Source: Olsenella porci (GTDB taxonomy: Bacteria; Actinomycetota; Coriobacteriia; Coriobacteriales; Atopobiaceae). From it: a stretch of 64,000 nt of DNA. Position numbers and translations under genes: made by a program. Below the pieces are notes generated by a model. It was not told the DNA's origin, did not search any database, and saw nothing but the letters and a program-made list of their open reading frames with translations. This document shows, piece by piece, positions 1 to 64,000 of the stretch; position 1 is the first letter of the stretch; each line of letters starts with the position of its first letter. The stretch covers positions 1-64,000 of the forward strand of contig NZ_VUNC01000007.1 of assembly GCF_009695875.1 (NCBI RefSeq), written 5' to 3'.

Positions 1-102
1 GGACAGGGCCTCGCCGGCAGTGGTCGCCGATTCCGGCGCCCCGCGGTGACGGGACTGGCGAATGTACGTTGGTGCGGATGGGGGCGGTTCGCTGTCTAGT
101 CT

Positions 103-612
103 GGTGAAATCTATCTTGACTTCAACAACGCCCTGCGCCACGCCGACTCCGGGGCGGGCACCGCCTGCCTGCACGTGGCGGTCGACGACAGGAGCAGGGT
201 GGCCTACGCCGAGCTGCTCGGCGACGAGCGCAAGGAGACCTGCGTCGCGTTCATGGGGCGCGCCCGGGACTTCTACCGGGGCCTCGGCGTCGAGGTCGAG
301 CGCGTGATGACCGACAACGGGCCGGGGTACCGCTCTCGGCTGTTCAACGAGTGGCTCGCGGCGTCCGGCATCGCGCACAGGTACACCAGGCCCTACAGCC
401 CCTGGCAGAACGGGAAGGTGGAGCGAATGAACAGGACGCTCGCGCAGGAGTGGCAGTACGCGCGCGCCTACGCGAGCGAGGGGGAGAGGGCTGCCGCCCT
501 CTCCCCCTTCATCGACCGCTACAATTGGGAGAGGCCCCACAGCGCCTGCGGCGGCCTCCCGCCGATGTCACGCATCGTCGGTGTAAACAACGTCATGGCA
601 CACAACACTTAG
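103..612 (+). pseudogene. IS481-type transposase remnant, catalytic domain only
   Basis: The frame opens after an in-frame stop at 100-102 and runs to TAG at 610-612. It encodes most of an rve/DDE integrase domain. Candidate catalytic residues are Asp in IYLDFNN (codon 121-123), Asp in MTDNGPGY and Glu in GKVERMNRT, followed by the family-typical C-terminus with RPHSACGGLPP and NNV. IS481 transposases normally carry an N-terminal helix-turn-helix region before this domain. It is missing here, and nothing in the first 100 bases resembles it in any forward frame, so I call a 5'-truncated copy. A GTG at 175 could start a 145-residue product, but that would lose the first Asp. The stop codon lies inside the first unit of a 41-bp repeat array, so the element probably inserted next to or into that array. 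Confidence 0.8.
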
Positions 613-772
613 CGCCCCTAGGCCTCGTGCGCATTTTCGCCGCGCACTTCACATGAGGACTAGGAGGATTAAGCATTTGGCGCTGAAATCCCCACGGGGG
701 CTAGCGACGCTAAGCATCAGGTTCCAAAAACCGCATGAGGGCTAGCGGGGTTAAGCATTGCACCGCGGAATC
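605..772. repeat. 41-bp repeat array A (1 inverted + 3 forward units)
   Basis: Three forward units follow head-to-tail at 650-690, 691-731 and 732-772, each exactly 41 bp. Each has a core like CGCATGAGGGCTAGC, then about 4 bases, then TTAAGCAT or CTAAGCAT, about 10 variable bases, and an end in AATC or AAAC. One unit in the opposite orientation lies at about 606-638 and overlaps the stop codon of the transposase remnant. Related arrays occur at 7636-8072 and 18293-18459. There is no open frame of note inside. Confidence 0.85.
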
Positions 773-1024
773 CATGCGAGAAAGAGTGCTCGCCCTCGTC
801 TCATGTTGATGGGGTGCCCCTCGGTAGTCGAAACCTTGCCCCGTGGGATCTCTTCTTGGCTTCAGAAAGACTAGAAACTTAAGAAGAAGTGGAAGCGATG
901 GAGCACAGGACAATCGATCGTCTCGGCTGGCTGCCCCGACGTGCATACGCGAAGACGGGGGAGAGGCACCTCTGCATGAGGGCTCCATACCGAAGCGTCT
1001 GGCGTAAGGTGCGTCTTCCAAGAT
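773..1024. other. Non-coding stretch between repeat array and tRNA terminator
   Basis: This completes the 613-1065 gap. I see no open frame with a ribosome-binding site or recognisable protein, and no RNA gene. The sequence is less GC-rich than the genes around it, with an AT-rich patch near 865-895. Confidence 0.5.
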
Positions 1025-1058
1025 GAAAAACGCACCCCCGAATCATCGGGAGTGCGCA
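1025..1058 (-). terminator. Rho-independent terminator after tRNA-Glu
   Basis: Read on the minus strand, GCGCACTCCCGA and TTCGGGGGTGCG form a stem with a short loop followed by TTTTTC. It lies just downstream of the tRNA-Gln/tRNA-Glu pair. Confidence 0.8.
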
Positions 1059-1065
1059 TCAAATT

Positions 1066-1142
1066 TGGTAGCCCGTAGCAGATTCGAACTGCTGATCTCC
1101 GCCTTGAGAGGGCGGCGTCCTAAACCGCTAGACGAACGGGCC
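1066..1142 (-). tRNA. tRNA-Glu (anticodon CTC)
   Basis: The minus strand folds into a cloverleaf. The acceptor GGCCCGT pairs with ACGGGCT, including a G-T first pair. The anticodon loop contains CTC, the T loop is TTCGAAT and the 3' CCA is encoded at 1066-1068. It lies downstream of tRNA-Gln in the same orientation, probably in one transcript. Confidence 0.93.
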
Positions 1143-1160
1143 AGTATGTGAAGGGCACCT

Positions 1161-1234
1161 TGGCTGGGACGGAGAGAGTCGAACTCCCGCTGACGGAACC
1201 AGAATCCGTTGTCCTACCACTAGACGACGTCCCA
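1161..1234 (-). tRNA. tRNA-Gln (anticodon CTG)
   Basis: The minus-strand cloverleaf has acceptor TGGGACG pairing with CGTCCCA, anticodon stem ACGGA/TCCGT with CTG in the loop, and an encoded CCA. It is 18 bp upstream of tRNA-Glu and shares its terminator. Confidence 0.93.
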
Positions 1235-1316
1235 AGAGGTGTCTTCGCGTGCCTGAGCACGGGGCATGACTTTATCGGAAAAGTGCCGCCCATGCAACGA
1301 GAATTGGAAAAGCGCC

Positions 1317-2756
1317 CTAATTCACATTTCCTTCGCTTCTTGTCCCCGGTTCGTCCCCGCTCGTCTGCGCCTCCGCGCCGTCTTCCTCAACTGTCCCCTC
1401 GGACTGAGCGTGCGTTATATCCCAGGTGTCGAGCAGGAGGTCCCGGGGCACTGCTCCCACCTCCCAGATTTGCGCGATCGAGTCGAGGCAGTCCCTCTCA
1501 CTCCCGTCCAGTCCATCGCGTGCGATGCGCACCAACTGAGAGACCAGGTCGGTGGCGTCCCTGCCGTACACCTCTGCATCCCAGCCGTCGCGGGCCAGGG
1601 CGCTCCGTGCCGACTCGACCGCCTCCGGCGTTGCGGCGCTCACGAGCACGCTTGCGAGCTCAAAAGCCTTGTCGTCGCAGAACAGCCCCTTTGCAAGCGC
1701 GGCGTACCCGAGGGCGAGACGCGCCGGCAGGGAGTCGGCACACCGAAGGACGAGCCTCCCGTCCAGGCCCACCTCGGGGCACAGAGCCTTGAGGAGCTGA
1801 TCGACCTGCTCCTGGGAGAGCTCGTGGCGCATCATTACGGCGCTCAGGGGCTGTTCGCCGCTGGGGAGGTCGTGCCCGTCCGGCCCCATGTACCACGCGG
1901 GTGCCTGGCGCTCCAGCCAGGCGACGTACGCGCGGTACCCAAAGGAAGGGCCAAACGCCTCGGGCAGGGGAGAGGTGAGGGCGGGTGCCGCCTGGGACCA
2001 GAGCGACCGCCTGAGCATGCGTCCGCAGTCGTGCGGGTCCTCACCGCGGAAGTGGAGGACGTTGTCCGTGAGGAACGAGAGGACAGGGGAGAGGGCCGTG
2101 GCCACGCGGTAGGACTCCGCCGCCTCGCGCTGACCGCCATAGTCGACGCAAATGACGGTCTCGGCGGTGGCTCGCATGGCGTCGCGTACCTTTTCGCCGT
2201 GACGGGACAGGTGGGCCTCGGTGAGGGTATTGCGCGCAAGCGGGACGAGCGGCAGGTCGGAGGGGGCCTCCACCGTGGGGTTGTAGCCCTGTGCGACGAG
2301 GTCGATGTCGCGTCCGACCTCCCGAGACGCCAGGTGTACCCTCCGCTCGAGTACTGCGAGCGCCTCACCCAGCGTGCCTACGTCGTGAGCCGGGCCAACG
2401 GTGGTGACGAGCTGGCCGGCCGGGCCGACCCCAACCGCCGCGTTCACGAACGTCTCGCCGATGGGAACCTCCCCCGATGTCGACGTCAGGCCCTTCGCGC
2501 CGTCGGCCCCCTCGTCACCCAGGAGTCTCCCCGTCGCGGCGACCAGGGCACCCACGCCCCTCTCGCCCCCAAACGGCACGGTCGTGCCCTCCTGCCGGTC
2601 GACCACGAAGCGCCCTAGGGAGAGAAGCAGGCAGCGGCTCTCGTCGCCTCTTCCACCGGCATGCTCTCCTCCCGTCAGGATGGCAAGGAGCCGGTCGTGG
2701 TTCCTCCGCTGCCTCGCGAGGTCCGCCGCGGAGGGAAGGCTCGTGGAATCCTGCAT
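1317..2756 (-). CDS. Glutamate-cysteine ligase-like protein (GCS2 family)
   Basis: This is a 479-residue cytoplasmic protein resembling plant/actinobacterial glutamate-cysteine ligases, which join glutamate and cysteine with ATP to give gamma-glutamylcysteine. The supporting segments are AQGYNPT (about residues 155-161) and MRATAETVICVDYGG (about 194-208), followed by a helix with LSPVLSFLTDN. In this family that block carries substrate-binding residues. The ATG at 2756 is preceded by AAGGAG nine bases upstream; an in-frame extension to 2870 exists but has no such site. The tail after about residue 450 is acidic and low-complexity. It lies upstream of tRNA-Gln and tRNA-Glu on the same strand. 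The function could be glutathione or ergothioneine-type thiol synthesis, or a related amino-acid ligase; no partner synthetase is in the window. Confidence 0.7.
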   Translation of the reverse strand: MQDSTSLPSAADLARQRRNHDRLLAILTGGEHAGGRGDESRCLLLSLGRFVVDRQEGTTVPFGGERGVGALVAATGRLLGDEGADGAKGLTSTSGEVPIGETFVNAAVGVGPAGQLVTTVGPAHDVGTLGEALAVLERRVHLASREVGRDIDLVAQGYNPTVEAPSDLPLVPLARNTLTEAHLSRHGEKVRDAMRATAETVICVDYGGQREAAESYRVATALSPVLSFLTDNVLHFRGEDPHDCGRMLRRSLWSQAAPALTSPLPEAFGPSFGYRAYVAWLERQAPAWYMGPDGHDLPSGEQPLSAVMMRHELSQEQVDQLLKALCPEVGLDGRLVLRCADSLPARLALGYAALAKGLFCDDKAFELASVLVSAATPEAVESARSALARDGWDAEVYGRDATDLVSQLVRIARDGLDGSERDCLDSIAQIWEVGAVPRDLLLDTWDITHAQSEGTVEEDGAEAQTSGDEPGTRSEGNVN

Positions 2757-2929
2757 GGTGCGCACTCCTTCGACGAGATGCGGCGGGTGACCCCGCCGCC
2801 GACAACGTCCTTTTGTGATGTAGGTTAGTATGCCCCTTTGGACCCTTGAGAAATTTTGGGCATACTCCATAGATGCTAATCAACGCCTGGCCGCGTCACC
2901 CTCGGCCTCGCAGGTGCGAACGGAGACTG

Positions 2930-4201
2930 ATGTCAGCGGATTCCACGGGACGGGAGGGGGACTCCCCCAAGGTCAGGGCCAAGGTCTCTGCCCCCCGTCC
3001 GAAGGTTACGGGGGGCGGCAGCCCAGAGTCTGAGGACAGCAAGGCGGATGCCAGGAAGGGTGCCCTCTTCCTGGCGGTGGTGGTCGGCATCTACGTAGCC
3101 TACCTCCTGGTCACCGGCCAGATGGGGCAGTTTCTGGACGCGCTCTCCAAGGTCGACCGAGGCTGGGTCGGCGGAGCCTGCGTCATGTTCCTGCTCTACT
3201 TCGTGTTCGGCGTCCTCGCCTACGTTATCGCCGTCTACCTTGACCCCGAGTCCCCCGTGGGTGTGCGCGATCTCATGAGCGTCGAGGCGTCTGGCGTCTT
3301 CTTTGGCAACCTCACGCCCATGATGGCGGGGGCGGTGCCAGCGCAGATCTACCGCCTGACCCGCACGGGGCAGGACGTGGGCGAGGCGTCGGCGACCCAG
3401 TTCACGCGCTTCATCATGTTCCAGTTTGGCGTGGTGCTCTTCGCTGCGATCATGCTGGCGTCCAAGCTGTCGTACTTCTTCCAGGCGTACGGTGACATCA
3501 TCATCCTCAACCTGATCGTCTTTGCCGTCCACTTCCTCGAGCTTGCCGGGCTCTTCGTGATCTGCCTGTGCCCTAAGCTCGTGATGCGTGTGGGCAACTG
3601 GGCGATCCGCTTTGCAACCCGCCACCACTGGCTCAAGGACCCCAGCAAGTACGACGACCTGGTCAACCGCCAGGTCATGGAGTTCTCCCGCGCCTTCAAG
3701 CGGGCTGCGAGGGACCTGCCCTCCATGGGGCTCACGCTGCTCGTGACCATGGCGCAGCTGTTCTGCCTGTATGCAATCCCCTGGTTCGTCCTCAACGCCT
3801 TTGGCATCAGGGCCGACTTCGTGGAGTGCCTGGCAGCAGGGTCGATGGTGCAAATGGTCTCGTCCGCAGTTCCCCTCCCCGGCGGAACTGGCGGCGCCGA
3901 GGGTGGCTTCTACCTGTTCTACGGCCACATGTTTGGCGGCAGCATCAGTGCGGGCTTCCTGGTGTGGCGAATCATCACGTTCTTTGGCCCCACGCTCCTG
4001 GCCGCCCCGCTCCTTGGCCTGCGCTCCAACTCGTCGCAGAGCATCTACTACCGCGTCCAACGTCTTCGCAATCGCATGGCGGGCGCGCTGCCGGGGAAGC
4101 GCGGCAAGAGTCACCGTGGCATCACGGTCAGGGTCAAGGGCAAGGTGCCCGCGTACAAGCCAAAGGCAAAGCCCAATGGCAAGGACGGCAACAAGGACTA
4201 G
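2930..4201 (+). CDS. Lysylphosphatidylglycerol synthase TM-region / flippase-like membrane protein
   Basis: This 423-residue integral membrane protein belongs to the family typified by the N-terminal flippase half of MprF and by AglD-like proteins. A charged cytoplasmic leader of about 44 residues precedes TM1 (about 45-61), and several more hydrophobic helices follow. Diagnostic segments are VFFGNLTPMMAGAVPAQIYR and the late loop with PLPGGTGGAEGGFY, typical of this family. The tail after about residue 385 is basic and Lys-rich. No catalytic lysyl-transferase domain is present, so lipid or polymer translocation is more likely than lysylation. The start at 2930 has GGAG upstream; an in-frame ATG at 2873 would add 19 residues without a good site. 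It diverges from the glutamate-cysteine ligase-like gene. Confidence 0.75.
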   Translation: MSADSTGREGDSPKVRAKVSAPRPKVTGGGSPESEDSKADARKGALFLAVVVGIYVAYLLVTGQMGQFLDALSKVDRGWVGGACVMFLLYFVFGVLAYVIAVYLDPESPVGVRDLMSVEASGVFFGNLTPMMAGAVPAQIYRLTRTGQDVGEASATQFTRFIMFQFGVVLFAAIMLASKLSYFFQAYGDIIILNLIVFAVHFLELAGLFVICLCPKLVMRVGNWAIRFATRHHWLKDPSKYDDLVNRQVMEFSRAFKRAARDLPSMGLTLLVTMAQLFCLYAIPWFVLNAFGIRADFVECLAAGSMVQMVSSAVPLPGGTGGAEGGFYLFYGHMFGGSISAGFLVWRIITFFGPTLLAAPLLGLRSNSSQSIYYRVQRLRNRMAGALPGKRGKSHRGITVRVKGKVPAYKPKAKPNGKDGNKD

Positions 4202-4206
4202 GGGAG

Positions 4207-4243
4207 AGAAGGGGCGAGCGGTTGTTGCCGTCGCCCCTCCCAC
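4207..4243. terminator. Bidirectional terminator hairpin
   Basis: GGGGCGAGCGG and CCGTCGCCCC form a stem around TTGTTG. It lies between two convergent genes and can serve both. Confidence 0.65.
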
Positions 4244-4256
4244 TGGTCTTTGCTGA

Positions 4257-5822
4257 CTACAGGCAGCGCCTGCACGCCGTGCAGGCAGAGGGTGTCGCAG
4301 CGAGGCCACCCAGGGCCGTCTCGCGCAGGCTCGCGGGCAGCGCCTGGCCCACCTGCTTCATGGCGGCGACCACCTCGTCAAAGGGAAGCGGGTCCAGAAC
4401 GCCCGAAAGGGCGAGCTGGGACGAGACAAGCGCGTTTGCCACGCCGATGGCGTTCCTGTCCTGGCAGGGGTACTCCACGAGCCCCCGCACGGGGTCGCAC
4501 ACCAGCCCCAGCAGGTTGGCGATGGCAGTCGACGCGGCGGAGAGGCACTGCTCCGGGCTCCCACCCAACAGCTCCGTGACGGCGCTCGCTGCCATCGCCG
4601 ACGCCGTCCCCACCTCGGCCTGGCAGCCGCCCTCAGCGCCTGCGACCGAGGCGTTTCCTGCTACGATGAGCCCCACCGCGCACGCGTTCCACAGCGCCTC
4701 GCACAGGGAGTCGTCGTCCGCCCCCGCGGACTCGCCTACCGACAGCACCGCCCCGGGGATGACGCCCGCAGAGCCTGCCGTCGGCGCCGCGACGATCACT
4801 CCCATGGTGGCGGAGCGCTCCAGGGTCGCCATCGCGTAGGCGACGGCGTGGGAGAGGGTCTCTCCCATCAGGCTTGCGCTTAGGCTCCTCGCCGATGACC
4901 ACACCGATGCCGCCTGTCCTCCGATGAGGCCCCCGAGCGAGGGCTGCGGGTCGTGGATGGGGCTGGTCGCCTCGTCCCGCATTACGGAGAGCACGCGCGC
5001 CATCTGGGCATCCACGTCCTCCCCGTCGCACAGCTCGCACTCGCGCAGGCGCGTGACCCTGCCGATGCCAAGGCCTTCCCGGTCGCAGGCGTCAAGGAGC
5101 TCGGCGCCCGTGGAGAAGGACATGCGCAGGGTCGCGTCGGGCGAGACGCGCGAGGCGCCGGGGATGGCGACCGAGCAGGCGCCCTGGATGTTGGGGGCAT
5201 GCGAGAGGAACTCGACGAGCTTGTGGTCGATGGGCTCGTCGAGCTCGAACACCGTGTAGGCGCGCCCGCCGGGAGCCTCGCGGAAGGTCCGCATCGTGGC
5301 GATGTTGGCCGAGGAGGCGGAGATCCCGCTAGTGAGCGCGGCAAGGACGCCCGGCTTGTCCTGGTGCGTCACGAACAGCGTGGGGTAGTCGCCCGTGATC
5401 TCCACGTGGACCCCGTCGATCGAGACGATCCTCACGCGGCCGCCGCCCAGCGACTCTCCTGCAACGCTGACCCTGCCCGTCTCGCCTTCCATCGTCACCG
5501 CCACGGTGTTGGGGTGCAGGGCGGGATCGTCTCCCATCTCCTCGAACGAGAACTCAAGGCCGCGCTCCCGTGCCAGGTCAAAGGAGTCGCGCACGCGCGT
5601 GTCGTCGGGGGCAAGCCCCAGGATGCCCGCCACGAGGGCGCGATCCGACCCATGGCCGCGGTAGGTGTGGCTGAACGAGTTGTAGAGGGAGAAGGTCACG
5701 CGCCTGAGGTCGCGGGGCCCAAGCGAGCGCGCAACGAGTGCGATTCTCAGCGCCCCCGCGGTATGGGAGGACGAGGGGCCAACCATGATGGGGCCAAGGA
5801 TCTCGAAGGCGGATGTCTGCAT
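4257..5822 (-). CDS. sdaA: L-serine dehydratase, iron-sulfur type, single-chain (beta-alpha fusion)
   Basis: This 521-residue cytoplasmic enzyme deaminates L-serine to pyruvate and ammonia using a [4Fe-4S] cluster. The beta domain comes first (GPIMVGPSSSHTAGA, about residues 10-24), then an ACT-like segment (about 140-210, DYPTLFVTHQDKPGVLAAL), then the alpha domain with APTAGSAGVIPG, EGGCQAEVG and CDPVRGLVEYPCQDRNAIG, which hold the cysteines expected to ligate the cluster. In many Gram-positive bacteria the two halves are separate genes; here they are one frame. The ATG at 5822 has GAGGAGAGC upstream. It is a likely single-gene transcript ending at the hairpin near 4207-4243. Serine-derived pyruvate would feed the AdhE and acetate kinase pathways found later in the window. 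Confidence 0.92.
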   Translation of the reverse strand: MQTSAFEILGPIMVGPSSSHTAGALRIALVARSLGPRDLRRVTFSLYNSFSHTYRGHGSDRALVAGILGLAPDDTRVRDSFDLARERGLEFSFEEMGDDPALHPNTVAVTMEGETGRVSVAGESLGGGRVRIVSIDGVHVEITGDYPTLFVTHQDKPGVLAALTSGISASSANIATMRTFREAPGGRAYTVFELDEPIDHKLVEFLSHAPNIQGACSVAIPGASRVSPDATLRMSFSTGAELLDACDREGLGIGRVTRLRECELCDGEDVDAQMARVLSVMRDEATSPIHDPQPSLGGLIGGQAASVWSSARSLSASLMGETLSHAVAYAMATLERSATMGVIVAAPTAGSAGVIPGAVLSVGESAGADDDSLCEALWNACAVGLIVAGNASVAGAEGGCQAEVGTASAMAASAVTELLGGSPEQCLSAASTAIANLLGLVCDPVRGLVEYPCQDRNAIGVANALVSSQLALSGVLDPLPFDEVVAAMKQVGQALPASLRETALGGLAATPSACTACRRCL

Positions 5823-5932
5823 GTGCTCTCCTCGCATGTGATGTGAGCTTGTGTTACAAACGTGTTTCCGACACACGATGATAGCCGTGACGGGGGAGCG
5901 CTCGCAGCGTATCGGCGAACGGGCGAGAACAG

Positions 5933-5983
5933 AGGCACCCCTCCGGGGCGTGGATGGCTCCGGAGGGGGTGCCTGGCAACGTC
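5933..5983 (-). terminator. Strong hairpin downstream of oligopeptide-binding protein remnant
   Basis: On the minus strand AGGCACCCCCTCCGG pairs with CCGGAGGGGTGCCT across a roughly 14-base loop. The T-rich tail is weak. It is probably the surviving terminator of the decayed gene upstream. Confidence 0.6.
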
Positions 5984-6000
5984 GAGCGGTGTTTGCGGGA

Positions 6001-6324
6001 CTACGCCGTGAGGCTGGCGTCGACGAGGTGCGTGCGGTCGCCGGCGTCGTAGAACAGGCTCGCGACGCGATCGGACCCAACGTGACCGTGCGAGTAGTGC
6101 ATGATCGGGATGATGGGGAGGTCCTTGCCGACCGTCTTGTTGATCTTGCGGTACTTGGCCTTGCGCTCGTCCTCGTCGGTCGTTGCGCGTGCCTCCGGTC
6201 GTCCCGGCACCGCTGTCGCTTGCGGAAGAGGAGCTCGTCTTCTTTCCGCACGCGGCGAGCGTCGCGAGCGCACCCGCGCGAGCCCTCCCTTGATGAACGA
6301 ACGTCTGGTGACTCCGTTTGCCAA
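6001..6324 (-). pseudogene. Oligopeptide ABC transporter substrate-binding lipoprotein, decayed by internal deletion
   Basis: Both ends of an OppA-type lipoprotein survive with the middle gone. The amino end reads ANGVTRRSFIKGGLA from a TTG at 6324 that has AGAGAGG upstream. After a frame change it continues ALATLAACGKKTSSSSAS, the lipobox and Ser-rich linker of a secreted lipoprotein. After another frame change the carboxy end reads KDLPIIPIMHYSHGHVGS, then FYDAGDRTHLVDASLTA and a stop at 6001. Full proteins of this family have about 500-580 residues; only about 105 codons remain, so more than 400 were lost along with at least two frameshifts. It is not functional. Confidence 0.82.
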
Positions 6325-6466
6325 ATGATGCCTCTCTGATGCTTCTCGCTTGTGGTGATTTCCCGTCTTGCTGGGTCGTCTTGCCGGTCCGCGTTGCAGT
6401 AAATATAGGTAACGTGAAAGCGAGCTGATTGATGTATTCATCACTTGGAAGTAGTCGTGCGAGAAC

Positions 6467-6775
6467 ATGCGTCACGACGCCCGCTTTGCGACGGTCCCGG
6501 TCAGGTGCATGGTCGCTCGCATTTGCGAGGGCGGCATTCCGGCGTCGGTCTCGTACACCGCGGGGACTTACGTGTGCAACGACATGCTCTACGAGGTCCT
6601 GGGTCACCTTGGCACGGGGGAGGGCCGGGCGCTGGGAGGCTTCGTCCATCTCCCCTACCTTCCCTCCCAGGTCATCGGCAAGGGACCATCAACACCCTCG
6701 ATGTCGCTCGATGACATGGTCCGAGGTGTGACCCTTGGCCTCGAAGAGGTCGTGCGAGCGGTCGAAACACGCTGA
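6467..6775 (+). pseudogene. pcp: Pyroglutamyl-peptidase I fragment (C-terminal half)
   Basis: The frame encodes the carboxy half of a pyrrolidone carboxyl peptidase, which removes N-terminal pyroglutamate from peptides. Recognisable segments are the catalytic-Cys region GIPASVSYTAGTYVCND, the catalytic-His region GGFVHLPYLPSQV and PSMSLDDMVRGVTLGLE. The family is normally about 205-215 residues; here only about 100 remain and the N-terminal part with the catalytic Glu is absent, so it cannot form the triad. The ATG at 6467 looks accidental and lacks a ribosome-binding site. It diverges from the decayed oligopeptide-binding gene, so peptide use seems to have been lost at this locus. Confidence 0.83.
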
Positions 6776-7135
6776 GGACGCTGGTCGAGGCAGTGCCTCC
6801 TAGGGAATGTCGAGCTGGCCTTTGGCAGAACGTGTTTGTGCACTTGGTGACCGATTAAGTCTCGAATCACGGAAGAACCGCTCTCGCGTGAATGCGCACG
6901 GCGTGCCCTCTCGCAATGAGTGAGCCATCGGCATCCAGTTCTCCGGTCGCCCCGGCGACGACAACCACGGCAGGCCATTAGAGATCTGGGAATGAGACGG
7001 TTGGTTGCTCGACTGGAATAGCCGACTCATCTGTGTGAGCAGGGTTATTGCAACCCCCTTGCCCCATTTCACGCCGGGAAGAAACGTCACCGCCGCGGGT
7101 CGGTCCATTGCTACTCCCACGGGGTCATCCGATGC
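6776..7135. other. Non-coding stretch, no recognisable gene
   Basis: An open frame on the minus strand across 6800-7180 encodes nothing I recognise and lacks a convincing ribosome-binding site. The base composition is less GC-biased than the genes around it. I read this as decayed DNA following the pcp remnant. Confidence 0.5.
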
Positions 7136-7336
7136 AAGATAATCCCGAAGTGAGTGCATACGTCGGGTTTTCACTGCCACGATAGGCCAGCGGCGCCACG
7201 TTTTCCAGCTGGGTCCCTCTGGCTTCGTGGCTCATGGCAGCGATAGCCGGATATGAGTGCTCACATCGGGAGTTTGCTGCCATCCGGACCCGATGTCTGG
7301 AGCGTTTGGATTACTAGTGCTCACCGTTTGCTGCCG
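7136..7336 (+). repeat. Three degenerate ~40-bp direct repeats
   Basis: Copies at about 7136-7180, 7241-7283 and 7301-7336 share the order GATA-like lead, CCG, GAGTGC or TAGTGC, then CACATCGGG or ACGTCGGG, then TTTGCTGCC or TTCACTGCC. The third copy is shorter and lacks the CGGG part. Spacing is uneven and no gene overlaps convincingly. They differ from the 41-bp family found nearby. Confidence 0.55.
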
Positions 7337-7635
7337 GCAGGGGGGCGATGCGCTCGTGCGGACTGCCCGTCCGTGAGGGAGCGGGCGACGGTTGGTGCTG
7401 CGGTAGTGTGCCACCCGACAGAGCACCCGTGTGCTCCGCTCTCAGTCGTGGCCTGCCCCTGTCGCCAAAGTGCTCGGCAATGAGGGGGTCAAGTTGTGGA
7501 CGGATGCCTTTCCCGAAGGCTTGTCCCTCTCCCTCCTTGACTCTTGAGTGCTTTTCTCTCATGTTGGCGCAGCGACCTTGTGCATGCCTGCTGATGGAAG
7601 ACCCAAGAGGCTGCATGAGGGGTGACATGGATGCG
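7337..7635. other. Non-coding stretch between two repeat groups
   Basis: Frames are open on both strands here (for example 7348-7842 plus and 7314-7886 minus), but neither product resembles a protein family and neither has a clear ribosome-binding site. I see nothing else supported. Confidence 0.45.
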
Positions 7636-8072
7636 TGCTTAGGAATCTGGGGCCTTGTGAGGGTTATTGCTGACACGCGCTTAAGGAATCTGGTGGGTGC
7701 ACGGATTCTGGGGCGTATAACACGTCCGTGCCCCGTGGAGGCTAAGAATCTGGCATCGAAATCCGTGCGAACGCCGGCGGGGCTAAGCAGCGGATGGCGC
7801 CCAAGCACGCACGCGCCGGGATGGCTAAGCATGCCTTCCTGAATCCGCGCGGGTGGGGGGCGATGCTTAGCCTTCCTAGCTCCCATGCTGATTGTGGGGC
7901 GGGATGCTTAGCGTTGCTCGGACTCTTGCGGATTTTTGGGTCCAATGCTTAGGCGTGCTAGCGCTCGTGCGGGTTGGGAGGCGGAAATCGCGCATGAGGG
8001 CTAGGGATGTTAAGCAAACTGGGGCCCAATCCGAATGAGGGCTAGGGCGGTTAAGCACGTCGTGGCAGTAAC
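7636..8072. repeat. 41-bp repeat array B (about 10 units, mixed orientation)
   Basis: From left to right: two degenerate inverted-like units (7636-7721, sharing GCTTAGGAATCTGG or GCTTAAGGAATCTGG); forward units at 7723-7763, 7764-7804 and 7806-7845; inverted units at 7863-7903, 7904-7944 and 7945-7985; and forward units at 7991-8031 and 8032-8072. Most are exactly 41 bp. The inverted units start ATGCTTAGC or ATGCTTAGG and carry CTAGC about 5 bases later. The forward units at the right end show the core best (CGCATGAGGGCTAGG, TTAAGCA, then AATC). The array lies between decayed genes and the gltX terminator. Confidence 0.85.
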
Positions 8073-8186
8073 ACGCACATGCGCCGACTTATCGCACCTG
8101 GTCCCACCGCCCGTCGTATGTCAGAGCCAGGCGGAGCACCCCATCGGGCGAAGAGCGCGCCGTCCCTCTCCCCAGATCCCTTTGCA

Positions 8187-8226
8187 AGAAAGCCGGGGCG
8201 CCCCACCCGTTGGGGATGCCCCGGCA
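8187..8226 (-). terminator. Terminator of gltX
   Basis: On the minus strand GCCGGGGC and GCCCCGGC form a stem with an inner hairpin, followed by TTTCTTG. It lies 40 bp past the gltX stop codon. Confidence 0.75.
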
Positions 8227-8266
8227 CATTACGACCGCATGCCTCGGCGAGAGGCCCGCCTGCCTC

Positions 8267-9781
8267 CTATGCCTCCGCGGGAACCGCGAGCGGGGCAGCC
8301 GCCCTCAGGCGCGCGAGGGTCGTCTGCTTGCCCAGGAGCTGGAGCGACTCGCCCAGGGGAGGCGAGACCTGGTTGCCGCACTCCGCCACGCGCACGGCAC
8401 CGTAGAATTTGCGCTTGTTGATGCCAAGTCCCTCAGGGAGAGGGTCGAGCGCGGCGTTGATCGAGTCGGCATCCCACTGCTCCTCGCCCAGGGCGGAGAG
8501 CGCGTCGGTCGCGGCGTCGAGAGCACCCGCCGCGTAGTCCTTGGCGAGGTTCTTCTTTACGGACTTCTCGTCGAAGGTCACGGAGTCGCCCTCATACAGG
8601 AAGCGGGCCTTGTCCACGACCTCGCGCGCGAAGGTGACGCGCGGCTTGAGGATGGAGCTCAGGAGGTCGAACCACTGTGGCCTGCGCTCGTAGGCGGCGT
8701 CGGCGGGACCCTCCTCGAGGCCGGCGGAGACAAGCTCGGGAACGAGCATGGTCCGGGAGAAGTCTGCGTCGGTCATCGCCTTGACGTACTCGCCCTGGAT
8801 CCAGTCGAGCTTCTTGAAGTCGAAGGTCGCGGGGTTCTTGCTCACGTGGTCGAGCGAGAAGCGGCTCGCCAGGACGTCGCGCGGGATGATCGTGGTGTCG
8901 CCGTCGAGCGCCCAGCCCAGGAGTGCGAGGTAGTTGACGAAGGCGTCCGGGAGGTAACCCTGGTCGCGATACTCCTCCACGCTCGTGGCGCCGTGACGCT
9001 TGCTCAGCTTCTTGCCGTCGGGCCCAAGAATCATCGAGATGTGGGCGAAGGTGGGCACGGGTGCGCCCATGGCCTCGTACACCATGATCTGGCGCGGGGT
9101 GTTGGAGAGGTGGTCGTCTCCGCGGATCACGTGCGTGATGCCCATCAGGGCGTCGTCCACCACGGTGGCGAAGTTGTAGGTGGGGGTGCCGTCGGAGCGG
9201 AAGATGATGAAGTCGTCCAGCTCCTTGGCGTCAAAGGTCACGTCGCCATGAACCGCGTCGTGCACCACCACGTCGCCGCGGTCCAGGGGGACTTTGATGC
9301 GCAACGTGTAGGGTTCCCCGGCGGCGATGCGCGCCTTGGCCTCCTCGGGGTCGATGTCGCGGCACGTGCGCTGGTAGCCCTGGAAGGGGTCGTTGCGCTC
9401 CTGCGCCGCCTTCTTGTCTGCGGCGAGCTTCTCGGGCGTGCAGAAACAGGGGTAGGCACGGCCCTCGTCCCACAGGCGCTGGGCGACCTTCTTGTAAATG
9501 TCCATGCGGTCGGTCTGGCGGTATGGGCCATATGAGCCACCCACGTCGGGACCCTCGTCCCAGTCGAGTCCAAGCCACCTCATCGCGCGGAGGATCACCT
9601 GCGTGTTCTCCTCGGTGGAACGGGTGGGGTCCGTGTCGTCGATGCGCAGGATGAACGTGCCGTGGTTGGCGCGCGCGAACGCCCAGTTGTAGATTGCGGT
9701 CCTCGCGCCGCCCACGTGGAGCTTGCCGGTGGGGGAGGGCGCGAAGCGAACGCGCACGGGTCTGCTGTCAGTCAAAGCCAT
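8267..9781 (-). CDS. gltX: Glutamyl-tRNA synthetase
   Basis: This 504-residue class I aminoacyl-tRNA synthetase charges tRNA-Glu with glutamate. The HIGH-type motif is in FAPSPTGKLHVGG (about residues 11-23) and the KMSKS-type motif is KLSKR (about 253). IIFRSDGTPTYNFA and VIRGDDHLSNTP are typical GluRS segments. Length is close to the family norm of about 480-510. The ATG at 9781 has AAGGAGAC directly upstream, so the longer in-frame start at 9832 is unlikely. Whether the enzyme discriminates against tRNA-Gln cannot be judged from sequence; no GlnRS or GatCAB gene is in the window. It is likely monocistronic, with its own terminator at 8187-8226. Confidence 0.95.
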   Translation of the reverse strand: MALTDSRPVRVRFAPSPTGKLHVGGARTAIYNWAFARANHGTFILRIDDTDPTRSTEENTQVILRAMRWLGLDWDEGPDVGGSYGPYRQTDRMDIYKKVAQRLWDEGRAYPCFCTPEKLAADKKAAQERNDPFQGYQRTCRDIDPEEAKARIAAGEPYTLRIKVPLDRGDVVVHDAVHGDVTFDAKELDDFIIFRSDGTPTYNFATVVDDALMGITHVIRGDDHLSNTPRQIMVYEAMGAPVPTFAHISMILGPDGKKLSKRHGATSVEEYRDQGYLPDAFVNYLALLGWALDGDTTIIPRDVLASRFSLDHVSKNPATFDFKKLDWIQGEYVKAMTDADFSRTMLVPELVSAGLEEGPADAAYERRPQWFDLLSSILKPRVTFAREVVDKARFLYEGDSVTFDEKSVKKNLAKDYAAGALDAATDALSALGEEQWDADSINAALDPLPEGLGINKRKFYGAVRVAECGNQVSPPLGESLQLLGKQTTLARLRAAAPLAVPAEA

Positions 9782-9866
9782 GTCTCCTTGTCCCTCGGTG
9801 CGCCTTGCCCCGCACCGCTTGCAAACAACCAAAAGAGTATAGACTCCCTTGCCATCCAGAGCCCGC

Positions 9867-12095
9867 CTACATGAGCTTGGTGGACTCCAGCTTCTCCTCG
9901 ATCCAGTGGTTCAGGCGCACGACCGGCTTCCTGAGGAGCAGTCCCAGCAGTAGGGCGGGAAGGAGGAAGCAGGCGAGCTTGGCCATCTCGATGGCGTAGT
10001 CGTTGCCATAGATGCCAAACATCGCCGCGCGCATGGCGTTCTCGGAGTGGACGAACGGCAGCCAGGGGTACACGGACTGGAAGGCGTTGGGGAGCATCTG
10101 CATGGGGAAGGTGCCGCCCGAGCCCGCCACCTGGATCACCATCAGCACGACCGCGATGGCCTTGCCCACGTCCCCAAACGAGTAGGTGAGGGCATAGATA
10201 ATGTTGATGAACACGGTCGAGGCGAGCGTCCCCGTGAGCAGGAACAGGATGGGGTGCTCGCACTGGATTCCCAGGAAGAAGAGGTCGCCGAGAAGGGCCA
10301 CGAGCGTCTGCATGAAGCCGATGGCCAGGAAGAACACCAGCCGGCCAAAGTAGGCGTGGCGCGGCTTGGCCCCCGTCTCCCACATGGCGCGCTCGGAGGG
10401 CTCGCATCTCACGAGGGCAGCGAGGACGACCCCGCCCACCCAGAGGCAGAGCGTTGTGTAGAAGGGAGCCATGGCGGAGCCGTTGTTCTCGACCGGAAAG
10501 ACCGCGGTGCGTTCGACCTGCACGGGAGACGAGATGAACGCCGCGAGCGCGGAGGGGTCGGCGGAGAGGATCGCGCGCAGCGTGTCGAGGTTGCCCGACG
10601 CCAGGGCGGCAGAGATCCTCGCCCTGAGGTCGTCGAGCTTGTCGGCGCCCTCCCTGAGCTTGGCGGAGGCGGAGTCGAGTGAGTCCTGTGCCCCCTGGAG
10701 GCTCTTGTCGGCGTTGGTGGTCGCGGTGGAGAGGCTCGACACGGCATCCTTGAGCTCGCCCGAGACCTGGTCGGCGGTCGAGGCGGCGTCGTCGATGGAG
10801 GAGGCGAGCGTGCCGAGCGATCCCTTGAGGTCGCCCTCGTAGCTGTCGCTCACCTTGGAGACCGCGGACTTGCCGTCCGCCGCCAGGGCCTTGAGCTTGG
10901 TGCGGGCCTCCTCGGCGTCGCCCTTGTACGTGGAGAGGTCGTCCCTCGTCTGCTGGATGGAGTCCGAGAGCGCCTGGAGCCTCTGGATGGCATCCTCCAC
11001 GTCCGACTTGAGGCCGTCGATCTGCAGGATGTACTCGTCGGTGCGCTCGTATGCGACCGACCCTGCCTCCTGCCGGTCGTGCAGGGTCCTGATGATCTGG
11101 TCCTGGCTGTTGATCTGGTCGTCCAGCGCCTGGAGCTCTGCTCGCTTGCCGTCTACGACGTCCTTGACCTGCCCCAGGCGGCCCGAGAGGGCGTCGCTCT
11201 TGGAACCTGCGGTGTCGAAGGCGTCGTCGAGCGCTGACTCCACGTCGTCAAAGCTCGAGGAGGACTTCTGGAGCGTCGAGTTGACCGCGTCGGTGGCGCC
11301 GTTGATGCCGCTGTCGAGGTCGCGGACCCCGGAGGCGGTCTGCCTCAGCGTGCCGCCCGCGTCGAGGACGCTCTGCAGGGACTGGTCGGCGACCCCCGTC
11401 GCGCTCGACGAGATGGAGCGCATGGACCCCACGAGTGAGGAGTAGGTGTCGAGCGTCGAGGCGGCGTCGCGCATGGAGCCGGAGCTCCTCTCCGCCGCCT
11501 CGCCCAGCTTCGAGGCGAGCGCCTGGAACTCCGCGTCGTTGAGGTAGTCCCCAAACTGCGACAGCGTCGCCGCACCCACTTCGGTCACGGTGGCGGAGAA
11601 GGTCTCGTCGATCGTCTCCTTCACCGCGGTCGACGCCTTGCTGGTGACGATCGAGGCGATGGCGTTGCGCTTTGCGTTGTTGTAGTAGATGACCTCGGGC
11701 TTCTCGGAATCGTCCGTGAGGACGGTGAGCATCTTCCGGCTGAAGTCCTTGGGGATCACGATCGCCGCGTAGTACTTGCCGCTCTTGACTCCCTCGACGG
11801 CGTCCTCCTCGTCGGTGACGACGTAGCCAACCTTCTCGCTCGCGCTGAGCTCGGTGACCGTTCGCTCGCCAATGTTGATCTGGACGGGGAGGAGGCTGCT
11901 CTTGTATCCCTCGTCGCTGTTGGCGAGTGCCACCTTGAGGTTGGCGGTGTTCCCGTAGGGGTCCCAGCTGCCGGCGATGTTGAACCAGGCATAGAACGAG
12001 GGGATGACGACCATGCCGATGCACACCACGAGGGCGATGACGTTGTGGGTGACGTGGTCAAAGTCGCGCTTTGCGAGCCTGAGGAAGGGTCCCAT
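9867..12095 (-). CDS. YhgE/Pip family membrane protein (paralogue 1)
   Basis: This 742-residue protein has the YhgE/Pip (phage infection protein) layout. TM1 lies near residues 20-40 (VIALVVCIGMVVIPSFYAWFN), followed by the family hallmark WDPYGNTANLKVALANSDEG. A long extracytoplasmic region of about 400 residues with heptad-like, Ser/Asp-rich coiled-coil segments follows, then a cluster of five or so helices from about residue 520 to the end. The family is related to ABC-2-type permeases and to EsaA; its physiological substrate is not established. The ATG at 12095 is one base after the stop of the upstream paralogue, so the pair is translationally coupled. Both diverge from a TetR-type regulator that is the likely repressor. 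Confidence 0.85.
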   Translation of the reverse strand: MGPFLRLAKRDFDHVTHNVIALVVCIGMVVIPSFYAWFNIAGSWDPYGNTANLKVALANSDEGYKSSLLPVQINIGERTVTELSASEKVGYVVTDEEDAVEGVKSGKYYAAIVIPKDFSRKMLTVLTDDSEKPEVIYYNNAKRNAIASIVTSKASTAVKETIDETFSATVTEVGAATLSQFGDYLNDAEFQALASKLGEAAERSSGSMRDAASTLDTYSSLVGSMRSISSSATGVADQSLQSVLDAGGTLRQTASGVRDLDSGINGATDAVNSTLQKSSSSFDDVESALDDAFDTAGSKSDALSGRLGQVKDVVDGKRAELQALDDQINSQDQIIRTLHDRQEAGSVAYERTDEYILQIDGLKSDVEDAIQRLQALSDSIQQTRDDLSTYKGDAEEARTKLKALAADGKSAVSKVSDSYEGDLKGSLGTLASSIDDAASTADQVSGELKDAVSSLSTATTNADKSLQGAQDSLDSASAKLREGADKLDDLRARISAALASGNLDTLRAILSADPSALAAFISSPVQVERTAVFPVENNGSAMAPFYTTLCLWVGGVVLAALVRCEPSERAMWETGAKPRHAYFGRLVFFLAIGFMQTLVALLGDLFFLGIQCEHPILFLLTGTLASTVFINIIYALTYSFGDVGKAIAVVLMVIQVAGSGGTFPMQMLPNAFQSVYPWLPFVHSENAMRAAMFGIYGNDYAIEMAKLACFLLPALLLGLLLRKPVVRLNHWIEEKLESTKLM

Positions 12096-12096
12096 G

Positions 12097-15012
12097 CTAC
12101 TCACCGTCCCTCTCGTCGCGGTCGTCCGTCTGGGTCTCTCCGCCCGCCGTACCGCTTGCAGCGTCCCCTTCGTCGTTCGGTCGGGGCATGGGAACAGTCT
12201 TCCCGTCGTCTTCCTCCGGGCGGGACCCGTTGGGACGTGTGACGCCATGGCTCCGGCGGAGTCGGTCCGCCCCATGCCACTCGCCGACTGCACGTGCGCG
12301 TTTCCTGAGAGCGATCGTTCGCTTTAGGTGCGTGCGGCCCGCCCTTAGGTCCGCGAGGGTGCCCAGGGGGCCGGAGGGTGCGGCGCCGTCCTCGCTGCGG
12401 TAGTCCAGGACCATCTTCTCGATGGGGGCGAACGCGAAGAACTCGCCCCTCAGGGACTCGTCGAGCATGCCGTAGAGCTCCTCCCGCGACATGTCGGCGA
12501 GGGAGGTCTTCTCGACCACGCGGTAGTGGAAGTACTCCACCACGATCAGGAAGGTGCAGATGGCGACGAGGGAGACGATCCACAGCACCAGGAAGGTCAT
12601 CTTGGCGTCGAGGAGGAACAGCATCAGCAGCAGAATGCCCGACACCACGAACAGCGAGAGGATGCCACGCCTCACGAGCAGGGGGTACATGAGCTCGAAG
12701 CGTGCGGTCCTCTCCTGGAAGATGCGCTTGTAGTCCTTGGAGTCCATGAGGGCCTTAACAATGGTCGTGAGCTTGAAGTGTGCCTCGTCCATGCCAACGC
12801 GCTCGCCGATCATGAGGTCGGTCTGCGTGAGCCGCTTGTCGAAGAGCGAGTTGATGTTGAGCAGGTGCCTGCGCGCCCCAAGTCCGATGAGCAGGGCGGG
12901 GATCACGAACACCAGGAGCCGGAGGATGTTGAGGGCGTAGTAGCCGTCGTAGAAGCCGCCTATGGTCTCCCTCATGGCGTCGATGCCGTAGGTGAAGGGC
13001 AGCCAGGGGTACAGGGCCTGGAAGAAGTCGGGCATCATCTGGATGGGGTAGGTGCCGCTTGAGCCGGGGATCTGCACGATGATGAGCACGACGGCGATCG
13101 CCTTGCCGATGTGCTTGAAGGCGATCGAGAGCGCGTACACTATGTTGACGTACACGAACGACTCCACCAGCCCTGCGATCACGAAGAGGGCGGGGGAGAC
13201 GCACTGTATCCCCAGCGCCAGGTCGCCCACGCAACAGATGAGGGCCTGCACCTGGCCCAGGGCGTTGAGCAGGAGCCAGCGGCCTAGGTAGCCCTGCCAT
13301 GGCTTGAAGTCGCCGACTCCCTCGTCGTCGACCTCGAGCTTGTAGATCGCCACCAAGACGAATCCGCCAACCCAGAGGGCCAGGTTGGTGTAGAAGGGCG
13401 TCACGCCCGAGCCGTAGTTGCTCACCGAGAACACGTCGCGCTCGGTGAGCGTGGCGGGCGACGACATGAAGTCGGAGACCTTCTCGGTGCTCACGTCGCT
13501 CACGCTCTGGAGCTGCTGCCACGCGGCGGCGCCCCTGATTGCCCCGACGTCCGTGGCGAGGTCGCCCAGGGTGCCGTTTGCCTGGTCCACGACCGACTTG
13601 GTCTGCGCCAGGGCGCCGTCTGCCTTGTCGAGCGCCGCGTCGAGCTGCGCGAGCGTGCCGTCCGCCTGCGAGATCAGGGGGGAGAGGCCCGCCGTGGTCC
13701 CAGCGAGGGAGTATCCCACCTGGGAGAAGGAGTCGAGGGCGGAGGAGAGCTTGGGCATGGTCGAGCCGGAGAGCTCGCTCCCCACGTCGTTGAGGGACTG
13801 GATGGAGGTCGAGACGGACCCGTTGAGCCCCTGCGCCAGCGACGCCACATCCTGCGCGTCGTTCGCCGCGGCGTCAGACATCGCCTGGAGCTGGTCGAGG
13901 CGCTGCTCCAGGTCCTGGGAGATACCGCCGAGGACGGTGATCTGCGTTCCGATGCTGGAGGTCGCCTGGTCGCGAAGCTGGATGCTCTCGGCATCGGTGA
14001 GCTGCAGGGTCAGGAGCGAGTCACGGACGTGGGTGAGCGTGGCGCTGTAGCCCCTGGTCTGGGCCAGGTAGCTCTTGAGGGAGGCGATGTCGCCGTCGAG
14101 CGTGCCCGAGGCCCCGCTCACGCGGCCGGAGAATGTCCCCAGGTCGCTGCTGGCCTGCGAGGAGAGCGAGCCGAGGGTCGACGTCCCCGAGGTGAGCCCG
14201 GAGCTCAGCTGCGAATAGAGGTCGCTCGCCTTCTTCCTGACGCCCGAGAGCGAGTCGAGGGAGTCGGAGAGGCCCTGCCCCGCGCTCGCGCTCTTGGTCG
14301 AGAGGTCCGAGAGGGTCGTCCGGGTGGTGCCCACGATGCCGCGTGCGTCGGAGACGGAGCCCGAGGCGTCGGAGATCTCCTGCGAGAGCTGGGCGAGAAA
14401 CTCTTGGGCACCCTGGATGTCCGAGAGCGCCGATGCGGATGCGTCGCTGCCGTCTTGGAGGACGCCCGAGGCGGTGACCTTGAGCTTGTCCGTGACGACG
14501 TTTGCCACGGTCTTGAGGAAGGTGCTGTTGATCTGGCTCTCGAGCGTCGAGGCCCCCGTGTCGGTGACCTTGGGCGAGACGGCATTGACCTTCTCGTTGA
14601 CGTAGTAGGCGATGTGCCCCTTGTCCACGTTGCCCTGGAGCACGTCCGAGAGGGACGAGGTGAAGTCGCTGGGAATCACGAAAGTGGCGTAGTACTTGCC
14701 CTCCCTCACACCCTCCATCCCTTCGGACTTGTCGACGAACGTCCAGTCCAGCTGAGTGTTCTTCTTGAGCTCCGCCACGATCATGTCGCCAGCGTTGACG
14801 GTGCCCATGCCCTCGACCTGGGCGCCCCGGTCCTCGTTGACCACCGCCACAGCCATGCCGCTGGTGTTCTTGTAGGGATCCCAGTTGGCCTCGATGTTGA
14901 ACCAGGCGTATAGCGAGGGGATGATGCAGACGCCCAGCGTCACGATGATGGCGACGGGGTTTCTGAGGAGCCTCTTAAGGTCCCTTTTGAAAATGGAAAA
15001 GACTTTGCGCAC
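12097..15012 (-). CDS. YhgE/Pip family membrane protein (paralogue 2, with C-terminal extension)
   Basis: This 971-residue paralogue begins MRKVFSIFKRDLKRLLRNP, with TM1 at about residues 20-38 and the hallmark NWDPYKNTSGMAVAVVNED. It shares the long coiled-coil-rich external region and the C-terminal membrane cluster. It differs in carrying about 240 extra residues after the usual end: a helical linker, two further hydrophobic helices (around SLFVVSGILLLMLFLLDAK and FLVLWIVSLVAICTFLIVV) and a basic, then acidic, low-complexity tail. The start is GTG at 15012 with AAGGAG six bases upstream. It is the first gene of a two-gene transcript with the downstream paralogue and faces the TetR gene across 185 bp. 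Confidence 0.85.
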   Translation of the reverse strand: MRKVFSIFKRDLKRLLRNPVAIIVTLGVCIIPSLYAWFNIEANWDPYKNTSGMAVAVVNEDRGAQVEGMGTVNAGDMIVAELKKNTQLDWTFVDKSEGMEGVREGKYYATFVIPSDFTSSLSDVLQGNVDKGHIAYYVNEKVNAVSPKVTDTGASTLESQINSTFLKTVANVVTDKLKVTASGVLQDGSDASASALSDIQGAQEFLAQLSQEISDASGSVSDARGIVGTTRTTLSDLSTKSASAGQGLSDSLDSLSGVRKKASDLYSQLSSGLTSGTSTLGSLSSQASSDLGTFSGRVSGASGTLDGDIASLKSYLAQTRGYSATLTHVRDSLLTLQLTDAESIQLRDQATSSIGTQITVLGGISQDLEQRLDQLQAMSDAAANDAQDVASLAQGLNGSVSTSIQSLNDVGSELSGSTMPKLSSALDSFSQVGYSLAGTTAGLSPLISQADGTLAQLDAALDKADGALAQTKSVVDQANGTLGDLATDVGAIRGAAAWQQLQSVSDVSTEKVSDFMSSPATLTERDVFSVSNYGSGVTPFYTNLALWVGGFVLVAIYKLEVDDEGVGDFKPWQGYLGRWLLLNALGQVQALICCVGDLALGIQCVSPALFVIAGLVESFVYVNIVYALSIAFKHIGKAIAVVLIIVQIPGSSGTYPIQMMPDFFQALYPWLPFTYGIDAMRETIGGFYDGYYALNILRLLVFVIPALLIGLGARRHLLNINSLFDKRLTQTDLMIGERVGMDEAHFKLTTIVKALMDSKDYKRIFQERTARFELMYPLLVRRGILSLFVVSGILLLMLFLLDAKMTFLVLWIVSLVAICTFLIVVEYFHYRVVEKTSLADMSREELYGMLDESLRGEFFAFAPIEKMVLDYRSEDGAAPSGPLGTLADLRAGRTHLKRTIALRKRARAVGEWHGADRLRRSHGVTRPNGSRPEEDDGKTVPMPRPNDEGDAASGTAGGETQTDDRDERDGE

Positions 15013-15150
15013 CTGTTCTCCTTTGGTGGTACAAGTCAGATTGTTTCCGCAGATAAACGGGAGCCAATTTTACCTGATTCAAAAAAGTACGATTCGATTT
15101 GAAAAAAGCTCACATTCTTGAACTAGTATGTGCCATGTTCCGCAAATTGC

Positions 15151-15177
15151 GCACGAGGCAGACAATTTGCCTCGCGC
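15151..15177. promoter_or_regulatory. Inverted repeat, candidate TetR operator
   Basis: Arms GCACGAGGCA (15151-15160) and TGCCTCGCGC (15168-15177) match in 9 of 10 positions across a 7-base loop. It lies about 20 bases before the preferred GTG start of the TetR gene and in the region shared with the divergent YhgE pair. Autoregulation is inferred from position only. Confidence 0.5.
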
Positions 15178-15197
15178 GGTTTCCCGGGGAGTCGTCC

Positions 15198-15941
15198 GTG
15201 CCGATCATCAACGAGAGCACCGCAACCGAAGTCGCGAACGCCGCGCGCGCCATGCGCAACGTGGCGAAGGACGTTGCCGTCGAGCAGGTCAAGAAGCGCA
15301 AGACCCGCCTGAGGTCCTCGTCCAAGACGCGCAAGAGCGTTGCCACCAGGGAGAGGATCATGACCGCGACGAGCGAGCTCATGGTCGAGCGCGGCAACAC
15401 CGACTTCCAGATGAGCGAGGTCTCGGCTCGATGCCACATGTCGAAGGGCGCCCTCTATTACTACTTCGCCGACAAGGACGAGCTGATTCAGGCGATCTTC
15501 GCCTCGTCGAGCGAGGACCTGGTCGCTGCGATCGAGCGCGCGGTGTCAGAGGCGCCAACCGCTCGCGAGGCGCTGGCAAATGTGGGCACGGAGCTGGTCA
15601 GGCGCCTGGGCGGCGGGAGTCCCCTCTCACTCGCCCTCGCCAGGGAGGTGGGCGTGAGCAAGGGCTCGGTCCTGCCCGTGGTGAGCGACAACTTCGCGCG
15701 GACCATCCGAATCATCGCCGCCCAGCTCGAGCGCGCGAAGACCGAGGGCGTGGTGCGCCCGGACGTCGACAGCCAGCTTGCCGCCATGTTCATGGCGGGC
15801 GGCTTCATGGTCTCGTCCCTCGCAGCGGTGCCCTCGCAGGACGCACGCACGGACTGCGGTACCTTCGCCCATGCCCTGATGGACCTTTCCATTAGGGGCG
15901 TTGGGGTGGGGGAGACTTGCCCTGCCGCCTCCGAGGGCTAG
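15198..15941 (+). CDS. TetR/AcrR family transcriptional regulator
   Basis: This 247-residue protein has a TetR-type helix-turn-helix at about residues 50-95: KSVATRERIMTATSELMVERG, then MSEVSARCHMSKGALYYYFADKDEL, where the recognition helix ends in the YYYF motif. The rest is a helical ligand-binding domain with no assigned effector. I prefer the GTG at 15198 because GGGGAG lies six bases upstream and the inverted repeat then falls in front of the gene. In-frame TTG at 15099 and ATG at 15135 are alternatives without ribosome-binding sites. An unusually long basic leader (with KKRKTRLRSSSKTRK) precedes the DNA-binding domain. The divergent YhgE/Pip pair is its likely target. Confidence 0.85.
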   Translation: MPIINESTATEVANAARAMRNVAKDVAVEQVKKRKTRLRSSSKTRKSVATRERIMTATSELMVERGNTDFQMSEVSARCHMSKGALYYYFADKDELIQAIFASSSEDLVAAIERAVSEAPTAREALANVGTELVRRLGGGSPLSLALAREVGVSKGSVLPVVSDNFARTIRIIAAQLERAKTEGVVRPDVDSQLAAMFMAGGFMVSSLAAVPSQDARTDCGTFAHALMDLSIRGVGVGETCPAASEG

Positions 15942-16059
15942 CCTTCGTCGCGCAGGTCAAAAGAAAAGCATGTGCGTAGCGGCTCGTTCTCCAATCCTTA
16001 CGGTCCGCATTCAAAATCGTTGTTTACACGCGGGGGACAATGGAATAGGGTATTCCTTG

Positions 16060-16178
16060 CTCGTCAAGAGGCGTCCCAGTGACGCAAAGGGTGGAGGGAC
16101 CGAGCCCGGTGAAGCCCCGGCAACCAGCAGCGATGCATGGTGCCAATTCTCGGCAGGCCGCAAGGCTTGGAAGACGGG
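16060..16178 (+). ncRNA. SAM-I (S-box) riboswitch
   Basis: The leader of metK shows S-box landmarks in order: P1 strand CTCGTC with AAGAG, GGTGGAGGGAC, GCCCGGTGAAGCCC, CGGCAACC, a loop with GATGC, ATGGTGCCAATTC, and the closing P1 strand GACGGG. This class binds S-adenosylmethionine and, when bound, favours the terminator that follows. Control of metK by its own product is standard for the class. Confidence 0.93.
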
Positions 16179-16198
16179 GGAGCTAGAGTGCAGTCACG

Positions 16199-16228
16199 AA
16201 GGTCCCCTTAGGCAGGGGGCTTTTTTTA
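16199..16228 (+). terminator. Riboswitch-controlled intrinsic terminator
   Basis: GTCCCC and GGGGGC pair around TTAGGCA and are followed by seven T. It lies 45 bp before the metK start, directly after the SAM-I aptamer, so it is the likely expression platform. Confidence 0.88.
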
Positions 16229-16272
16229 TCCCCCGGTAACGTGGCGCTCAGCGCCGGGAAGGTACGTGCAAC

Positions 16273-17526
16273 ATGGCACACAAGAACTACCTCTTCACCT
16301 CCGAGTCGGTGACGGAGGGGCATCCCGACAAGATGTGCGACCAGATCTCCGATGCGATCCTCGACGCCATCCTCTCCAAGGAGGCGGCGCTCCAGAGGGA
16401 GGGCTACGTTGGCCCCGACGGCATGGCGGCCAACGTCGACAACGTCCGCACCGCAATCGAGACCTTCACCACCACGGGTACCGTCGTGGTCATGGGCGAG
16501 GTCCGCACCGAGGCGTACGTGGACGTGCAGCAGATCGTCCGCGACACGGTCGCAAAGATCGGCTACACCCGCGCAAAGTACGGCTTTGACGCCGAGACCT
16601 GCGGCGTCATGAACCTGATTCACGGTCAGTCGCCCGACATCGCCCAGGGTGTCGACGGCACCTTCGCGCGTGCCAACGACGAGGACGAGGTCGACAAGAT
16701 CGGTGCCGGTGACCAGGGCATGATGTTTGGCTACGCATCGGACGAGACGGATGTCCTCATGCCCATGCCAATCTATCTCGCGCAGCGCCTTGCCCTGAGG
16801 CTCGCCGAGGTCCGCAAGCTCGGGACCCTTGCCTACCTGCGCCCGGATGGAAAGACCCAGGTGACGGTCCGCTACGAGGACGACAGGCCGGTGGAGGTCA
16901 CTGCCATCGTCGTCTCGACCCAGCACGCCGAGGACGTGGAGCTCTCCAAGATTCGCGAGGACGTCATCAATCAGGTTATCCGTCCCGTCCTCGATGAGGT
17001 GGGCATCAAGTGGGACGACGCTACCATCTACGTCAACCCCACCGGTCGCTTTGTGGTTGGCGGCCCCATGGGCGACACTGGCCTCACCGGCCGAAAGATC
17101 ATCGTCGACACCTACGGCGGCATGGGCCGCCACGGCGGCGGCGCGTTCTCGGGCAAGGACCCCACCAAGGTCGACCGCTCTGCCGCGTATGCCGCGCGCT
17201 GGGTCGCCAAGAACGTGGTCGCGGCTGGCTTGGCCCACAAGTGCGAGGTCGAGCTTGCCTACGCCATCGGCGTCACCAAGCCCCTGTCCGTCATGATCGA
17301 CACCTTTGACACCTCCACGGTGGACGAGGAGGTCATCACCAAGGCGGTCGAGAGAGTCTTCGACCTCCGCCCCGGCGCCATCATCCGTGACCTCAGGCTC
17401 CGTCGCCCCATCTACGAGAAGACGGCAGCCTACGGCCACTTCGGCCGCAAGGACCCGGAGTTCACGTGGGAGCGCACCGACCGCGTCGACGAGCTGAAGG
17501 CCGCCGTCGCGGAGCTATCCCGCTAG
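16273..17526 (+). CDS. metK: S-adenosylmethionine synthetase
   Basis: This 417-residue cytoplasmic enzyme makes S-adenosylmethionine from methionine and ATP. The family signatures are present: EGHPDK (residues 15-20), [11 protein letters not shown] near residue 149 and [19 protein letters not shown] near 288. Length is slightly above the usual 385-400; the excess sits in loops, such as the segment with [10 protein letters not shown]-like sequence near residue 45. It is transcribed behind the SAM-I riboswitch and its terminator. tRNA-Pro follows 62 bp later in the same direction. Confidence 0.96.
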
Positions 17527-17588
17527 TGTGACCGCGGAGTGCGTGCGTTGCCCCCTCGCCGTGGCTGACGTATAATCGCTACTCCATT

Positions 17589-17665
17589 CGGGGCGTGGCG
17601 CAGCTTGGTAGCGCATCTGCTTTGGGAGCAGAGGGTCGCTGGTTCGAATCCAGTCGCCCCGACCA
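17589..17665 (+). tRNA. tRNA-Pro (anticodon TGG)
   Basis: The acceptor CGGGGCG pairs with CGCCCCG, the anticodon stem TCTGC/GCAGA frames a loop with TGG, the T loop is TTCGAAT and CCA is encoded. Confidence 0.94.
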
Positions 17666-17675
17666 GAGGAATCGA

Positions 17676-17706
17676 GGCCACCCATGCCAAGTGGGTGGCC
17701 TTTTTA
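17676..17706 (+). terminator. Terminator after tRNA-Pro
   Basis: GGCCACCC and GGGTGGCC form a perfect stem with loop ATGCCAAGT, followed by TTTTTA. Confidence 0.88.
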
Positions 17707-18002
17707 TATGCTTGGGCAGCCAGTAGTCACCTGACGTCCCAAGCGGGCCCGACAGAAGCGCGCAAGGCTTCCGACCAGGTGACGTCCAACCGAGAGCGGG
17801 ACGGCGTGAGTTCTCCCCCTTTGGGTCCAGAATGAATGGAGCGCTGCCATTGGTCGCGCATGAGGCCCTCGGACAGGTGAAGAATGTGTGTATCCTCGCT
17901 GGGGTCGCGTGGGCGCCCGCCCATCCTAGGTACGCTTACAAAGCTTCGTGACGGGAGCGACTCTCCGTCGCGTCAGCCGCCGACGGCGTCGGCGCACATA
18001 CT
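17707..18002. other. Intergenic stretch before tRNA-Gly
   Basis: I see no supported gene. Two copies of TGACGTCC (near 17732 and 17780) and a hairpin-capable segment GACGGGAG...CTCCGTC near 17950-17970 are present, but I cannot assign them. A promoter for tRNA-Gly is expected near 17930-17990. Confidence 0.4.
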
Positions 18003-18076
18003 GCGGGCGTAGTCCAATGGTAGGGCCTCAGCCTTCCAAGCTGAAGACGCGGGTTCGATTCCCGTCACCCGCTCCA
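18003..18076 (+). tRNA. tRNA-Gly (anticodon TCC)
   Basis: The cloverleaf has acceptor GCGGGCG against CACCCGC, anticodon stem TCAGC/GCTGA with TCC in the loop, T loop TTCGATT and encoded CCA. The sixth acceptor pair is a C-A mismatch, which is unusual but leaves six good pairs. Confidence 0.9.
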
Positions 18077-18084
18077 GGTATGTA

Positions 18085-18117
18085 GGGGAGAGATGCGCGC
18101 GCATCTCTCCTTTTTTC
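18085..18117 (+). terminator. Terminator after tRNA-Gly
   Basis: GGAGAGATGCGC and GCGCATCTCTCC form a perfect stem followed by TTTTTT. Confidence 0.9.
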
Positions 18118-18292
18118 TTGTCGTATTCATCTTGGGACGGCCCTTGCTGCGGGGCGCCAGGGGATCCTGAGCCTGAGCAGGTTGTGGCTCCGTTGCATGC
18201 GAGCGTCTGGGCAGGTGCCTGTCTGGCGCTGGGTCTTGTCGTGGGCGCCTCGCCCCTGGGGAACGGTAGCGCGCTTGGGTTTTGCCTCTGGG
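18118..18292. other. Non-coding stretch left of repeat array C
   Basis: A frame is open across 18118-18432 on the plus strand, but its product is low-complexity and continues into the repeats, so I do not call a gene. Nothing else is supported. Confidence 0.45.
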
Positions 18293-18459
18293 TGCTTAGG
18301 CTCCCTAGCCCTCTTGGGGTTTGGGGCCTCGCCTGCTTAGCGGCGCTAGGCCTCATGGGGATTCGCGGCGAAAAACTCGCACGAGGGCTAGCGGTGCTAA
18401 GCATCACGAACCGGAATCGACACGAGGCTTAGCGCGGCTAAGCAGGCGGGTCCATAGGG
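18293..18459. repeat. 41-bp repeat array C (2 inverted + 2 forward units)
   Basis: Inverted units at 18293-18333 and 18334-18374 begin TGCTTAGG and TGCTTAGC and contain CTAGCCCTC or CTAGGCCTCAT. Forward units lie at 18378-18418 (CGCACGAGGGCTAGC, GCTAAGCAT, ending AATC) and 18419-18459 (CACGAGGCTTAGC, GGCTAAGCA). The period is 41 bp on both sides of the orientation switch. The array lies between a tRNA terminator and the gdhA promoter region. Confidence 0.85.
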
Positions 18460-19996
<1,537 letters not shown>

Positions 19997-20012
19997 GCAC
20001 CAGCCATAGGGA

Positions 20013-20053
20013 CAGGGGAGAGGGGCTTCGCCACGGGGCGGGGCCCCTCTCCC
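20013..20053 (+). terminator. Hairpin after gdhA
   Basis: GGGGAGAGGGGC and GCCCCTCTCCC form a strong stem. The T tract is poor, so termination efficiency is uncertain. Confidence 0.6.
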
Positions 20054-20152
20054 ATGGGTTTGCCACATCTCCATGCCACCCACACGAAAATCGACGTTTC
20101 AGGTGGGCAAATTGCTCGCGTTTGCTATCATGACAAGGCTGTATGTGCCCTT

Positions 20153-20239
20153 GCGGGCGTGGCGGAACTGGTAGACGCGCTGGATTTAGGTTCCAGTGGG
20201 AGAAATCCCGTGAAGGTTCAAATCCTTTCGCCCGCACCA
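20153..20239 (+). tRNA. tRNA-Leu (anticodon TAG)
   Basis: The acceptor GCGGGCG pairs with CGCCCGC. A long variable arm (GGGAGAAATCCC region) marks a class II tRNA, the anticodon loop carries TAG and CCA is encoded. It lies 86 bp upstream of tig on the same strand. Confidence 0.94.
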
Positions 20240-20324
20240 CATACCCATGCCTTGACGGCATTCGAAGGGAATCAGACAGCGGGGCAAGGGGTCTCGCTGG
20301 CAAGTACGAGACACTGGAGGAACG

Positions 20325-21680
20325 TTGAACATCACCGTTACCGCTGAGAAGCCCCAGAGCGACCAGGTAGTCGCAAAGGTCACCGTCCCCGCCGCCGACG
20401 TCGACAAGGCCATCGCCCAGACGTACAAGGACATCGCCCGCAAGTACGCCTTCCAGGGTTTCCGCCGTGGGCACGCGCCCCGTCCCGTTATTGACGGCCT
20501 CGTCGGTCGCAAGGCAGTCCTTGCCCAGGCAACGAGTGACGTCATCAACGACCTCACGCCCCTTATGATCGAGGAGCTCGACATCGTCCCCGTCGACCGC
20601 CCGGACTTTGGCGAGGAGGCCGTGACAGTGGTCGAGGGCCAGGACTTCACCATCGAGGCCAAGGTCAGCGTGCCTCCCACCTGCGAGCTGGACAGCTATG
20701 ACGCCCCCGCGATCAACATGCCTCCCCAGACCGCGACCGAGGCCGAGATCGACCAGCAGCTCGAGCAGCTCATGAGCTACCACACCACCTACGAGGACGA
20801 CGACGAGGACCGTGCCGTCAAGGCCGGCGACATCGTGGTCATGGACGTCGAGAACAAGGAGGGTGCTCCCGAGCTCGAGGGCACCGACCGCACCCTCAAC
20901 CTGAGCAACGGCTACCTCCCCAAGGAGTTTGTCGAGGGCGTCGAGGGCATGAAGAAGGGCGAGACCAAGGACATCTCCTGGTCCGTCGAGCACGAGGGCC
21001 ACGAGCACAAGTTCGAGGTCGTCGCCACGCTCAAGGGCATCAAGAAGGCCGTCGTCCCCGAGCTCGATGACGAGTTCGCGAAGAAGAACTTTGGCTTTGA
21101 CACCGTTGCCGAGCTCCGCGACGCCGTCAAGGACGAGATCGAGGAGGACAAGAAGACCAGCCTCCCGACCCTCAAGGAGGACCGCGTCGTCGAGGAGATC
21201 GGCAAGCACCTCACGCTCGACGAGATTCCCGAGGCCTACCAGAACCAGGTGTTCTCCGAGCTCGGCAACGAGGTCCTCTCGCAGCTGCAGCGCCAGAACA
21301 TCTCGCTTGACATGTACCTGCACGCCCGCGGCATCAGCGGCGACGACTTCATGAAGGACCTCCACGAGCAGGCCGAGGAGCGCGCCCGCCAGTCCCTGGC
21401 GCTCGACGCCCTCGCCGACAAGCTCGCCCTCGAGGCCACCGAGGAGGACGTGCGCTCCGAGTTCGAGAAGGCCGGCGTCAAGGACGTCGACGCCTCGCTC
21501 GAGGAGTTCAAGGCCAACGGCCAGATGCCCGCCATCCGCGAGTCCATCCGCCGCACCAAGGCCGTGAGCTGGCTCGTCGAGAACGCGCCCGTCACCGAGG
21601 TCGACGAGGTCGCGGAGGCCCGTGCCAAGAAGGCCGATGAGGCCGATGGCGAGTCCGAGGAGAAGGGTGACGCCGAGTAG
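20325..21680 (+). CDS. tig: Trigger factor chaperone
   Basis: This 451-residue ribosome-associated chaperone helps nascent chains fold. The N-terminal domain carries the ribosome-docking signature FQGFRRGHAPRPVI (about residues 44-57). An FKBP-type prolyl isomerase domain spans roughly 150-240, and a long helical C-terminal arm follows, ending in an acidic Glu/Asp-rich tail. The start is TTG at 20325, fixed by GGAGG seven bases upstream and by the MNITV-type beginning usual for the family. It is followed by clpP (80 bp) and clpX (17 bp), the usual tig-clpP-clpX order. The strongly biased codon use suggests high expression. Confidence 0.95.
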   Translation: MNITVTAEKPQSDQVVAKVTVPAADVDKAIAQTYKDIARKYAFQGFRRGHAPRPVIDGLVGRKAVLAQATSDVINDLTPLMIEELDIVPVDRPDFGEEAVTVVEGQDFTIEAKVSVPPTCELDSYDAPAINMPPQTATEAEIDQQLEQLMSYHTTYEDDDEDRAVKAGDIVVMDVENKEGAPELEGTDRTLNLSNGYLPKEFVEGVEGMKKGETKDISWSVEHEGHEHKFEVVATLKGIKKAVVPELDDEFAKKNFGFDTVAELRDAVKDEIEEDKKTSLPTLKEDRVVEEIGKHLTLDEIPEAYQNQVFSELGNEVLSQLQRQNISLDMYLHARGISGDDFMKDLHEQAEERARQSLALDALADKLALEATEEDVRSEFEKAGVKDVDASLEEFKANGQMPAIRESIRRTKAVSWLVENAPVTEVDEVAEARAKKADEADGESEEKGDAE

Positions 21681-21760
21681 TCGGCTCCCCCGCATAGGAC
21701 TATTCAGTGCGCTCCGGGGGTACCAACTCTCGGAGCGCATTCGATTAGATAGGAGAACGC

Positions 21761-22375
21761 ATGGTAAATCCCACCAACATCCCGCTTATCCCGTACGTGG
21801 TCGAGCAGACCCCGCGCGGTGAGCGCAGCTACGACATCTACTCCCGCCTTCTCAATGACCGCATCGTGTTTCTGGGCGAGGAGATCACCCGCGAGTCCGC
21901 AAACCTCGTGATCGCGCAGCTCCTGCACCTCGAGAGCCAGGATCCCGACAAGGATATCTCGCTCTACATCGACTCTCCTGGCGGAGAGGTCTATGCCGGC
22001 CTCGGCATCCTCGACACCATGAACTTCATCAAGCCCGACGTCTCGACCATCTGCGTGGGTATGGCCGCGTCCATGGCGTCGGTGCTCCTGGCCGCGGGAG
22101 CCAAGGGCAAGAGGCTCGCTCTCCCCAACTCCATGATCCTCATCCACCAGCCCAGCTCCGGCGCACAGGGCCAGCAGACCGACATCCAGATTGTGGCAGA
22201 CGAGACCAAGTGGATTCGCAACCACATGAACGAGCTGCTTTCGCAGTACACTGGTCAGCCAGTCGAGAAGATCAACGCCGACACCGAGCGCGACAACTAC
22301 ATGCGCGCCGAGGAGGCCAGGGAGTACGGCTTGGTCGACAAGGTTATCACCTCTCGCACCGAGCAGACCGACTAG
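21761..22375 (+). CDS. clpP: ATP-dependent Clp protease proteolytic subunit
   Basis: This 204-residue serine peptidase forms the barrel of ClpXP and ClpAP/ClpCP proteases. The catalytic triad is visible as Ser104 in GMAASMAS, His129 in [11 protein letters not shown] and Asp178 in DTERDNYM. The N-terminal [21 protein letters not shown] and the handle region are typical. The ATG is preceded by AGGAG. It lies between tig and clpX in a conserved order, so ClpX is the expected unfoldase partner. Many Actinobacteria have two clpP genes; only one is here. Confidence 0.96.
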
Positions 22376-22392
22376 GCCCAAGGAGAGGCTGA

Positions 22393-23691
22393 ATGACGAC
22401 CATGGACAACACCAACATGCCAGAGATGCGCTGCTCCTTCTGCGGCAAGACCCGCAGTCAGGTTCGCAAGCTCGTCCAGGGACCCAACGGCGTGTTCATC
22501 TGCGACGAGTGCGTCGCAGAGTGCGCCGACATCATGGCCGAGGGCGAGCCCGGTCTGCTGGGCGACGAGGACCTTGCCGCGGAGCTCCCCATTCACGACC
22601 TCCCCACGCCCCACCAGATCTATGACGAGCTGTCCCAGTACGTCATGGGCCAGGAGGAGGCCAAGCGCGCCATGAGCGTGGCGGTGTACAACCACTACCG
22701 CCGCATCCTTGCGGGGGAGGACGCCCCTCAGGACAAGGACGGGGAGAAGGTCGAGCTCTCCAAGAGCAACATCCTCCTCCTGGGACCCACTGGCACGGGC
22801 AAGACCCTTCTCGCGCAGACCCTCGCGCGGTTCCTCGAGGTGCCGTTTGCTATCGCGGACGCAACCACCCTTACCGAGGCGGGCTACGTGGGCGAGGACG
22901 TGGAGAACATCCTGCTCAAGCTCATCACCGCGGCCGACGGCGACGTCCAGCGCGCCCAGGTTGGCATCGTCTATATCGACGAGATTGACAAGATCGCGCG
23001 CAAGGCGGAGAACCTCTCCATCACGCGTGACGTGTCGGGCGAGGGCGTTCAGCAGGCGCTCCTCAAGATCCTCGAGGGCACCGACGCATCGGTTCCCCCG
23101 CAGGGCGGCCGCAAGCACCCGCAGCAGGAGCTCATCCACATCAACACCAACAACATCCTCTTCATCTGCGGCGGTGCCTTCGTGGGCCTCGACAAGATCG
23201 TCGCGGACCGCATCGGCAAGAAGGGCATTGGCTTTAACGCCGAGCTCGGCAAGAAGGTCGAGGAGAACGAGGACGAGCTGATGGCCCAGGTCATGCCTCA
23301 GGACCTCCACAAGTTCGGCATGATCCCCGAGTTCATCGGGCGCATTCCCGTGATCACCTCCACGCACGAGCTGACCGAGGACGACCTGGTCGAGATCCTG
23401 ACCAAGCCGCGCAACGCCATCGTCAAGCAGTACCGGCGCATGTTCGAGCTCGAGGGCGTGAGCCTGGAATTTGAGCCCGACGCCCTGCGCGAGGTCGCGC
23501 GTCAAGCCATCGCGCGTGGAACGGGTGCCCGAGGGCTCCGTGCCATCTGCGAGGCGACCTTGGAGGAGACCATGTTCGACCTCCCGAGCGACCTCGACAT
23601 CACGGACGTGGTGGTGACCAAGGAGTCCGTGGGCGGCTCCGTCCCGCCACGACTGGTTCGCAAGGGCGCGGGGAAGCACCGCGCCAGCTAA
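22393..23691 (+). CDS. clpX: ATP-dependent Clp protease ATP-binding subunit ClpX
   Basis: This 432-residue AAA+ unfoldase feeds substrates to ClpP. An N-terminal zinc-binding domain has Cys14, Cys17, Cys37 and Cys40. The AAA+ core shows Walker A GPTGTGKT (about residues 131-138), Walker [12 protein letters not shown] (about 192-202), the pore loop GYVGED and the sensor-2 region GTGARGLR. The short C-terminal extension is Arg/Lys-rich. The start has AGGAGAGG upstream and lies 17 bp after clpP, so the two are cotranscribed. A strong hairpin follows. Confidence 0.96.
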
Positions 23692-23710
23692 GCGAGACGA
23701 ACGAGGCGGC

Positions 23711-23753
23711 AGGGGGCGTGCGCGAGGCCATGTGGCCGGACGCACGCCCCCTC
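23711..23753. terminator. Terminator between convergent clpX and tatD-like gene
   Basis: GGGGGCGTGCG and CGCACGCCCCC form an 11-bp stem followed by TCATCAT. It can serve both directions. Confidence 0.75.
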
Positions 23754-23754
23754 A

Positions 23755-24522
23755 TCATGAGATGGGGGAGAGCAACTGCTCAGAGTTTTGCCCCACAGCG
23801 TCGGTGACATCTGTCCCCCTAATCCGCGAGAGCTCCGCGAGAGTCTGGAGAATCGCCCCGTCCACCATGTCTGCCGATAGCCCCGTCTCGTCCTTCGCGG
23901 GGAGGTCCGTCTCGGTGAGGAGTCTTTTCAGGGGGAGCTGGCGCGCGTACTCCCGCCCCCGCCTGGTGCGGAGCATGGGGAGCCCGACGCTGAACCAGCA
24001 GCCAGCCAGCACCGCCCTGTGGAGCTCGTCCGAGGTTCCCGAAAACCAGTGGAACACGCAGCGACACCGGTCGAGAGCGCCCGTCTCCCCCAGCACGTCC
24101 AGGCACTCGCCCGCGGAGCGCACCGAGTGGATGGAGAGCACGGTCGGTGCCTTTGGGTCGCTCCCCTCCGCCGCGGAAGAGCACACGCGTTCGAACGCGG
24201 GCCGTTGGGCGTCGTGGGAGCCTTCGGGAACGTGGTGTGGCGAGAGGTCCATTCCCACCTCGCCCACCCAGCGGGTCTTGCGCGCGAGTTCTGCGGCGCG
24301 CGCGACGCTCGCCTGCGCGCACCGTCCGTCCGCGACCCACCAGGGGTGGAGCCCCACGGCAACCCGCACGTTCCCCATTCCCGACAGGAGCGGGAGGGCG
24401 CGTTCGTACCCCTCGGGCGAGACGGTCGTCGCGAGCAACCAGAGCCCAAGTTCCCCCGCATCCCCCGCGACCTGGCGCGGGTCCCGCATGAGATCCAGGT
24501 GCACGTGGGCATCGAGTCTCAT
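23755..24522 (-). CDS. TatD family metal-dependent hydrolase
   Basis: This 255-residue protein has the TatD amidohydrolase/DNase pattern: DAHVHLD (His6, His8), then VGEVGMD with the bridging Glu, a metal His in SIHSVRS, another in FHWFSG, and the final Asp in LTETDLP. Members act on DNA 3' ends or unknown phosphoesters; the in vivo role is not fixed. The ATG at 24522 has GGGAGG upstream and overlaps the stop of the upstream gene by four bases (ATGA), so the two are translationally coupled. The family is usually 250-265 residues, so this is full length. Confidence 0.85.
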   Translation of the reverse strand: MRLDAHVHLDLMRDPRQVAGDAGELGLWLLATTVSPEGYERALPLLSGMGNVRVAVGLHPWWVADGRCAQASVARAAELARKTRWVGEVGMDLSPHHVPEGSHDAQRPAFERVCSSAAEGSDPKAPTVLSIHSVRSAGECLDVLGETGALDRCRCVFHWFSGTSDELHRAVLAGCWFSVGLPMLRTRRGREYARQLPLKRLLTETDLPAKDETGLSADMVDGAILQTLAELSRIRGTDVTDAVGQNSEQLLSPIS

Positions 24523-25322
24523 GGCTGCCTCCCGTGCCGACGCTCCTCGCCGACGGGCTTCTGGACGTCGAGGTCGTTGTGGAGCCCCGCGATGTCGCAG
24601 ATCACCCTCCCTGCGATCATCTGCCCCATGATGGGCGGCATGTAGCTCATGGTCCCCAGCGTCACCGCCTTCTCGGGGCGCCCCCCGCCCTCTGGCAGCT
24701 CCTCGCCGCGGGGCGTCACGGGGAGTGGGACCTCGCTGGAGTACAGAACCCTGAGGCCCTTGATCCCGCGCTTGCGGCACTCCTTCCTGATGACCTTGCA
24801 CAGGGGGTCGCTCTTGGTGCGTTCGATGGTGGAGAAGCGCAGTCGCTCGGGGTTGAGCTTGTTCGCGCCGCCCATCGAGGCGATCTCGGGGATCCCCTCG
24901 TCCTGACACCACTGAGCAACCAGGAGCTTCTGGCTCACGGTGTCGATTGCGTCCACCACGTAGTCGGGGCGGGGGAGGGACGAGAGGGTTTGCGCGAGGT
25001 TCTCCTTCGAGAGGAACCGATGGCAGAGCGTCACGTCGCAATCGGGGTTGATGTCCGCCACGAGGAGCTCCATGACCTCGGTCTTGGGCTGGCCCACCGT
25101 GCTGTGGAAGGCGACCGCCTGGCGGTTGATGTTGCTGGGGGCGACCACGTCGCGGTCCACGAGCACGAGGCTGCCGATGCCGCCCCGTGCGAGCGCCTCG
25201 GCGCAGTTTGACCCAACGCCGCCCAGCCCGAGCACCATGACGCGGGCTCCCTGCACTCGGCGCAGCGCCTCGTCTCCCATGACCAGGCGCAGCCTGTCCG
25301 TTGCCGTCTCGTCCGTCGCCAT
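24519..25322 (-). CDS. tcdA: tRNA threonylcarbamoyladenosine dehydratase (TcdA/CsdL-like, ThiF fold)
   Basis: This 267-residue protein is an E1-like ThiF-superfamily enzyme. The nucleotide-binding GLGGVGSNCAEALARGGIG lies near residues 32-50, followed by LVDRDVVAPSNINRQ with the Arg that contacts ATP, and VDAIDTVSQKL. TcdA-type enzymes cyclise t6A at tRNA position 37. The PSEVPLP-like stretch (YSSEVPLPVTP) and the GTMSYMPPIMG tail match that subgroup rather than ThiF or MoeB. I place the start at ATG 25322 (GGAG about 10 bases upstream); an in-frame ATG at 25367 would add 15 residues. It overlaps the following tatD-like gene by four bases. Confidence 0.83.
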   Translation of the reverse strand: MATDETATDRLRLVMGDEALRRVQGARVMVLGLGGVGSNCAEALARGGIGSLVLVDRDVVAPSNINRQAVAFHSTVGQPKTEVMELLVADINPDCDVTLCHRFLSKENLAQTLSSLPRPDYVVDAIDTVSQKLLVAQWCQDEGIPEIASMGGANKLNPERLRFSTIERTKSDPLCKVIRKECRKRGIKGLRVLYSSEVPLPVTPRGEELPEGGGRPEKAVTLGTMSYMPPIMGQMIAGRVICDIAGLHNDLDVQKPVGEERRHGRQP

Positions 25323-25504
25323 GGCGCGCACGCTCCAATCCCGTGTGGTTGGTCTCGTCCGCTCCATGGTATTCCATCGGAGCGCGGGGTCGGCGCTCCC
25401 TCCGTGCTATGCTCGTGGGCTGTCATGCACACGAGCCCGTGGCGGCGCGCGCTCAAGACACGAGTGCCAACGCTGGTCACCAGGGCGCAACAGAAGGCGG
25501 GACA

Positions 25505-28192
25505 ATGGAAGAGATGCCCAAGACCTACGACCCCCAGGAGAGCGAGCCCGAGCTCATCCAGAAGTGGATGGAAGCCGGTTGCTACCAGCGCAGCAAGGGG
25601 GTGGGCGACTGCACCGTGGTGATTCCTCCCCCCAACGTGACGGGCATCCTGCACATGGGGCACGCAATGGACGACACCATCCAGGACACCTACATTCGCT
25701 ACAACCGCATGCGCGGCCGCTCCACGCGCTGGATCCTGGGAACCGACCATGCCGGCATTGCCACCCAGACCAAGGTCGACAAGAAGCTCAAGAGCGAGGG
25801 CATCTCTCGCCTTCAGATGGGGCGTGAGAAGTTCGTCGACGCGTGCTGGGACTGGACGCACGAGTACGGCGGGACCATCGTGAGCCAGATCAAGCGCATG
25901 GGATGCTCCATCGACTTCGACGACGAGAAGTTCACCATGAGCCCCGAGTACGCCAAGGCAGTGCGCAAGGTCTTCTGCGACTGGTACCACGACGGCCTGA
26001 TCTATCGCGGCAAGCGCATCGTCAACTGGTGCCCCTCCTGCAAGACCGCCATCTCGGACGACGAGGCGGAGTACAAGGACGAGAAGGGCCACCTCTGGTT
26101 CCTCCGCTACCCGCTGACCGAGCCCGTCGACGGGATTGAGTACATCACCGTGGCGACCACCCGACCCGAGACCATGCTGGGCGACACGGGCGTCGCCGTC
26201 TCGCCCCAGGACCCCGACAAGCAGCGCTTTGTGGGCAAGACGGTCATGCTCCCGATCGTGGACCGCGAGATCCCCATCTTCTCCGACTGGCACGTGGACG
26301 CCAAGTTTGGCACCGGCTTCGTGAAGGTGACCCCCGCACACGACCCCAACGACTACGCAATGGGCCAGGCGCACGACCTTCCTCAGATCAACATCTTCGA
26401 CGAGACCGCCCACGTGGTGGACGGCTACGGCGAGTACTCGGGCATGTCGCGCGACGAGTGCCGCACCGCCGTGGTCGACTGGTTTGAGGAGCACGGCCTC
26501 CTCGACCACATCGAGGACCTGGACCACTCCGTCATGCACTGCTACCGGTGCGGCACCGCCCTTGAGCCCTGGCTCTCCGAGCAGTGGTTCGTGGCGGTGG
26601 ACAAGCTCAAGGAGCGCGCCACCAAGGTCGTCACCGACGGGGAGGTCACGTTCCACCCCGCCCGCTGGACCCAGACCTACCTCACCTGGATGGAGAACCT
26701 CAAGGACTGGTGCATCAGCCGCCAGCTGTGGTGGGGCCACCGCATCCCTGTGTTCTACTGCGAGGACTGCGGCTGGGAGGATGCCCTCATGGAGGACCCC
26801 GCCGAGTGTCCCAGGTGCCACGGCCACCACGTGCACCAGGACGAGGACGTCCTCGACACGTGGTTCTCGTCTCAGCTTTGGACCTTCGCCACGCAGGGTT
26901 GGCCCGACCACCCCGAGCAGATGGAGGGCCACCACCCCACCAAGGTCCTGGTGACCGCGCGCGACATCATCGCCCTGTGGGTGGCACGCATGATCATGAG
27001 CTCCCTCTACTTCACCGACGAGGTGCCGTTCCACGACGTGTACATCTACGCCACCATCCTCGCCAAGGACGGTAGCCGCATGAGCAAGTCCAAGGGCAAC
27101 GGCGTGAACCCCATGGACCTCATCGACAAGTACGGCGCCGACGCCATGCGCTTCAACCTGCTGACCCTTATCACCACCAACCAGGACGTCAAGTTTGACG
27201 CCAACATCAACCGCAAGACCAAGGAGCTCCTGGGCAGCCCGCGCACCGAGCAGGCGCGTGGCTTCGTGACCAAGATCTGGAACGCGAGCCGCTTCGTCCA
27301 GATGAACCTTGACGGCTACGTCCCCGGCGACCCCAAGGCGGAGACGCCCGAGGACGCGTGGATGCTCTCCCGTCTCGCCAAGGTCGCCGCCAGCTCCACG
27401 CAGGCGCTCGAGTCCTATGACTTTGGTGAGTACGCGCGCAGCATCCAGTCGTTCTTCTGGAATGAGGTCTGCGACTGGTACATCGAGCTCTGCAAGGGGC
27501 GCCTGCTCGACGGAACCCCGGAGGAGCGCCTGCAGGTCCAGCGCAACCTGGTGTTCGTCCTCGACACCTCGCTCAGGCTCATGCACCCCGTGATGCCGTT
27601 CGTCACCGAGCGGATTTGGGACAGCCTCCCCGCCAGTGGCCTGGACGACCACTCAGCGCAGTTCCTGATGGTCGCGGAGTGGCCCGAGCCCGAGCGCTTC
27701 GCCGGCTTCGTCAACGAGCGCGCCGAGCACGAGTTCGAGCTCGCAAAGCGCCTGGTCTCGGTTGTTCGCTCCACCCGCGCGCGCTATCGCCTCTCGCCCA
27801 AGGCCAGCCTGGACGTCGCGGTTCGCTGCCCCGAGGAGGACTGCCAGACGCTCGAGGCCCAGCGTGACTTCATCTGCCGCGTGGGTCGTGTTGACCAGCT
27901 CGCCCTGGGGGCGCACCAGGACAAGCCCGCAGGGTCGGTGAGCGTGGTCGACGGCCGCCTGGAGGTGTTCGTGGTCGTGGGCGGCCTGGTCGACCTCGAC
28001 GCCGAGGCAAAGCGCCTGCAGAAGGAGCTTGCCAAGGCCGAGAAGGACCTCGCCTCCGTCACCCGCACCCTCTCCAACGAGGGCTTCGTGGCAAAGGCTG
28101 CCCCCGAGGTCATCGAGAAGAAGCGCGCCCAGAAGTCTGAGCTCGAGACCACCATCGAGCAGCTCAGGGCACAGGCGAGCGACTTGGCATAG
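25505..28192 (+). CDS. valS: Valyl-tRNA synthetase
   Basis: This 895-residue class I synthetase charges tRNA-Val. The HIGH motif is in PPPNVTGILHMGHA (about residues 41-54), the editing domain follows, and the KMSKS motif is MSKSKGNGVNP (about 525). A C-terminal coiled-coil tRNA arm covers about 830-895 (LQKELAKAEKDLASVTRTL). The presence of that arm and the length separate it from LeuRS and IleRS. The start ATG at 25505 follows AAGGCGG; an ATG three codons later is possible. No T-box element is visible in the 180-bp leader. A strong terminator follows. Confidence 0.95.
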   Translation: MEEMPKTYDPQESEPELIQKWMEAGCYQRSKGVGDCTVVIPPPNVTGILHMGHAMDDTIQDTYIRYNRMRGRSTRWILGTDHAGIATQTKVDKKLKSEGISRLQMGREKFVDACWDWTHEYGGTIVSQIKRMGCSIDFDDEKFTMSPEYAKAVRKVFCDWYHDGLIYRGKRIVNWCPSCKTAISDDEAEYKDEKGHLWFLRYPLTEPVDGIEYITVATTRPETMLGDTGVAVSPQDPDKQRFVGKTVMLPIVDREIPIFSDWHVDAKFGTGFVKVTPAHDPNDYAMGQAHDLPQINIFDETAHVVDGYGEYSGMSRDECRTAVVDWFEEHGLLDHIEDLDHSVMHCYRCGTALEPWLSEQWFVAVDKLKERATKVVTDGEVTFHPARWTQTYLTWMENLKDWCISRQLWWGHRIPVFYCEDCGWEDALMEDPAECPRCHGHHVHQDEDVLDTWFSSQLWTFATQGWPDHPEQMEGHHPTKVLVTARDIIALWVARMIMSSLYFTDEVPFHDVYIYATILAKDGSRMSKSKGNGVNPMDLIDKYGADAMRFNLLTLITTNQDVKFDANINRKTKELLGSPRTEQARGFVTKIWNASRFVQMNLDGYVPGDPKAETPEDAWMLSRLAKVAASSTQALESYDFGEYARSIQSFFWNEVCDWYIELCKGRLLDGTPEERLQVQRNLVFVLDTSLRLMHPVMPFVTERIWDSLPASGLDDHSAQFLMVAEWPEPERFAGFVNERAEHEFELAKRLVSVVRSTRARYRLSPKASLDVAVRCPEEDCQTLEAQRDFICRVGRVDQLALGAHQDKPAGSVSVVDGRLEVFVVVGGLVDLDAEAKRLQKELAKAEKDLASVTRTLSNEGFVAKAAPEVIEKKRAQKSELETTIEQLRAQASDLA

Positions 28193-28208
28193 CCAAACCG
28201 CACGGAAA

Positions 28209-28240
28209 CGGGCCTCGTCCCTCGGGACGGGGCCCTTTTT
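28209..28240 (+). terminator. Terminator of valS
   Basis: GGGCCTCGTCCC and GGGACGGGGCCC pair around TCG and are followed by TTTTT. Confidence 0.9.
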
Positions 28241-28347
28241 CTGCGGGCGGTGCGTTACGTTCGGCTAATATTGTGGTTACACATTCAAAACAAGTCCGCC
28301 GCGAGGCAGGGGAGAGCTGCGCGCGAGCGCGCGAGAGGGAAGACCCT

Positions 28348-28971
28348 ATGAGTCGAGTACGCCACAGGGAGGCAGTCTTCTACGACTACTTCAGGCAGTC
28401 CACGAAGATCATCGTGCAGGCAGCGGAGCTGTTTGACCGCATCGTTGGGGAGTGGCCGTCTTCGAAGCCCCTCATCCCGCAGATGAAGGAGCTCGAGACC
28501 AGGCACGACGAGCTTACCGGCAGCGTGATCGACGAGCTCAACCGGTCCTTCATCACCCCGTTTGACCGCGGCGACATCTACTCGCTGATTTCTCTCCTCG
28601 ACGGCATCGTGGATGGCCTGGAGGGGGTCTCCGCGCGCTTCGACATCTATGGGGTGAACGAGATGGTCCAGTCCACCCGGCAGATGTCCGGCCTCATCCT
28701 GCAGTGCGCGCACGAGCTCGATACGCTGTTCGAGCACTTCGAGAACTTCAAGCGCGACGGCGTGGTCCTGGAGAAGGTCAAGCGCGTGAGCGACCTTGAG
28801 GACGAGGGCGACCTGGTGTACCGCCGCGCCCTGGGTGAGGTCTTCTCGTCGTCTGCCGATCCCGTCCACGTGCTGAAGTGGAAGAGCCTGCTCGACAAGA
28901 CGGAGGACGCGCTCGACAACTGCAAGCACGTCACCAACGTCGTCCACAGCGTGGTCATGAAGAATGCTTAG
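28348..28971 (+). CDS. DUF47 family protein, PhoU-like partner of phosphate permease
   Basis: This 207-residue all-helical cytoplasmic protein belongs to DUF47 (PhoU-related). Supporting segments are REAVFYDYFRQSTKIIVQAAELF at the start, the metal-site-like region GDIYSLISLLDGIVDGLEG (about residues 70-88) and DLEDEGDLVYRRAL (about 150-163), each pairing acidic residues. DUF47 genes almost always precede a PiT-type transporter. Here the downstream gene begins eight bases before this stop codon, so the two are coupled. The start at 28348 has GAGAGGGA upstream. Its role is probably to modulate phosphate or metal-phosphate uptake. Confidence 0.88.
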   Translation: MSRVRHREAVFYDYFRQSTKIIVQAAELFDRIVGEWPSSKPLIPQMKELETRHDELTGSVIDELNRSFITPFDRGDIYSLISLLDGIVDGLEGVSARFDIYGVNEMVQSTRQMSGLILQCAHELDTLFEHFENFKRDGVVLEKVKRVSDLEDEGDLVYRRALGEVFSSSADPVHVLKWKSLLDKTEDALDNCKHVTNVVHSVVMKNA

Positions 28972-29956
28972 CGGCCTGTTCATCGCCGTGCTCGTCGCCG
29001 CGTTCGCCTTCGAGTTCATCAACGGCTTCCACGACACGGCGAACGCCATCGCCACCACGGTCTACACGCGCGCTCTCCCACCGCGCGTTGCCGTGATCTG
29101 CTCGGCCCTCATGAACTTCCTCGGTGCGCTCACGAGCGACAAGGTCGCCATGACCATCGCGACCGGGCTCGTGGACGTGCAGCTGGGGCTCCACGTGATT
29201 CTCGCAGCCCTCCTTGGGGCAATCCTCTGGGACCTCTTCACCTGGTGGCTCTCCATCCCCTCCAGCTCGAGCCACGCCCTCATCGGCAGCCTGGTGGGTG
29301 CCACCATGGTTTACACGGGAGGGCCCCAAGACATCAAGTGGGACGGTGTCCTGGACAAGGTCGTCATCCCCCTGTTCACCTCGCCGCTCATCGGCTTTGC
29401 CCTGGGCTTCTGCCTCATGCACGTTGTGTTCGAGCTCTTCGCCAACTGGACCTCGCACCACGCCAACGCCTTCTTCCACAAGGCGCAGATCGTCTCGTCC
29501 ATGTTCATGGCGTACAGCCACGGCAACAACGATGCCCAGAAGACGATGGGCATCATCACCATCGCTCTCATCTCGGCGAACCTTCTTCCCGCTGGGTCCG
29601 ACGTCCCGCTGTGGGTCAAGGTCTTCTGCGCCGCGACCATGGCGACGGGGACCATGATCGGCGGACAGCGCATCATGAAGACCGTCGGCCAGGGCGTCAC
29701 CAAGCTCGAGCCCGTGGTGGGCTTTGTGTGCGAGACGTCCTCCGCCATCGCGATTGAGACTATGACCGCACTGGGTGCGCCCGTCTCCACCACGCAGGTG
29801 CTGACCACCTCCATCATGGGTGCCGGCAGCGCAAAGGGGATCAAGAACGTGCGCTGGGGCGTCGCCCGATCCATCGTCACCGCCTGGGTGGTCACGCTGC
29901 CCGCTGCCATGGCGTTTGGCGCTGGCATTGCCTACGTTGCCGAGATGCTCGTGTAG
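28964..29956 (+). CDS. pit: PiT family inorganic phosphate transporter
   Basis: This 330-residue membrane protein of the PiT family couples phosphate (often as metal-phosphate) to an ion gradient. The two inverted family signatures are visible: FINGFHDTANAIATTVYTRAL near residues 17-37 and AYSHGNNDAQKTMGI near 183-197. About ten hydrophobic helices fit the fold. Length agrees with the shorter bacterial class. The ATG lies inside the end of the DUF47 gene, an eight-base overlap. Confidence 0.92.
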   Translation: MLSGLFIAVLVAAFAFEFINGFHDTANAIATTVYTRALPPRVAVICSALMNFLGALTSDKVAMTIATGLVDVQLGLHVILAALLGAILWDLFTWWLSIPSSSSHALIGSLVGATMVYTGGPQDIKWDGVLDKVVIPLFTSPLIGFALGFCLMHVVFELFANWTSHHANAFFHKAQIVSSMFMAYSHGNNDAQKTMGIITIALISANLLPAGSDVPLWVKVFCAATMATGTMIGGQRIMKTVGQGVTKLEPVVGFVCETSSAIAIETMTALGAPVSTTQVLTTSIMGAGSAKGIKNVRWGVARSIVTAWVVTLPAAMAFGAGIAYVAEMLV

Positions 29957-30140
29957 CCGTTTCAAGCGTCGCGGGCTTGCGCCACAATTGACCCGGGCGG
30001 GCGCGTCCGCGCCTATGGCACGCGTGCGAGTCAGGGGGTTGCCTAGCGCGAGCGCTCCCTCCCTCGCTCCGAATTCGGCCCTGTCCGTCCTTCATCTGCT
30101 AACGTCTGCCGTGTCTGGAGTCGACCACTCGGAGGCTGGC

Positions 30141-30737
30141 ATGGAAGGAACCAAGGCCATGAAGCGCGCGGAGCGGGAGCGGCTGGTCGCCCTCCGCGAC
30201 GCCCTTCCCGAGGGCGAGCGCGAGCGGGTGGACGCCGCCATCCTCAGCCGGTGCCAGGGGCTGGACGCCTGGCGCAACGCGGGCGTCATCCTGACCTACC
30301 TCAGCATGGGGAGCGAGGTGGACACCCACCCAATCATCCGAGCGGCGTGGGGGCTCGGCAAGACCGTGGCACTGCCATACTGCGTCCCTCACACACGTCG
30401 GATGAGGTGGTATGCTGCGGATTCGCTCGACGGTCTCGTCCGCAGCAGGTTTGGCGTGCTGCAGCCCGACCCCGACACGTTTGGGGAGGTCGATCCGTTC
30501 GGCCCCGGCCGCCTCGCGCTCGTCCCCGCCCTCTGCTTCGACCGGGCGGGGTACCGCCTTGGATATGGCGGCGGGTTCTACGACACGTTCCTCTCCTCGT
30601 TCGAGGGGGTTGCCGTAGGGCTCTGCAGGGGGGCGCAGCTTAGGGGCGACCTCCGTGGGGAGGGGCTCGTGGAGCCCCATGACGTTCCGGTGGGCGTGGT
30701 GGTGACCGACGCCGAGACGATCGTCCCTCTCGCCTAG
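30141..30737 (+). CDS. 5-formyltetrahydrofolate cyclo-ligase
   Basis: This 198-residue enzyme converts 5-formyl-THF to 5,10-methenyl-THF with ATP. The diagnostic motif RLGYGGGFYDTFL lies at about residues 136-148, and the basic N-terminal helix with R/K residues and FDRAGYRLG are also typical. The ATG at 30141 has GGAGG six bases upstream; ATG 30159 is an alternative with AAGGA. It is the first member of the one-carbon cluster, 172 bp before fhs. It would return the storage form of folate to the pool used by FchA and FolD. Confidence 0.9.
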   Translation: MEGTKAMKRAERERLVALRDALPEGERERVDAAILSRCQGLDAWRNAGVILTYLSMGSEVDTHPIIRAAWGLGKTVALPYCVPHTRRMRWYAADSLDGLVRSRFGVLQPDPDTFGEVDPFGPGRLALVPALCFDRAGYRLGYGGGFYDTFLSSFEGVAVGLCRGAQLRGDLRGEGLVEPHDVPVGVVVTDAETIVPLA

Positions 30738-30909
30738 GGCATGCTCGGGCAGCGAAGGCTCGTCTCTCCCGTGTGGTGGAGACGCGACGATTCCAAACGT
30801 GCGGCGTAAGCAGGCGGCCGAGTTGCACAATGTAAGGCGGTCAGTTCGTCCCGTGAGACTCGGTAACCATTGGCGTCGACCAGCGCCATAAAGCGAAAGG
30901 AAGCCAAGG

Positions 30910-32577
30910 ATGGCAAAGTCGGACATCGAGATCGCGCAGGAAGCGAAGATGCAGGACATCTTCGAGGTCGCCGAGAAGGCCGGCCTCTCTCGCGACATGA
31001 TAGAGCCCTATGGCTACACCAAGGCCAAGGTCGACATCCACAGCCTGGCGGACAAGCCCCGCAAGGGCAAGCTCGTGCTGGTGACCGCAATCAACCCCAC
31101 CCCCGCGGGCGAGGGCAAGACCACGACCTCGATCGGGCTCGCCGACGCCATGAACCGCCTGGGCAACAAGACCATGCTCTGCCTTCGTGAGCCCTCGCTG
31201 GGGCCCGTCTTTGGCATCAAGGGTGGCGCCGCCGGCGGCGGGTACGCGCAGGTGGTTCCCATGGAGGACATCAACCTGCACTTCACCGGCGACTTCCACG
31301 CCATCGGGGCCGCCAACAACCTCTGCGCCGCCATGCTCGACAACCACATCAAGCAGGGCAACGCCCTGGGCATCGATCCGCGCCGCATCGTCTGGAAGCG
31401 CTGCGTCGACATGAACGACCGCCAGCTCCGCAACATCGTGGACGGCCTGGGTGGGGTCGCCAACGGGATGCCGCGCGAGGACGGCTTCGACATCACCGTC
31501 GCCTCCGAGGTCATGGCGGTGTTCTGCCTGGCGACCGACCTCATGGACCTCAAGGAGCGCCTCTCGCGCATGGTCATCGCCTACACCTACGACCGCAAGC
31601 CCGTCACCGTGCACGACATCCACGCAGAGGGTGCGATGACCGCCCTGCTCAAGGATGCCATCAAGCCCAACCTGGTCCAGACGTTGGAGAACAACCCTGC
31701 GTTCGTCCACGGCGGCCCGTTCGCCAACATCGCCCACGGCTGCAACTCGGTCGAGGCGACCACGACGGCCCTCAAGCTTGCCGACTACGTGGTGACCGAG
31801 GCCGGCTTCGGCGCAGACCTTGGTGCCGAGAAGTTCCTGGACATCAAGTGCCGCTACGCCAGCCTGCACCCCGATGCCGTCGTCCTCGTGGCGACCGTCC
31901 GCGCGCTCAAGTACAACGGCGGCGTCCCCAAGGCCGACCTGGGCCAGGAGAACCTCGACGCCCTGGAGAAGGGCATGCCCAACCTGCTGCAGCACGTCTC
32001 CAACATCAAGGACGTGTTTGGCCTGCCCGTGGTGGTGGCCATCAACGCGTTCCCCACCGATACCCCGGCTGAGCTTAAGATGGTCGAGGGCAAGTGCCGC
32101 GAGCTCGGCGTCAACGTCGCGCTCTCGCAGGTGTGGGCCAAGGGCGGCGAGGGTGGGGAGGACCTCGCCAGGGAGGTCGTGCGCCTGTGCGACCAGCCCA
32201 ACGACTTCCGCTTTGCCTACGACCTCGACGACACGATCGAGAACAAGCTCAACGCCATTGCGACCAAGATCTATCACGCAGATGGCGTCGACTACACCAC
32301 CAAGGCGGCAAAGCAGCTGAGGCAGCTTGAGGAGCAGGGCTTTGGTGGGCTTCCCATCTGCGTGGCCAAGACGCAGTACAGCTTTACCGACGACCAGCAC
32401 AAGCTGGGCGCGCCGCGCGGCTTCCGCATCACGGTGCGCAACCTCAAGGTGTCAGCCGGTGCCGGCTTCATCGTCGCGCTGACGGGGGACATCATGACCA
32501 TGCCGGGGCTTCCCAAGGTGCCCGCGGCGGAGAAGATAGACGTCACGCCCGACGGCAGGATCGTGGGGCTGTTCTAG
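30910..32577 (+). CDS. fhs: Formate-tetrahydrofolate ligase
   Basis: This 555-residue enzyme makes 10-formyl-THF from formate, THF and ATP. It shows the P-loop-like [16 protein letters not shown] (about residues 62-77), the family signature [24 protein letters not shown] and the [10 protein letters not shown] segment. Length matches the 555-560-residue tetrameric bacterial type. The ATG has AAAGGAAG upstream. No riboswitch consensus is evident in the 172-bp leader. It is followed by fchA and folD, together giving the formate-to-methylene-THF branch seen in acetogens and many fermenters. Confidence 0.96.
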
Positions 32578-32671
32578 GCGCCTTTGCCGCCGGGACCACG
32601 TGCCCCGGCGGCTTCCTTCCGGCGGCATCGTGCCGCACACACCAACTAGGAGAGCATTGAGGTGGTTGGCT

Positions 32672-33307
32672 ATGGCACAGACCATGGCTGGTCGTACCGT
32701 TGCCGGCTTCTCCCAGGCCCTGGGCTCGTCCGCACCCACACCAGGTGGCGGCGGCGCGTCGGCCGTGGTCGCCGGCATAGGGGTTGCGCTGGGGCAGATG
32801 GTGGCGAGTCTGACCCAGGGCAAGGAGCGCTACGCAGACGTGCAGGGGCGCATCGGCGAGATCGCGCCCAGGCTCGAGGAGCTGCGCCTTGAGCTCCTCT
32901 CGCTTGCCGACGCCGACGCTGAGGCGTTCGCGCCCCTTGCCCGGGCCTATCGGCTTCCCAGGGGCACGGAGGAAGAGCGCAGACGCAAGGCGGAGGAGAT
33001 GGAGGTCGCCCTCGCGGGGGCGTGCGTCCCGCCCATCGCGATCATGGAGCGCACCTACGAGGCGATCGCCCTCGTGGACGAGGTGAGCCGGATAGGCTCC
33101 ACCCTCGCGTTGAGCGACGCGGGGGCGGGCGCTGCGGTCCTCTCCGCCGCGCTGAGGGCGGCGAGCCTGAACGTGTTCGTCAATGCCGGTTCCATGCGGG
33201 ACCGCGACCGCGCGGAGGAGCTGACCTCGCGCGCCCAGTCGCTGCTAGATGACGGGTGCGCGCGGGCGGACGAGGTGTTCCGTCGCGTAGAGGAGATGGT
33301 CAGATGA
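32672..33307 (+). CDS. fchA: Methenyltetrahydrofolate cyclohydrolase, FTCD-C type
   Basis: This 211-residue helical protein matches the cyclodeaminase/cyclohydrolase domain (FTCD_C, FchA). It carries APTPGGGGASAVVAGIGVALGQMV near residues 22-45 and SLTQGKERY directly after. In a formate-linked cluster without histidine-degradation genes, the likely reaction is hydrolysis of 5,10-methenyl-THF to 10-formyl-THF, or the reverse. The start is ATG 32672 (GAGG nine bases upstream); TTG 32657 behind AGGAG is an alternative adding five residues. It overlaps folD by four bases (ATGA). The neighbouring FolD lacks cyclohydrolase residues, so this protein probably supplies that step. Confidence 0.87.
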   Translation: MAQTMAGRTVAGFSQALGSSAPTPGGGGASAVVAGIGVALGQMVASLTQGKERYADVQGRIGEIAPRLEELRLELLSLADADAEAFAPLARAYRLPRGTEEERRRKAEEMEVALAGACVPPIAIMERTYEAIALVDEVSRIGSTLALSDAGAGAAVLSAALRAASLNVFVNAGSMRDRDRAEELTSRAQSLLDDGCARADEVFRRVEEMVR

Positions 33308-34161
33308 GTGAGGCCCTAAGGGGTGCCCCAGTTGCCGGCGCGATTACCGAGAGACTCGCGCCTCAGGTTCGGGAGCTCGTCGCGAGGGGGGTCACGCCCA
33401 CCCTCGCCATCGTGCGCGTGGGGGAGCGTCCGGACGACCTTGCCTACGAGAGGGGCGCCACCAAGCGGGCCCAGAAGGTCGGCCTGGGGCTTCGCAAGGT
33501 CGTGCTTCCGGCGGACTGCGGCCAGTCCCGTCTCATGGACGCCATCCGTGCCGTCGACGACGACCCGTCGGTCCACGGCTGCCTGCTGCTGAGGCCGCTT
33601 CCCTCTCCGCTGGACGAGGAGGCGGCGTGTGCCGCGCTTGCACCCGGGAAGGACGTGGACTGCGTCACGGAGGGCTCGCTCTACGGCGTGTTCTCCAACG
33701 TGCCCAAGGGCTTTCCCCCCTGCACCGCCGAGGCGGTGATCGAGCTCCTGGACCACTACGGGGTGGGGCTCGACGGCGCCCGCGTCACGGTCGTGGGCCG
33801 CTCGCTCGTTATCGGCAGACCGCTTGCCATGATGCTCCAGGCGCGCAACGCCACGGTCACCATGTGCCATACGCACACGCGTGACCTCGCCGCCGCCTGC
33901 CGGGAGGCGGACATAGTGGTCGCGGCGGCCGGGCACGCCCGCACGGTGGGGGTAGAGTGCGTCCGTCCCGGGCAGGTCGTGGTGGACGTGGGAATCAACT
34001 GGGACGAGGCTGCCGGCAGGCTCGTCGGCGACGTCGACTTCGACGGCGTGTCGGCGGTGGTCGACGGCATCACCCCCGTGCCGGGGGGCGTGGGGGCCGT
34101 CACCACGGCGGTTCTCGCCAAACACGTGGTCGAGGCAGCGAAGAGGACGGTTGGTGAGTGA
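33304..34161 (+). CDS. folD: FolD-type methylenetetrahydrofolate dehydrogenase, probably without cyclohydrolase activity
   Basis: This 285-residue protein has the FolD fold, with the NADP-binding region [16 protein letters not shown] (about residues 160-175) and the ending [13 protein letters not shown]. Gap-free alignment from memory to E. coli FolD places Tyr50 at Tyr48, but Lys54 at Ala52 ([14 protein letters not shown]) and Gln98 at Leu96 (GCLLLRPLP). Asp121 is kept in KDVD. Lys54 and Gln98 are needed for cyclohydrolysis in the bifunctional enzyme. I infer a dehydrogenase-only protein working with the adjacent FchA. It overlaps fchA by four bases at its start, and its stop shares bases with the folE start (TGATG). 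Confidence 0.9.
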
Positions 34162-34805
34162 TGGACGTACGTGACGACGAGGACTACGATGAGGCGTCGC
34201 AGACGGAGGGGCCCGGCAGGGTGTCGGAGCTCAGCTACGGGGCTATCGACAAGCCCCGCATCGAGGCCGCGGTGAGGGAGTTCCTCCTCGGCATCGGCGA
34301 GGACCCCGACAGGCCGGGGCTCGCAGGCACGCCCGACCGCGTGGCGCGCGCCTGCGAGGAGATATTCGGGGGAACCCAGGAGGACCCTGGCCGTTACCTG
34401 CGCAAGCAGTTCCACGAGCCGGGCAACGAGGAGATGGTCGTGGTGCGCGACATCCCCTTCTCCTCCATGTGCGAGCACCACCTCCTGCCGTTCATCGGTA
34501 AGGCGAGCGTGTGCTACATCCCGCGCGACGGGCGCATCACCGGTCTGTCAAAGATCGCCCGGTGCGTCACGGGCTATGCCCACCGCCCCCAGCTCCAGGA
34601 ACGCCTGACCAGCCAGATCGCCGACGCCATGGTCCGCGAGCTCGACCCCCTCGGCGTCCTTGTGGGGATCCAGGCGGAGCACACCTGCATGACTATTAGG
34701 GGCGTTCGGGCGCCCGGGGCGCAGACGGTCACCTCGGCGGTGCGGGGAGTCTTCAAGCGCGACATTAAGACCAGGGGCGAGGCGCTCCGCCTGCTCGGGC
34801 TCTGA
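34161..34805 (+). CDS. folE: GTP cyclohydrolase I
   Basis: This 214-residue enzyme opens GTP to 7,8-dihydroneopterin triphosphate, the first step of folate synthesis. The zinc and catalytic residues appear in [21 protein letters not shown] and in [24 protein letters not shown] is the usual helix. The acidic N-terminal 25 residues are extra. Start ATG 34161 overlaps the folD stop; GTG 34158 is an alternative. It is the fourth gene of the coupled fchA-folD-folE-folC run. Confidence 0.95.
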
Positions 34806-34854
34806 CGCCCGCGCCCGGCGGCTGACGCGATACCACGAAAGGCGAGGCTGTTCG

Positions 34855-36294
34855 ATGTACCAGGTTCCGTTCGACGTTCCGCACATGACCTACGGGGAGG
34901 CCGTCTTGGCGCTCAAGGGGGCGCTCAGGTTTGGGATCCAGCCCATGCTCGAGAGCGTCCAAGACATGCTCGCCGAGCTCGGCGATCCCGACCTTCGCTT
35001 CAGGAGCCTCCAGATTGCCGGCACCAACGGCAAGACCTCCACCTCCCGCTATACCGCGGCGATCCTCGGGGGAGAGGGGCTCCGCACGGCGCTCTACACC
35101 TCTCCCGAGCTTGTGAGCTACGCCGAGCGCATGGAGGTCGACGGCCACCCCATCCCCGAGGAGGAGTTCGCCTATGGGGTCTCCGCGGCAATCGTGGCGG
35201 GGCGCAGGGTTAACGCCCGTCGCAAGGCGGTGGGGGAGAGGCCCTACGACATCACGGAGTTCGACACGCTCACGGTGGCGGCGATGGTCGCCTACGCCCG
35301 CGCGGGGGTGGACGTGGCGGTCCTGGAGTGCGGGATGGGAGGGCGCTGGGACGCGACGTCCGCCTGTAGGTCGATCGAGTCCGTCGCCGTCACCGGCGTG
35401 GGACTCGACCACTGCCGCATCCTAGGCGACACCCTGGAGAAGATCTCGGCCGAGAAGGCCGCCATCATCAGGCGAGGAAGGTCCTGCGTCCTGGGTGTTG
35501 GCACCGCGACGCCCGACAGCGTGGAGGACGTGTTCCTCGACCGCTGCCGCGAGCAGGGGGTGACCCCCACGCTGCTGCGGCCCGAGGTGCTGTCTGATGC
35601 CGAGGGCGAGCTCCATCCCGGCGTCCCGCGCGCCCACGAGGGGCTGCCCCACGCCTCGTACCGCATCACGGCGCGCCCGCCCCGCCTGGGCTTCCCACTG
35701 GAGCTGACGGTGACCACCCCGCGTGCCACCTATCCCGAGCTCGCCGCGCTCAAGCCCGCCTACCAGGCGGCAAACGTTGCATGTGCGGTCACGCTCGCAG
35801 AGAGCTTCCTCGGCCGCGTCCTGGACGGCGAGGCGCTCTACCAGTCCGTGGTCACGTGCCCCACCCCCGGGCGCTTCCAGCTCCTGCGTCCGCAGCCGCC
35901 CCTGCTCATCGATGCCTGCCACAACCCACAGTCGGTCCAGACCTTCCTCACCGCCGTGCGCGACGTGGAGCCTGAGGTCGCGGGCCGCCCGACCCTCCTG
36001 GCGGCGGTCCTCGCCGACAAGGACGTGGACGGGATCGTCTCGCTGCTCGCGCATGAGTTTCCGCGGGTCGCCTGCACCCAGACGTCGTCGCCGCGCGCGC
36101 TGCAGGCGGAGGCGCTCTCGGAGGCGTTTCGCGCGGCGGGGGCAAACGTCGTGGCAACGTATCCCACGGTTCGCGAGGCGCTCGATGCCTTGTGTGGAGA
36201 CTCGGTCGTGGCCTGTGGCTCCATCACTCTGGCGGGCGAGGTCGCGGCGGAGGCGGGCTGGTCATCTGCTACAATGTCGCGAGCCATGGATTAA
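34855..36294 (+). CDS. folC: Folylpolyglutamate synthase / dihydrofolate synthase family
   Basis: This 479-residue Mur-ligase-fold enzyme adds glutamate to folates and may also make dihydrofolate from dihydropteroate. The P-loop is IAGTNGKTSTSRY (about residues 58-70). LECGMGGRWDAT near 158 and the C-terminal domain motif IDACHNPQS near 351 are family signatures. The ATG follows AAAGGCGAGG. It is longer than the usual 420-440 residues, mainly in the region around 215-275. It closes the one-carbon cluster and would retain the THF forms made by Fhs, FchA and FolD. Confidence 0.92.
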   Translation: MYQVPFDVPHMTYGEAVLALKGALRFGIQPMLESVQDMLAELGDPDLRFRSLQIAGTNGKTSTSRYTAAILGGEGLRTALYTSPELVSYAERMEVDGHPIPEEEFAYGVSAAIVAGRRVNARRKAVGERPYDITEFDTLTVAAMVAYARAGVDVAVLECGMGGRWDATSACRSIESVAVTGVGLDHCRILGDTLEKISAEKAAIIRRGRSCVLGVGTATPDSVEDVFLDRCREQGVTPTLLRPEVLSDAEGELHPGVPRAHEGLPHASYRITARPPRLGFPLELTVTTPRATYPELAALKPAYQAANVACAVTLAESFLGRVLDGEALYQSVVTCPTPGRFQLLRPQPPLLIDACHNPQSVQTFLTAVRDVEPEVAGRPTLLAAVLADKDVDGIVSLLAHEFPRVACTQTSSPRALQAEALSEAFRAAGANVVATYPTVREALDALCGDSVVACGSITLAGEVAAEAGWSSATMSRAMD

Positions 36295-36354
36295 CGCTGC
36301 CTAGTCGCGGCGTCCGTCCGTCTTACGCAACAAGAAGAAGGAGCGCTTCCCGTC

Positions 36355-36786
36355 ATGTCTGACCTCCTTGACCAGCTCATCACCCCAGAGGTTCGCATGG
36401 TGCTCTACCTCATGGTGGCCTGCATCGTCATGCTGTACATCCTCTCCATCGTCTATGTCATCCGCGATGCGCAGCGCCGTGGTGCCGAGCCCTGGTGGCT
36501 GTGGGCGATCATCTCGGTCATCCCCATCGTCGGGCTCCTCGCCTACGTCATCCTCCGCCCCTCCAGCTACCTGGTGGACCGCGAGGAGCAGGACCTGGAC
36601 ATCGCCCTTCGCGAGCACCAGCTCTCGCATTACGGCATCTGCCCCAAGTGCGGCGCCCCCATCGACCGCGACTTCGTTGTGTGCCCCATCTGCAACACCC
36701 AGGTGCGCAACGTGTGCCCCACGTGCCACCGCCCCCTCAACGCGGATTGGAAGGTGTGCCCCTACTGCCGCACGCGCATCCAGTAG
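36355..36786 (+). CDS. Membrane-anchored zinc-ribbon protein, function unknown
   Basis: This 143-residue protein has two hydrophobic helices (about residues 15-35 and 47-67) joined by a short basic loop with RDAQRRGAEPWW. A cytoplasmic tail follows with four CxxC knuckles: CPKCG, CPICN, CPTCH and CPYC, enough for two zinc ribbons. I do not recognise a named family beyond double-zinc-ribbon membrane proteins of Gram-positive bacteria. The start has AAGGAG about 14 bases upstream. It lies 60 bp after folC and may be cotranscribed, but nothing links it to folate. Confidence 0.8.
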   Translation: MSDLLDQLITPEVRMVLYLMVACIVMLYILSIVYVIRDAQRRGAEPWWLWAIISVIPIVGLLAYVILRPSSYLVDREEQDLDIALREHQLSHYGICPKCGAPIDRDFVVCPICNTQVRNVCPTCHRPLNADWKVCPYCRTRIQ

Positions 36787-36804
36787 CGTCTTTGCCATAG
36801 TCCA

Positions 36805-36850
36805 AGAGGGAACCCCGTCGTGGTCCGTGTCGCGGCGGGGTTCCTCGTTT
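36805..36850. terminator. Bidirectional terminator hairpin
   Basis: GAGGGAACCCCG and CGGGGTTCCTC form a stem with additional inner pairing. It lies between the zinc-ribbon gene and the convergent HD-domain gene. Confidence 0.75.
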
Positions 36851-36890
36851 GCAGGTGCAGCGGGAGGGCTGGGGGAGAGGAACCTCCTGA

Positions 36891-37700
36891 CTACCCGAGG
36901 GCCAACTCCGACTGTGGTACGGCAAGTCCCTCTCCCGCAAGCCAGGAGGCCATGTGGTAGCGCATGCGCGCCATGGCGGCGGAGGTGGCGGGGTGGTCGA
37001 AGTGGCGTCCGAGCATGCGGAAGAGGTAGCCCTGAGCCACGGCGAGCTCCGTCGCCCTCCTGCGCGTGAGCCCCCACACCAGGCAGACGTGACCCACGAT
37101 CATGTCGGCGGGAAGGCTCTTCTCGGCCGTCGGGATGGTGCGGTGGGCGAAGAAGTACGTCTCCACCAAGGGTGACATCCCGCTTTCCACCAGGGCGTCC
37201 TCACCAAAGGGGTAGATGTCGCCCACGGGGGTCTCGCAGTTGACCCTGAGGATGTCGACCTTGTCGGCGTCGCGGAGGATCTGGCTCAGCGCGAGCGTCC
37301 TGTCGTCGAGCCCCTCGGGGAGCTCGTAGGAGCTGTGGTTGCCCACCGCCTCCAGAATTAAATCGTCGCCGACGTCGTCTGGGGCAAAGCGCCTGAGGAG
37401 TGCGCGCCCGTTCCCCAACAGCAGCTCCACCCCCAGGGCCGCGTGGCTCACGGAGTCGGCGTCGCGAAACGTCCCGAAGCGCCTCACCTGCTCAAAGCGT
37501 CCGATGTCGTGCAGCATGCCCAGGAGCCACGCCAGGTCGACGTCGTGGTCGTCTAAGCCGTCGGCACGGGCGATGTCCTCGGCGAGCCGTGCCACCCTCA
37601 CGGTGTGCGCCGCCTTCAGCGCGATCTTGGGGTCCCTCATGTCGTAGGCCCCCACGTAGCCCCTGAACTCCCGGAGTACCCTCTTGCGGTCCACTTCCAT
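36891..37700 (-). CDS. HD-domain phosphohydrolase
   Basis: This 269-residue cytoplasmic protein has a clear HD fold: His32 in AAHTVRVA, the His64-Asp65 pair in GMLHDIGRFEQ and a later Asp in LRDADKVDILR. HD proteins of this size cleave nucleotides or other phosphoesters; the substrate is not predictable here. The start at 37700 has GGAGGAG about eight bases upstream, stronger than the in-frame site at 37742. It is probably monocistronic. Confidence 0.85.
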   Translation of the reverse strand: MEVDRKRVLREFRGYVGAYDMRDPKIALKAAHTVRVARLAEDIARADGLDDHDVDLAWLLGMLHDIGRFEQVRRFGTFRDADSVSHAALGVELLLGNGRALLRRFAPDDVGDDLILEAVGNHSSYELPEGLDDRTLALSQILRDADKVDILRVNCETPVGDIYPFGEDALVESGMSPLVETYFFAHRTIPTAEKSLPADMIVGHVCLVWGLTRRRATELAVAQGYLFRMLGRHFDHPATSAAMARMRYHMASWLAGEGLAVPQSELALG

Positions 37701-38017
37701 CGAACGTCTCCTCCCCACGTTTCTCGCAAGTGTTCGAGCCAAGCTATCGTAGCAGCGAAGATTGTTGTAAGGTTGGTGCGTTACTGGCTATTGCACGTGG
37801 AGGTGCCCCGGCATGTACTTGCTCGCAGGGATGGCCCGCGTCCGCCCGTTGGCGAGCGCGACCTTGCTCGCTGCTCCGCCTTCCTCGGCGCGGACGGTGA
37901 CCGCATAGGCGCCTGTCCTTTCACGGCGGCCCTGGGGCCGTGCGGCAAGCGCCATCATCGCGTGCCCGCTGCGAGGCGCGCGCACCAGCACACCACGCAT
38001 TAGGAAGAGGTTCCAGC
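37701..38017. other. Long leader region upstream of thrS
   Basis: These 317 bases hold no supported gene. The first part is the divergent promoter zone (less GC-rich near 37740-37800). The rest can fold into GC hairpins. GACGGTGACCGCA near 37894 loosely recalls a T-box core but lacks the TGGN bulge sequence, so I make no riboswitch call. Confidence 0.4.
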
Positions 38018-39781
38018 ATGAAGGTTCTGTACAACGACGGCCACGTGGACGAGTGCCCCGAGGACGAGGAGCTGCACGTCCTGCGCCACTCCGCGGCGCA
38101 CATCATGGCCCAGGCAATCAAGAGACTGTACCCCGAGGCGGACTTTGCCTATGGCCCCGCCACGGACAACGGCTTCTACTATGACATCGACCTCGGCGAC
38201 AGGAAGATCTCGGAGGACGACTTCCCTGCCATCGAGGACGAGATGCGCAAGATCTGCAAGGAGAACCTCAAGTTCCAGGTCTTCGAGAAGCCCCGCGCCG
38301 AGGCAATCGCCCTCATGCAGGAGCGTGGCGAGAAGTACAAGGTCGAGCACATTGGCGACCTTCCCGACGATGCGCGCATCACGTTCTACCAGCAGGGCGA
38401 GTACGTCGACATGTGCGTTGGCCCCCACATCTGCTACACCAAGGCGCTCAAGGCCTTCAAGCTCACGGGCGTCTCGGGCGCCTACTGGAAGGGCGACAGC
38501 AACAACAAGATGCTCACGCGCATCAATGGCGTCGCCTTCCGCAACAAGCAGGAGATGGACGAGCACTTTGCCCTCCTCGCCGAGGCCGAGAAGCGCGACC
38601 ACCGCAAGATCGGCCAGGAGATGGAGATCTTCATGATGAACGAGGCCGGCCCCGGCTTCCCGTTCTGGCTCCCCAACGGCATGCGCATCCGCAACTCGCT
38701 CATGCAGTACTGGCAGGAGATGCAGGACAAGTTTGGGTACGACCAGGTGCAGACCCCGATCATCCTCTCGCGCAAGCTGTGGGAGACCTCCGGCCACTGG
38801 GACCACTACAAAGAGAACATGTACACCACCAAGATCGACGACGAGGACTACGCGATCAAGCCGATGAACTGCCCTGGTGCCTGCCTCATCTACAAGAGCA
38901 AGCCGCGCAGCTACCGTGACCTCCCGCTCAAGCTCGCCGAGGCCGGCGTCGACCACCGTCACGAGCTCAAGGGCGCCCTCCACGGCCTGTTCCGCGTCCG
39001 TGAGTTCCAGCAGGACGACGCGCACCTGTTCATCCGTCCCGACCAGATCACCGAGCAGGTCACCGACGTCGCGCATCTCATCACTGCCTACTATGCGCAG
39101 TTTGGCTTCCCGTATCGCGTGGAGCTCTCCACGCGCCCAGACAACTCCATGGGCTCCGACGAGGACTGGGAGCGCGCCGAGGACGGCCTCAAGAAGGCGC
39201 TCGAGGCCATGCACGTCGACTACAAGCTCAACCCCGGCGACGGCGCGTTCTATGGTCCAAAGATCGACTTCCATCTGCAGGATTGCCTGGGCCGCGAGTG
39301 GCAGTGCGGCACCATCCAGCTCGACTTCCAGCTGCCCCACAATTTCCAGCTGGAGTACACGGACCGCGACGGCTCCAAGAAGCAGCCCATCATGATCCAC
39401 CGCGCGGGCTTCGGCAGCTTCGAGCGCTTCATCGGCATGCTCATCGAGCAGTACGCCGGCAAGTTCCCCACCTGGCTCTCCCCGTGCCAGGTCAAGGTCC
39501 TTCCCGTCTCCGAGAAGACGCGCGACTACGCCAATCAGGTTGCCCAGCGCCTGCGTGACGCCGGCGTGCGCGTCAAGGTGGACGAGCGCGACGAGAAGAT
39601 TGGCTACAAGATCCGCGAGGCCCGCTCCATCGACCGCGTTCCCTACATGCTCATCCTGGGCGAGAAGGAGGCCGAAGCGGGCAACATCTCGGTTCGCGAC
39701 CGCTCCAACGAGACGGTCCAGCGCGACCTCGAGGACTTCGTTGCCGACATCACCGAAGAGATTCGCGAGCGCCGGGGGTAG
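38018..39781 (+). CDS. thrS: Threonyl-tRNA synthetase without TGS domain
   Basis: This 587-residue class II synthetase charges tRNA-Thr. The second additional (editing) domain is present (LRHSAAHIMAQAIKRLYP, then YYDIDL and VDMCVGPH). The catalytic core shows MNCPGACLIYKS (about residues 283-294), the HELKGALHGLFRVREFQQDDAH block and IMIHRAGFGSFERF; these contain the zinc Cys and two His. An anticodon-binding domain follows. The usual N-terminal TGS domain of about 60 residues is missing; the protein begins at MKVLYNDGHVDECPEDEE. The ATG at 38018 has AGGAAGAGG upstream, and in-frame sequence before it does not resemble TGS. Confidence 0.93.
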   Translation: MKVLYNDGHVDECPEDEELHVLRHSAAHIMAQAIKRLYPEADFAYGPATDNGFYYDIDLGDRKISEDDFPAIEDEMRKICKENLKFQVFEKPRAEAIALMQERGEKYKVEHIGDLPDDARITFYQQGEYVDMCVGPHICYTKALKAFKLTGVSGAYWKGDSNNKMLTRINGVAFRNKQEMDEHFALLAEAEKRDHRKIGQEMEIFMMNEAGPGFPFWLPNGMRIRNSLMQYWQEMQDKFGYDQVQTPIILSRKLWETSGHWDHYKENMYTTKIDDEDYAIKPMNCPGACLIYKSKPRSYRDLPLKLAEAGVDHRHELKGALHGLFRVREFQQDDAHLFIRPDQITEQVTDVAHLITAYYAQFGFPYRVELSTRPDNSMGSDEDWERAEDGLKKALEAMHVDYKLNPGDGAFYGPKIDFHLQDCLGREWQCGTIQLDFQLPHNFQLEYTDRDGSKKQPIMIHRAGFGSFERFIGMLIEQYAGKFPTWLSPCQVKVLPVSEKTRDYANQVAQRLRDAGVRVKVDERDEKIGYKIREARSIDRVPYMLILGEKEAEAGNISVRDRSNETVQRDLEDFVADITEEIRERRG

Positions 39782-39896
39782 GACCCTGTGAGGGGTGCGG
39801 CTCCTGTCGTAGCGTTGCTGCGGGGCGGCCTCCATGGCTGCCTCGCAGCTTTTGTATCGGGACTCAACACGCGAGGCGGCAAGATGGGGGGGCCAC

Positions 39897-40488
39897 ATGG
39901 CGCAGGGTGATGAGCTTGGTTTGGGAGAGGCGGAGCGGCCACAGGCCCGGAGGCAGAGCCTTCCGGCAGCGCTGTATTCGAGGGTGAAGTCCCTCCCGGC
40001 GTCCGCATCTGAGGCGGTCCTCTCCCGCATCTCACCGCCAGACGGTGCATCGGGGATTGGCCACGGGTGCCTCCGCGAGCTTCTCGAGGAGGAGCTCAGG
40101 CCAAAGGAGCGGGTCACTCGCGAGGAGTCGCTTTCGTATGGCAAGGCGCTCCGCAAGCAGGTACCGCGTAGCAGCCATGCCGTCTGGAAGGTTGGGGAGG
40201 ACCGTCAGCGTGCCATGGACCTTCTCCGCAAGCAGGAGGGAGACCGCGTGCAAGACCTCCTGCCAATTCGCCACCAGCGCATAGCGGAGTCCCCCTTCTC
40301 CTTCTACCGTGGTGCCGCAGTCATCATGGCAGACGACCTGTCGCATACCCCAACCACGAACATCAGGGTTCAGGCCTGCGGAGACGCGCACCTCGCGAAC
40401 TTTGGCATCTTCGCTCGCCCGAGCCTATGCCGACCAGAACGAGATCGACTACCGGCTCTTCCTCAAAACCTTTGAGGACGCGCACTAG
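39897..40488 (+). pseudogene. DUF2252 family protein with large internal deletion
   Basis: The first about 180 codons match the N-terminal part of DUF2252 proteins: ELRPKERVTREESLSYGK-like lead, HAVWK, LLPIRHQRIAESPFSFYRGAA and CGDAHLANFGIFA. After that point the frame shifts. The shifted frame reads ARAYADQNEIDYRLFLKTFEDAH and stops at 40488, which matches the extreme C-terminal end of the family. Full members have about 430-480 residues, so about 250 residues of the middle are lost. DUF2252 has a kinase-like fold of unknown function. The start at 39897 follows a G-rich stretch. It is not functional as a complete DUF2252 protein. Confidence 0.78.
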
Positions 40489-40523
40489 GACATGGGTGGC
40501 ATCGTCTGGGGAGGGGGCGTCAC

Positions 40524-41321
40524 ATGACGGTTGCACAAAGCGAGGTGGAGCGTGGCTTCTCAAAGCGCATCGGGGCGCAGAGGACGCGCATCGTTCGTTG
40601 CGGGGAAACGCGAGAGCTCCTCGATGGGCTCGGGCTCCCCGGGGTCGTGCCCGTGGAGAGCCTGGGCGGCATCCCGGTGACGGTGCCGGACATGAGGGCG
40701 CTCGCCTCCGGGTACCGGGCGCGCGGCGAGGTGCTCGTGGTGGACAACACCACGGCGAGCTCGTTCGGGTCTTCCCCGGGGAGGAGGGGCGGGCACGTCG
40801 TGCTCGAGCGTCTCGACCACGTTTTTGACGACCGGGGGTGCGGGCTTGTCGCCGTGAGCGTGTCGCGGGACGCCCGTTCCATCCCCGGCCTCCTCGACCG
40901 GCTCGACCTCTTGCCTGGTGCCTCGGGGGAAGAGCAGCGTGCCGTGGCGGAGGCGCTCCCAGGCTATAACGAGCGTCGCAAGCGGGCGAACGACCTCGCG
41001 CAGGTGGTCGCAACGTTTCTCTCCTGCCACCCTGGCGTGCGAAGGCTCCGTTATCCGGGGCTGCCGACCGACCCCAGCCATGAGGTCGCCGCAAGCCTGC
41101 TCTTCGATGGCTTTGGCCCCCTCGTGGACCTCGTCCCCTCCGTCGGGGTCGAGGCAATGCGCCAGGAATGTGAGAGGGACGGTCGCAATGCGTTCCTCGC
41201 CCTCCCGTCGGGTGAGGCTGGGGAGGCCTGGCTGCGCCTCGACCTTTGGGAGTGGGGCGGGGGAGACGTTCGCGACGCGCTTCTCGCCCTTGAGTCCTCC
41301 TTGCCAGTTCATGATGGATAA
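40524..41321 (+). CDS. Cys/Met-metabolism PLP-enzyme relative lacking the catalytic lysine
   Basis: This 265-residue protein aligns by eye with the middle and end of cystathionine gamma-synthase-type enzymes: GEVLVVDNTTASSFG (residues about 68-82, equivalent to the PLP-contacting VDNTFAS) and SCHPGVRRLRYPGLPTDPSHEVA (about 167-189). The position of the Schiff-base Lys (SATKY in active enzymes) reads LERLDHV here, so no lysine is available. The N-terminal about 100 residues with phosphate-binding residues are also absent. There are no stops or frameshifts, and GGGGAGGGGG lies upstream of the ATG. It may be a pseudoenzyme or an early remnant. It follows the broken DUF2252 gene. Confidence 0.65.
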   Translation: MTVAQSEVERGFSKRIGAQRTRIVRCGETRELLDGLGLPGVVPVESLGGIPVTVPDMRALASGYRARGEVLVVDNTTASSFGSSPGRRGGHVVLERLDHVFDDRGCGLVAVSVSRDARSIPGLLDRLDLLPGASGEEQRAVAEALPGYNERRKRANDLAQVVATFLSCHPGVRRLRYPGLPTDPSHEVAASLLFDGFGPLVDLVPSVGVEAMRQECERDGRNAFLALPSGEAGEAWLRLDLWEWGGGDVRDALLALESSLPVHDG

Positions 41322-41473
41322 ACATTCCAGCACTATGCAGAACGTATGTCCTCTCAAACTTTTTCAGCTGGGCGAATGAGGGTCAAACAACCTGACCACT
41401 GATATGTGATCAACTTCAAAACCGCAGGTGAACTGCGTTGCGTCTCGTTCATAAAATCGCCATTCAGCCAGCG

Positions 41474-41487
41474 TGGGAACATTCCCA
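41474..41487. promoter_or_regulatory. Perfect palindrome upstream of adhE
   Basis: TGGGAACATTCCCA is a perfect 6+6 inverted repeat with a 2-base centre, 71 bp before the adhE start and next to TATGATAT (41492-41499), which could be a -10 element. It does not match the Rex consensus. An operator for adhE is plausible from position. Confidence 0.5.
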
Positions 41488-41557
41488 TGCGATATGATAT
41501 GTGCATGCATTGCGGGAAATCGCAAGCTCATGTCCCAACCGGTCGACTGGAGGCCAC

Positions 41558-44185
41558 ATGGACGCACCCGAGCAGGTTTCAGTTATTGACAGCGTCGAGG
41601 CGCTGCAGGCTCGCATCAAGGAGATGCGTGCCGCGCAGGCCGAGTTCGCAACCTTCACGCAGGAGCAGGTGGACAAGATCTTCTTCGCTGCCGCGATGGC
41701 TGCCGACAAGGCGCGCATTCCCCTCGCCAAGATGGCGGTCGAGGACACGGGGATGGGCCTCGTCGAGGACAAGGTCATCAAGAACCACTTTGCGGCGGAG
41801 TATATCTACAACGCCTACCGCAACACCAAGACCTGCGGTGTGATCGAGGAGGACAAGGCCTACGGGTTCAAGAAGATCGCGGAGCCCATCGGCATCGTCG
41901 CCGCGGTCATCCCCACGACCAACCCCACCTCCACCTCGATCTTCAAGAGCCTGATCTGCCTCAAGACGCGCAACGCCATCCTCATCAGCCCGCACCCCCG
42001 TGCCAAGAAGTGCACCATCGAGGCCGCGCGCATCGTCCGCGATGCCGCCGAGGCAGCGGGCCTGCCCAAGCACATCATCAGCTGGATCGAGGAGCCGTCG
42101 CTCGAGCTCACCAACGAGCTCATGCACTCCTGCGACGTGATCCTGGCCACCGGTGGCCCCGGCATGGTTAACGCCGCCTACAGCTCCGGCAAGCCCGCCG
42201 TCGGCGTCGGCCCCGGCAACAACCCCGCGATCATCGACGACTCGGCTGACATCCAGCTCTCCGTCAACTCGATCATCCACTCCAAGACCTTCGACTATGG
42301 CATGATCTGCGCCACCGAGCAGAACGTGATCGTGCTCGACAAGGTCTACGACGAGGTCAAGGCCGAGTTCGAGCGTCGCGGATGCTACTTCCTCCAGGGC
42401 GACCAGATTCCCACGGTCGGCAACCTGGTCATTACCAAGTCCGGTGGCGTCAACCCCAAGGTCGTTGGCCAGCCTGCCGCCAAGATCGCCGAGATGGCGG
42501 GCATCGAGGTCCCCAGGGCCACCAAGGTCCTCATCGCCGAGGTGACCTCCGTCGAGCCCAGCGAGCCCTGGGCGCACGAGAAGCTCACCACCGTCCTCGG
42601 CATGTATCGCGCCAAAGACTTCGACGACGCCATCGCCAAGGCCTCGCGCCTGGTCAACGATGGCGGCCGCGGCCACACCAGCTCCCTCTTCGTCAACGTC
42701 AACGAGAAGGAGAAGCTCGAGAAGCACGAGAATGCGATGAAGACCTGCCGCATCCTCATCAACACCCCTGCCGCCCAGGGTGGCATCGGCGACATCTACA
42801 ACTTCATGCTCACCCCATCGCTCACGCTTGGCTGCGGCTTCTACGGCGGCAACTCCGTCTGCGGCAACGTCGGCGTCCAGAACCTGCTCAACATCAAGTC
42901 CGTGGCGGAGAGGCGTGAGAACATGCTGTGGCTTCGTACCCCAGAGAAGGTCTACTTCAAGAAGGGCTGCCTGCCCGTCGCCCTCAACGAGCTCAAGGAC
43001 GTCTACCACAAGCAGCGCTGCTTCATCGTCACGGACCAGTTCCTGTACATGCACGGCTTCACCAAGCCCATCGAGGACAAGCTCGACCAGCTGGGAATCG
43101 TGCACTCCAGCTTCTGGAACGTCGAGCCTGACCCGTCGCTCCAGTCCGCGCTCGAGGGCCTGCAGCAGATGAATGCCTTCCAGCCCGACTGCATCATCGC
43201 CATGGGCGGCGGCTCCGCCATGGACTGCGGCAAGATCATGTGGTCCATGTACGAGAACCCCGACGAGAAGTTCGACGACATGTCCGCCGACTTCATGGAC
43301 ATCCGCAAGCGCGTCTACACCTTCCCCAAGATGGGCAAGAAGGCCTTCTTCGTCGCCATCCCGACCTCCTCGGGCACCGGCTCCGAGGTCACCCCGTTCG
43401 CCATCATCACCGACAAGACCACCGGCGTTAAATGGCCCATCACTGACTACGAGCTCATGCCCAACATGGCCATCGTCGACACGGACAACATGATGAGCCA
43501 GCCCAGGGGCCTCACCGCCGCCTCCGGCGTCGACGTCCTCACTCACTGCCTTGAGGCCTACGTCTCGATGATGGCGTCCGACTACACGGACTCCTTCGCG
43601 CTCCAGGGCATGAAGCTCGTGTTCGAGTACCTGCCCCGCGCCTTCGACAACCCCAACGACGTCGAGGCCCGCGACCACATGGCCAACGCCTCCTGCCTCG
43701 GTGGTCTCGCCTTCGCCAACGCGTTCCTCGGCCTCAACCACTCAATGGCCCACAAGCTGGGTGCCTTCCACCACATCCCGCACGGCCTGGCCAACGCTGT
43801 CATCCTCACCCGCGTCATGCGCTACAACGCGGCCGAGCGTCCCACCCGCATGGGGACCTTCCCCCAGTACGACCATCCCAAGACGCTGCACCGCTACGCC
43901 GATGCCGCGCGCTTCTGCGGGGTCACGGGCAAGGACGACAAGGAGGTCTTCGAGAAGTTCCTGCTCAAGATTCGCGAGCTGTTCGACCACGTGGGCGTCA
44001 AGCACACCATTGCCGAGTACAACGTGGACGAGAAGTACTTCCTCGACACGCTCGACGCGATGACCGAGCAGGCCTTCAACGACCAGTGCACTGGCACCAA
44101 CCCGCGCTACCCGCTCATGAGCGAGATGAAGGAGCTGTACCTCGACGCCTACTACGGCCGTCCCGCAAGCTCCTACGAGGACTAG
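41558..44185 (+). CDS. adhE: Bifunctional acetaldehyde-CoA/alcohol dehydrogenase
   Basis: This 875-residue enzyme reduces acetyl-CoA to acetaldehyde and then ethanol with NADH, regenerating NAD during fermentation. The N-terminal aldehyde dehydrogenase domain (about 1-440) shows PTTNPTSTSIFKSL and the catalytic Cys near residue 251 in GMICATEQN. The C-terminal iron-dependent alcohol dehydrogenase domain shows GGGSAMDCGKIMW, DVLTHCLEAYVS and HSMAHKLGAFHHIPHG with the iron His residues. Length matches AdhE spirosome-forming enzymes. The ATG at 41558 has GGAGG upstream. Codon use is strongly biased, suggesting high expression. It is preceded by a palindrome that may bind a regulator. Confidence 0.96.
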   Translation: MDAPEQVSVIDSVEALQARIKEMRAAQAEFATFTQEQVDKIFFAAAMAADKARIPLAKMAVEDTGMGLVEDKVIKNHFAAEYIYNAYRNTKTCGVIEEDKAYGFKKIAEPIGIVAAVIPTTNPTSTSIFKSLICLKTRNAILISPHPRAKKCTIEAARIVRDAAEAAGLPKHIISWIEEPSLELTNELMHSCDVILATGGPGMVNAAYSSGKPAVGVGPGNNPAIIDDSADIQLSVNSIIHSKTFDYGMICATEQNVIVLDKVYDEVKAEFERRGCYFLQGDQIPTVGNLVITKSGGVNPKVVGQPAAKIAEMAGIEVPRATKVLIAEVTSVEPSEPWAHEKLTTVLGMYRAKDFDDAIAKASRLVNDGGRGHTSSLFVNVNEKEKLEKHENAMKTCRILINTPAAQGGIGDIYNFMLTPSLTLGCGFYGGNSVCGNVGVQNLLNIKSVAERRENMLWLRTPEKVYFKKGCLPVALNELKDVYHKQRCFIVTDQFLYMHGFTKPIEDKLDQLGIVHSSFWNVEPDPSLQSALEGLQQMNAFQPDCIIAMGGGSAMDCGKIMWSMYENPDEKFDDMSADFMDIRKRVYTFPKMGKKAFFVAIPTSSGTGSEVTPFAIITDKTTGVKWPITDYELMPNMAIVDTDNMMSQPRGLTAASGVDVLTHCLEAYVSMMASDYTDSFALQGMKLVFEYLPRAFDNPNDVEARDHMANASCLGGLAFANAFLGLNHSMAHKLGAFHHIPHGLANAVILTRVMRYNAAERPTRMGTFPQYDHPKTLHRYADAARFCGVTGKDDKEVFEKFLLKIRELFDHVGVKHTIAEYNVDEKYFLDTLDAMTEQAFNDQCTGTNPRYPLMSEMKELYLDAYYGRPASSYED

Positions 44186-44228
44186 TTGGTCACAACGTCG
44201 AGGCACCAAGACCAAGGAGGCTCAAACA

Positions 44229-45005
44229 ATGAGGCTTTCGGATAGCAAGGTCGAGCTCATCAGCCGTGGAAACAAGGTCGTCTATCAAGACGGCGAGAGG
44301 GTCGTCAAGGTCTTCAACACCGAGAAGCCCGCTGCCGACGTGTTCAACGAGGCGCTGAATATCGCCCGCGTCAATGGCTCCGGTGTCCGTTCCTGCGAGG
44401 TTCTCGAGGTCTCTCGCGTGGAGGAGGGAGACCACAAGGGCTCCTGGGCAATCGCCAACAGGTACATCCCGGGCACCACGCTCCGCCAGCTCATGGACGA
44501 CGACAAGGCTAACGAAGACAAGTACCTTGCCATGTTCGTCGATCTGCAGACCGAGATCCACGAGGCAGAGGCACCCCTTCTTAACCGTCAGAAGGACAAG
44601 CTCGCGCGCATGATCGGGTCCTGCAAGCAGATCGACCCCACCACGCGCTACGACCTGCAGATGCGTGTCGACGGCATGCACTCCGGCACCAGCATCTGCC
44701 ATGGTGACTTCGTCCCGTCCAATGTCATCGTCTGCGACGAGGACGACCAGCTCTACCTGGTTGACTGGGCGCACGTCACCGCTGGCATCGCCGAGGTCGA
44801 CGCTGCCACGACCTACCTGCTTCTCAAGCGTCGCGACGACGACCTCGCCGAGAGGTACCTGGACCTCTACTCCACCAAGACGGACACCCCCAAGCAGCTC
44901 ATCCACTACTGGCTGCCCGTCGTTGCCGCCGCGGAGCTCGCGCGTGGCCGCAAGGAGAACGAGGAGTTCCTCCTCAGCTGGATCAACGTGGGCGACTACG
45001 AGTAG
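44229..45005 (+). CDS. APH-type phosphotransferase/kinase
   Basis: This 258-residue cytoplasmic protein has an aminoglycoside-phosphotransferase/choline-kinase fold. Catalytic loop ICHGDFVPSNVIV lies near residues 156-168 and the metal-binding Asp is in LYLVDWAH near 174-181. The N-terminal lobe has GERVVKVFN with the ATP-binding Lys. The substrate is unknown; similar genes in anaerobes are metabolic kinases rather than resistance factors. The ATG follows AAGGAGG, 44 bp after adhE, so it may share that transcript. Confidence 0.8.
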   Translation: MRLSDSKVELISRGNKVVYQDGERVVKVFNTEKPAADVFNEALNIARVNGSGVRSCEVLEVSRVEEGDHKGSWAIANRYIPGTTLRQLMDDDKANEDKYLAMFVDLQTEIHEAEAPLLNRQKDKLARMIGSCKQIDPTTRYDLQMRVDGMHSGTSICHGDFVPSNVIVCDEDDQLYLVDWAHVTAGIAEVDAATTYLLLKRRDDDLAERYLDLYSTKTDTPKQLIHYWLPVVAAAELARGRKENEEFLLSWINVGDYE

Positions 45006-45029
45006 GCGTTCCCACACCAGGGGCATACA

Positions 45030-45071
45030 TGGGGGAGGGGGTCGGAGCGTGCTCCGGCTCCCTCCCTTTCC
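45030..45071 (+). terminator. Terminator after the APH-type kinase
   Basis: GGGAGGGGGTCGGAGC and the matching CTCCGGCTCCCTCCC form a long stem with a 3-base loop, followed by TTTCCC. Confidence 0.75.
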
Positions 45072-45127
45072 CATTGGGGAGAGCTTCGTCTGCCGTGCTA
45101 TTTGGCGAGACGTGCCTCGGCACAATA

Positions 45128-45165
45128 AGGCGCCACCCCCGGTCAACGGGGGTGGCGCCTGTCGC
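45128..45165 (-). terminator. Terminator of the thyA-folA transcript
   Basis: GGCGCCACCCCCG and CGGGGGTGGCGCC form a perfect 13-bp stem. On the minus strand it is followed by TTATT, so it most likely ends the convergent thyA-folA unit. Confidence 0.75.
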
Positions 45166-45199
45166 GGCGATGCCGATGGATGTGGCTTGGGGCCAGGTG

Positions 45200-45694
45200 C
45201 TAGCCCCTCTCACCTGCCCGAGCGTATGTGACGAAGTCGAAGCTGACCCCCGCCGTGGTGGTTCCCGAGCCCTCTGGCTCTCCTGCGACCCAAGCCTGAT
45301 CCCGGTCAAGATTGGGGAACCAGGCATCTGCGGGAACGACTACGTGGTTGCGGGTCACATAGACGTGCGAGCAGCGGGGGAGGAGCTGACGGTACAGGCT
45401 CTCGCCGCCTATGAGCCACACCTTCTCGTCGCCCGAGGTTGCCACGAGCGCCTGATCGACGTTGTTGAACACCTCCGCCCCGGGAATCACGAGATTCGGG
45501 TTCCTGGAGAGCACGACGTTCCTCCTGCCCTTGAGGGGACCTCCGGGGAAGCTGAGGAAAGTCGAGTGCCCCATCAGCACGGTGCCTCCCATCGTCAGGC
45601 GCACAAAGCGACGCATGTCCTCCCTGTTTCGTACGAGGAGGTTGCCATTGCGGCCAATGCCCCAGTCGTCGGTGACGGAGACGATTGCATCCAT
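45200..45694 (-). CDS. folA: Dihydrofolate reductase
   Basis: This 164-residue enzyme reduces dihydrofolate to THF with NADPH. Family landmarks are DDWGIGRNGNLL near residues 9-20 (substrate loop), MGHSTFLSFPGGPLKGRRNVVLSR (NADPH phosphate region, about 42-65, quoted here by its ends MGHSTF and NVVLSR) and WLIGGESLYRQLL (about 95-107). ATG 45694 has AAGAG upstream; a longer in-frame start at 45760 lies inside thyA. It is 13 bp after thyA, so dihydrofolate made by ThyA is recycled by a cotranscribed enzyme. Confidence 0.92.
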   Translation of the reverse strand: MDAIVSVTDDWGIGRNGNLLVRNREDMRRFVRLTMGGTVLMGHSTFLSFPGGPLKGRRNVVLSRNPNLVIPGAEVFNNVDQALVATSGDEKVWLIGGESLYRQLLPRCSHVYVTRNHVVVPADAWFPNLDRDQAWVAGEPEGSGTTTAGVSFDFVTYARAGERG

Positions 45695-45707
45695 CTCTTG
45701 TGCCCTT

Positions 45708-46556
45708 CTAGACGGCGATGGGGATGTCCTTGACCTGCGGTCCGTGCTGGTAGTCCTCAACCACCAGGTCGTCGGTCGTGAAGTCGTAAAAGTCGCGCAC
45801 GTTGGGATTGAGCCGGACCTTGGGTGCCGGGAAGGTGGGCCGGGAGATGAGCTCCCTCACCACGTCCACGTGGCGGTCGTAGATGTGGGCGTCCGAGATC
45901 ATGTGCACGAGCTCGCCCGGAACCATGTCGCTCACCTGGGCGACCATCATGAGCAGGATGGCGTACTGGCACACGTTCCAGTTGTTGGCGGCAAGGACGT
46001 CCTGGCTGCGCTGGACGAGGAGCATGTTGAGCGTTGGGCGATCGTCACCCGTGGCCTGGGTCACGTTGTAGACCACGTTGTAGGCGCAGGGATACAGGTT
46101 CATCTCCGACAGGTCGTCGAAGTTGTACGTGTTGGTCATTATTCTGCGAGAGAAGGGATTGTTCCTGAGGTCGTAGAGCACGCGGTCCATCTGGTCGAAC
46201 TCACCTTCGGGATAGCTGCTCTTTCGACCGATCTGGTAGCCGTATGCCTTGCCGATGGAACCGTCCTCGTCCGCCCACTCGTCCCAGATGTGGGAGTGGA
46301 GGTCGTGGATGTTGCTGGACTTGCGCTGGTAGATCCAGAGGACCTCGTCCATGCAGCTCTTGAGCGCCGTTCGCCTCAGTGTGATGGCGGGGAACTCCTC
46401 CCGCAAGTCATAACGGTTGCAGACGCCAAAGCGCTTGATGGTATAGGCGGGGGTCCCGTCCTCCCAGTGCGGCCTCACGCGCTGGCCGGCGTTGGAGGTC
46501 CCATTCTCGATGATGTCCCTGCACATTGCGACGAAGATGTCGTCCGCCCTGCTCAT
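45708..46556 (-). CDS. thyA: Thymidylate synthase
   Basis: This 282-residue enzyme methylates dUMP to dTMP using methylene-THF and releases dihydrofolate. The nucleophilic Cys is in NLYPCAYNVVYNV, where E. coli has PCH; the His-to-Ala change is of a kind I associate with a clostridial-type subgroup. The dUMP-binding region QRSQDVLAANNWNVCQYA and the DAHIYDRHVD segment are also typical. ATG 46556 has GGAGGGAG upstream; in-frame sequence extending to 46838 covers the next gene and is not part of it. It forms a two-gene unit with folA. Confidence 0.92.
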   Translation of the reverse strand: MSRADDIFVAMCRDIIENGTSNAGQRVRPHWEDGTPAYTIKRFGVCNRYDLREEFPAITLRRTALKSCMDEVLWIYQRKSSNIHDLHSHIWDEWADEDGSIGKAYGYQIGRKSSYPEGEFDQMDRVLYDLRNNPFSRRIMTNTYNFDDLSEMNLYPCAYNVVYNVTQATGDDRPTLNMLLVQRSQDVLAANNWNVCQYAILLMMVAQVSDMVPGELVHMISDAHIYDRHVDVVRELISRPTFPAPKVRLNPNVRDFYDFTTDDLVVEDYQHGPQVKDIPIAV

Positions 46557-46599
46557 TTCGCTCCCTCCGGTGTCACCCTGCAACGACGACGGCCCGTCG

Positions 46600-46956
46600 C
46601 TACATGTACCAGTCGATCCCGTCCTGGATGCCGTCGTGCGCGTCGCCGCCACCCTCCACCAGCCGCTCCAGCTGGTCGCCGCCATTGTCGTCAAGGTAGT
46701 AGTAGGGGTCGACCCCACCCTGGATGTCAGGCGAGTTTGAGTACGCGACATAGGCGAGCGAGACGAGGTGTCCGATGCCGTTCGCGATCGACGAGAACAC
46801 GAGCATTGCCACGAGCAGGCCCGCCACGGCGATGACAATGGGTTTGGAACCCGAGTTTGCGTTGTCTGGCGAGGTCGTTGCCGAGGCCGTCTCTATGGGG
46901 CGGGCGGGCGCGTCGAGCGTCGCCAGTGCCCCCTCTGCTGGTGTCTGGTCGTTCAT
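46600..46956 (-). CDS. Small single-pass membrane protein, unknown
   Basis: This 118-residue protein has an Ala/Thr/Pro-rich N-terminus of about 37 residues, one hydrophobic helix (PIVIAVAGLLVAMLVFSSIA, about 39-58) and a Gly/Asp/Tyr-rich tail (VDPYYYLDDNGGDQ). I do not recognise a family. A strong GGAGG site eight bases before the ATG at 46956 supports translation. It lies 43 bp upstream of thyA on the same strand, possibly cotranscribed. Confidence 0.7.
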   Translation of the reverse strand: MNDQTPAEGALATLDAPARPIETASATTSPDNANSGSKPIVIAVAGLLVAMLVFSSIANGIGHLVSLAYVAYSNSPDIQGGVDPYYYLDDNGGDQLERLVEGGGDAHDGIQDGIDWYM

Positions 46957-47059
46957 GGGATACCTCCTCGCATGTGTTCACGCTCCCATGATACCCAAGA
47001 GCAAGTTTCGCGCTCCCCGGGTGATTGGCGTGTGATGGCCGCGTCGAGGGGGAGACGCG

Positions 47060-47470
47060 CTACAGGTGACTGGGCTGGAAGATGCTGTCCCACATTGCGC
47101 CGACCCTGTCAATCAGGCTCAGGTCGGCGGGGAGCCAGTCCACGTCGCCCAGCTCCGCGCGACCTAGCCACCTGCCTTCGCGGTGCTCGAGCAGCCTGGG
47201 CTCCTCTCCGGGGGCGAGCTCGCTCACAAACACGTCCATGCTCAGGTGGAAGTCGGGGTAGTCGTACTCGATGGTGTCCAGGTACCACGTGGTGGAGAGG
47301 TCAACGCCCAGCTCCTCGCGAATCTCCCGGGCAACGGCCTGCTCGCTCGTCTCGCCCTCCTCGACCTTGCCGCCGGGGAACTCCCATCCGTCCATGCCAT
47401 GTCCGCGGCGGGCGGCAAAGACCCTGCCGTCCCTCACCATGATTGCGCATGCCGCCTTGGTAACCTTCAC
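47060..47470 (-). CDS. Nudix hydrolase, MutT-like
   Basis: This 136-residue protein carries a complete Nudix box, GGKVEEGETSEQAVAREIRE then ELG, preceded by GWEFP. The layout (VTKAACAIMVRDGRVFAARR at the start) fits (deoxy)nucleoside triphosphate pyrophosphohydrolases of the MutT type, which clean oxidised nucleotides. I prefer the GTG at 47470, with GGGAG about nine bases upstream. Longer in-frame starts would overlap the neighbouring thioesterase gene. Confidence 0.88.
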   Translation of the reverse strand: MKVTKAACAIMVRDGRVFAARRGHGMDGWEFPGGKVEEGETSEQAVAREIREELGVDLSTTWYLDTIEYDYPDFHLSMDVFVSELAPGEEPRLLEHREGRWLGRAELGDVDWLPADLSLIDRVGAMWDSIFQPSHL

Positions 47471-47519
47471 CGAAATCACTCCCGAGCCTCTCGCCTGAGT
47501 CACGTTTCGTCTGAGTCCG

Positions 47520-48236
47520 TCACCGCGAGAGCAGCTGGACCACGGCGTAGTCGTCACCTGTGGGGGACGAGAGCTCCACGGTGTGGCCGCCCTGGACCTC
47601 GTGCACCCTTGGCACCACGGTGTCTCCGAGCAGGGCCATGTGGCGGTACTGCACGCAGATCCGCCTGGGGCTCACGGCTTCGCCGAGCTCGGCGAGCGCG
47701 TCAAGGGCCAGCATGATGTACTGGGCGTTGTTGACGTGGCGGTTGGTGTCCAGGTGCTGCTCGGAGATGGTCACCTCGGATGCCTGGACGAACGGCCCCT
47801 CGACCGGGAGCCTCCTCTGCGTGGGCGGCATGTCCAGGGGCGCGTCGCCCTCGTCGTAGATCCTCTCGGACTCGGGAATCCTGATTGGCCTGCGGCGCTC
47901 GGTGTCGAACACGAACCACAGCGAGTCCGCCCTCACGTAGGGACTTCCCGAGGGGTCGCAGATGGTGAAGTTCCTGCCCGCCTGGGTCTTTCCCAGCGTG
48001 TGACACCAGGTGCTCACCCTTATTGGGTCGAAGAATCGCGGGAGGGAGTCTATCTCGATCTGCCACGCGGAGATGAACCAGCTGAAGTGATGCTCGCGCA
48101 TGAACTCGAGCCCCACCCCCAGGTTCTGCGACTGGAAGGTGGAGCAGTCCTGGAGGTAGTTGACCAGCGAGACGAGCGAGAGGTTGGCGTCCTCGTCGCA
48201 CTCGCTGTAGCGAACGCGAGCGTCGAAGGAGTACAT
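47520..48236 (-). CDS. Acyl-ACP thioesterase (FatA/FatB type)
   Basis: This 238-residue double-hotdog protein releases fatty acids from acyl carrier protein. The first hotdog begins FDARVRYSECDEDANLSLVS. WFVFDTERRRPIRIPE is the usual linker. The second hotdog has ISEQHLDTNRHVNNAQYIML, which carries the Asn and His of the bacterial/plant acyl-ACP thioesterase active site. ATG 48236 follows AGGAGG, and the gene begins 10 bp after the diacylglycerol kinase gene, suggesting a lipid-related transcript. Confidence 0.87.
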   Translation of the reverse strand: MYSFDARVRYSECDEDANLSLVSLVNYLQDCSTFQSQNLGVGLEFMREHHFSWFISAWQIEIDSLPRFFDPIRVSTWCHTLGKTQAGRNFTICDPSGSPYVRADSLWFVFDTERRRPIRIPESERIYDEGDAPLDMPPTQRRLPVEGPFVQASEVTISEQHLDTNRHVNNAQYIMLALDALAELGEAVSPRRICVQYRHMALLGDTVVPRVHEVQGGHTVELSSPTGDDYAVVQLLSR

Positions 48237-48246
48237 GGGGTACCTC

Positions 48247-49221
48247 CTAGATCTCTGGGAAGGCGACGGTCTCGGTGCCTCCGAAGCCCTCGGTTCCTCC
48301 GTCATCGGGCTCGTAGCGGCTCAGGGGGTCGACAATGAGCTTGTTGGCGGCTGGGATGACTTGGGCGACGTAGCTGCTCACGAGGCCGGGGATTACCTCG
48401 CCATCCGTCTGCATGGGGATGGGCTTAGAGCTGTTGACCTCGATCGTCTCGCCCGTGAACTGTTCCAGGTAGGGACGTCCCACGGAGTTTCCCGACTTGT
48501 CGACCATACCCGCGAAGATGGGGCGGAGGAGCTGGACGGCGTCTGAGGTCTCGAGGAGGATGACGTCCAGCTTGCCGTCGGTCATCGTGCTATTGGGAAC
48601 GACTTCGATCTCGCCCTGGATCATCGCGTTGTTGGCTACGATGCAGGCGATGGCGTCCCTCTCGTAGTGCCTGCCGTCGACCGTGATGTCGAAGTGGATG
48701 ATGTCGGGGTGGATGTTGGAGAGGGCGGCTGCGAAGTAGGCCGCCTCGCCCATGCTCTTCTTGTTGGGGACTGCCGCGCGCATGAGCTGCGCGTCAAAGC
48801 CGGTTCCCGCCATGATGCCAAACCCGTGCTCGCGGGGCCTGCCGTCCTCGTCGGTCCAGCGCATGACGCCCAGGTCGGTGTGGACCGAGCGGCCAAGGCG
48901 GCAGGCGTGGGCGATTGCGGACGGCTCCGGGGCGCTGCCGAGGTTTGCGAAGAGCAGGTTCGCCGTGCCGGAGGGGAAGATGCAGGTGAGCACGTCGCGG
49001 TCCCTCAACTCAAAGAGGAGGTTGGTCACGGTCCCGTCGCCGCCCGAGACCACCACGAGGTCAAAGTCCTCGGCATCGCAAACCGCCTCGCGGGCGCCGC
49101 CCTCCTCGGGGAGCGCGCGCAGGGTCACCTCGTCGCCATCGCGCAGCAGGGCCCGCTCGAATTCGAAGACCGCGTTTGACCCAAAGCCCGACTTGAGGTT
49201 ATGGACGATGAGCGTGCGCAC
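48247..49221 (-). CDS. Diacylglycerol/lipid kinase family protein
   Basis: This 324-residue soluble kinase of the DagK/YegS family phosphorylates diacylglycerol or related lipids. Key features are LIVHNLKSGFGSN near the start, the nucleotide motif VVVSGGDGTVTN (about residues 57-68), PSGTANLLFANLGS and, in the second half, GTGFDAQLM and a late TDGKLDVILLE. I favour the GTG at 49221, with GGGAGG just upstream; ATG 49233 is an alternative. It leads the thioesterase gene and diverges from rnd over a short promoter region containing TTATGATAAT. Confidence 0.87.
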   Translation of the reverse strand: MRTLIVHNLKSGFGSNAVFEFERALLRDGDEVTLRALPEEGGAREAVCDAEDFDLVVVSGGDGTVTNLLFELRDRDVLTCIFPSGTANLLFANLGSAPEPSAIAHACRLGRSVHTDLGVMRWTDEDGRPREHGFGIMAGTGFDAQLMRAAVPNKKSMGEAAYFAAALSNIHPDIIHFDITVDGRHYERDAIACIVANNAMIQGEIEVVPNSTMTDGKLDVILLETSDAVQLLRPIFAGMVDKSGNSVGRPYLEQFTGETIEVNSSKPIPMQTDGEVIPGLVSSYVAQVIPAANKLIVDPLSRYEPDDGGTEGFGGTETVAFPEI

Positions 49222-49315
49222 GTTGCCTCCCATGTGGTTCGTTATGATAATGAGGTTGCGCCCAAGGCGCACATAGATGTCATGGTAGCTATTTTTGACC
49301 CAGAATCGAGGGCGC

Positions 49316-50446
49316 GTGTACATAAGTGACGCGGAACAGCTGGCCACCTTCTGCGAAAGAGCGTCGGGGTCCGGCATCCTCGCAGTCGACACCGAGTTCA
49401 TTCGGGAGCGCACGTATCACCCCCAGCTCTGCCTCATTCAGGTTGCCACGGCGGACGAGTCCGCGGCAATAGACCCCATCCTCATCAAGGACCTGAGCCC
49501 ACTCGTCGCGCTCCTGGGCGACTCCAGGATCGTGAAGGTCTTCCACGCGTGCGGCCAGGACCTGGAGGTCATCAACGATGCGATGGGGCTCGTCCCCGCC
49601 CCGTCGTTTGACACTCAGCTCGCCGCGGCGTTCGTGGGCTATCGCAACCAGATTGGGTACGGTGCGTTGGTCGAGGCCTGCTGCGGCGTTCACCTGCCCA
49701 AGGCGGACTCGCTCACGGACTGGTCGCGCAGGCCCCTCGACGCCGAGCAGCTTCGGTACGCGGAGGACGACGTCACGTACCTTCCTGCCGTCTACGAGTC
49801 CCTGATGGCGCAGCTGGTGGAGAGGGACCGGCTCTCGTGGCTGCTCCCCGAGATGGAGGATCTCACGCGTCCCGACCGCTACGAGCGCAACCCAAGGGAG
49901 GCCTACCTCCATCTCAGGCGGGCGGGGTCACTCACGCGCAAGCAGCTTGCCGTTGCGCGCGAGCTCTGCGCCTGGCGCGAGGGGGTGGCGGAGAGGCGCA
50001 ACCTCCCCAGGAGGTGGGTCCTCACCGACGAGGTGGTGCTCGAGGCCTGCAAGAGGGCTCCCAGGACCGTCGACCGGCTCCTCCGCATCCGCGGCACGGA
50101 GCAGCTCGGGAGGGCCGAAGCGCAGGCTGCCGTCGACGCGATCGCGCGCGGCCTTGAGGCAAATCCCAACTCGCTGCCCGAGCGCCGTCGCCACGAGCGC
50201 CCGGGCGCCCAGACCGAGAGCGTGCTCGACCTCATGTACGCGCTGCTCCGCCTGGTTTCCGAGAGGAGCGGCGTCGCGTCTCAGCTCATCGCGACCCGCG
50301 ACGACCTCCTCGAGTTCCTGAACGACCCCGGCTCGTCGAGCCTCTCCTCGGGGTGGAGATACGACCTACTTGGCTGCGAGCTCGAGCGCCTCCTCGCCGG
50401 CGAGACTGGCCTCACCATCAAGGACGGCGGCATAGAGCTGCTCTGA
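49316..50446 (+). CDS. rnd: Ribonuclease D
   Basis: This 376-residue 3'-to-5' exoribonuclease trims tRNA and other small RNAs. The DEDD exonuclease domain shows AVDTEFIRERTYHPQ (about residues 23-37), VFHACGQDLEVI, FDTQLAAAFVGY and YAEDDVTYL. An HRDC-type helical domain follows around 205-285 (REAYLHLRRAGSLTRKQLAV). I choose GTG 49316, with GAGG close upstream; TTG 49295 would add seven residues. A terminator hairpin follows. Confidence 0.9.
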   Translation: MYISDAEQLATFCERASGSGILAVDTEFIRERTYHPQLCLIQVATADESAAIDPILIKDLSPLVALLGDSRIVKVFHACGQDLEVINDAMGLVPAPSFDTQLAAAFVGYRNQIGYGALVEACCGVHLPKADSLTDWSRRPLDAEQLRYAEDDVTYLPAVYESLMAQLVERDRLSWLLPEMEDLTRPDRYERNPREAYLHLRRAGSLTRKQLAVARELCAWREGVAERRNLPRRWVLTDEVVLEACKRAPRTVDRLLRIRGTEQLGRAEAQAAVDAIARGLEANPNSLPERRRHERPGAQTESVLDLMYALLRLVSERSGVASQLIATRDDLLEFLNDPGSSSLSSGWRYDLLGCELERLLAGETGLTIKDGGIELL

Positions 50447-50476
50447 GTCCCCCATCCCACAGGGTGGGGATTTGGT
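50447..50476 (+). terminator. Hairpin after rnd
   Basis: CCCCATCCC and GGGTGGGG pair around ACA, followed by ATTTGG. Confidence 0.6.
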
Positions 50477-50569
50477 GTCCGGGGTCCGGCGTACCATGGG
50501 TGTGAGAAGGGCGTCGCCCCAGTGGGGTACAAGCGGGGCAGGGTTCAGCACAGGAAGGAACGCACCCAC

Positions 50570-51253
50570 ATGATTTACTTCTACGGATCCGGGCTCGCCT
50601 ATTGGGGCATCATCATCGTCTCGCTCGTCCTTGGCGGCGCGACCCAGGCATACATCAACTCCACCTATCGCAAGTGGTCCAAGGTGCCCGCGAGCGCGGG
50701 CGGCACGGGGGCTGAGGTCGCGCGCAGGATGCTCGATAGCGAGGGTGCCCCCAACGTCGGGCTCGCGCGCGTCTCCGGCCACCTGAGCGACTACTACGAC
50801 CCACGCGATAACCGTCTTCACCTCTCGGGCGAGAACTACGAGGGAGCCTCGGTCGCCTCCGTGGCCGTCGCCTGCCACGAGGCGGGGCATGCGGTCCAGA
50901 CCGCCAAGGGCTACGCCTTCGGCAAGTTCCGCACCGCCCTCGTGCCGGTGGTCAACGTGACCCAGCAGCTGTGGAGCATCCTTCTCATCGTGGGCATCTT
51001 CATCAACGCGGTCGGGCTCGTCCGCATCGGCGTGCTGCTCTTTGCGTTCTCGGTCCTGTTCCAGCTGGTGACGCTTCCCGTCGAGATCGACGCTTCGCGG
51101 AGGGCAGTCGCCTATCTGGGCCGCGCGGGCGGCAGCATCGACGAGCGCGGTGCCCGCCAGGTCCTCACCGCCGCGGCGCTCACCTACGTCGCCGCCGCGC
51201 TGGTCTCGGTGCTCCAGCTCCTGTACCTCCTCGGTCAGACGGACAGGGACTAG
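50570..51253 (+). CDS. Membrane zinc metallopeptidase (YugP family)
   Basis: This 227-residue membrane protein begins with a hydrophobic helix (about residues 8-28). The zinc motif HEAGH lies at about 103-107 in VACHEAGHAVQTAKGYAF, and three further helices follow with the PVEIDASRRAVAYL segment that contributes the third zinc ligand region in this family. The substrate is unknown. The ATG at 50570 has AAGGA about 10 bases upstream. It lies 2 bp before xseA and so probably shares a transcript with it. Confidence 0.87.
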   Translation: MIYFYGSGLAYWGIIIVSLVLGGATQAYINSTYRKWSKVPASAGGTGAEVARRMLDSEGAPNVGLARVSGHLSDYYDPRDNRLHLSGENYEGASVASVAVACHEAGHAVQTAKGYAFGKFRTALVPVVNVTQQLWSILLIVGIFINAVGLVRIGVLLFAFSVLFQLVTLPVEIDASRRAVAYLGRAGGSIDERGARQVLTAAALTYVAAALVSVLQLLYLLGQTDRD

Positions 51254-51255
51254 CC

Positions 51256-52629
51256 ATGGAGAGGGGCGAATCGGAGGCGCCGCTCTCGGTCTCGCAGGCC
51301 GTCGAGCTGGTCAAGGGGACCGTCGACACCATCCCGCAGATCGTCGTGAACGGCGAGGTCTCGGGGTTCAGGGGTCCAAACGCGCGCTCCGGGCACTGTT
51401 ACTTCACCATCAAGGACGACAGCAGCGCCATGGACGTCATCGTGTGGCGCGGGACCTATGCCAGGTGCGGGTTTCGGCTGAGGGACGGCCTGGAGGTCAC
51501 CTTCACGGGCAGGTTCGGCGTCTATGCGGGGACCGGTCGCCTCTCGTTCATTGCCTCGAGGCTCGAGGTGGCGGGGGAGGGGCTCCTGCGCCAGCAGGTC
51601 GCCGCCCTCGCACGCAAGCTCGAGGCCGAGGGGCTCATGGACCCTGCCCGCAAACGCCACATTCCGCGATTCTGCGTGCGCGTGGCGGTCGTGACGTCGC
51701 TCTCGGGCAGCGTCATAGAAGACGTCAAGCGAACCCTCGCCAGGCGCAACCCGCTCGTCCAGATTCAGGTTGTGGGGTGCATGGTCCAGGGGCCAGGTGC
51801 GCCGCAGACCATCATCCGCGCGCTCGGGGTCGCCGCCGCCGCGCGGCCCGATGCCATCCTGCTCGTTCGCGGGGGAGGCTCGTTCGAGGATCTCATGACG
51901 TTCAACGACGAGGCGCTCGCTCGTGCCGTCGCCGCTTGTCCCGTTCCGGTCATCACCGGCATCGGGCACGAGCCGGACACAAGCATCTGCGACATGGTGG
52001 CAGACCGTCGCTGCTCAACGCCTACGGCTGCGGCGGAGTCCGTCGCGCCTGCCTTCGACGAGGTGGAGGGGAAGATCTCCGAGCGCGCGGAGCGCCTTGG
52101 CAAGGCCATGGGCAAGCAGCTCTCCGGAGAGGTGCAGCGACTCGACACCCTCGCCCTCCTCGCAACCAACTCGGTGAGGGAGTCGATCAGGCGGCGCGCG
52201 GTCGCCGTTGACGCAATGGGGACCAGGCGCTGCCTGTCCGACCCCCGAGGCATGCTGCTTGATCGCGAGGCGCAGCTCGAGCAGACCGGGCAGCGGCTTC
52301 ACGATGCGATTCCCCGGACCCTACAGCGGAGGGGCGAGATGCTGGCCACCGACGCCTCTCGCCTCTCGACTGCCGCGCGGAGGATGCTGGTTCCCTTCCA
52401 TGCGGAGGTCACGAGGTCGGCCGCCACGCTCGACGCCCTCTCGCCCCTCAAGGTCCTGGGGAGGGGCTATGCGGTGGCGAGCGACGTCAACGGGCACGTC
52501 GTAGACAAGGTGGGCAAGGTCTCGCCAGGCGATGCGATCGGCGTGCTCGTGTCGGATGGCATCATTCAGGCGGAGGTCACGGGCGTCAGCAGGGACGAGA
52601 AGACGGGCGCGAGCCCGAGGGAGGCATAG
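51256..52629 (+). CDS. xseA: Exodeoxyribonuclease VII large subunit
   Basis: This 457-residue subunit degrades single-stranded DNA with XseB. It has an N-terminal OB-fold (VNGEVSGFRGPNARSGHCYFTIKDD, here quoted by its ends VNGEVSG and YFTIKDD). The catalytic core has VAVVTSLSGSVIEDV, LVRGGGSFEDLMTFNDE, TGIGHEPDTSICDMVADRR and STPTAAAE, followed by a long coiled coil and a closing segment, SPLKVLGRGYAV. Length is normal. It begins two bases after the metallopeptidase stop and is followed by xseB two bases later. Confidence 0.94.
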   Translation: MERGESEAPLSVSQAVELVKGTVDTIPQIVVNGEVSGFRGPNARSGHCYFTIKDDSSAMDVIVWRGTYARCGFRLRDGLEVTFTGRFGVYAGTGRLSFIASRLEVAGEGLLRQQVAALARKLEAEGLMDPARKRHIPRFCVRVAVVTSLSGSVIEDVKRTLARRNPLVQIQVVGCMVQGPGAPQTIIRALGVAAAARPDAILLVRGGGSFEDLMTFNDEALARAVAACPVPVITGIGHEPDTSICDMVADRRCSTPTAAAESVAPAFDEVEGKISERAERLGKAMGKQLSGEVQRLDTLALLATNSVRESIRRRAVAVDAMGTRRCLSDPRGMLLDREAQLEQTGQRLHDAIPRTLQRRGEMLATDASRLSTAARRMLVPFHAEVTRSAATLDALSPLKVLGRGYAVASDVNGHVVDKVGKVSPGDAIGVLVSDGIIQAEVTGVSRDEKTGASPREA

Positions 52630-52631
52630 CG

Positions 52632-52919
52632 ATGGAAGAGAAGAAGGACGGGACGGGCGCACAGTTCGCCGACATCGAGGGAATGAGCTTCAAGGAGGCG
52701 TCGACCGAGCTGGAGCAGATCGTCCGCAGGCTCGAGAGCGGCGAGCTCGAGCTTGAGGAGTCCATGACCCTCTACGCCAGGGGGGTAGAGCTCCTGAAGA
52801 GCCTGAGGGCGCGTCTCGCCAACGCCGAGCAGAAGGTCCAGGTGCTGCTCGACACCACCGAGTCCGCTCAGGTCACGGACACCACCGCCGCGCCGTCGAC
52901 GGCGTTCATCGACGAGTAG
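52632..52919 (+). CDS. xseB: Exodeoxyribonuclease VII small subunit
   Basis: This 95-residue helical subunit carries the family core MSFKEASTELEQIVRRLESG followed by ELELEESMTLYARGVELLK. It partners XseA encoded immediately upstream. The N-terminal 17 residues and the C-terminal Thr/Ala-rich tail are extra compared with the usual 75-80-residue form. Confidence 0.93.
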   Translation: MEEKKDGTGAQFADIEGMSFKEASTELEQIVRRLESGELELEESMTLYARGVELLKSLRARLANAEQKVQVLLDTTESAQVTDTTAAPSTAFIDE

Positions 52920-52946
52920 CGGGAACGAGAGGAAGGGGAGAGACCC

Positions 52947-53303
52947 ATGGCAACCAAGGACGACTGCATCTTCTGCAAGATCGCCAACCACCAGATCGAG
53001 TCAGACTACGTGTACGAGGACGACCTGGTCTGCGCGTTCAGGGACATGAACCCACAGGCGCCGGTCCACGTCCTGGTGGTCCCCAAGGACCACTACGACA
53101 ACCTGGTGGACGACGTCCCTGCAGAGACCCTCGCGGCCCTGGCCCACGGTGTGGACGAGGTCGCCAAGAGGACCGGCATCCGCGAGAGCGGGTTCCGCGT
53201 CATCGCCAACACAGGTGATGCCGCCGGTCAGACGGTCCACCACCTGCACCTGCACGTCCTGGGCGGGGAGGGGCTCGGCGAGGGCCTCCTCCCCAAGGAG
53301 TAG
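52947..53303 (+). CDS. HIT family protein (HINT-like nucleotide hydrolase)
   Basis: This 118-residue protein has the histidine-triad motif HHLHLHVLGG near residues 96-105 and the N-terminal zinc-type pair CIFCKI. HINT-like proteins hydrolyse adenosine phosphoramidates. AGGAAGGGG precedes the ATG. It lies in a closely packed run from the metallopeptidase to the Cys-rich gene that starts three bases after this stop. Confidence 0.92.
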   Translation: MATKDDCIFCKIANHQIESDYVYEDDLVCAFRDMNPQAPVHVLVVPKDHYDNLVDDVPAETLAALAHGVDEVAKRTGIRESGFRVIANTGDAAGQTVHHLHLHVLGGEGLGEGLLPKE

Positions 53304-53305
53304 CC

Positions 53306-53728
53306 ATGGGTGCCGCCGAGGAGATGGCCGCACGGGCGACCGAGCGCCACGAGCGCGGGTACAACTGTGCCCAAGCCGTCGCCTGCGCCTTCGCGGAGCG
53401 ACTGGGCGTCGACGAGGAGACCCTCTTCCGCGCAACCGAGGGCCTTGGCCTTGGCATGGGCGGAATGCAGGGCACCTGCGGGGCGGCGAGTGGAGCGTGC
53501 GTGGTGGCGGGTCTCGCCAACAGCACGGGCAACCTCGAGCGTCCCAACAGCAAGGCGTCTACCTACGCGATCTCGCGTCGCATCGTTGACCGCTTTTGCC
53601 GCGAGGCGGGGGCCGTGCGCTGCGCCGACCTCAAGGGTGTGGGGGCGGGCAAGGTCCTCTGCCCCTGCCCCCGTTGCGTGGAGCTCGCCGCGACCATCGC
53701 GCAGGAGGAGGTCTTCGACGCCCGCTGA
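53306..53728 (+). CDS. C_GCAxxG_C_C family protein
   Basis: This 140-residue protein matches the redox-type family named for its cysteine pattern: YNCAQAV near residue 20, GTCGAASGA (GCAxxG variant, reading CGAASG) near 57, CREAGAVRCADL and a C-terminal CPCPRCVE cluster. The function is unknown; members occur in anaerobes and are suspected of binding a metal or redox cofactor. It starts three bases after the HIT gene, with AGGAG overlapping that stop codon. Confidence 0.8.
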   Translation: MGAAEEMAARATERHERGYNCAQAVACAFAERLGVDEETLFRATEGLGLGMGGMQGTCGAASGACVVAGLANSTGNLERPNSKASTYAISRRIVDRFCREAGAVRCADLKGVGAGKVLCPCPRCVELAATIAQEEVFDAR

Positions 53729-53828
53729 CATCGACGAACCCTCACGTAGCGGCATATCGCTATGATGAGGTCGCTTGTGTTAGTTGGGTGAGAAGGGATG
53801 CGGGCCTTGTGCCCGCGAGAGGAGTCGC

Positions 53829-55010
53829 ATGAACGTCCTAGTAATCAACGCTGGTAGCTCGTCGCTGAAGTACCAGCTCCTCGACACCAAGTCCGGCAAG
53901 GTCTTCGCCAAGGGCAACTGTGAGCGCATCGGCATCGATGGCTCCTTCATCGGCCACGAGGAGAACGACGGCGGGAAGCAGAAGACCGAGGTCGCCCTCC
54001 CGGATCACAAGACCGCCATCAAGCACGTCTTCGAGATCCTTGACAAGGCCGGCTTTGACACCGACAAGATTGAGGGCATCGGCCACCGCGTGGTTCAGGG
54101 TGGCTGGTACTTCCCCGAGTCCAAGGTCGTAACCGACGAGACCCTGGGCTGGGTCCGCGAGGTCGCTCCTCTCGCCCCGCTCCACAACTATGCGGAGGCG
54201 GACGTAATCCAGATTTGCCGCGAGATGTTCCCCTCCATCGGCAACGTGATCGTCGCAGACACCTCGTTCCACTACAACATGCCCGAGAAGGCTTGGCGTT
54301 ACGCTCTCCCGCGCGACGTGGTGGACAAGCTGCACATCCGCAAGTACGGCGCCCACGGCACCTCTCACCGCTACATCTGGAAGACCACCAACGAGTTCCT
54401 GAAGGGTGACGTCCACAAGCTTGTGAGCTGCCACCTTGGCTCCGGCGCGTCCCTCTCCGCCATCAAGGACGGGCACGACATGGACACCACCATGGGCCTC
54501 ACCCCGCTCGATGGCCTGATCATGGGTACCCGCTGCGGCACCATCGACCCCGCCACCGTGTGCTACCTGGTTCGCGAGGGCGGCTACACCATCGACCAGG
54601 TCGATACCATGATGAACAAGCAGTCCGGCCTGCTCGCGCTCTCCGCCGTCTCGTCCGACTCCCGCGACATCGAGGCCGGTGCCGAGAAGGGTGACAAGAA
54701 CTGCCAGATGGCGCTCGAGATGTTCTACTACCGCACCTCTCAGCTCATCGCCGAGATGGCCCAGTCCATGCACGGCTTTGACACGATGGCCTTCTCTGCC
54801 GGCATCGGCGAGAACTCCGCCGAGATGCGCCTTGGCGTCGCCAAGGAGCTGGAGTGGCTTGGTGTCAAGATCGACGAGAAGAAGAACGAGGTCCGCTCTG
54901 ACGAGCCCCGTGTCATCTCGACCGACGACTCCAAGGTGAAGGTCCTCGTGGTTCCCACCAACGAGGAGCTCATGATCGCCCTCGACGTCGAGGCGCTGCT
55001 CTCCAAGTAG
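53829..55010 (+). CDS. ackA: Acetate kinase
   Basis: This 393-residue enzyme interconverts acetyl-phosphate plus ADP and acetate plus ATP. Signatures are VLVINAGSSSLKYQL at the N-terminus, GHRVVQGG (about residues 84-91), the acetate and phosphate region ADTSFHYNMP, YGAHGTSHRYI, HLGSGASLSAI and FSAGIGENS. Length is typical. AGGAG precedes the ATG. Phosphotransacetylase is not adjacent, which is unusual but not rare. Strong codon bias suggests a highly expressed energy-conserving step. Confidence 0.96.
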   Translation: MNVLVINAGSSSLKYQLLDTKSGKVFAKGNCERIGIDGSFIGHEENDGGKQKTEVALPDHKTAIKHVFEILDKAGFDTDKIEGIGHRVVQGGWYFPESKVVTDETLGWVREVAPLAPLHNYAEADVIQICREMFPSIGNVIVADTSFHYNMPEKAWRYALPRDVVDKLHIRKYGAHGTSHRYIWKTTNEFLKGDVHKLVSCHLGSGASLSAIKDGHDMDTTMGLTPLDGLIMGTRCGTIDPATVCYLVREGGYTIDQVDTMMNKQSGLLALSAVSSDSRDIEAGAEKGDKNCQMALEMFYYRTSQLIAEMAQSMHGFDTMAFSAGIGENSAEMRLGVAKELEWLGVKIDEKKNEVRSDEPRVISTDDSKVKVLVVPTNEELMIALDVEALLSK

Positions 55011-55027
55011 CACCGTCACAAGGTAAG

Positions 55028-55068
55028 GAGCGGGGCGTCTCGGCGATGAGTCGAGGCGCCCCGCTTTC
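55028..55068 (+). terminator. Terminator of ackA
   Basis: AGCGGGGCG and CGCCCCGCT pair around an inner CTCG/CGAG hairpin and are followed by TTTCGTT. Confidence 0.78.
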
Positions 55069-55108
55069 GTTACATGACGCCTGGCAAGGGGAGGCGCGGT
55101 TTGGCGCG

Positions 55109-55660
55109 CTACCCCAAGAGTCCTCTTCTCCTCCAGGGGAGCCATGACAGCCAGCTACCGTCGTCTCTCTCACCTTCCACCACGAGCTGGTAGGCCATGC
55201 GGGGACTTCCGTCACTCACGTGGATGGTTCCGCAGTGAACGAACCCACGGCTCTTGAGCAGTCGCTGCATGGGCACGTTGTCCCGGTGGGTGTCTGCCCG
55301 CAGGCTCGTGGCAGATTGCATCGCCCAGTCCAGGCAGAAGCCTCCCACCCCCTGTCCGGGCTCGCGTACCGCAAGTCGATGGATCACAAAGTAGGGCCCG
55401 TCATCGAGCCACTCCCCGTCCTCTATCTTGAGGTAGGCGGGATCGGGTCCGGGCTGCAGGCACAGGCACCCGGCAATCTTTCCCTCGCTCTCGCACACAA
55501 AGAGCGTTCCCCGGCGCACGTCTGCGAGGATGTCGCTTTTTGAGGGATATTCCCCCGCCCACTGGGTCGGGTTGCCGTTGCGGTGCATGAAGTCGCGTGC
55601 CCCCTCGTACAGGCTGGCCAACGCGTCCAGGTCGTCCCGCACGGCGGGTCTCATCTCCAT
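55109..55660 (-). CDS. GNAT family N-acetyltransferase
   Basis: This 183-residue protein has a GNAT fold. MRPAVRDDLDALASLYEGARD opens it, IHRLAVREPGQGVGGFCLDWA near residues 90-110 gives the beta-4 strand and an acetyl-CoA loop in which the usual Q/RxxGxG/A reads GQGVGG, and MQRLLKSRGFVHCG closes the core. The acceptor is unknown. The ATG at 55660 follows AGGAG, eight bases after the preceding gene's stop, so both belong to one transcript. Confidence 0.83.
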   Translation of the reverse strand: MEMRPAVRDDLDALASLYEGARDFMHRNGNPTQWAGEYPSKSDILADVRRGTLFVCESEGKIAGCLCLQPGPDPAYLKIEDGEWLDDGPYFVIHRLAVREPGQGVGGFCLDWAMQSATSLRADTHRDNVPMQRLLKSRGFVHCGTIHVSDGSPRMAYQLVVEGERDDGSWLSWLPWRRRGLLG

Positions 55661-55668
55661 GTCGACTC

Positions 55669-56550
55669 CTAGAACGGGCGCACGCGGAACGAGCGCTCAA
55701 AGGTCTGGCCGGGGGAGAGGAGCGTCATCCCGCGCTTGTGCTCAAACACGTCGTCCTCGTCCATTGCCGTTGCGCAACCGGTCCACGGCTCGAGCGCGAC
55801 GAACGGGGCATCCCCCGCGGCGGACCAGACCCCAAGGTAGTCGAAGCCCTCGAACGAGACCTCCACCCCGTGGCCGCCGTCGCCCACCAGGCGCACGAAC
55901 CTCTCCGGAACGTCCTGGAACACCAGGGTGTCCACGTCGAAGGTGCGGTGGGTCAGGCGCAGCGTGTCGGATCCGTCAAGGAGCGGGAGACGGTCCTCGA
56001 AGTCGAGGAGTCCGCTCGACGGGTCGATGCGAGGGGTCGCATAGGTCCATGCGCGCGAAAACTCCAGGCGGTAGGAGTCAAAGCCATCGTTTCCCTGCGG
56101 CTGGGGGACGTTGAAGGCGGGGTGTCCCCCCAGGACGAAGGGGAGAGGGACGTCCCCCGTGTTTGTGACATCAAACGCCTGCGTCAGGACGCCGTCTGCC
56201 AGCGAGTAGGAGAGCTCGAGGCGGAAGTCGTACGGGTACGTCTCGCGCGTCCGTGCGTCTGAGCACAGCCGGAACCTCGCGGAGCCGTCGTCGCTCGATA
56301 CCAGCTCGAACTCCCTGTTGCGGGCGAGTCCGTGGCGCTCCAGGCTCACCTCTCCCTGCGAGGATGACGCGCGGTCACCTCGCAGGGAGCCCACGATGGG
56401 GAAGAGGACGGGGGCCCTGCGGGGCCACCACCTCTCGTCTCCCTGCCACAGGCACTCCCCGCCGTCACGGGTGAGGCTCATGAGCTGTGCGCCCCGTGAG
56501 TCAATGGTTGCCGTCAGGCCGTTTGAGGCAATGCTCGTCATGAAGGGCAT
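55669..56550 (-). CDS. Aldose 1-epimerase family protein (mutarotase-like)
   Basis: This 293-residue protein has a galactose-mutarotase-like fold. WWPRRAPVLFPIVGSLRGD, a conserved His in LERHGLARNREF, VLGGHPAFNVP and the late Glu region FVALEPWTGCATAMDE match the LacX-like subgroup, which acts on free or phosphorylated sugars. The start at 56550 has AAGGAGC six bases upstream; an ATG 21 bases earlier is less likely. It diverges from the ABC importer genes. Confidence 0.85.
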   Translation of the reverse strand: MPFMTSIASNGLTATIDSRGAQLMSLTRDGGECLWQGDERWWPRRAPVLFPIVGSLRGDRASSSQGEVSLERHGLARNREFELVSSDDGSARFRLCSDARTRETYPYDFRLELSYSLADGVLTQAFDVTNTGDVPLPFVLGGHPAFNVPQPQGNDGFDSYRLEFSRAWTYATPRIDPSSGLLDFEDRLPLLDGSDTLRLTHRTFDVDTLVFQDVPERFVRLVGDGGHGVEVSFEGFDYLGVWSAAGDAPFVALEPWTGCATAMDEDDVFEHKRGMTLLSPGQTFERSFRVRPF

Positions 56551-56661
56551 GAAGCTCCTTTCCTTGGACAATAATCAGCATTATGGTCTTAATCGCCTTT
56601 TGATATCCACGCCCCCTGCCACAAATGTCGGTGGGGGACATCCGGGGATGGGGGAACCAAC

Positions 56662-57696
56662 ATGCTCGACCGCAGGCAGTTCGTCAAACTCTCTGGCATC
56701 CTCTCCGCCTCGCTCGCCCTTGGGGTGTCCGGGTGCGGATCCAAGCCGGCGGCGGGTGGGTCGTCCTCGTCGGACGGCGACTCCGCCGACAGCTCCGCTT
56801 CCTCGTCAAAGCAGATGGTGCGCGTCGGCGCCCTCAAGGGACCGACCTCCATCGGGCTCGCGTACCTCATGGACCAGGCGTCAAGTGGCAAGGCTGCCGA
56901 GGACTACGAGTTCACCGTCGCCGCCTCGCCCGATGCGATTCTCCCCTCCATCATCAAGGGTGACCTGGACATCGCCTGCGTGCCGGCGAACGCCGCTGCG
57001 GTCCTCTACAACAAGACCAAGGGCAAGGTCTCGGTCATCGACGTCAACACCCTGGGCGTGCTGTCGGTCGTCACCGCCGACACGAGCATCAAGGACTTCA
57101 CGGACCTCGGCGGGCGCACCGTGTACTCCACGGGCAAGGGTGCCTCCCCCGAGTACGTGATGAGGGACCTCCTCGACAAGGCCGGCATCGCCGATGGTGT
57201 CACGCTCGAGTTCAAGAGCGAGGCGACCGAGGTCGTGAGCCTCCTCGCCCAGGACGCGAGCGCCGTCGCCGTGCTTCCCCAGCCTTTCGTAACCGCAGCG
57301 CTGGCAAAGAACTCGTCCCTCTCCGCGCCCATCGACCTCAACGACGTGTGGGACAAGTACAACCCCGACTCCAAGTTCGTGATGGGCGTCACCATCGCGC
57401 AGAACGAGCTCATTCAGAAGCGCCCCGACGTGGTCAAGACCTTCATGAAGGAGCAGGCCGCCTCGGTCAAGGAGGCAAACGACGACCCCGAGGCCGTTGC
57501 GCCGATGGTTGTCAAGGCTGGCATCCTGGACAACGAGAAGATCGTCGCCAAGGCGATTCCCGGCTGCCACGTGGTCTGCATCACCGGGAACGAGATGTCC
57601 GATGACCTCTCGGGCTTCCTCTCCGTCCTGTACGACGTAGACTCCTCGAGCGTCGGCGGAGAGCTGCCTCCCGAGAACTTCTACTACCTGGGCTAG
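56662..57696 (+). CDS. ABC transporter substrate-binding lipoprotein (NitT/TauT type)
   Basis: This 344-residue exported lipoprotein has an N-region with DRRQFVKLSG, a hydrophobic stretch and a lipobox LGVSGC (Cys near residue 25), then a Ser/Asp-rich linker. The mature part (RVGALKGPTSIGLAYLMD, DIACVPANAAAVLYNKT, TVYSTGKGASPEYVM) resembles the nitrate/sulfonate/thiamine-precursor binding family. The ligand cannot be assigned. It precedes a fused permease-ATPase by about 100 bp, together giving a complete importer. Confidence 0.88.
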   Translation: MLDRRQFVKLSGILSASLALGVSGCGSKPAAGGSSSSDGDSADSSASSSKQMVRVGALKGPTSIGLAYLMDQASSGKAAEDYEFTVAASPDAILPSIIKGDLDIACVPANAAAVLYNKTKGKVSVIDVNTLGVLSVVTADTSIKDFTDLGGRTVYSTGKGASPEYVMRDLLDKAGIADGVTLEFKSEATEVVSLLAQDASAVAVLPQPFVTAALAKNSSLSAPIDLNDVWDKYNPDSKFVMGVTIAQNELIQKRPDVVKTFMKEQAASVKEANDDPEAVAPMVVKAGILDNEKIVAKAIPGCHVVCITGNEMSDDLSGFLSVLYDVDSSSVGGELPPENFYYLG

Positions 57697-57794
57697 GCGG
57701 CTGGGGGCCTCACGCGCATGCAGGGCGAGCAGCACAACCTCCGGCGGCACACCCGTTTCGGACGGTGCCAGTGGTGAGGCGGGGCAAGGGGAGC

Positions 57795-59192
57795 ATGGGT
57801 CGACGGCTGTCGGCCTGCGTGCTGTGGCTTCTCGTCTGGCAGGTTGCGAGCGTCTGCGTGGGCAGCACGCTCCTCCTCGCCGGGCCGGTCGACACAGCTC
57901 GCTCGCTCGCTGCGATCGTCCTCGACGGGAGCCTCCTCGCCATCGCCGGCACCACGTTCTTGCGCATCCTGTGCGGCTTCCTGCTTGCGTTCTTCGCGTC
58001 GCTCGTGCTGGGCTCGGTCGCAAGCTCGTACCAACTCGTCTCCGACCTCCTCGAGCCGGGCGTCGCCGTCCTCAAGAGCACGCCCATCGTGTGCGTGATC
58101 GTGCTCCTGCTCCTGTGGCTTGGCACGGACGTGGTCCCGGTCGCCGTGGTGTTCCTGGCGACGTTCCCCCCGCTCTACTTCTGCGTGCGCGACTCCCTCC
58201 GCCAGGTCGATCACGACCTCACCACATTCCTCCGCGTCATGCGCGTTCCCCGGTGGCGCGTCGCACTCGCGCACGTGTGGCAGCAGATCCTGCCCTACGT
58301 GATGGCCACCTGCCGAAACGCCTGCGGGATGGGCTGGAAGGCGGGCGTTGCCGCCGAGCTCATCGGCACCCCCATCCCCAGCGTGGGCGAGCGCGTGTAC
58401 CAGGCCAAGGTCCTGCTCGAGACCTCCGACCTCTTTGCCTGGACCATCGCGGTCGTGCTCTCGTCCTTCGCATGCGAGAGGTGCTTCCTCGTGCTCCTTC
58501 GCGCATCCCGCGGGCTGGCGACGAGACTCGCGCTTCGCCGCTCCGGGACGTCTCCCGCAGTGCGTGACGACGGCTCCTCTCCCATCGCGACCGATTGCCT
58601 GGACGTCCGTCTGGGCGAGAGGGACGTGCTCAGTGGCCTGTCGATTCGCATCCCCGCCGGGGGCTCTGCCTGCATGCTCGACCCTTCCGGTGCCGGGAAG
58701 ACTACGCTTGTTCGGGCGCTGTGCGGGCTCGTCCCGCCTACGTCGGGGGAGGTTGCCCCCCTGGGGCGCGTGAGCCTGGTCGAGCAGTCGCCCCGCCTGG
58801 TGGAGGGGCTCGGCGCCCTGGACAACGTGCTGCTGTGCGCCGGCGGGTGGGCGAGCGGGAGAGAGGTGCGCGGCCTTCTCCTCCAGGCGATTCCCGGACT
58901 GGATGTGGACCTTCCCGTGTCCAGGCTCTCGGGGGGCCAGCGGCGGCGTGTGGAGCTGGTGAGGGCGCTTCTGACCTGCTCTGACGTCGTCATCCTGGAC
59001 GAGCCCTTCGCGGGGCTCGACGACGCTGCGATCGAGGCGTGTGCCGCTCTCGTTCGCGACAACCTCAGGGGAAGGACCCTCTTCGTGGCATCCCACGACC
59101 CCAGGGCGGCAAGGCTCCTGGGGGCCCAGGTGCTCCCGCCCCTCTCGCCTTCGTCCTCCAGTCGAGAAACCGCGGCCGTCCGCGGGAGGTAA
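57795..59192 (+). CDS. Fused ABC permease and ATPase (SsuC-SsuB-like)
   Basis: This 465-residue protein joins two usually separate subunits. Residues about 1-250 form a binding-protein-dependent permease with five or six helices and the EAA-type loop LRQVDHDLTTFLRVMRVPRWRV. Residues about 262-455 form the ATPase: Walker A DPSGAGKT, Q-loop LVEQSPRLVEG, signature LSGGQRRRVE, Walker B VVILDEPFAGLD and H-loop ASHD. The first Walker A glycine is Asp, which is unusual. The start is uncertain: ATG 57795 is used here, but GTG at 57765, 57771 or 57774 is also possible. It follows its likely binding protein. Confidence 0.87.
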   Translation: MGRRLSACVLWLLVWQVASVCVGSTLLLAGPVDTARSLAAIVLDGSLLAIAGTTFLRILCGFLLAFFASLVLGSVASSYQLVSDLLEPGVAVLKSTPIVCVIVLLLLWLGTDVVPVAVVFLATFPPLYFCVRDSLRQVDHDLTTFLRVMRVPRWRVALAHVWQQILPYVMATCRNACGMGWKAGVAAELIGTPIPSVGERVYQAKVLLETSDLFAWTIAVVLSSFACERCFLVLLRASRGLATRLALRRSGTSPAVRDDGSSPIATDCLDVRLGERDVLSGLSIRIPAGGSACMLDPSGAGKTTLVRALCGLVPPTSGEVAPLGRVSLVEQSPRLVEGLGALDNVLLCAGGWASGREVRGLLLQAIPGLDVDLPVSRLSGGQRRRVELVRALLTCSDVVILDEPFAGLDDAAIEACAALVRDNLRGRTLFVASHDPRAARLLGAQVLPPLSPSSSSRETAAVRGR

Positions 59193-59285
59193 TCAGACGG
59201 AAACGAACTTTGCCCTCCCCCTTGGGCAAGATGGGTAGGTGCGCACCAAACTCCACGCCCAACGGTGCGCCCAAAGGAGGACACT

Positions 59286-60875
59286 ATGCTTCAAGACCAG
59301 CTTGCGGAGGCGGGCATCGCCTCCACCCACGGGGCGGTCCTGGTGGACGGCTCTCCCGCCGTCCTGGTAGAGAAGGCGCTCAAGGCGAACGAGGGGCATC
59401 TCACCTCGACCGGCGCCCTTGCCGTCAGGACGGGCAGGTACACCGGCAGGTCCCCTCGAGACCGCTTCATCGTCGACACCCCCGACGTCCACGACCAGAT
59501 CGCCTGGGGCCCGGTCAACATGCCGTTTCCGCCCGAGGGGTACGAGAGGGTCAAGCGAGCCGTGTGCGACTACCTCTCTACGCGTGACCTCTACGTGGTC
59601 CACGCCATCGCGGGAGCCGACCGCCGCTGGTGCCGCAAGTTCCTGGTGGTGTGCGAGCGCGCCAGCCAGGCGCTCTTTGCCCGACAGCTGCTGGTGAGGC
59701 CCAGCAAGCGCCAGCTCCAGGAGTTCGAGCCGCAGGACTTCAGCGTGCTCGTGGCCCCCGGACTCAAGCTCGACCCCGAGGAGTACGGCACCAACTCCGA
59801 GGCGGTGGTCCTCATCAACTTCCAGGACCGCGAGATACTCATCGCTGGCACCATGTACTCGGGCGAGATCAAGAAGTCCATCTTCTCGGTCATGAACTAC
59901 CTCATGCCCGTCGAAGAGAACATCCTGCCCATGCACTCGTCCGCAAACATGGACCCGGTTACGGGCGAGACGGCGGTGTTCTTTGGCCTCTCGGGCACGG
60001 GCAAGACCACGCTCTCGGCAGACCCGCAGCGCATGCTCATCGGCGATGACGAGCACGGTTGGGCCGAGGGGAGCGTCTTCAACTTCGAGGGCGGCTGCTA
60101 TGCCAAGGCCATCAGGATCTCGGCCCACACCGAGCCGCAGATCTACAACGCCATCCGATTTGGAGCGCTGTGCGAGAACGTGGTCGTTGACCCCGTCTCG
60201 CGCAAGCCCGACTACTTCGACGATTCCCTCACCGAGAACACGCGCGTCTCGTATCCCATCGACTACATTGAGAATGCCCAGGTCATGGGACAGGGCCGCT
60301 ATCCCAATGTGATCGTGTTCCTGACCTGCGACTCGTTTGGCGTGCTGCCTCCCGTCTCCAGGCTCGACCGTAACGGTGCCATGTACCACTTCCTGAGCGG
60401 GTTCACCAGCAAGGTCGCTGGCACGGAGCGCGGCGTCACCGAGCCTCAGCCCACGTTCTCAACGCTCTTTGGCGAGCCGTTCATGCCCCTCTCGCCCCTG
60501 CGGTACGCTGACATGTTTGGCGAGAAGATGGAGAAGGCTGGCACGCGCGTGTACCTGATCAACACCGGTTGGACGGGTGGCCCCTACGGTGTGGGAAACA
60601 GGATGGACCTCGCGTCCACGCGCATCATGGTGTCCGCTGCGCTGGACGGAAGCATCGAGGAGAGCGAGTTCGAGCGCGACCCCATCTTCAACCTCGACGT
60701 GCCCAAGCACGTCGAGGGCGTCGAGGACAGGGTTCTCATGCCGCGCAACGCCTGGGCGGACCGCGACGAGTACGAGCGCTGCGCCCGCAAGGTCGCCCGG
60801 ATGTTCGAGGAGAACGCCGCCCAGAAGTATCCGGACATGCCCGAGGAGGTTCGCGCCGCGGGTCCGCATGCCTAG
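59286..60875 (+). CDS. pckA: Phosphoenolpyruvate carboxykinase (ATP)
   Basis: This 529-residue enzyme interconverts oxaloacetate and phosphoenolpyruvate with ATP/ADP. Diagnostic segments are GRYTGRSPRDRFIVD (about residues 58-72), the kinase-1a loop FFGLSGTGKTTLSADP (about 237-252) and IGDDEHGW with metal ligands. The Arg-bearing late segment near residue 325 and INTGWTGGPYG are also present. The length of 520-540 and the loop type separate it from GTP enzymes. AAGGAGG precedes the ATG. In fermenters it often works in the carboxylating direction; that is inference. Confidence 0.95.
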   Translation: MLQDQLAEAGIASTHGAVLVDGSPAVLVEKALKANEGHLTSTGALAVRTGRYTGRSPRDRFIVDTPDVHDQIAWGPVNMPFPPEGYERVKRAVCDYLSTRDLYVVHAIAGADRRWCRKFLVVCERASQALFARQLLVRPSKRQLQEFEPQDFSVLVAPGLKLDPEEYGTNSEAVVLINFQDREILIAGTMYSGEIKKSIFSVMNYLMPVEENILPMHSSANMDPVTGETAVFFGLSGTGKTTLSADPQRMLIGDDEHGWAEGSVFNFEGGCYAKAIRISAHTEPQIYNAIRFGALCENVVVDPVSRKPDYFDDSLTENTRVSYPIDYIENAQVMGQGRYPNVIVFLTCDSFGVLPPVSRLDRNGAMYHFLSGFTSKVAGTERGVTEPQPTFSTLFGEPFMPLSPLRYADMFGEKMEKAGTRVYLINTGWTGGPYGVGNRMDLASTRIMVSAALDGSIEESEFERDPIFNLDVPKHVEGVEDRVLMPRNAWADRDEYERCARKVARMFEENAAQKYPDMPEEVRAAGPHA

Positions 60876-60928
60876 CGGACGTGATCCCACGACCGCTCGC
60901 GCTCCGGTAACGAACGTTCAGTGAGCTT

Positions 60929-60964
60929 GGCCCCGCATCCCCGTGATGCGGGGCCTACTGTTTT
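60929..60964 (+). terminator. Terminator of pckA
   Basis: GGCCCCGCATC and GATGCGGGGCC form a stem around CCCGT, followed by TACTGTTTTG. Confidence 0.82.
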
Positions 60965-61030
60965 GAGGTGTCTGCCCCCATGGGGGAGGGGCGGGCCGGC
61001 CCATGAGGCCACGGAAAGGAGAGGCTTTCT

Positions 61031-62860
61031 ATGGCACGAATGCACGTAATGGAGAGAAGCGAGGAGCAGGCCATCATGGACGAGCTCCACGCGGCGGTGG
61101 GGCGGCGGCTCGCGGTGAGCTCGCTCGCACCGTGCCCCGTGGAGTTCACGATGGCGTTCGTGGACATGTGCTCCACACAGAGCTGCGGCAAGTGCACCCC
61201 GTGCAGGGTGGGGCTCAACACGCTGCGTCACCGCCTGAGCGACGTCCTGCGGGGCAGGGCCACCATGGCCACACTCGACGGCATCGAGCGCCTTGCCAGG
61301 ACCATCTACCTGTCGAGCGACTGCGCGATCGGGTATGAGGCGGGGGCCATGGCGCTCACGGCCATCCAGGGGTTCCGCGACGACTTCGTCCACCACGTGA
61401 CCTACCACGCCTGCGGCTTCAAGCAGTCCGAGAAGGTCCCGTGCGTCTCTGGCTGTCCTGCCGGGGTGGACATCCCGGGCTACATCTCGCTCGTGAGGGC
61501 GGGACGCAACACCGATGCCGTTCGTCTCATCCGCAAGGACAACCCGCTGCCAATGGTGTGCGGGCTGGTGTGCGAGCATCCGTGCGAGATGCACTGCCGG
61601 CGCGGCATGGTGGACGATCCCATGAACATCAGGGCCATCAAGCGCTTTGCCTGCGAGAACATGGAGTCCGACTACCGTCCGGTAATGGCGGAGCCCACGG
61701 GCAGGCGCGTCGCCGTGGTGGGCGGAGGCCCAGCGGGGCTCTCGTGCGCCTACTACCTGGCGGTCATGGGGCACAAGGTCACCATCCTCGAGGCGCGAAG
61801 GCAGCTGGGCGGGATGCTCCGGTACGGCATCCCGAGCTACCGCCTCCCGCGAGAGGAGCTTGACGGCGAGATCCAGTGGATTCTCGACTGTGGCATCGAA
61901 GCGAGGACGCAGACGGAGGTCGGGGGAGACGAGCTCCAGGCACTGAGGCGCGACTACGATGCCGTCTATCTGGCCATCGGCGCCCATGGGGACCGCAAGC
62001 TGGGGCTTCCTGGCGAGGACAGCGAGGGCGTCGAGAGCGCCGTCGCCATGCTGCGCGCCATCGGGGACGGGGACACCCCCGACTTCACAGGGCAGCGCGT
62101 GTGCGTCATCGGCGGAGGCAACGTCGCCATGGACGTGGCACGCTCCAGCGTGAGGTGCGGTGCGAGCAAGGTCAACATCGTCTATCGCCGCCGCGTGCAG
62201 GACATGACCGCCCAGGACGAGGAGATCGCCGGGGCGGGCGAGGAGGGCTGCGAGCTGCTTGAGCTCAACGCCCCCGTGCGCATCGAGGCGGACGAGGCGG
62301 GCCACGTGTGCGGGCTGGTCGTGCAGCCGCAGATCATCGGCTCGTTCAAGGGGGGACGTCCCTCTCCCCGGCCCGCGGACACGGGGGAGAGGACCATCCC
62401 CTGCGACCGCGTGATCGTCGCCATTGGCCAGGCGATCCAGTCCAAGCCCTTCGAGGAGGCTGGCGTTGGCTGCAACCGTGGCCGCATCGTCACCGACACG
62501 GACGGTCGCGTCCCCGGGATGGACGGGGTCTTCTGCGGGGGCGACTGCCAGAGCGGTCCCGCCACGGTGATCAGGGCCATCAACGCAGGCAAGGTCGCCG
62601 CGGGCAACATCGATAACTACCTGGGCTATGACCACAAGGTCGGCGTTCCCGTGGACATCCCTCCCGTCGAGTTCAGGGACGTGGGCCCGTGCGGCAGGTC
62701 CGAGACCAAGTTTCGCGAGGCAAACGAGCGCAGGCACGACTTCTGTCAGATCGAGCACGGTCTTTCGCGCGAGGAGGCGCTGCAGGAGGCCTCTCGCTGC
62801 CTGTGCTGCGACCACTTTGGGTTTGGCGCGTTCCGTGGGGGGAGGGAGCTCCAGTGGTAG
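61031..62860 (+). CDS. NuoF-type Fe-S segment fused to GltD-like FAD/NAD(P) oxidoreductase, hydrogenase-associated
   Basis: This 609-residue protein starts with the 4Fe-4S region found at the end of NuoF/HydB proteins (CSTQSCGKCTPCR, about residues 47-59, with another Cys near 97), but it lacks the FMN/NADH-binding NuoF core. Next comes a GltD-like part: a double Fe-S segment (CVSGCPAGVDIPGY, then CGLVCEHPCEMHCRRG), an FAD fold at VAVVGGGPAGLSCAYY (about 228-243) and an NAD(P) fold at VCVIGGGNVAMDVA. It ends with Cys in CLCCDHFG. The ATG has AGGAG nine bases upstream. It overlaps the following [FeFe] hydrogenase start by seven bases, so it is very likely its electron-transfer partner. Confidence 0.87.
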   Translation: MARMHVMERSEEQAIMDELHAAVGRRLAVSSLAPCPVEFTMAFVDMCSTQSCGKCTPCRVGLNTLRHRLSDVLRGRATMATLDGIERLARTIYLSSDCAIGYEAGAMALTAIQGFRDDFVHHVTYHACGFKQSEKVPCVSGCPAGVDIPGYISLVRAGRNTDAVRLIRKDNPLPMVCGLVCEHPCEMHCRRGMVDDPMNIRAIKRFACENMESDYRPVMAEPTGRRVAVVGGGPAGLSCAYYLAVMGHKVTILEARRQLGGMLRYGIPSYRLPREELDGEIQWILDCGIEARTQTEVGGDELQALRRDYDAVYLAIGAHGDRKLGLPGEDSEGVESAVAMLRAIGDGDTPDFTGQRVCVIGGGNVAMDVARSSVRCGASKVNIVYRRRVQDMTAQDEEIAGAGEEGCELLELNAPVRIEADEAGHVCGLVVQPQIIGSFKGGRPSPRPADTGERTIPCDRVIVAIGQAIQSKPFEEAGVGCNRGRIVTDTDGRVPGMDGVFCGGDCQSGPATVIRAINAGKVAAGNIDNYLGYDHKVGVPVDIPPVEFRDVGPCGRSETKFREANERRHDFCQIEHGLSREEALQEASRCLCCDHFGFGAFRGGRELQW

Positions 62861-64000
62861 GAAATGGCGAAGGCCTGAAGGCGGCCGACCAGAGGGCGGT
62901 CTCCACCGCGCAGGTCACGCTCACCGTGGACGGCAGGGAGGTCAGCGTTCCCGCCGGCTCCACCATCCTGGACGCGTGTCGGGAGGCGGATGCCGACGTG
63001 CCCACGCTGTGCTATCTGCGCGAGCTCAACGAGATCGGCTCCTGCCGCGTGTGCGTGGTCGAGGTCAAGGGCTTTGACCGCCTTGTCGCCTCGTGCAACA
63101 ACCTCGCAGTTGACGGCATGGAGGTCCTGACCAACAGCCCCAAGGTGAGGATGGCCAGGCGCACCAACATGGAGCTGCTCCTCTCGCAGCACGATGTTGC
63201 TTGCACCACCTGCGTGAGGTCGGGCAACTGCTCGCTGCAGGAGGTCGCAAACGACCTGGGCATCGTCGACTTCGAGTACGACACCGACCTGCCGCCCAAG
63301 CGCTGGCCGCGCGACTTCCCGCTCATCAGGAACAACCAGAAGTGCATCAAGTGCATGCGCTGCGTGCAGGTGTGCGACAAGGTCCAGGCATCCCACGTGT
63401 GGGACATCACCAACCGGGCGACGCACACGCTCGTGGACGTTGCCGGTGGTCGCGACATCCACGACGTGGACTGCACCCTGTGCGGGCAGTGCATCACCCA
63501 CTGTCCGGTGGGCGCCCTCCGCGAGCGCGACGACGTCATGACCGTCTACGACGCGCTGGCGGATCCCGACGTCACCACCATCGTTCAGATTGCGCCCTCG
63601 GTACGCACCGCCTGGGGCGATCACTGGGGCCTCAAGGGGGACGAGGCGACCGTGGGGAGGCTCGTGGCCGCGCTGCGCCCCATGGGCTTCGACTACATCG
63701 TGAACACCGACTTCTCCGCTGACCTCACGATCATGGAGGAGGGGAGCGAGCTGCTGCGCCACCTTCCCAAGTCGCAGGCTGGTGGCTACCCCATGTTCAC
63801 GTCGTGCTGCCCCGGCTGGGTGCGCTTTGTTAAGTCCCATTATCCCGAGCTCGTGGACGACGTATCAACGAGCAAGAGCCCGCAGCAGATGTTCGGCGCC
63901 ATCGTCAAGAGCTACTACGCCGAGTACCTGGGGCTCGACCCGCACAAGATCTTCTCGCTCTCGATCATGCCCTGCGTCGCCAAGAAGGCCGAGTACGCCT
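62854..64000 (+). CDS. [FeFe] hydrogenase catalytic subunit, truncated by window end
   Basis: The first 382 codons of an iron-only hydrogenase, which makes or consumes hydrogen, are present. An N-terminal [2Fe-2S] domain (CYLRELNEIGSCRVC, then ASCN) is followed by a His-Cys3 [4Fe-4S] site (HDVACTTCVRSGNC), two 4Fe-4S motifs (CIKCMRCVQVC and CTLCGQCITHC, then PVGAL) and the first H-cluster motif TSCCPGWVRF. The second motif, MPCVAKK, lies near the window end; the third is beyond it. The start is GTG at 62854, in frame and set by GGGAGC upstream, overlapping the preceding oxidoreductase gene. No stop is reached. Confidence 0.94.
   Translation, partial: MVGNGEGLKAADQRAVSTAQVTLTVDGREVSVPAGSTILDACREADADVPTLCYLRELNEIGSCRVCVVEVKGFDRLVASCNNLAVDGMEVLTNSPKVRMARRTNMELLLSQHDVACTTCVRSGNCSLQEVANDLGIVDFEYDTDLPPKRWPRDFPLIRNNQKCIKCMRCVQVCDKVQASHVWDITNRATHTLVDVAGGRDIHDVDCTLCGQCITHCPVGALRERDDVMTVYDALADPDVTTIVQIAPSVRTAWGDHWGLKGDEATVGRLVAALRPMGFDYIVNTDFSADLTIMEEGSELLRHLPKSQAGGYPMFTSCCPGWVRFVKSHYPELVDDVSTSKSPQQMFGAIVKSYYAEYLGLDPHKIFSLSIMPCVAKKAEYA

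Follow-up and report, generated by a model that had tools for sequence, protein, structure and literature searches.

Mirrored, helix-phased arrays of 41-bp units in Olsenella porci and a sister genus: putative chromosomal binding-site arrays

The intergenic DNA of Olsenella porci carries, dispersed over the whole genome, mirrored arrays of asymmetric units set at a pitch of 41 bp. Arrays of the same geometry occur in a sister genus, with cores that differ between lineages even at shared chromosomal positions, with half-arrays set apart in steps of 10.45 bp, and with a bias towards the space beyond the 3' ends of genes. We consider it probable that these arrays are chromosomal binding platforms, cooperative and helically phased, for a predicted DNA-binding protein that would co-evolve with its sites. 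The analysis started from array A, at the beginning of a contig stretch of 64,000 nucleotides (hereafter the window), and was extended to the window's own genome (G000; 2.36 Mb, 99% complete) and to its relatives.

Array A and its family in Olsenella porci

An earlier note on this DNA had described three consecutive units of exactly 41 bp preceded by a unit in the opposite orientation; all are present, the latter on the minus strand (Table 1), and the 41-bp spacing persists across the inversion. The core said to be common to the three units needs a correction, the first half of unit 2 being divergent (CCCACGGGGGCTAG). Core pairs of the form GGSCTAG-N6-TAAGCR, exactly 41 bp apart, have three matches in the window; 100 dinucleotide-preserving shuffles gave none. 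Tandem Repeats Finder, at a score of at least 40, does not report array A, because only ~16-20 of the 41 positions are conserved.

An IS481-like element, inserted at 607/608 and bearing inverted ends TGTTGTGTGCCA on both sides, leaves the minus half incomplete in the window. The other end of the element lies at C12:~157214-157937, at the end of contig C12 (L207, C12:156000-157937), next to a second minus unit of array A (C12:157167-157213); subtracting the element and one CTTAGC copy brings this unit back to 41 bp from the first. With the flanks joined in this way the array reads minus, minus, plus, plus, plus at 41-bp pitch, with spacings of 41, ~58-59 (tail to tail over the dyad), 41 and 41. 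The insertion is incidental to the array, and probably explains why the contig starts at window position 1.

Table 1. Array features of the window (PWM, position-weight matrix; R1, sequence model)
Feature	Positions	Strand	Details
IS481-like element, right part (rve/rve_3 transposase fragment)	1..607	+	Pfam rve_3 7e-21; window starts inside the element
Target-site duplication of the IS481-like element, CTTAGC (6 bp)	608..613		also supplies the transposase stop codon
Array A, innermost minus unit	606..632	-	GCGCACGAGGCCTAGGGGCGCTAAG...; tail cut by the IS insertion; PWM 25.5 bits, R1 22.4 bits
Array A, dyad centre (between minus half and plus half)	633..649		CTAG to CTAG 41 bp, TAAG to TAAG ~59 bp
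Array A, unit 1	650..690	+	CACATGAGGACTAGGAGGATTAAGCATTTGGCGCTGAAATC; PWM 34.4 bits
Array A, unit 2	691..731	+	CCCACGGGGGCTAGCGACGCTAAGCATCAGGTTCCAAAAAC; PWM 33.2 bits
Array A, unit 3	732..772	+	CGCATGAGGGCTAGCGGGGTTAAGCATTGCACCGCGGAATC; PWM 37.2 bits; R1 36.9 bits, E 7e-9
Type II array	7636..7831		units 7650-, 7692-, 7734+, 7775+, 7817+; core CCGTGCGGGCACCGG-N5-YTAAGCA; 41/42-bp pitch
Type I array	7864..8057		units 7878-, 7919-, 7960-, 8002+, 8043+; 61-bp junction to type II array
Type I array	18293..18444		units 18307-, 18348-, 18389+, 18430+

Array A is one of three array loci in the window, the others being a composite of type I and type II arrays and a further type I array (Table 1). The earlier note expected many intergenic arrays of this period in which the core is conserved and the spacer varies, and this was borne out: BLAST, a position-weight matrix and model R1 all point to about 33 arrays and ~160 units in G000, whose mirrored arrays number about 37 by another count, and of 79 adjacent same-strand spacings 65 measure 41 bp, eight 42 bp and six 40 bp. 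Nearly all of these arrays have their minus units on the left and their plus units on the right, and the 41-bp pitch runs through the dyad: at 20 of the 21 centres the minus/plus switch measures 40-42 bp. TAAGCR pairs at array pitch are found in 84 places, against one for the reversed control. The type I consensus is rAAyC CrCAyGAGGsCTAG n6 TAAGCA, after which comes a spacer of ~10 bp that is not conserved; units carry ~40 bits relative to local composition and are ~72% alike.

A type II subfamily, built on another core (CCGTGCGGGCACCGG n5 YTAAGCA), forms mirrored arrays of its own with the geometry and pitch of type I. Where the two types adjoin (window 7636-8057; C10:135536-135597; C1:584779-584873; C14:54816-54910), the junction comes in two lengths only, 61 bp and 94 bp, each seen twice. 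Unit score drops with distance from the dyad, and a variant in which GAGGYCGGGGA replaces GAGGSCTAG is outermost in 14 of 17 cases, compared with 44 of 130 ordinary units (Fisher p=0.0003). Across the arrays of G000, homologous unit positions show a slight excess only, contributed by a few innermost units, and one pair of arrays is 79% similar. At L076, part of an array (C9:271010-271215; 271704-271745) is duplicated at a distance of ~530 bp, and the GC-rich tail GCGCCAGGCGGCTAGGCGCGGAATCCGTGCGGGCGTCGCGCC is identical in both.

All arrays are intergenic, as judged with a home-made gene caller, and are placed beyond the 3' ends of genes, away from promoters. In G000 the flanking genes are convergent at 12 arrays, tandem at 20 and divergent at one; pooled over four species and compared with the remaining gaps of 100 bp or more, gaps between convergent genes are over-represented (p=1.6e-5) and those between divergent genes under-represented (p=4e-4). 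Arrays are bordered by ordinary genes of metabolism, regulation and housekeeping, and no recurrent neighbour gene, whether a candidate binder or a member of a transposase or integrase family, stands beside 92 arrays from four species. The window also holds a SAM riboswitch at 16074-16180 (+; Rfam RF00162, 49.5 bits). Regular spacing of arrays along the chromosome was not seen, their distribution being not significantly different from random, and there is therefore no sign of a domain ruler.

Sister-genus arrays, phase and turnover

The scan of relatives proposed in the earlier note gave a divided answer: with model R1 the type I core was found in G000 only, among 140 genomes of the family, whereas TAAGCR plus pitch recurs in a sister genus, whose arrays were revealed by anchoring on these two features rather than on the type I core. 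A core-pattern scan of genome and viral contig collections returned no match for the exact core, in collections from which G000 itself is possibly absent. In the sister genus, TAAGCR pairs at pitch are in large excess over the reversed control (310 in G099, 127 in G106, 92 in G089, 55 in G084, 52 in G103, and others), range from near none to ~310 per genome and are nearly equal on both strands; the strand, unit and phase statistics for these species count exact TAAGCR matches, degenerate units being uncounted. The layout is that of G000, with a 41- or 42-bp pitch, a TAAGCR tail and species-specific cores, among them TGCCAyAACCCCG in G084, TGCAACnACCCC in G086 (42 bp), GCAACrrCCgC in G089 and CCGGAyGGGCCGCG in G099. 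In G112 the tail is CTAAC instead of TAAGCR. No arrays were detected in some sister species, such as G087, G096 and G097.

Several side observations belong here. Identical CTAAC-tail units occur in two species (G112:C66:45593-45680 and G090:C3:327026-327113), a possible recent transfer. A different, nearly identical 41-bp tandem repeat ending in TAAGCG lies in another genus of the family (G060:C121:4083-4170). A motif, GGCGAGAAGAACC / GGTTCTTCTCGCC, recurs in spacers and beside arrays of G084, G086, G089 and G099 (e.g. L159, L156, L183); in places it is an inverted repeat, and it could be a REP of the RAYTs found in many sister species.

The sister-genus arrays also show a regularity at their centres. 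The gap between the innermost TAAGC tails of the two half-arrays spans 58-204 bp, with values that include 59, 70, 80, 91, 101, 111, 122, 133, 143 and 153, and the best period in a scan from 6 to 20 bp is 10.45 bp (R=0.918, n=58 arrays), a fit reached by 0 of 500 jittered controls. The sample draws on four species of the sister genus and on single loci from three others, with gaps read off the sister-species search listings, and each of the four species alone gives p<=0.004; in G000 nearly all centres fall in the shortest class, 59-60 bp. This quantisation therefore places both halves of an array on the same face of the helix. Missing or degenerate units add ~41 bp (3.9 turns), by which the phase is kept, not created. 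The quantisation is strong indirect evidence for a putative protein complex that would span the dyad. It also lends independent support to the helical phasing that the earlier note had deduced from the 41 bp alone. The companion claim, that the arrays are not a product of slippage, fares less evenly: the phase is indeed quantised, but among adjacent units of G089, 14% have 80% or more of the spacer in common, and units there have therefore duplicated in tandem.

How do arrays come and go? Between two genes that we take, from their translations, to be prs and pth, arrays are present in G084 and G089 and a variant array in G112; in most other g33 species the gap is short or empty. Arrays have therefore been gained or lost. 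The upstream gene retains its intrinsic terminator hairpin in all aligned species, array or none, and the array sits beyond this hairpin. The same gene neighbourhoods can also hold different cores (G084 L155 and G086 L183; G084 L162 and G089 L204), cores at shared loci matching the species and not the locus. Either the sites evolved in place under selection by a changing binder, or new arrays arose at favoured spots, two courses that are not fully separable; some shared positions may reflect separate insertions into one favoured spot and not ancestral sites. Whole arrays can occasionally be copied, as one G084 pair (C1:501/C4:4.4) shows 92% identity along 263 bp at separate loci, with similarity on the left running ~80 bp past the outer unit; a mobile element would do likewise.

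A putative protein platform and its rivals

A whole-turn pitch (41/42 bp) and in-phase half-sites (10.45 bp, R 0.92) are the marks of a cooperative phased operator, and both are found here. From these sequence patterns we infer a bound protein, cooperativity between its copies, and co-evolution of protein and sites. The unit would be an asymmetric bipartite site of ~31 bp, made of RAAYC, a 14-bp core (CRCAYGAGGSCTAG in G000), ~6 bp and TAAGCR, and would probably touch two DNA-binding domains of one protein. A pitch of four helical turns (41-42 bp) would align the bound proteins on one face, where they could stack, and two such stacks may extend outward from the dyad, mutually in phase; being held in phase, they would either make contact over a short loop of DNA or make up a single continuous complex. 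The gene for the binder would lie elsewhere in the genome, and in each species the specificity of the binder and its 50-300 sites would have changed together. As the platforms lie beyond gene 3' ends, away from promoters, their likeliest role would be architectural, such as local bridging, wrapping or insulation of DNA, and not promoter regulation; this part of the proposal is speculative.

A serious rival to the platform, one we nevertheless judge unlikely, is that the arrays are MITE-like non-autonomous mobile elements, in which TAAGCR tails are the outward tips of tandem transposase end-sites (Tn7- or Mu-like) and phasing serves the synapsis of a short element. Their presence or absence at the same locus between species, a copy number varying from near none to ~310 TAAGCR pairs per genome, and the near-copies at different places in G084 (92%) and G000 (79%) all fit such an element, and phased ends have a precedent in the IESs of Paramecium, short excised elements whose ends are helically phased (PMC3408717). 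However, in 27 arrays no target-site duplication at a consistent offset rises above shuffled pairs; the outermost units, the would-be active ends, are the weakest or are variant; the 92 arrays of four species lack a recurring transposase or integrase family beside them; and the G084 near-copy extends past its outer unit on one side. Far less probable, to our minds, are bidirectional transcription terminators, roadblocks or insulators between neighbouring genes. Placement beyond 3' ends and convergent enrichment would suit them, as would a mirror symmetry serving both strands, but the prs-pth terminator hairpin is kept with or without an array, which lies past it; the unit contains no terminator-like hairpin; and 47 of 86 array gaps separate tandem genes.

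REP/BIME repeats spread by a RAYT transposase share with the arrays an extragenic, dispersed, mirrored and species-specific character and a constant tag joined to a variable core, and the IS inside array A recalls the insertions that REPs often carry (PMC1525189). The units, however, are not palindromic (7 of 8 fold no better than shuffles), and Y1_Tnp genes (RAYT, PF01797) number 0 in G000 and G084, which are array-rich and both 99% complete, against 4-6 in array-poor G083, G090 and G097. Two array-rich genomes without a RAYT largely refute this family, to which we give almost no credence. The same near-dismissal applies to an RNA element, a CRISPR-like array or functionless simple tandem duplication: the tandem layout, the variable spacers and the recently duplicated neighbours in G089 are set against mixed orientations, the lack of a uniform repeat sequence and phase across the dyad. 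Rfam gives no match at the arrays and no Watson-Crick covariation was found inside the unit, which argues against an RNA family; a CRISPR array would consist of near-identical direct repeats with cas, and these units are only ~72% alike, stand in both orientations and lie among ordinary genes.

Relation to known systems and wider meaning

We know of no repeat family that fits the arrays, and no published description of this repeat class was found in the open-access literature. The multi-site ends of transposons such as Tn7 (TnsB) and Mu (MuA) consist of tandem asymmetric sites, inverted at the other end, on which a cooperative complex forms; several tandem asymmetric sites facing an inverted set, and a predicted cooperative complex, are features shared by the arrays. 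In contrast to those ends, the arrays have no internal cargo, no nearby transposase gene and no detected target duplication, and their outer sites are the weakest. Plasmid iterons and partition sites offer tandem sites in helical phase that serve one cooperative protein, putative in our case, but the arrays exist in tens of copies over the chromosome, are mirrored and have species-specific cores. Enterobacterial BIME/RIB elements, which are REP arrays bound by IHF and gyrase (PMC2817692), are likewise extragenic, dispersed, mirrored, located at the 3' ends of transcription units and protein-binding, a property only predicted for the arrays; REP units, however, are hairpin-forming palindromes tied to RAYT transposases, whereas the arrays consist of asymmetric duplex sites at 41-42 bp pitch and two array-rich genomes have no RAYT. 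REPIN/RAYT systems (PMC3116915) resemble the arrays in maintaining a population of short repeats per genome, with a species-specific core, a near-constant short tag, and persistence combined with turnover; the arrays differ in lacking a Y1 transposase in G000 and G084, in having almost no identical copies, and in their mirrored tandem layout of fixed pitch.

Dispersed extragenic repeats are in general already known; the arrays are a new class of them, consisting of helix-phased, mirrored, putative binding sites. It is possible, and we suggest it tentatively, that one family of bacteria has a chromosomal system in which a fast-evolving putative binder and its 50-300 sites were rewired in each species, with the geometry (mirrored stacks, four-turn pitch, phased dyad) held fixed, and that the arrays serve as phase-locked stations for bridging or wrapping DNA. 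The 10.45-bp steps of the central gap make protein-DNA geometry readable from genome sequence alone. The sister species form a natural series of one architecture with different recognition sequences, in which the co-evolution of a binder and its dozens to hundreds of sites could be traced directly. Should the binder be identified, it would prove to be either a new protein of chromosome architecture or a novel kind of transposase whose dispersed ends have been domesticated.
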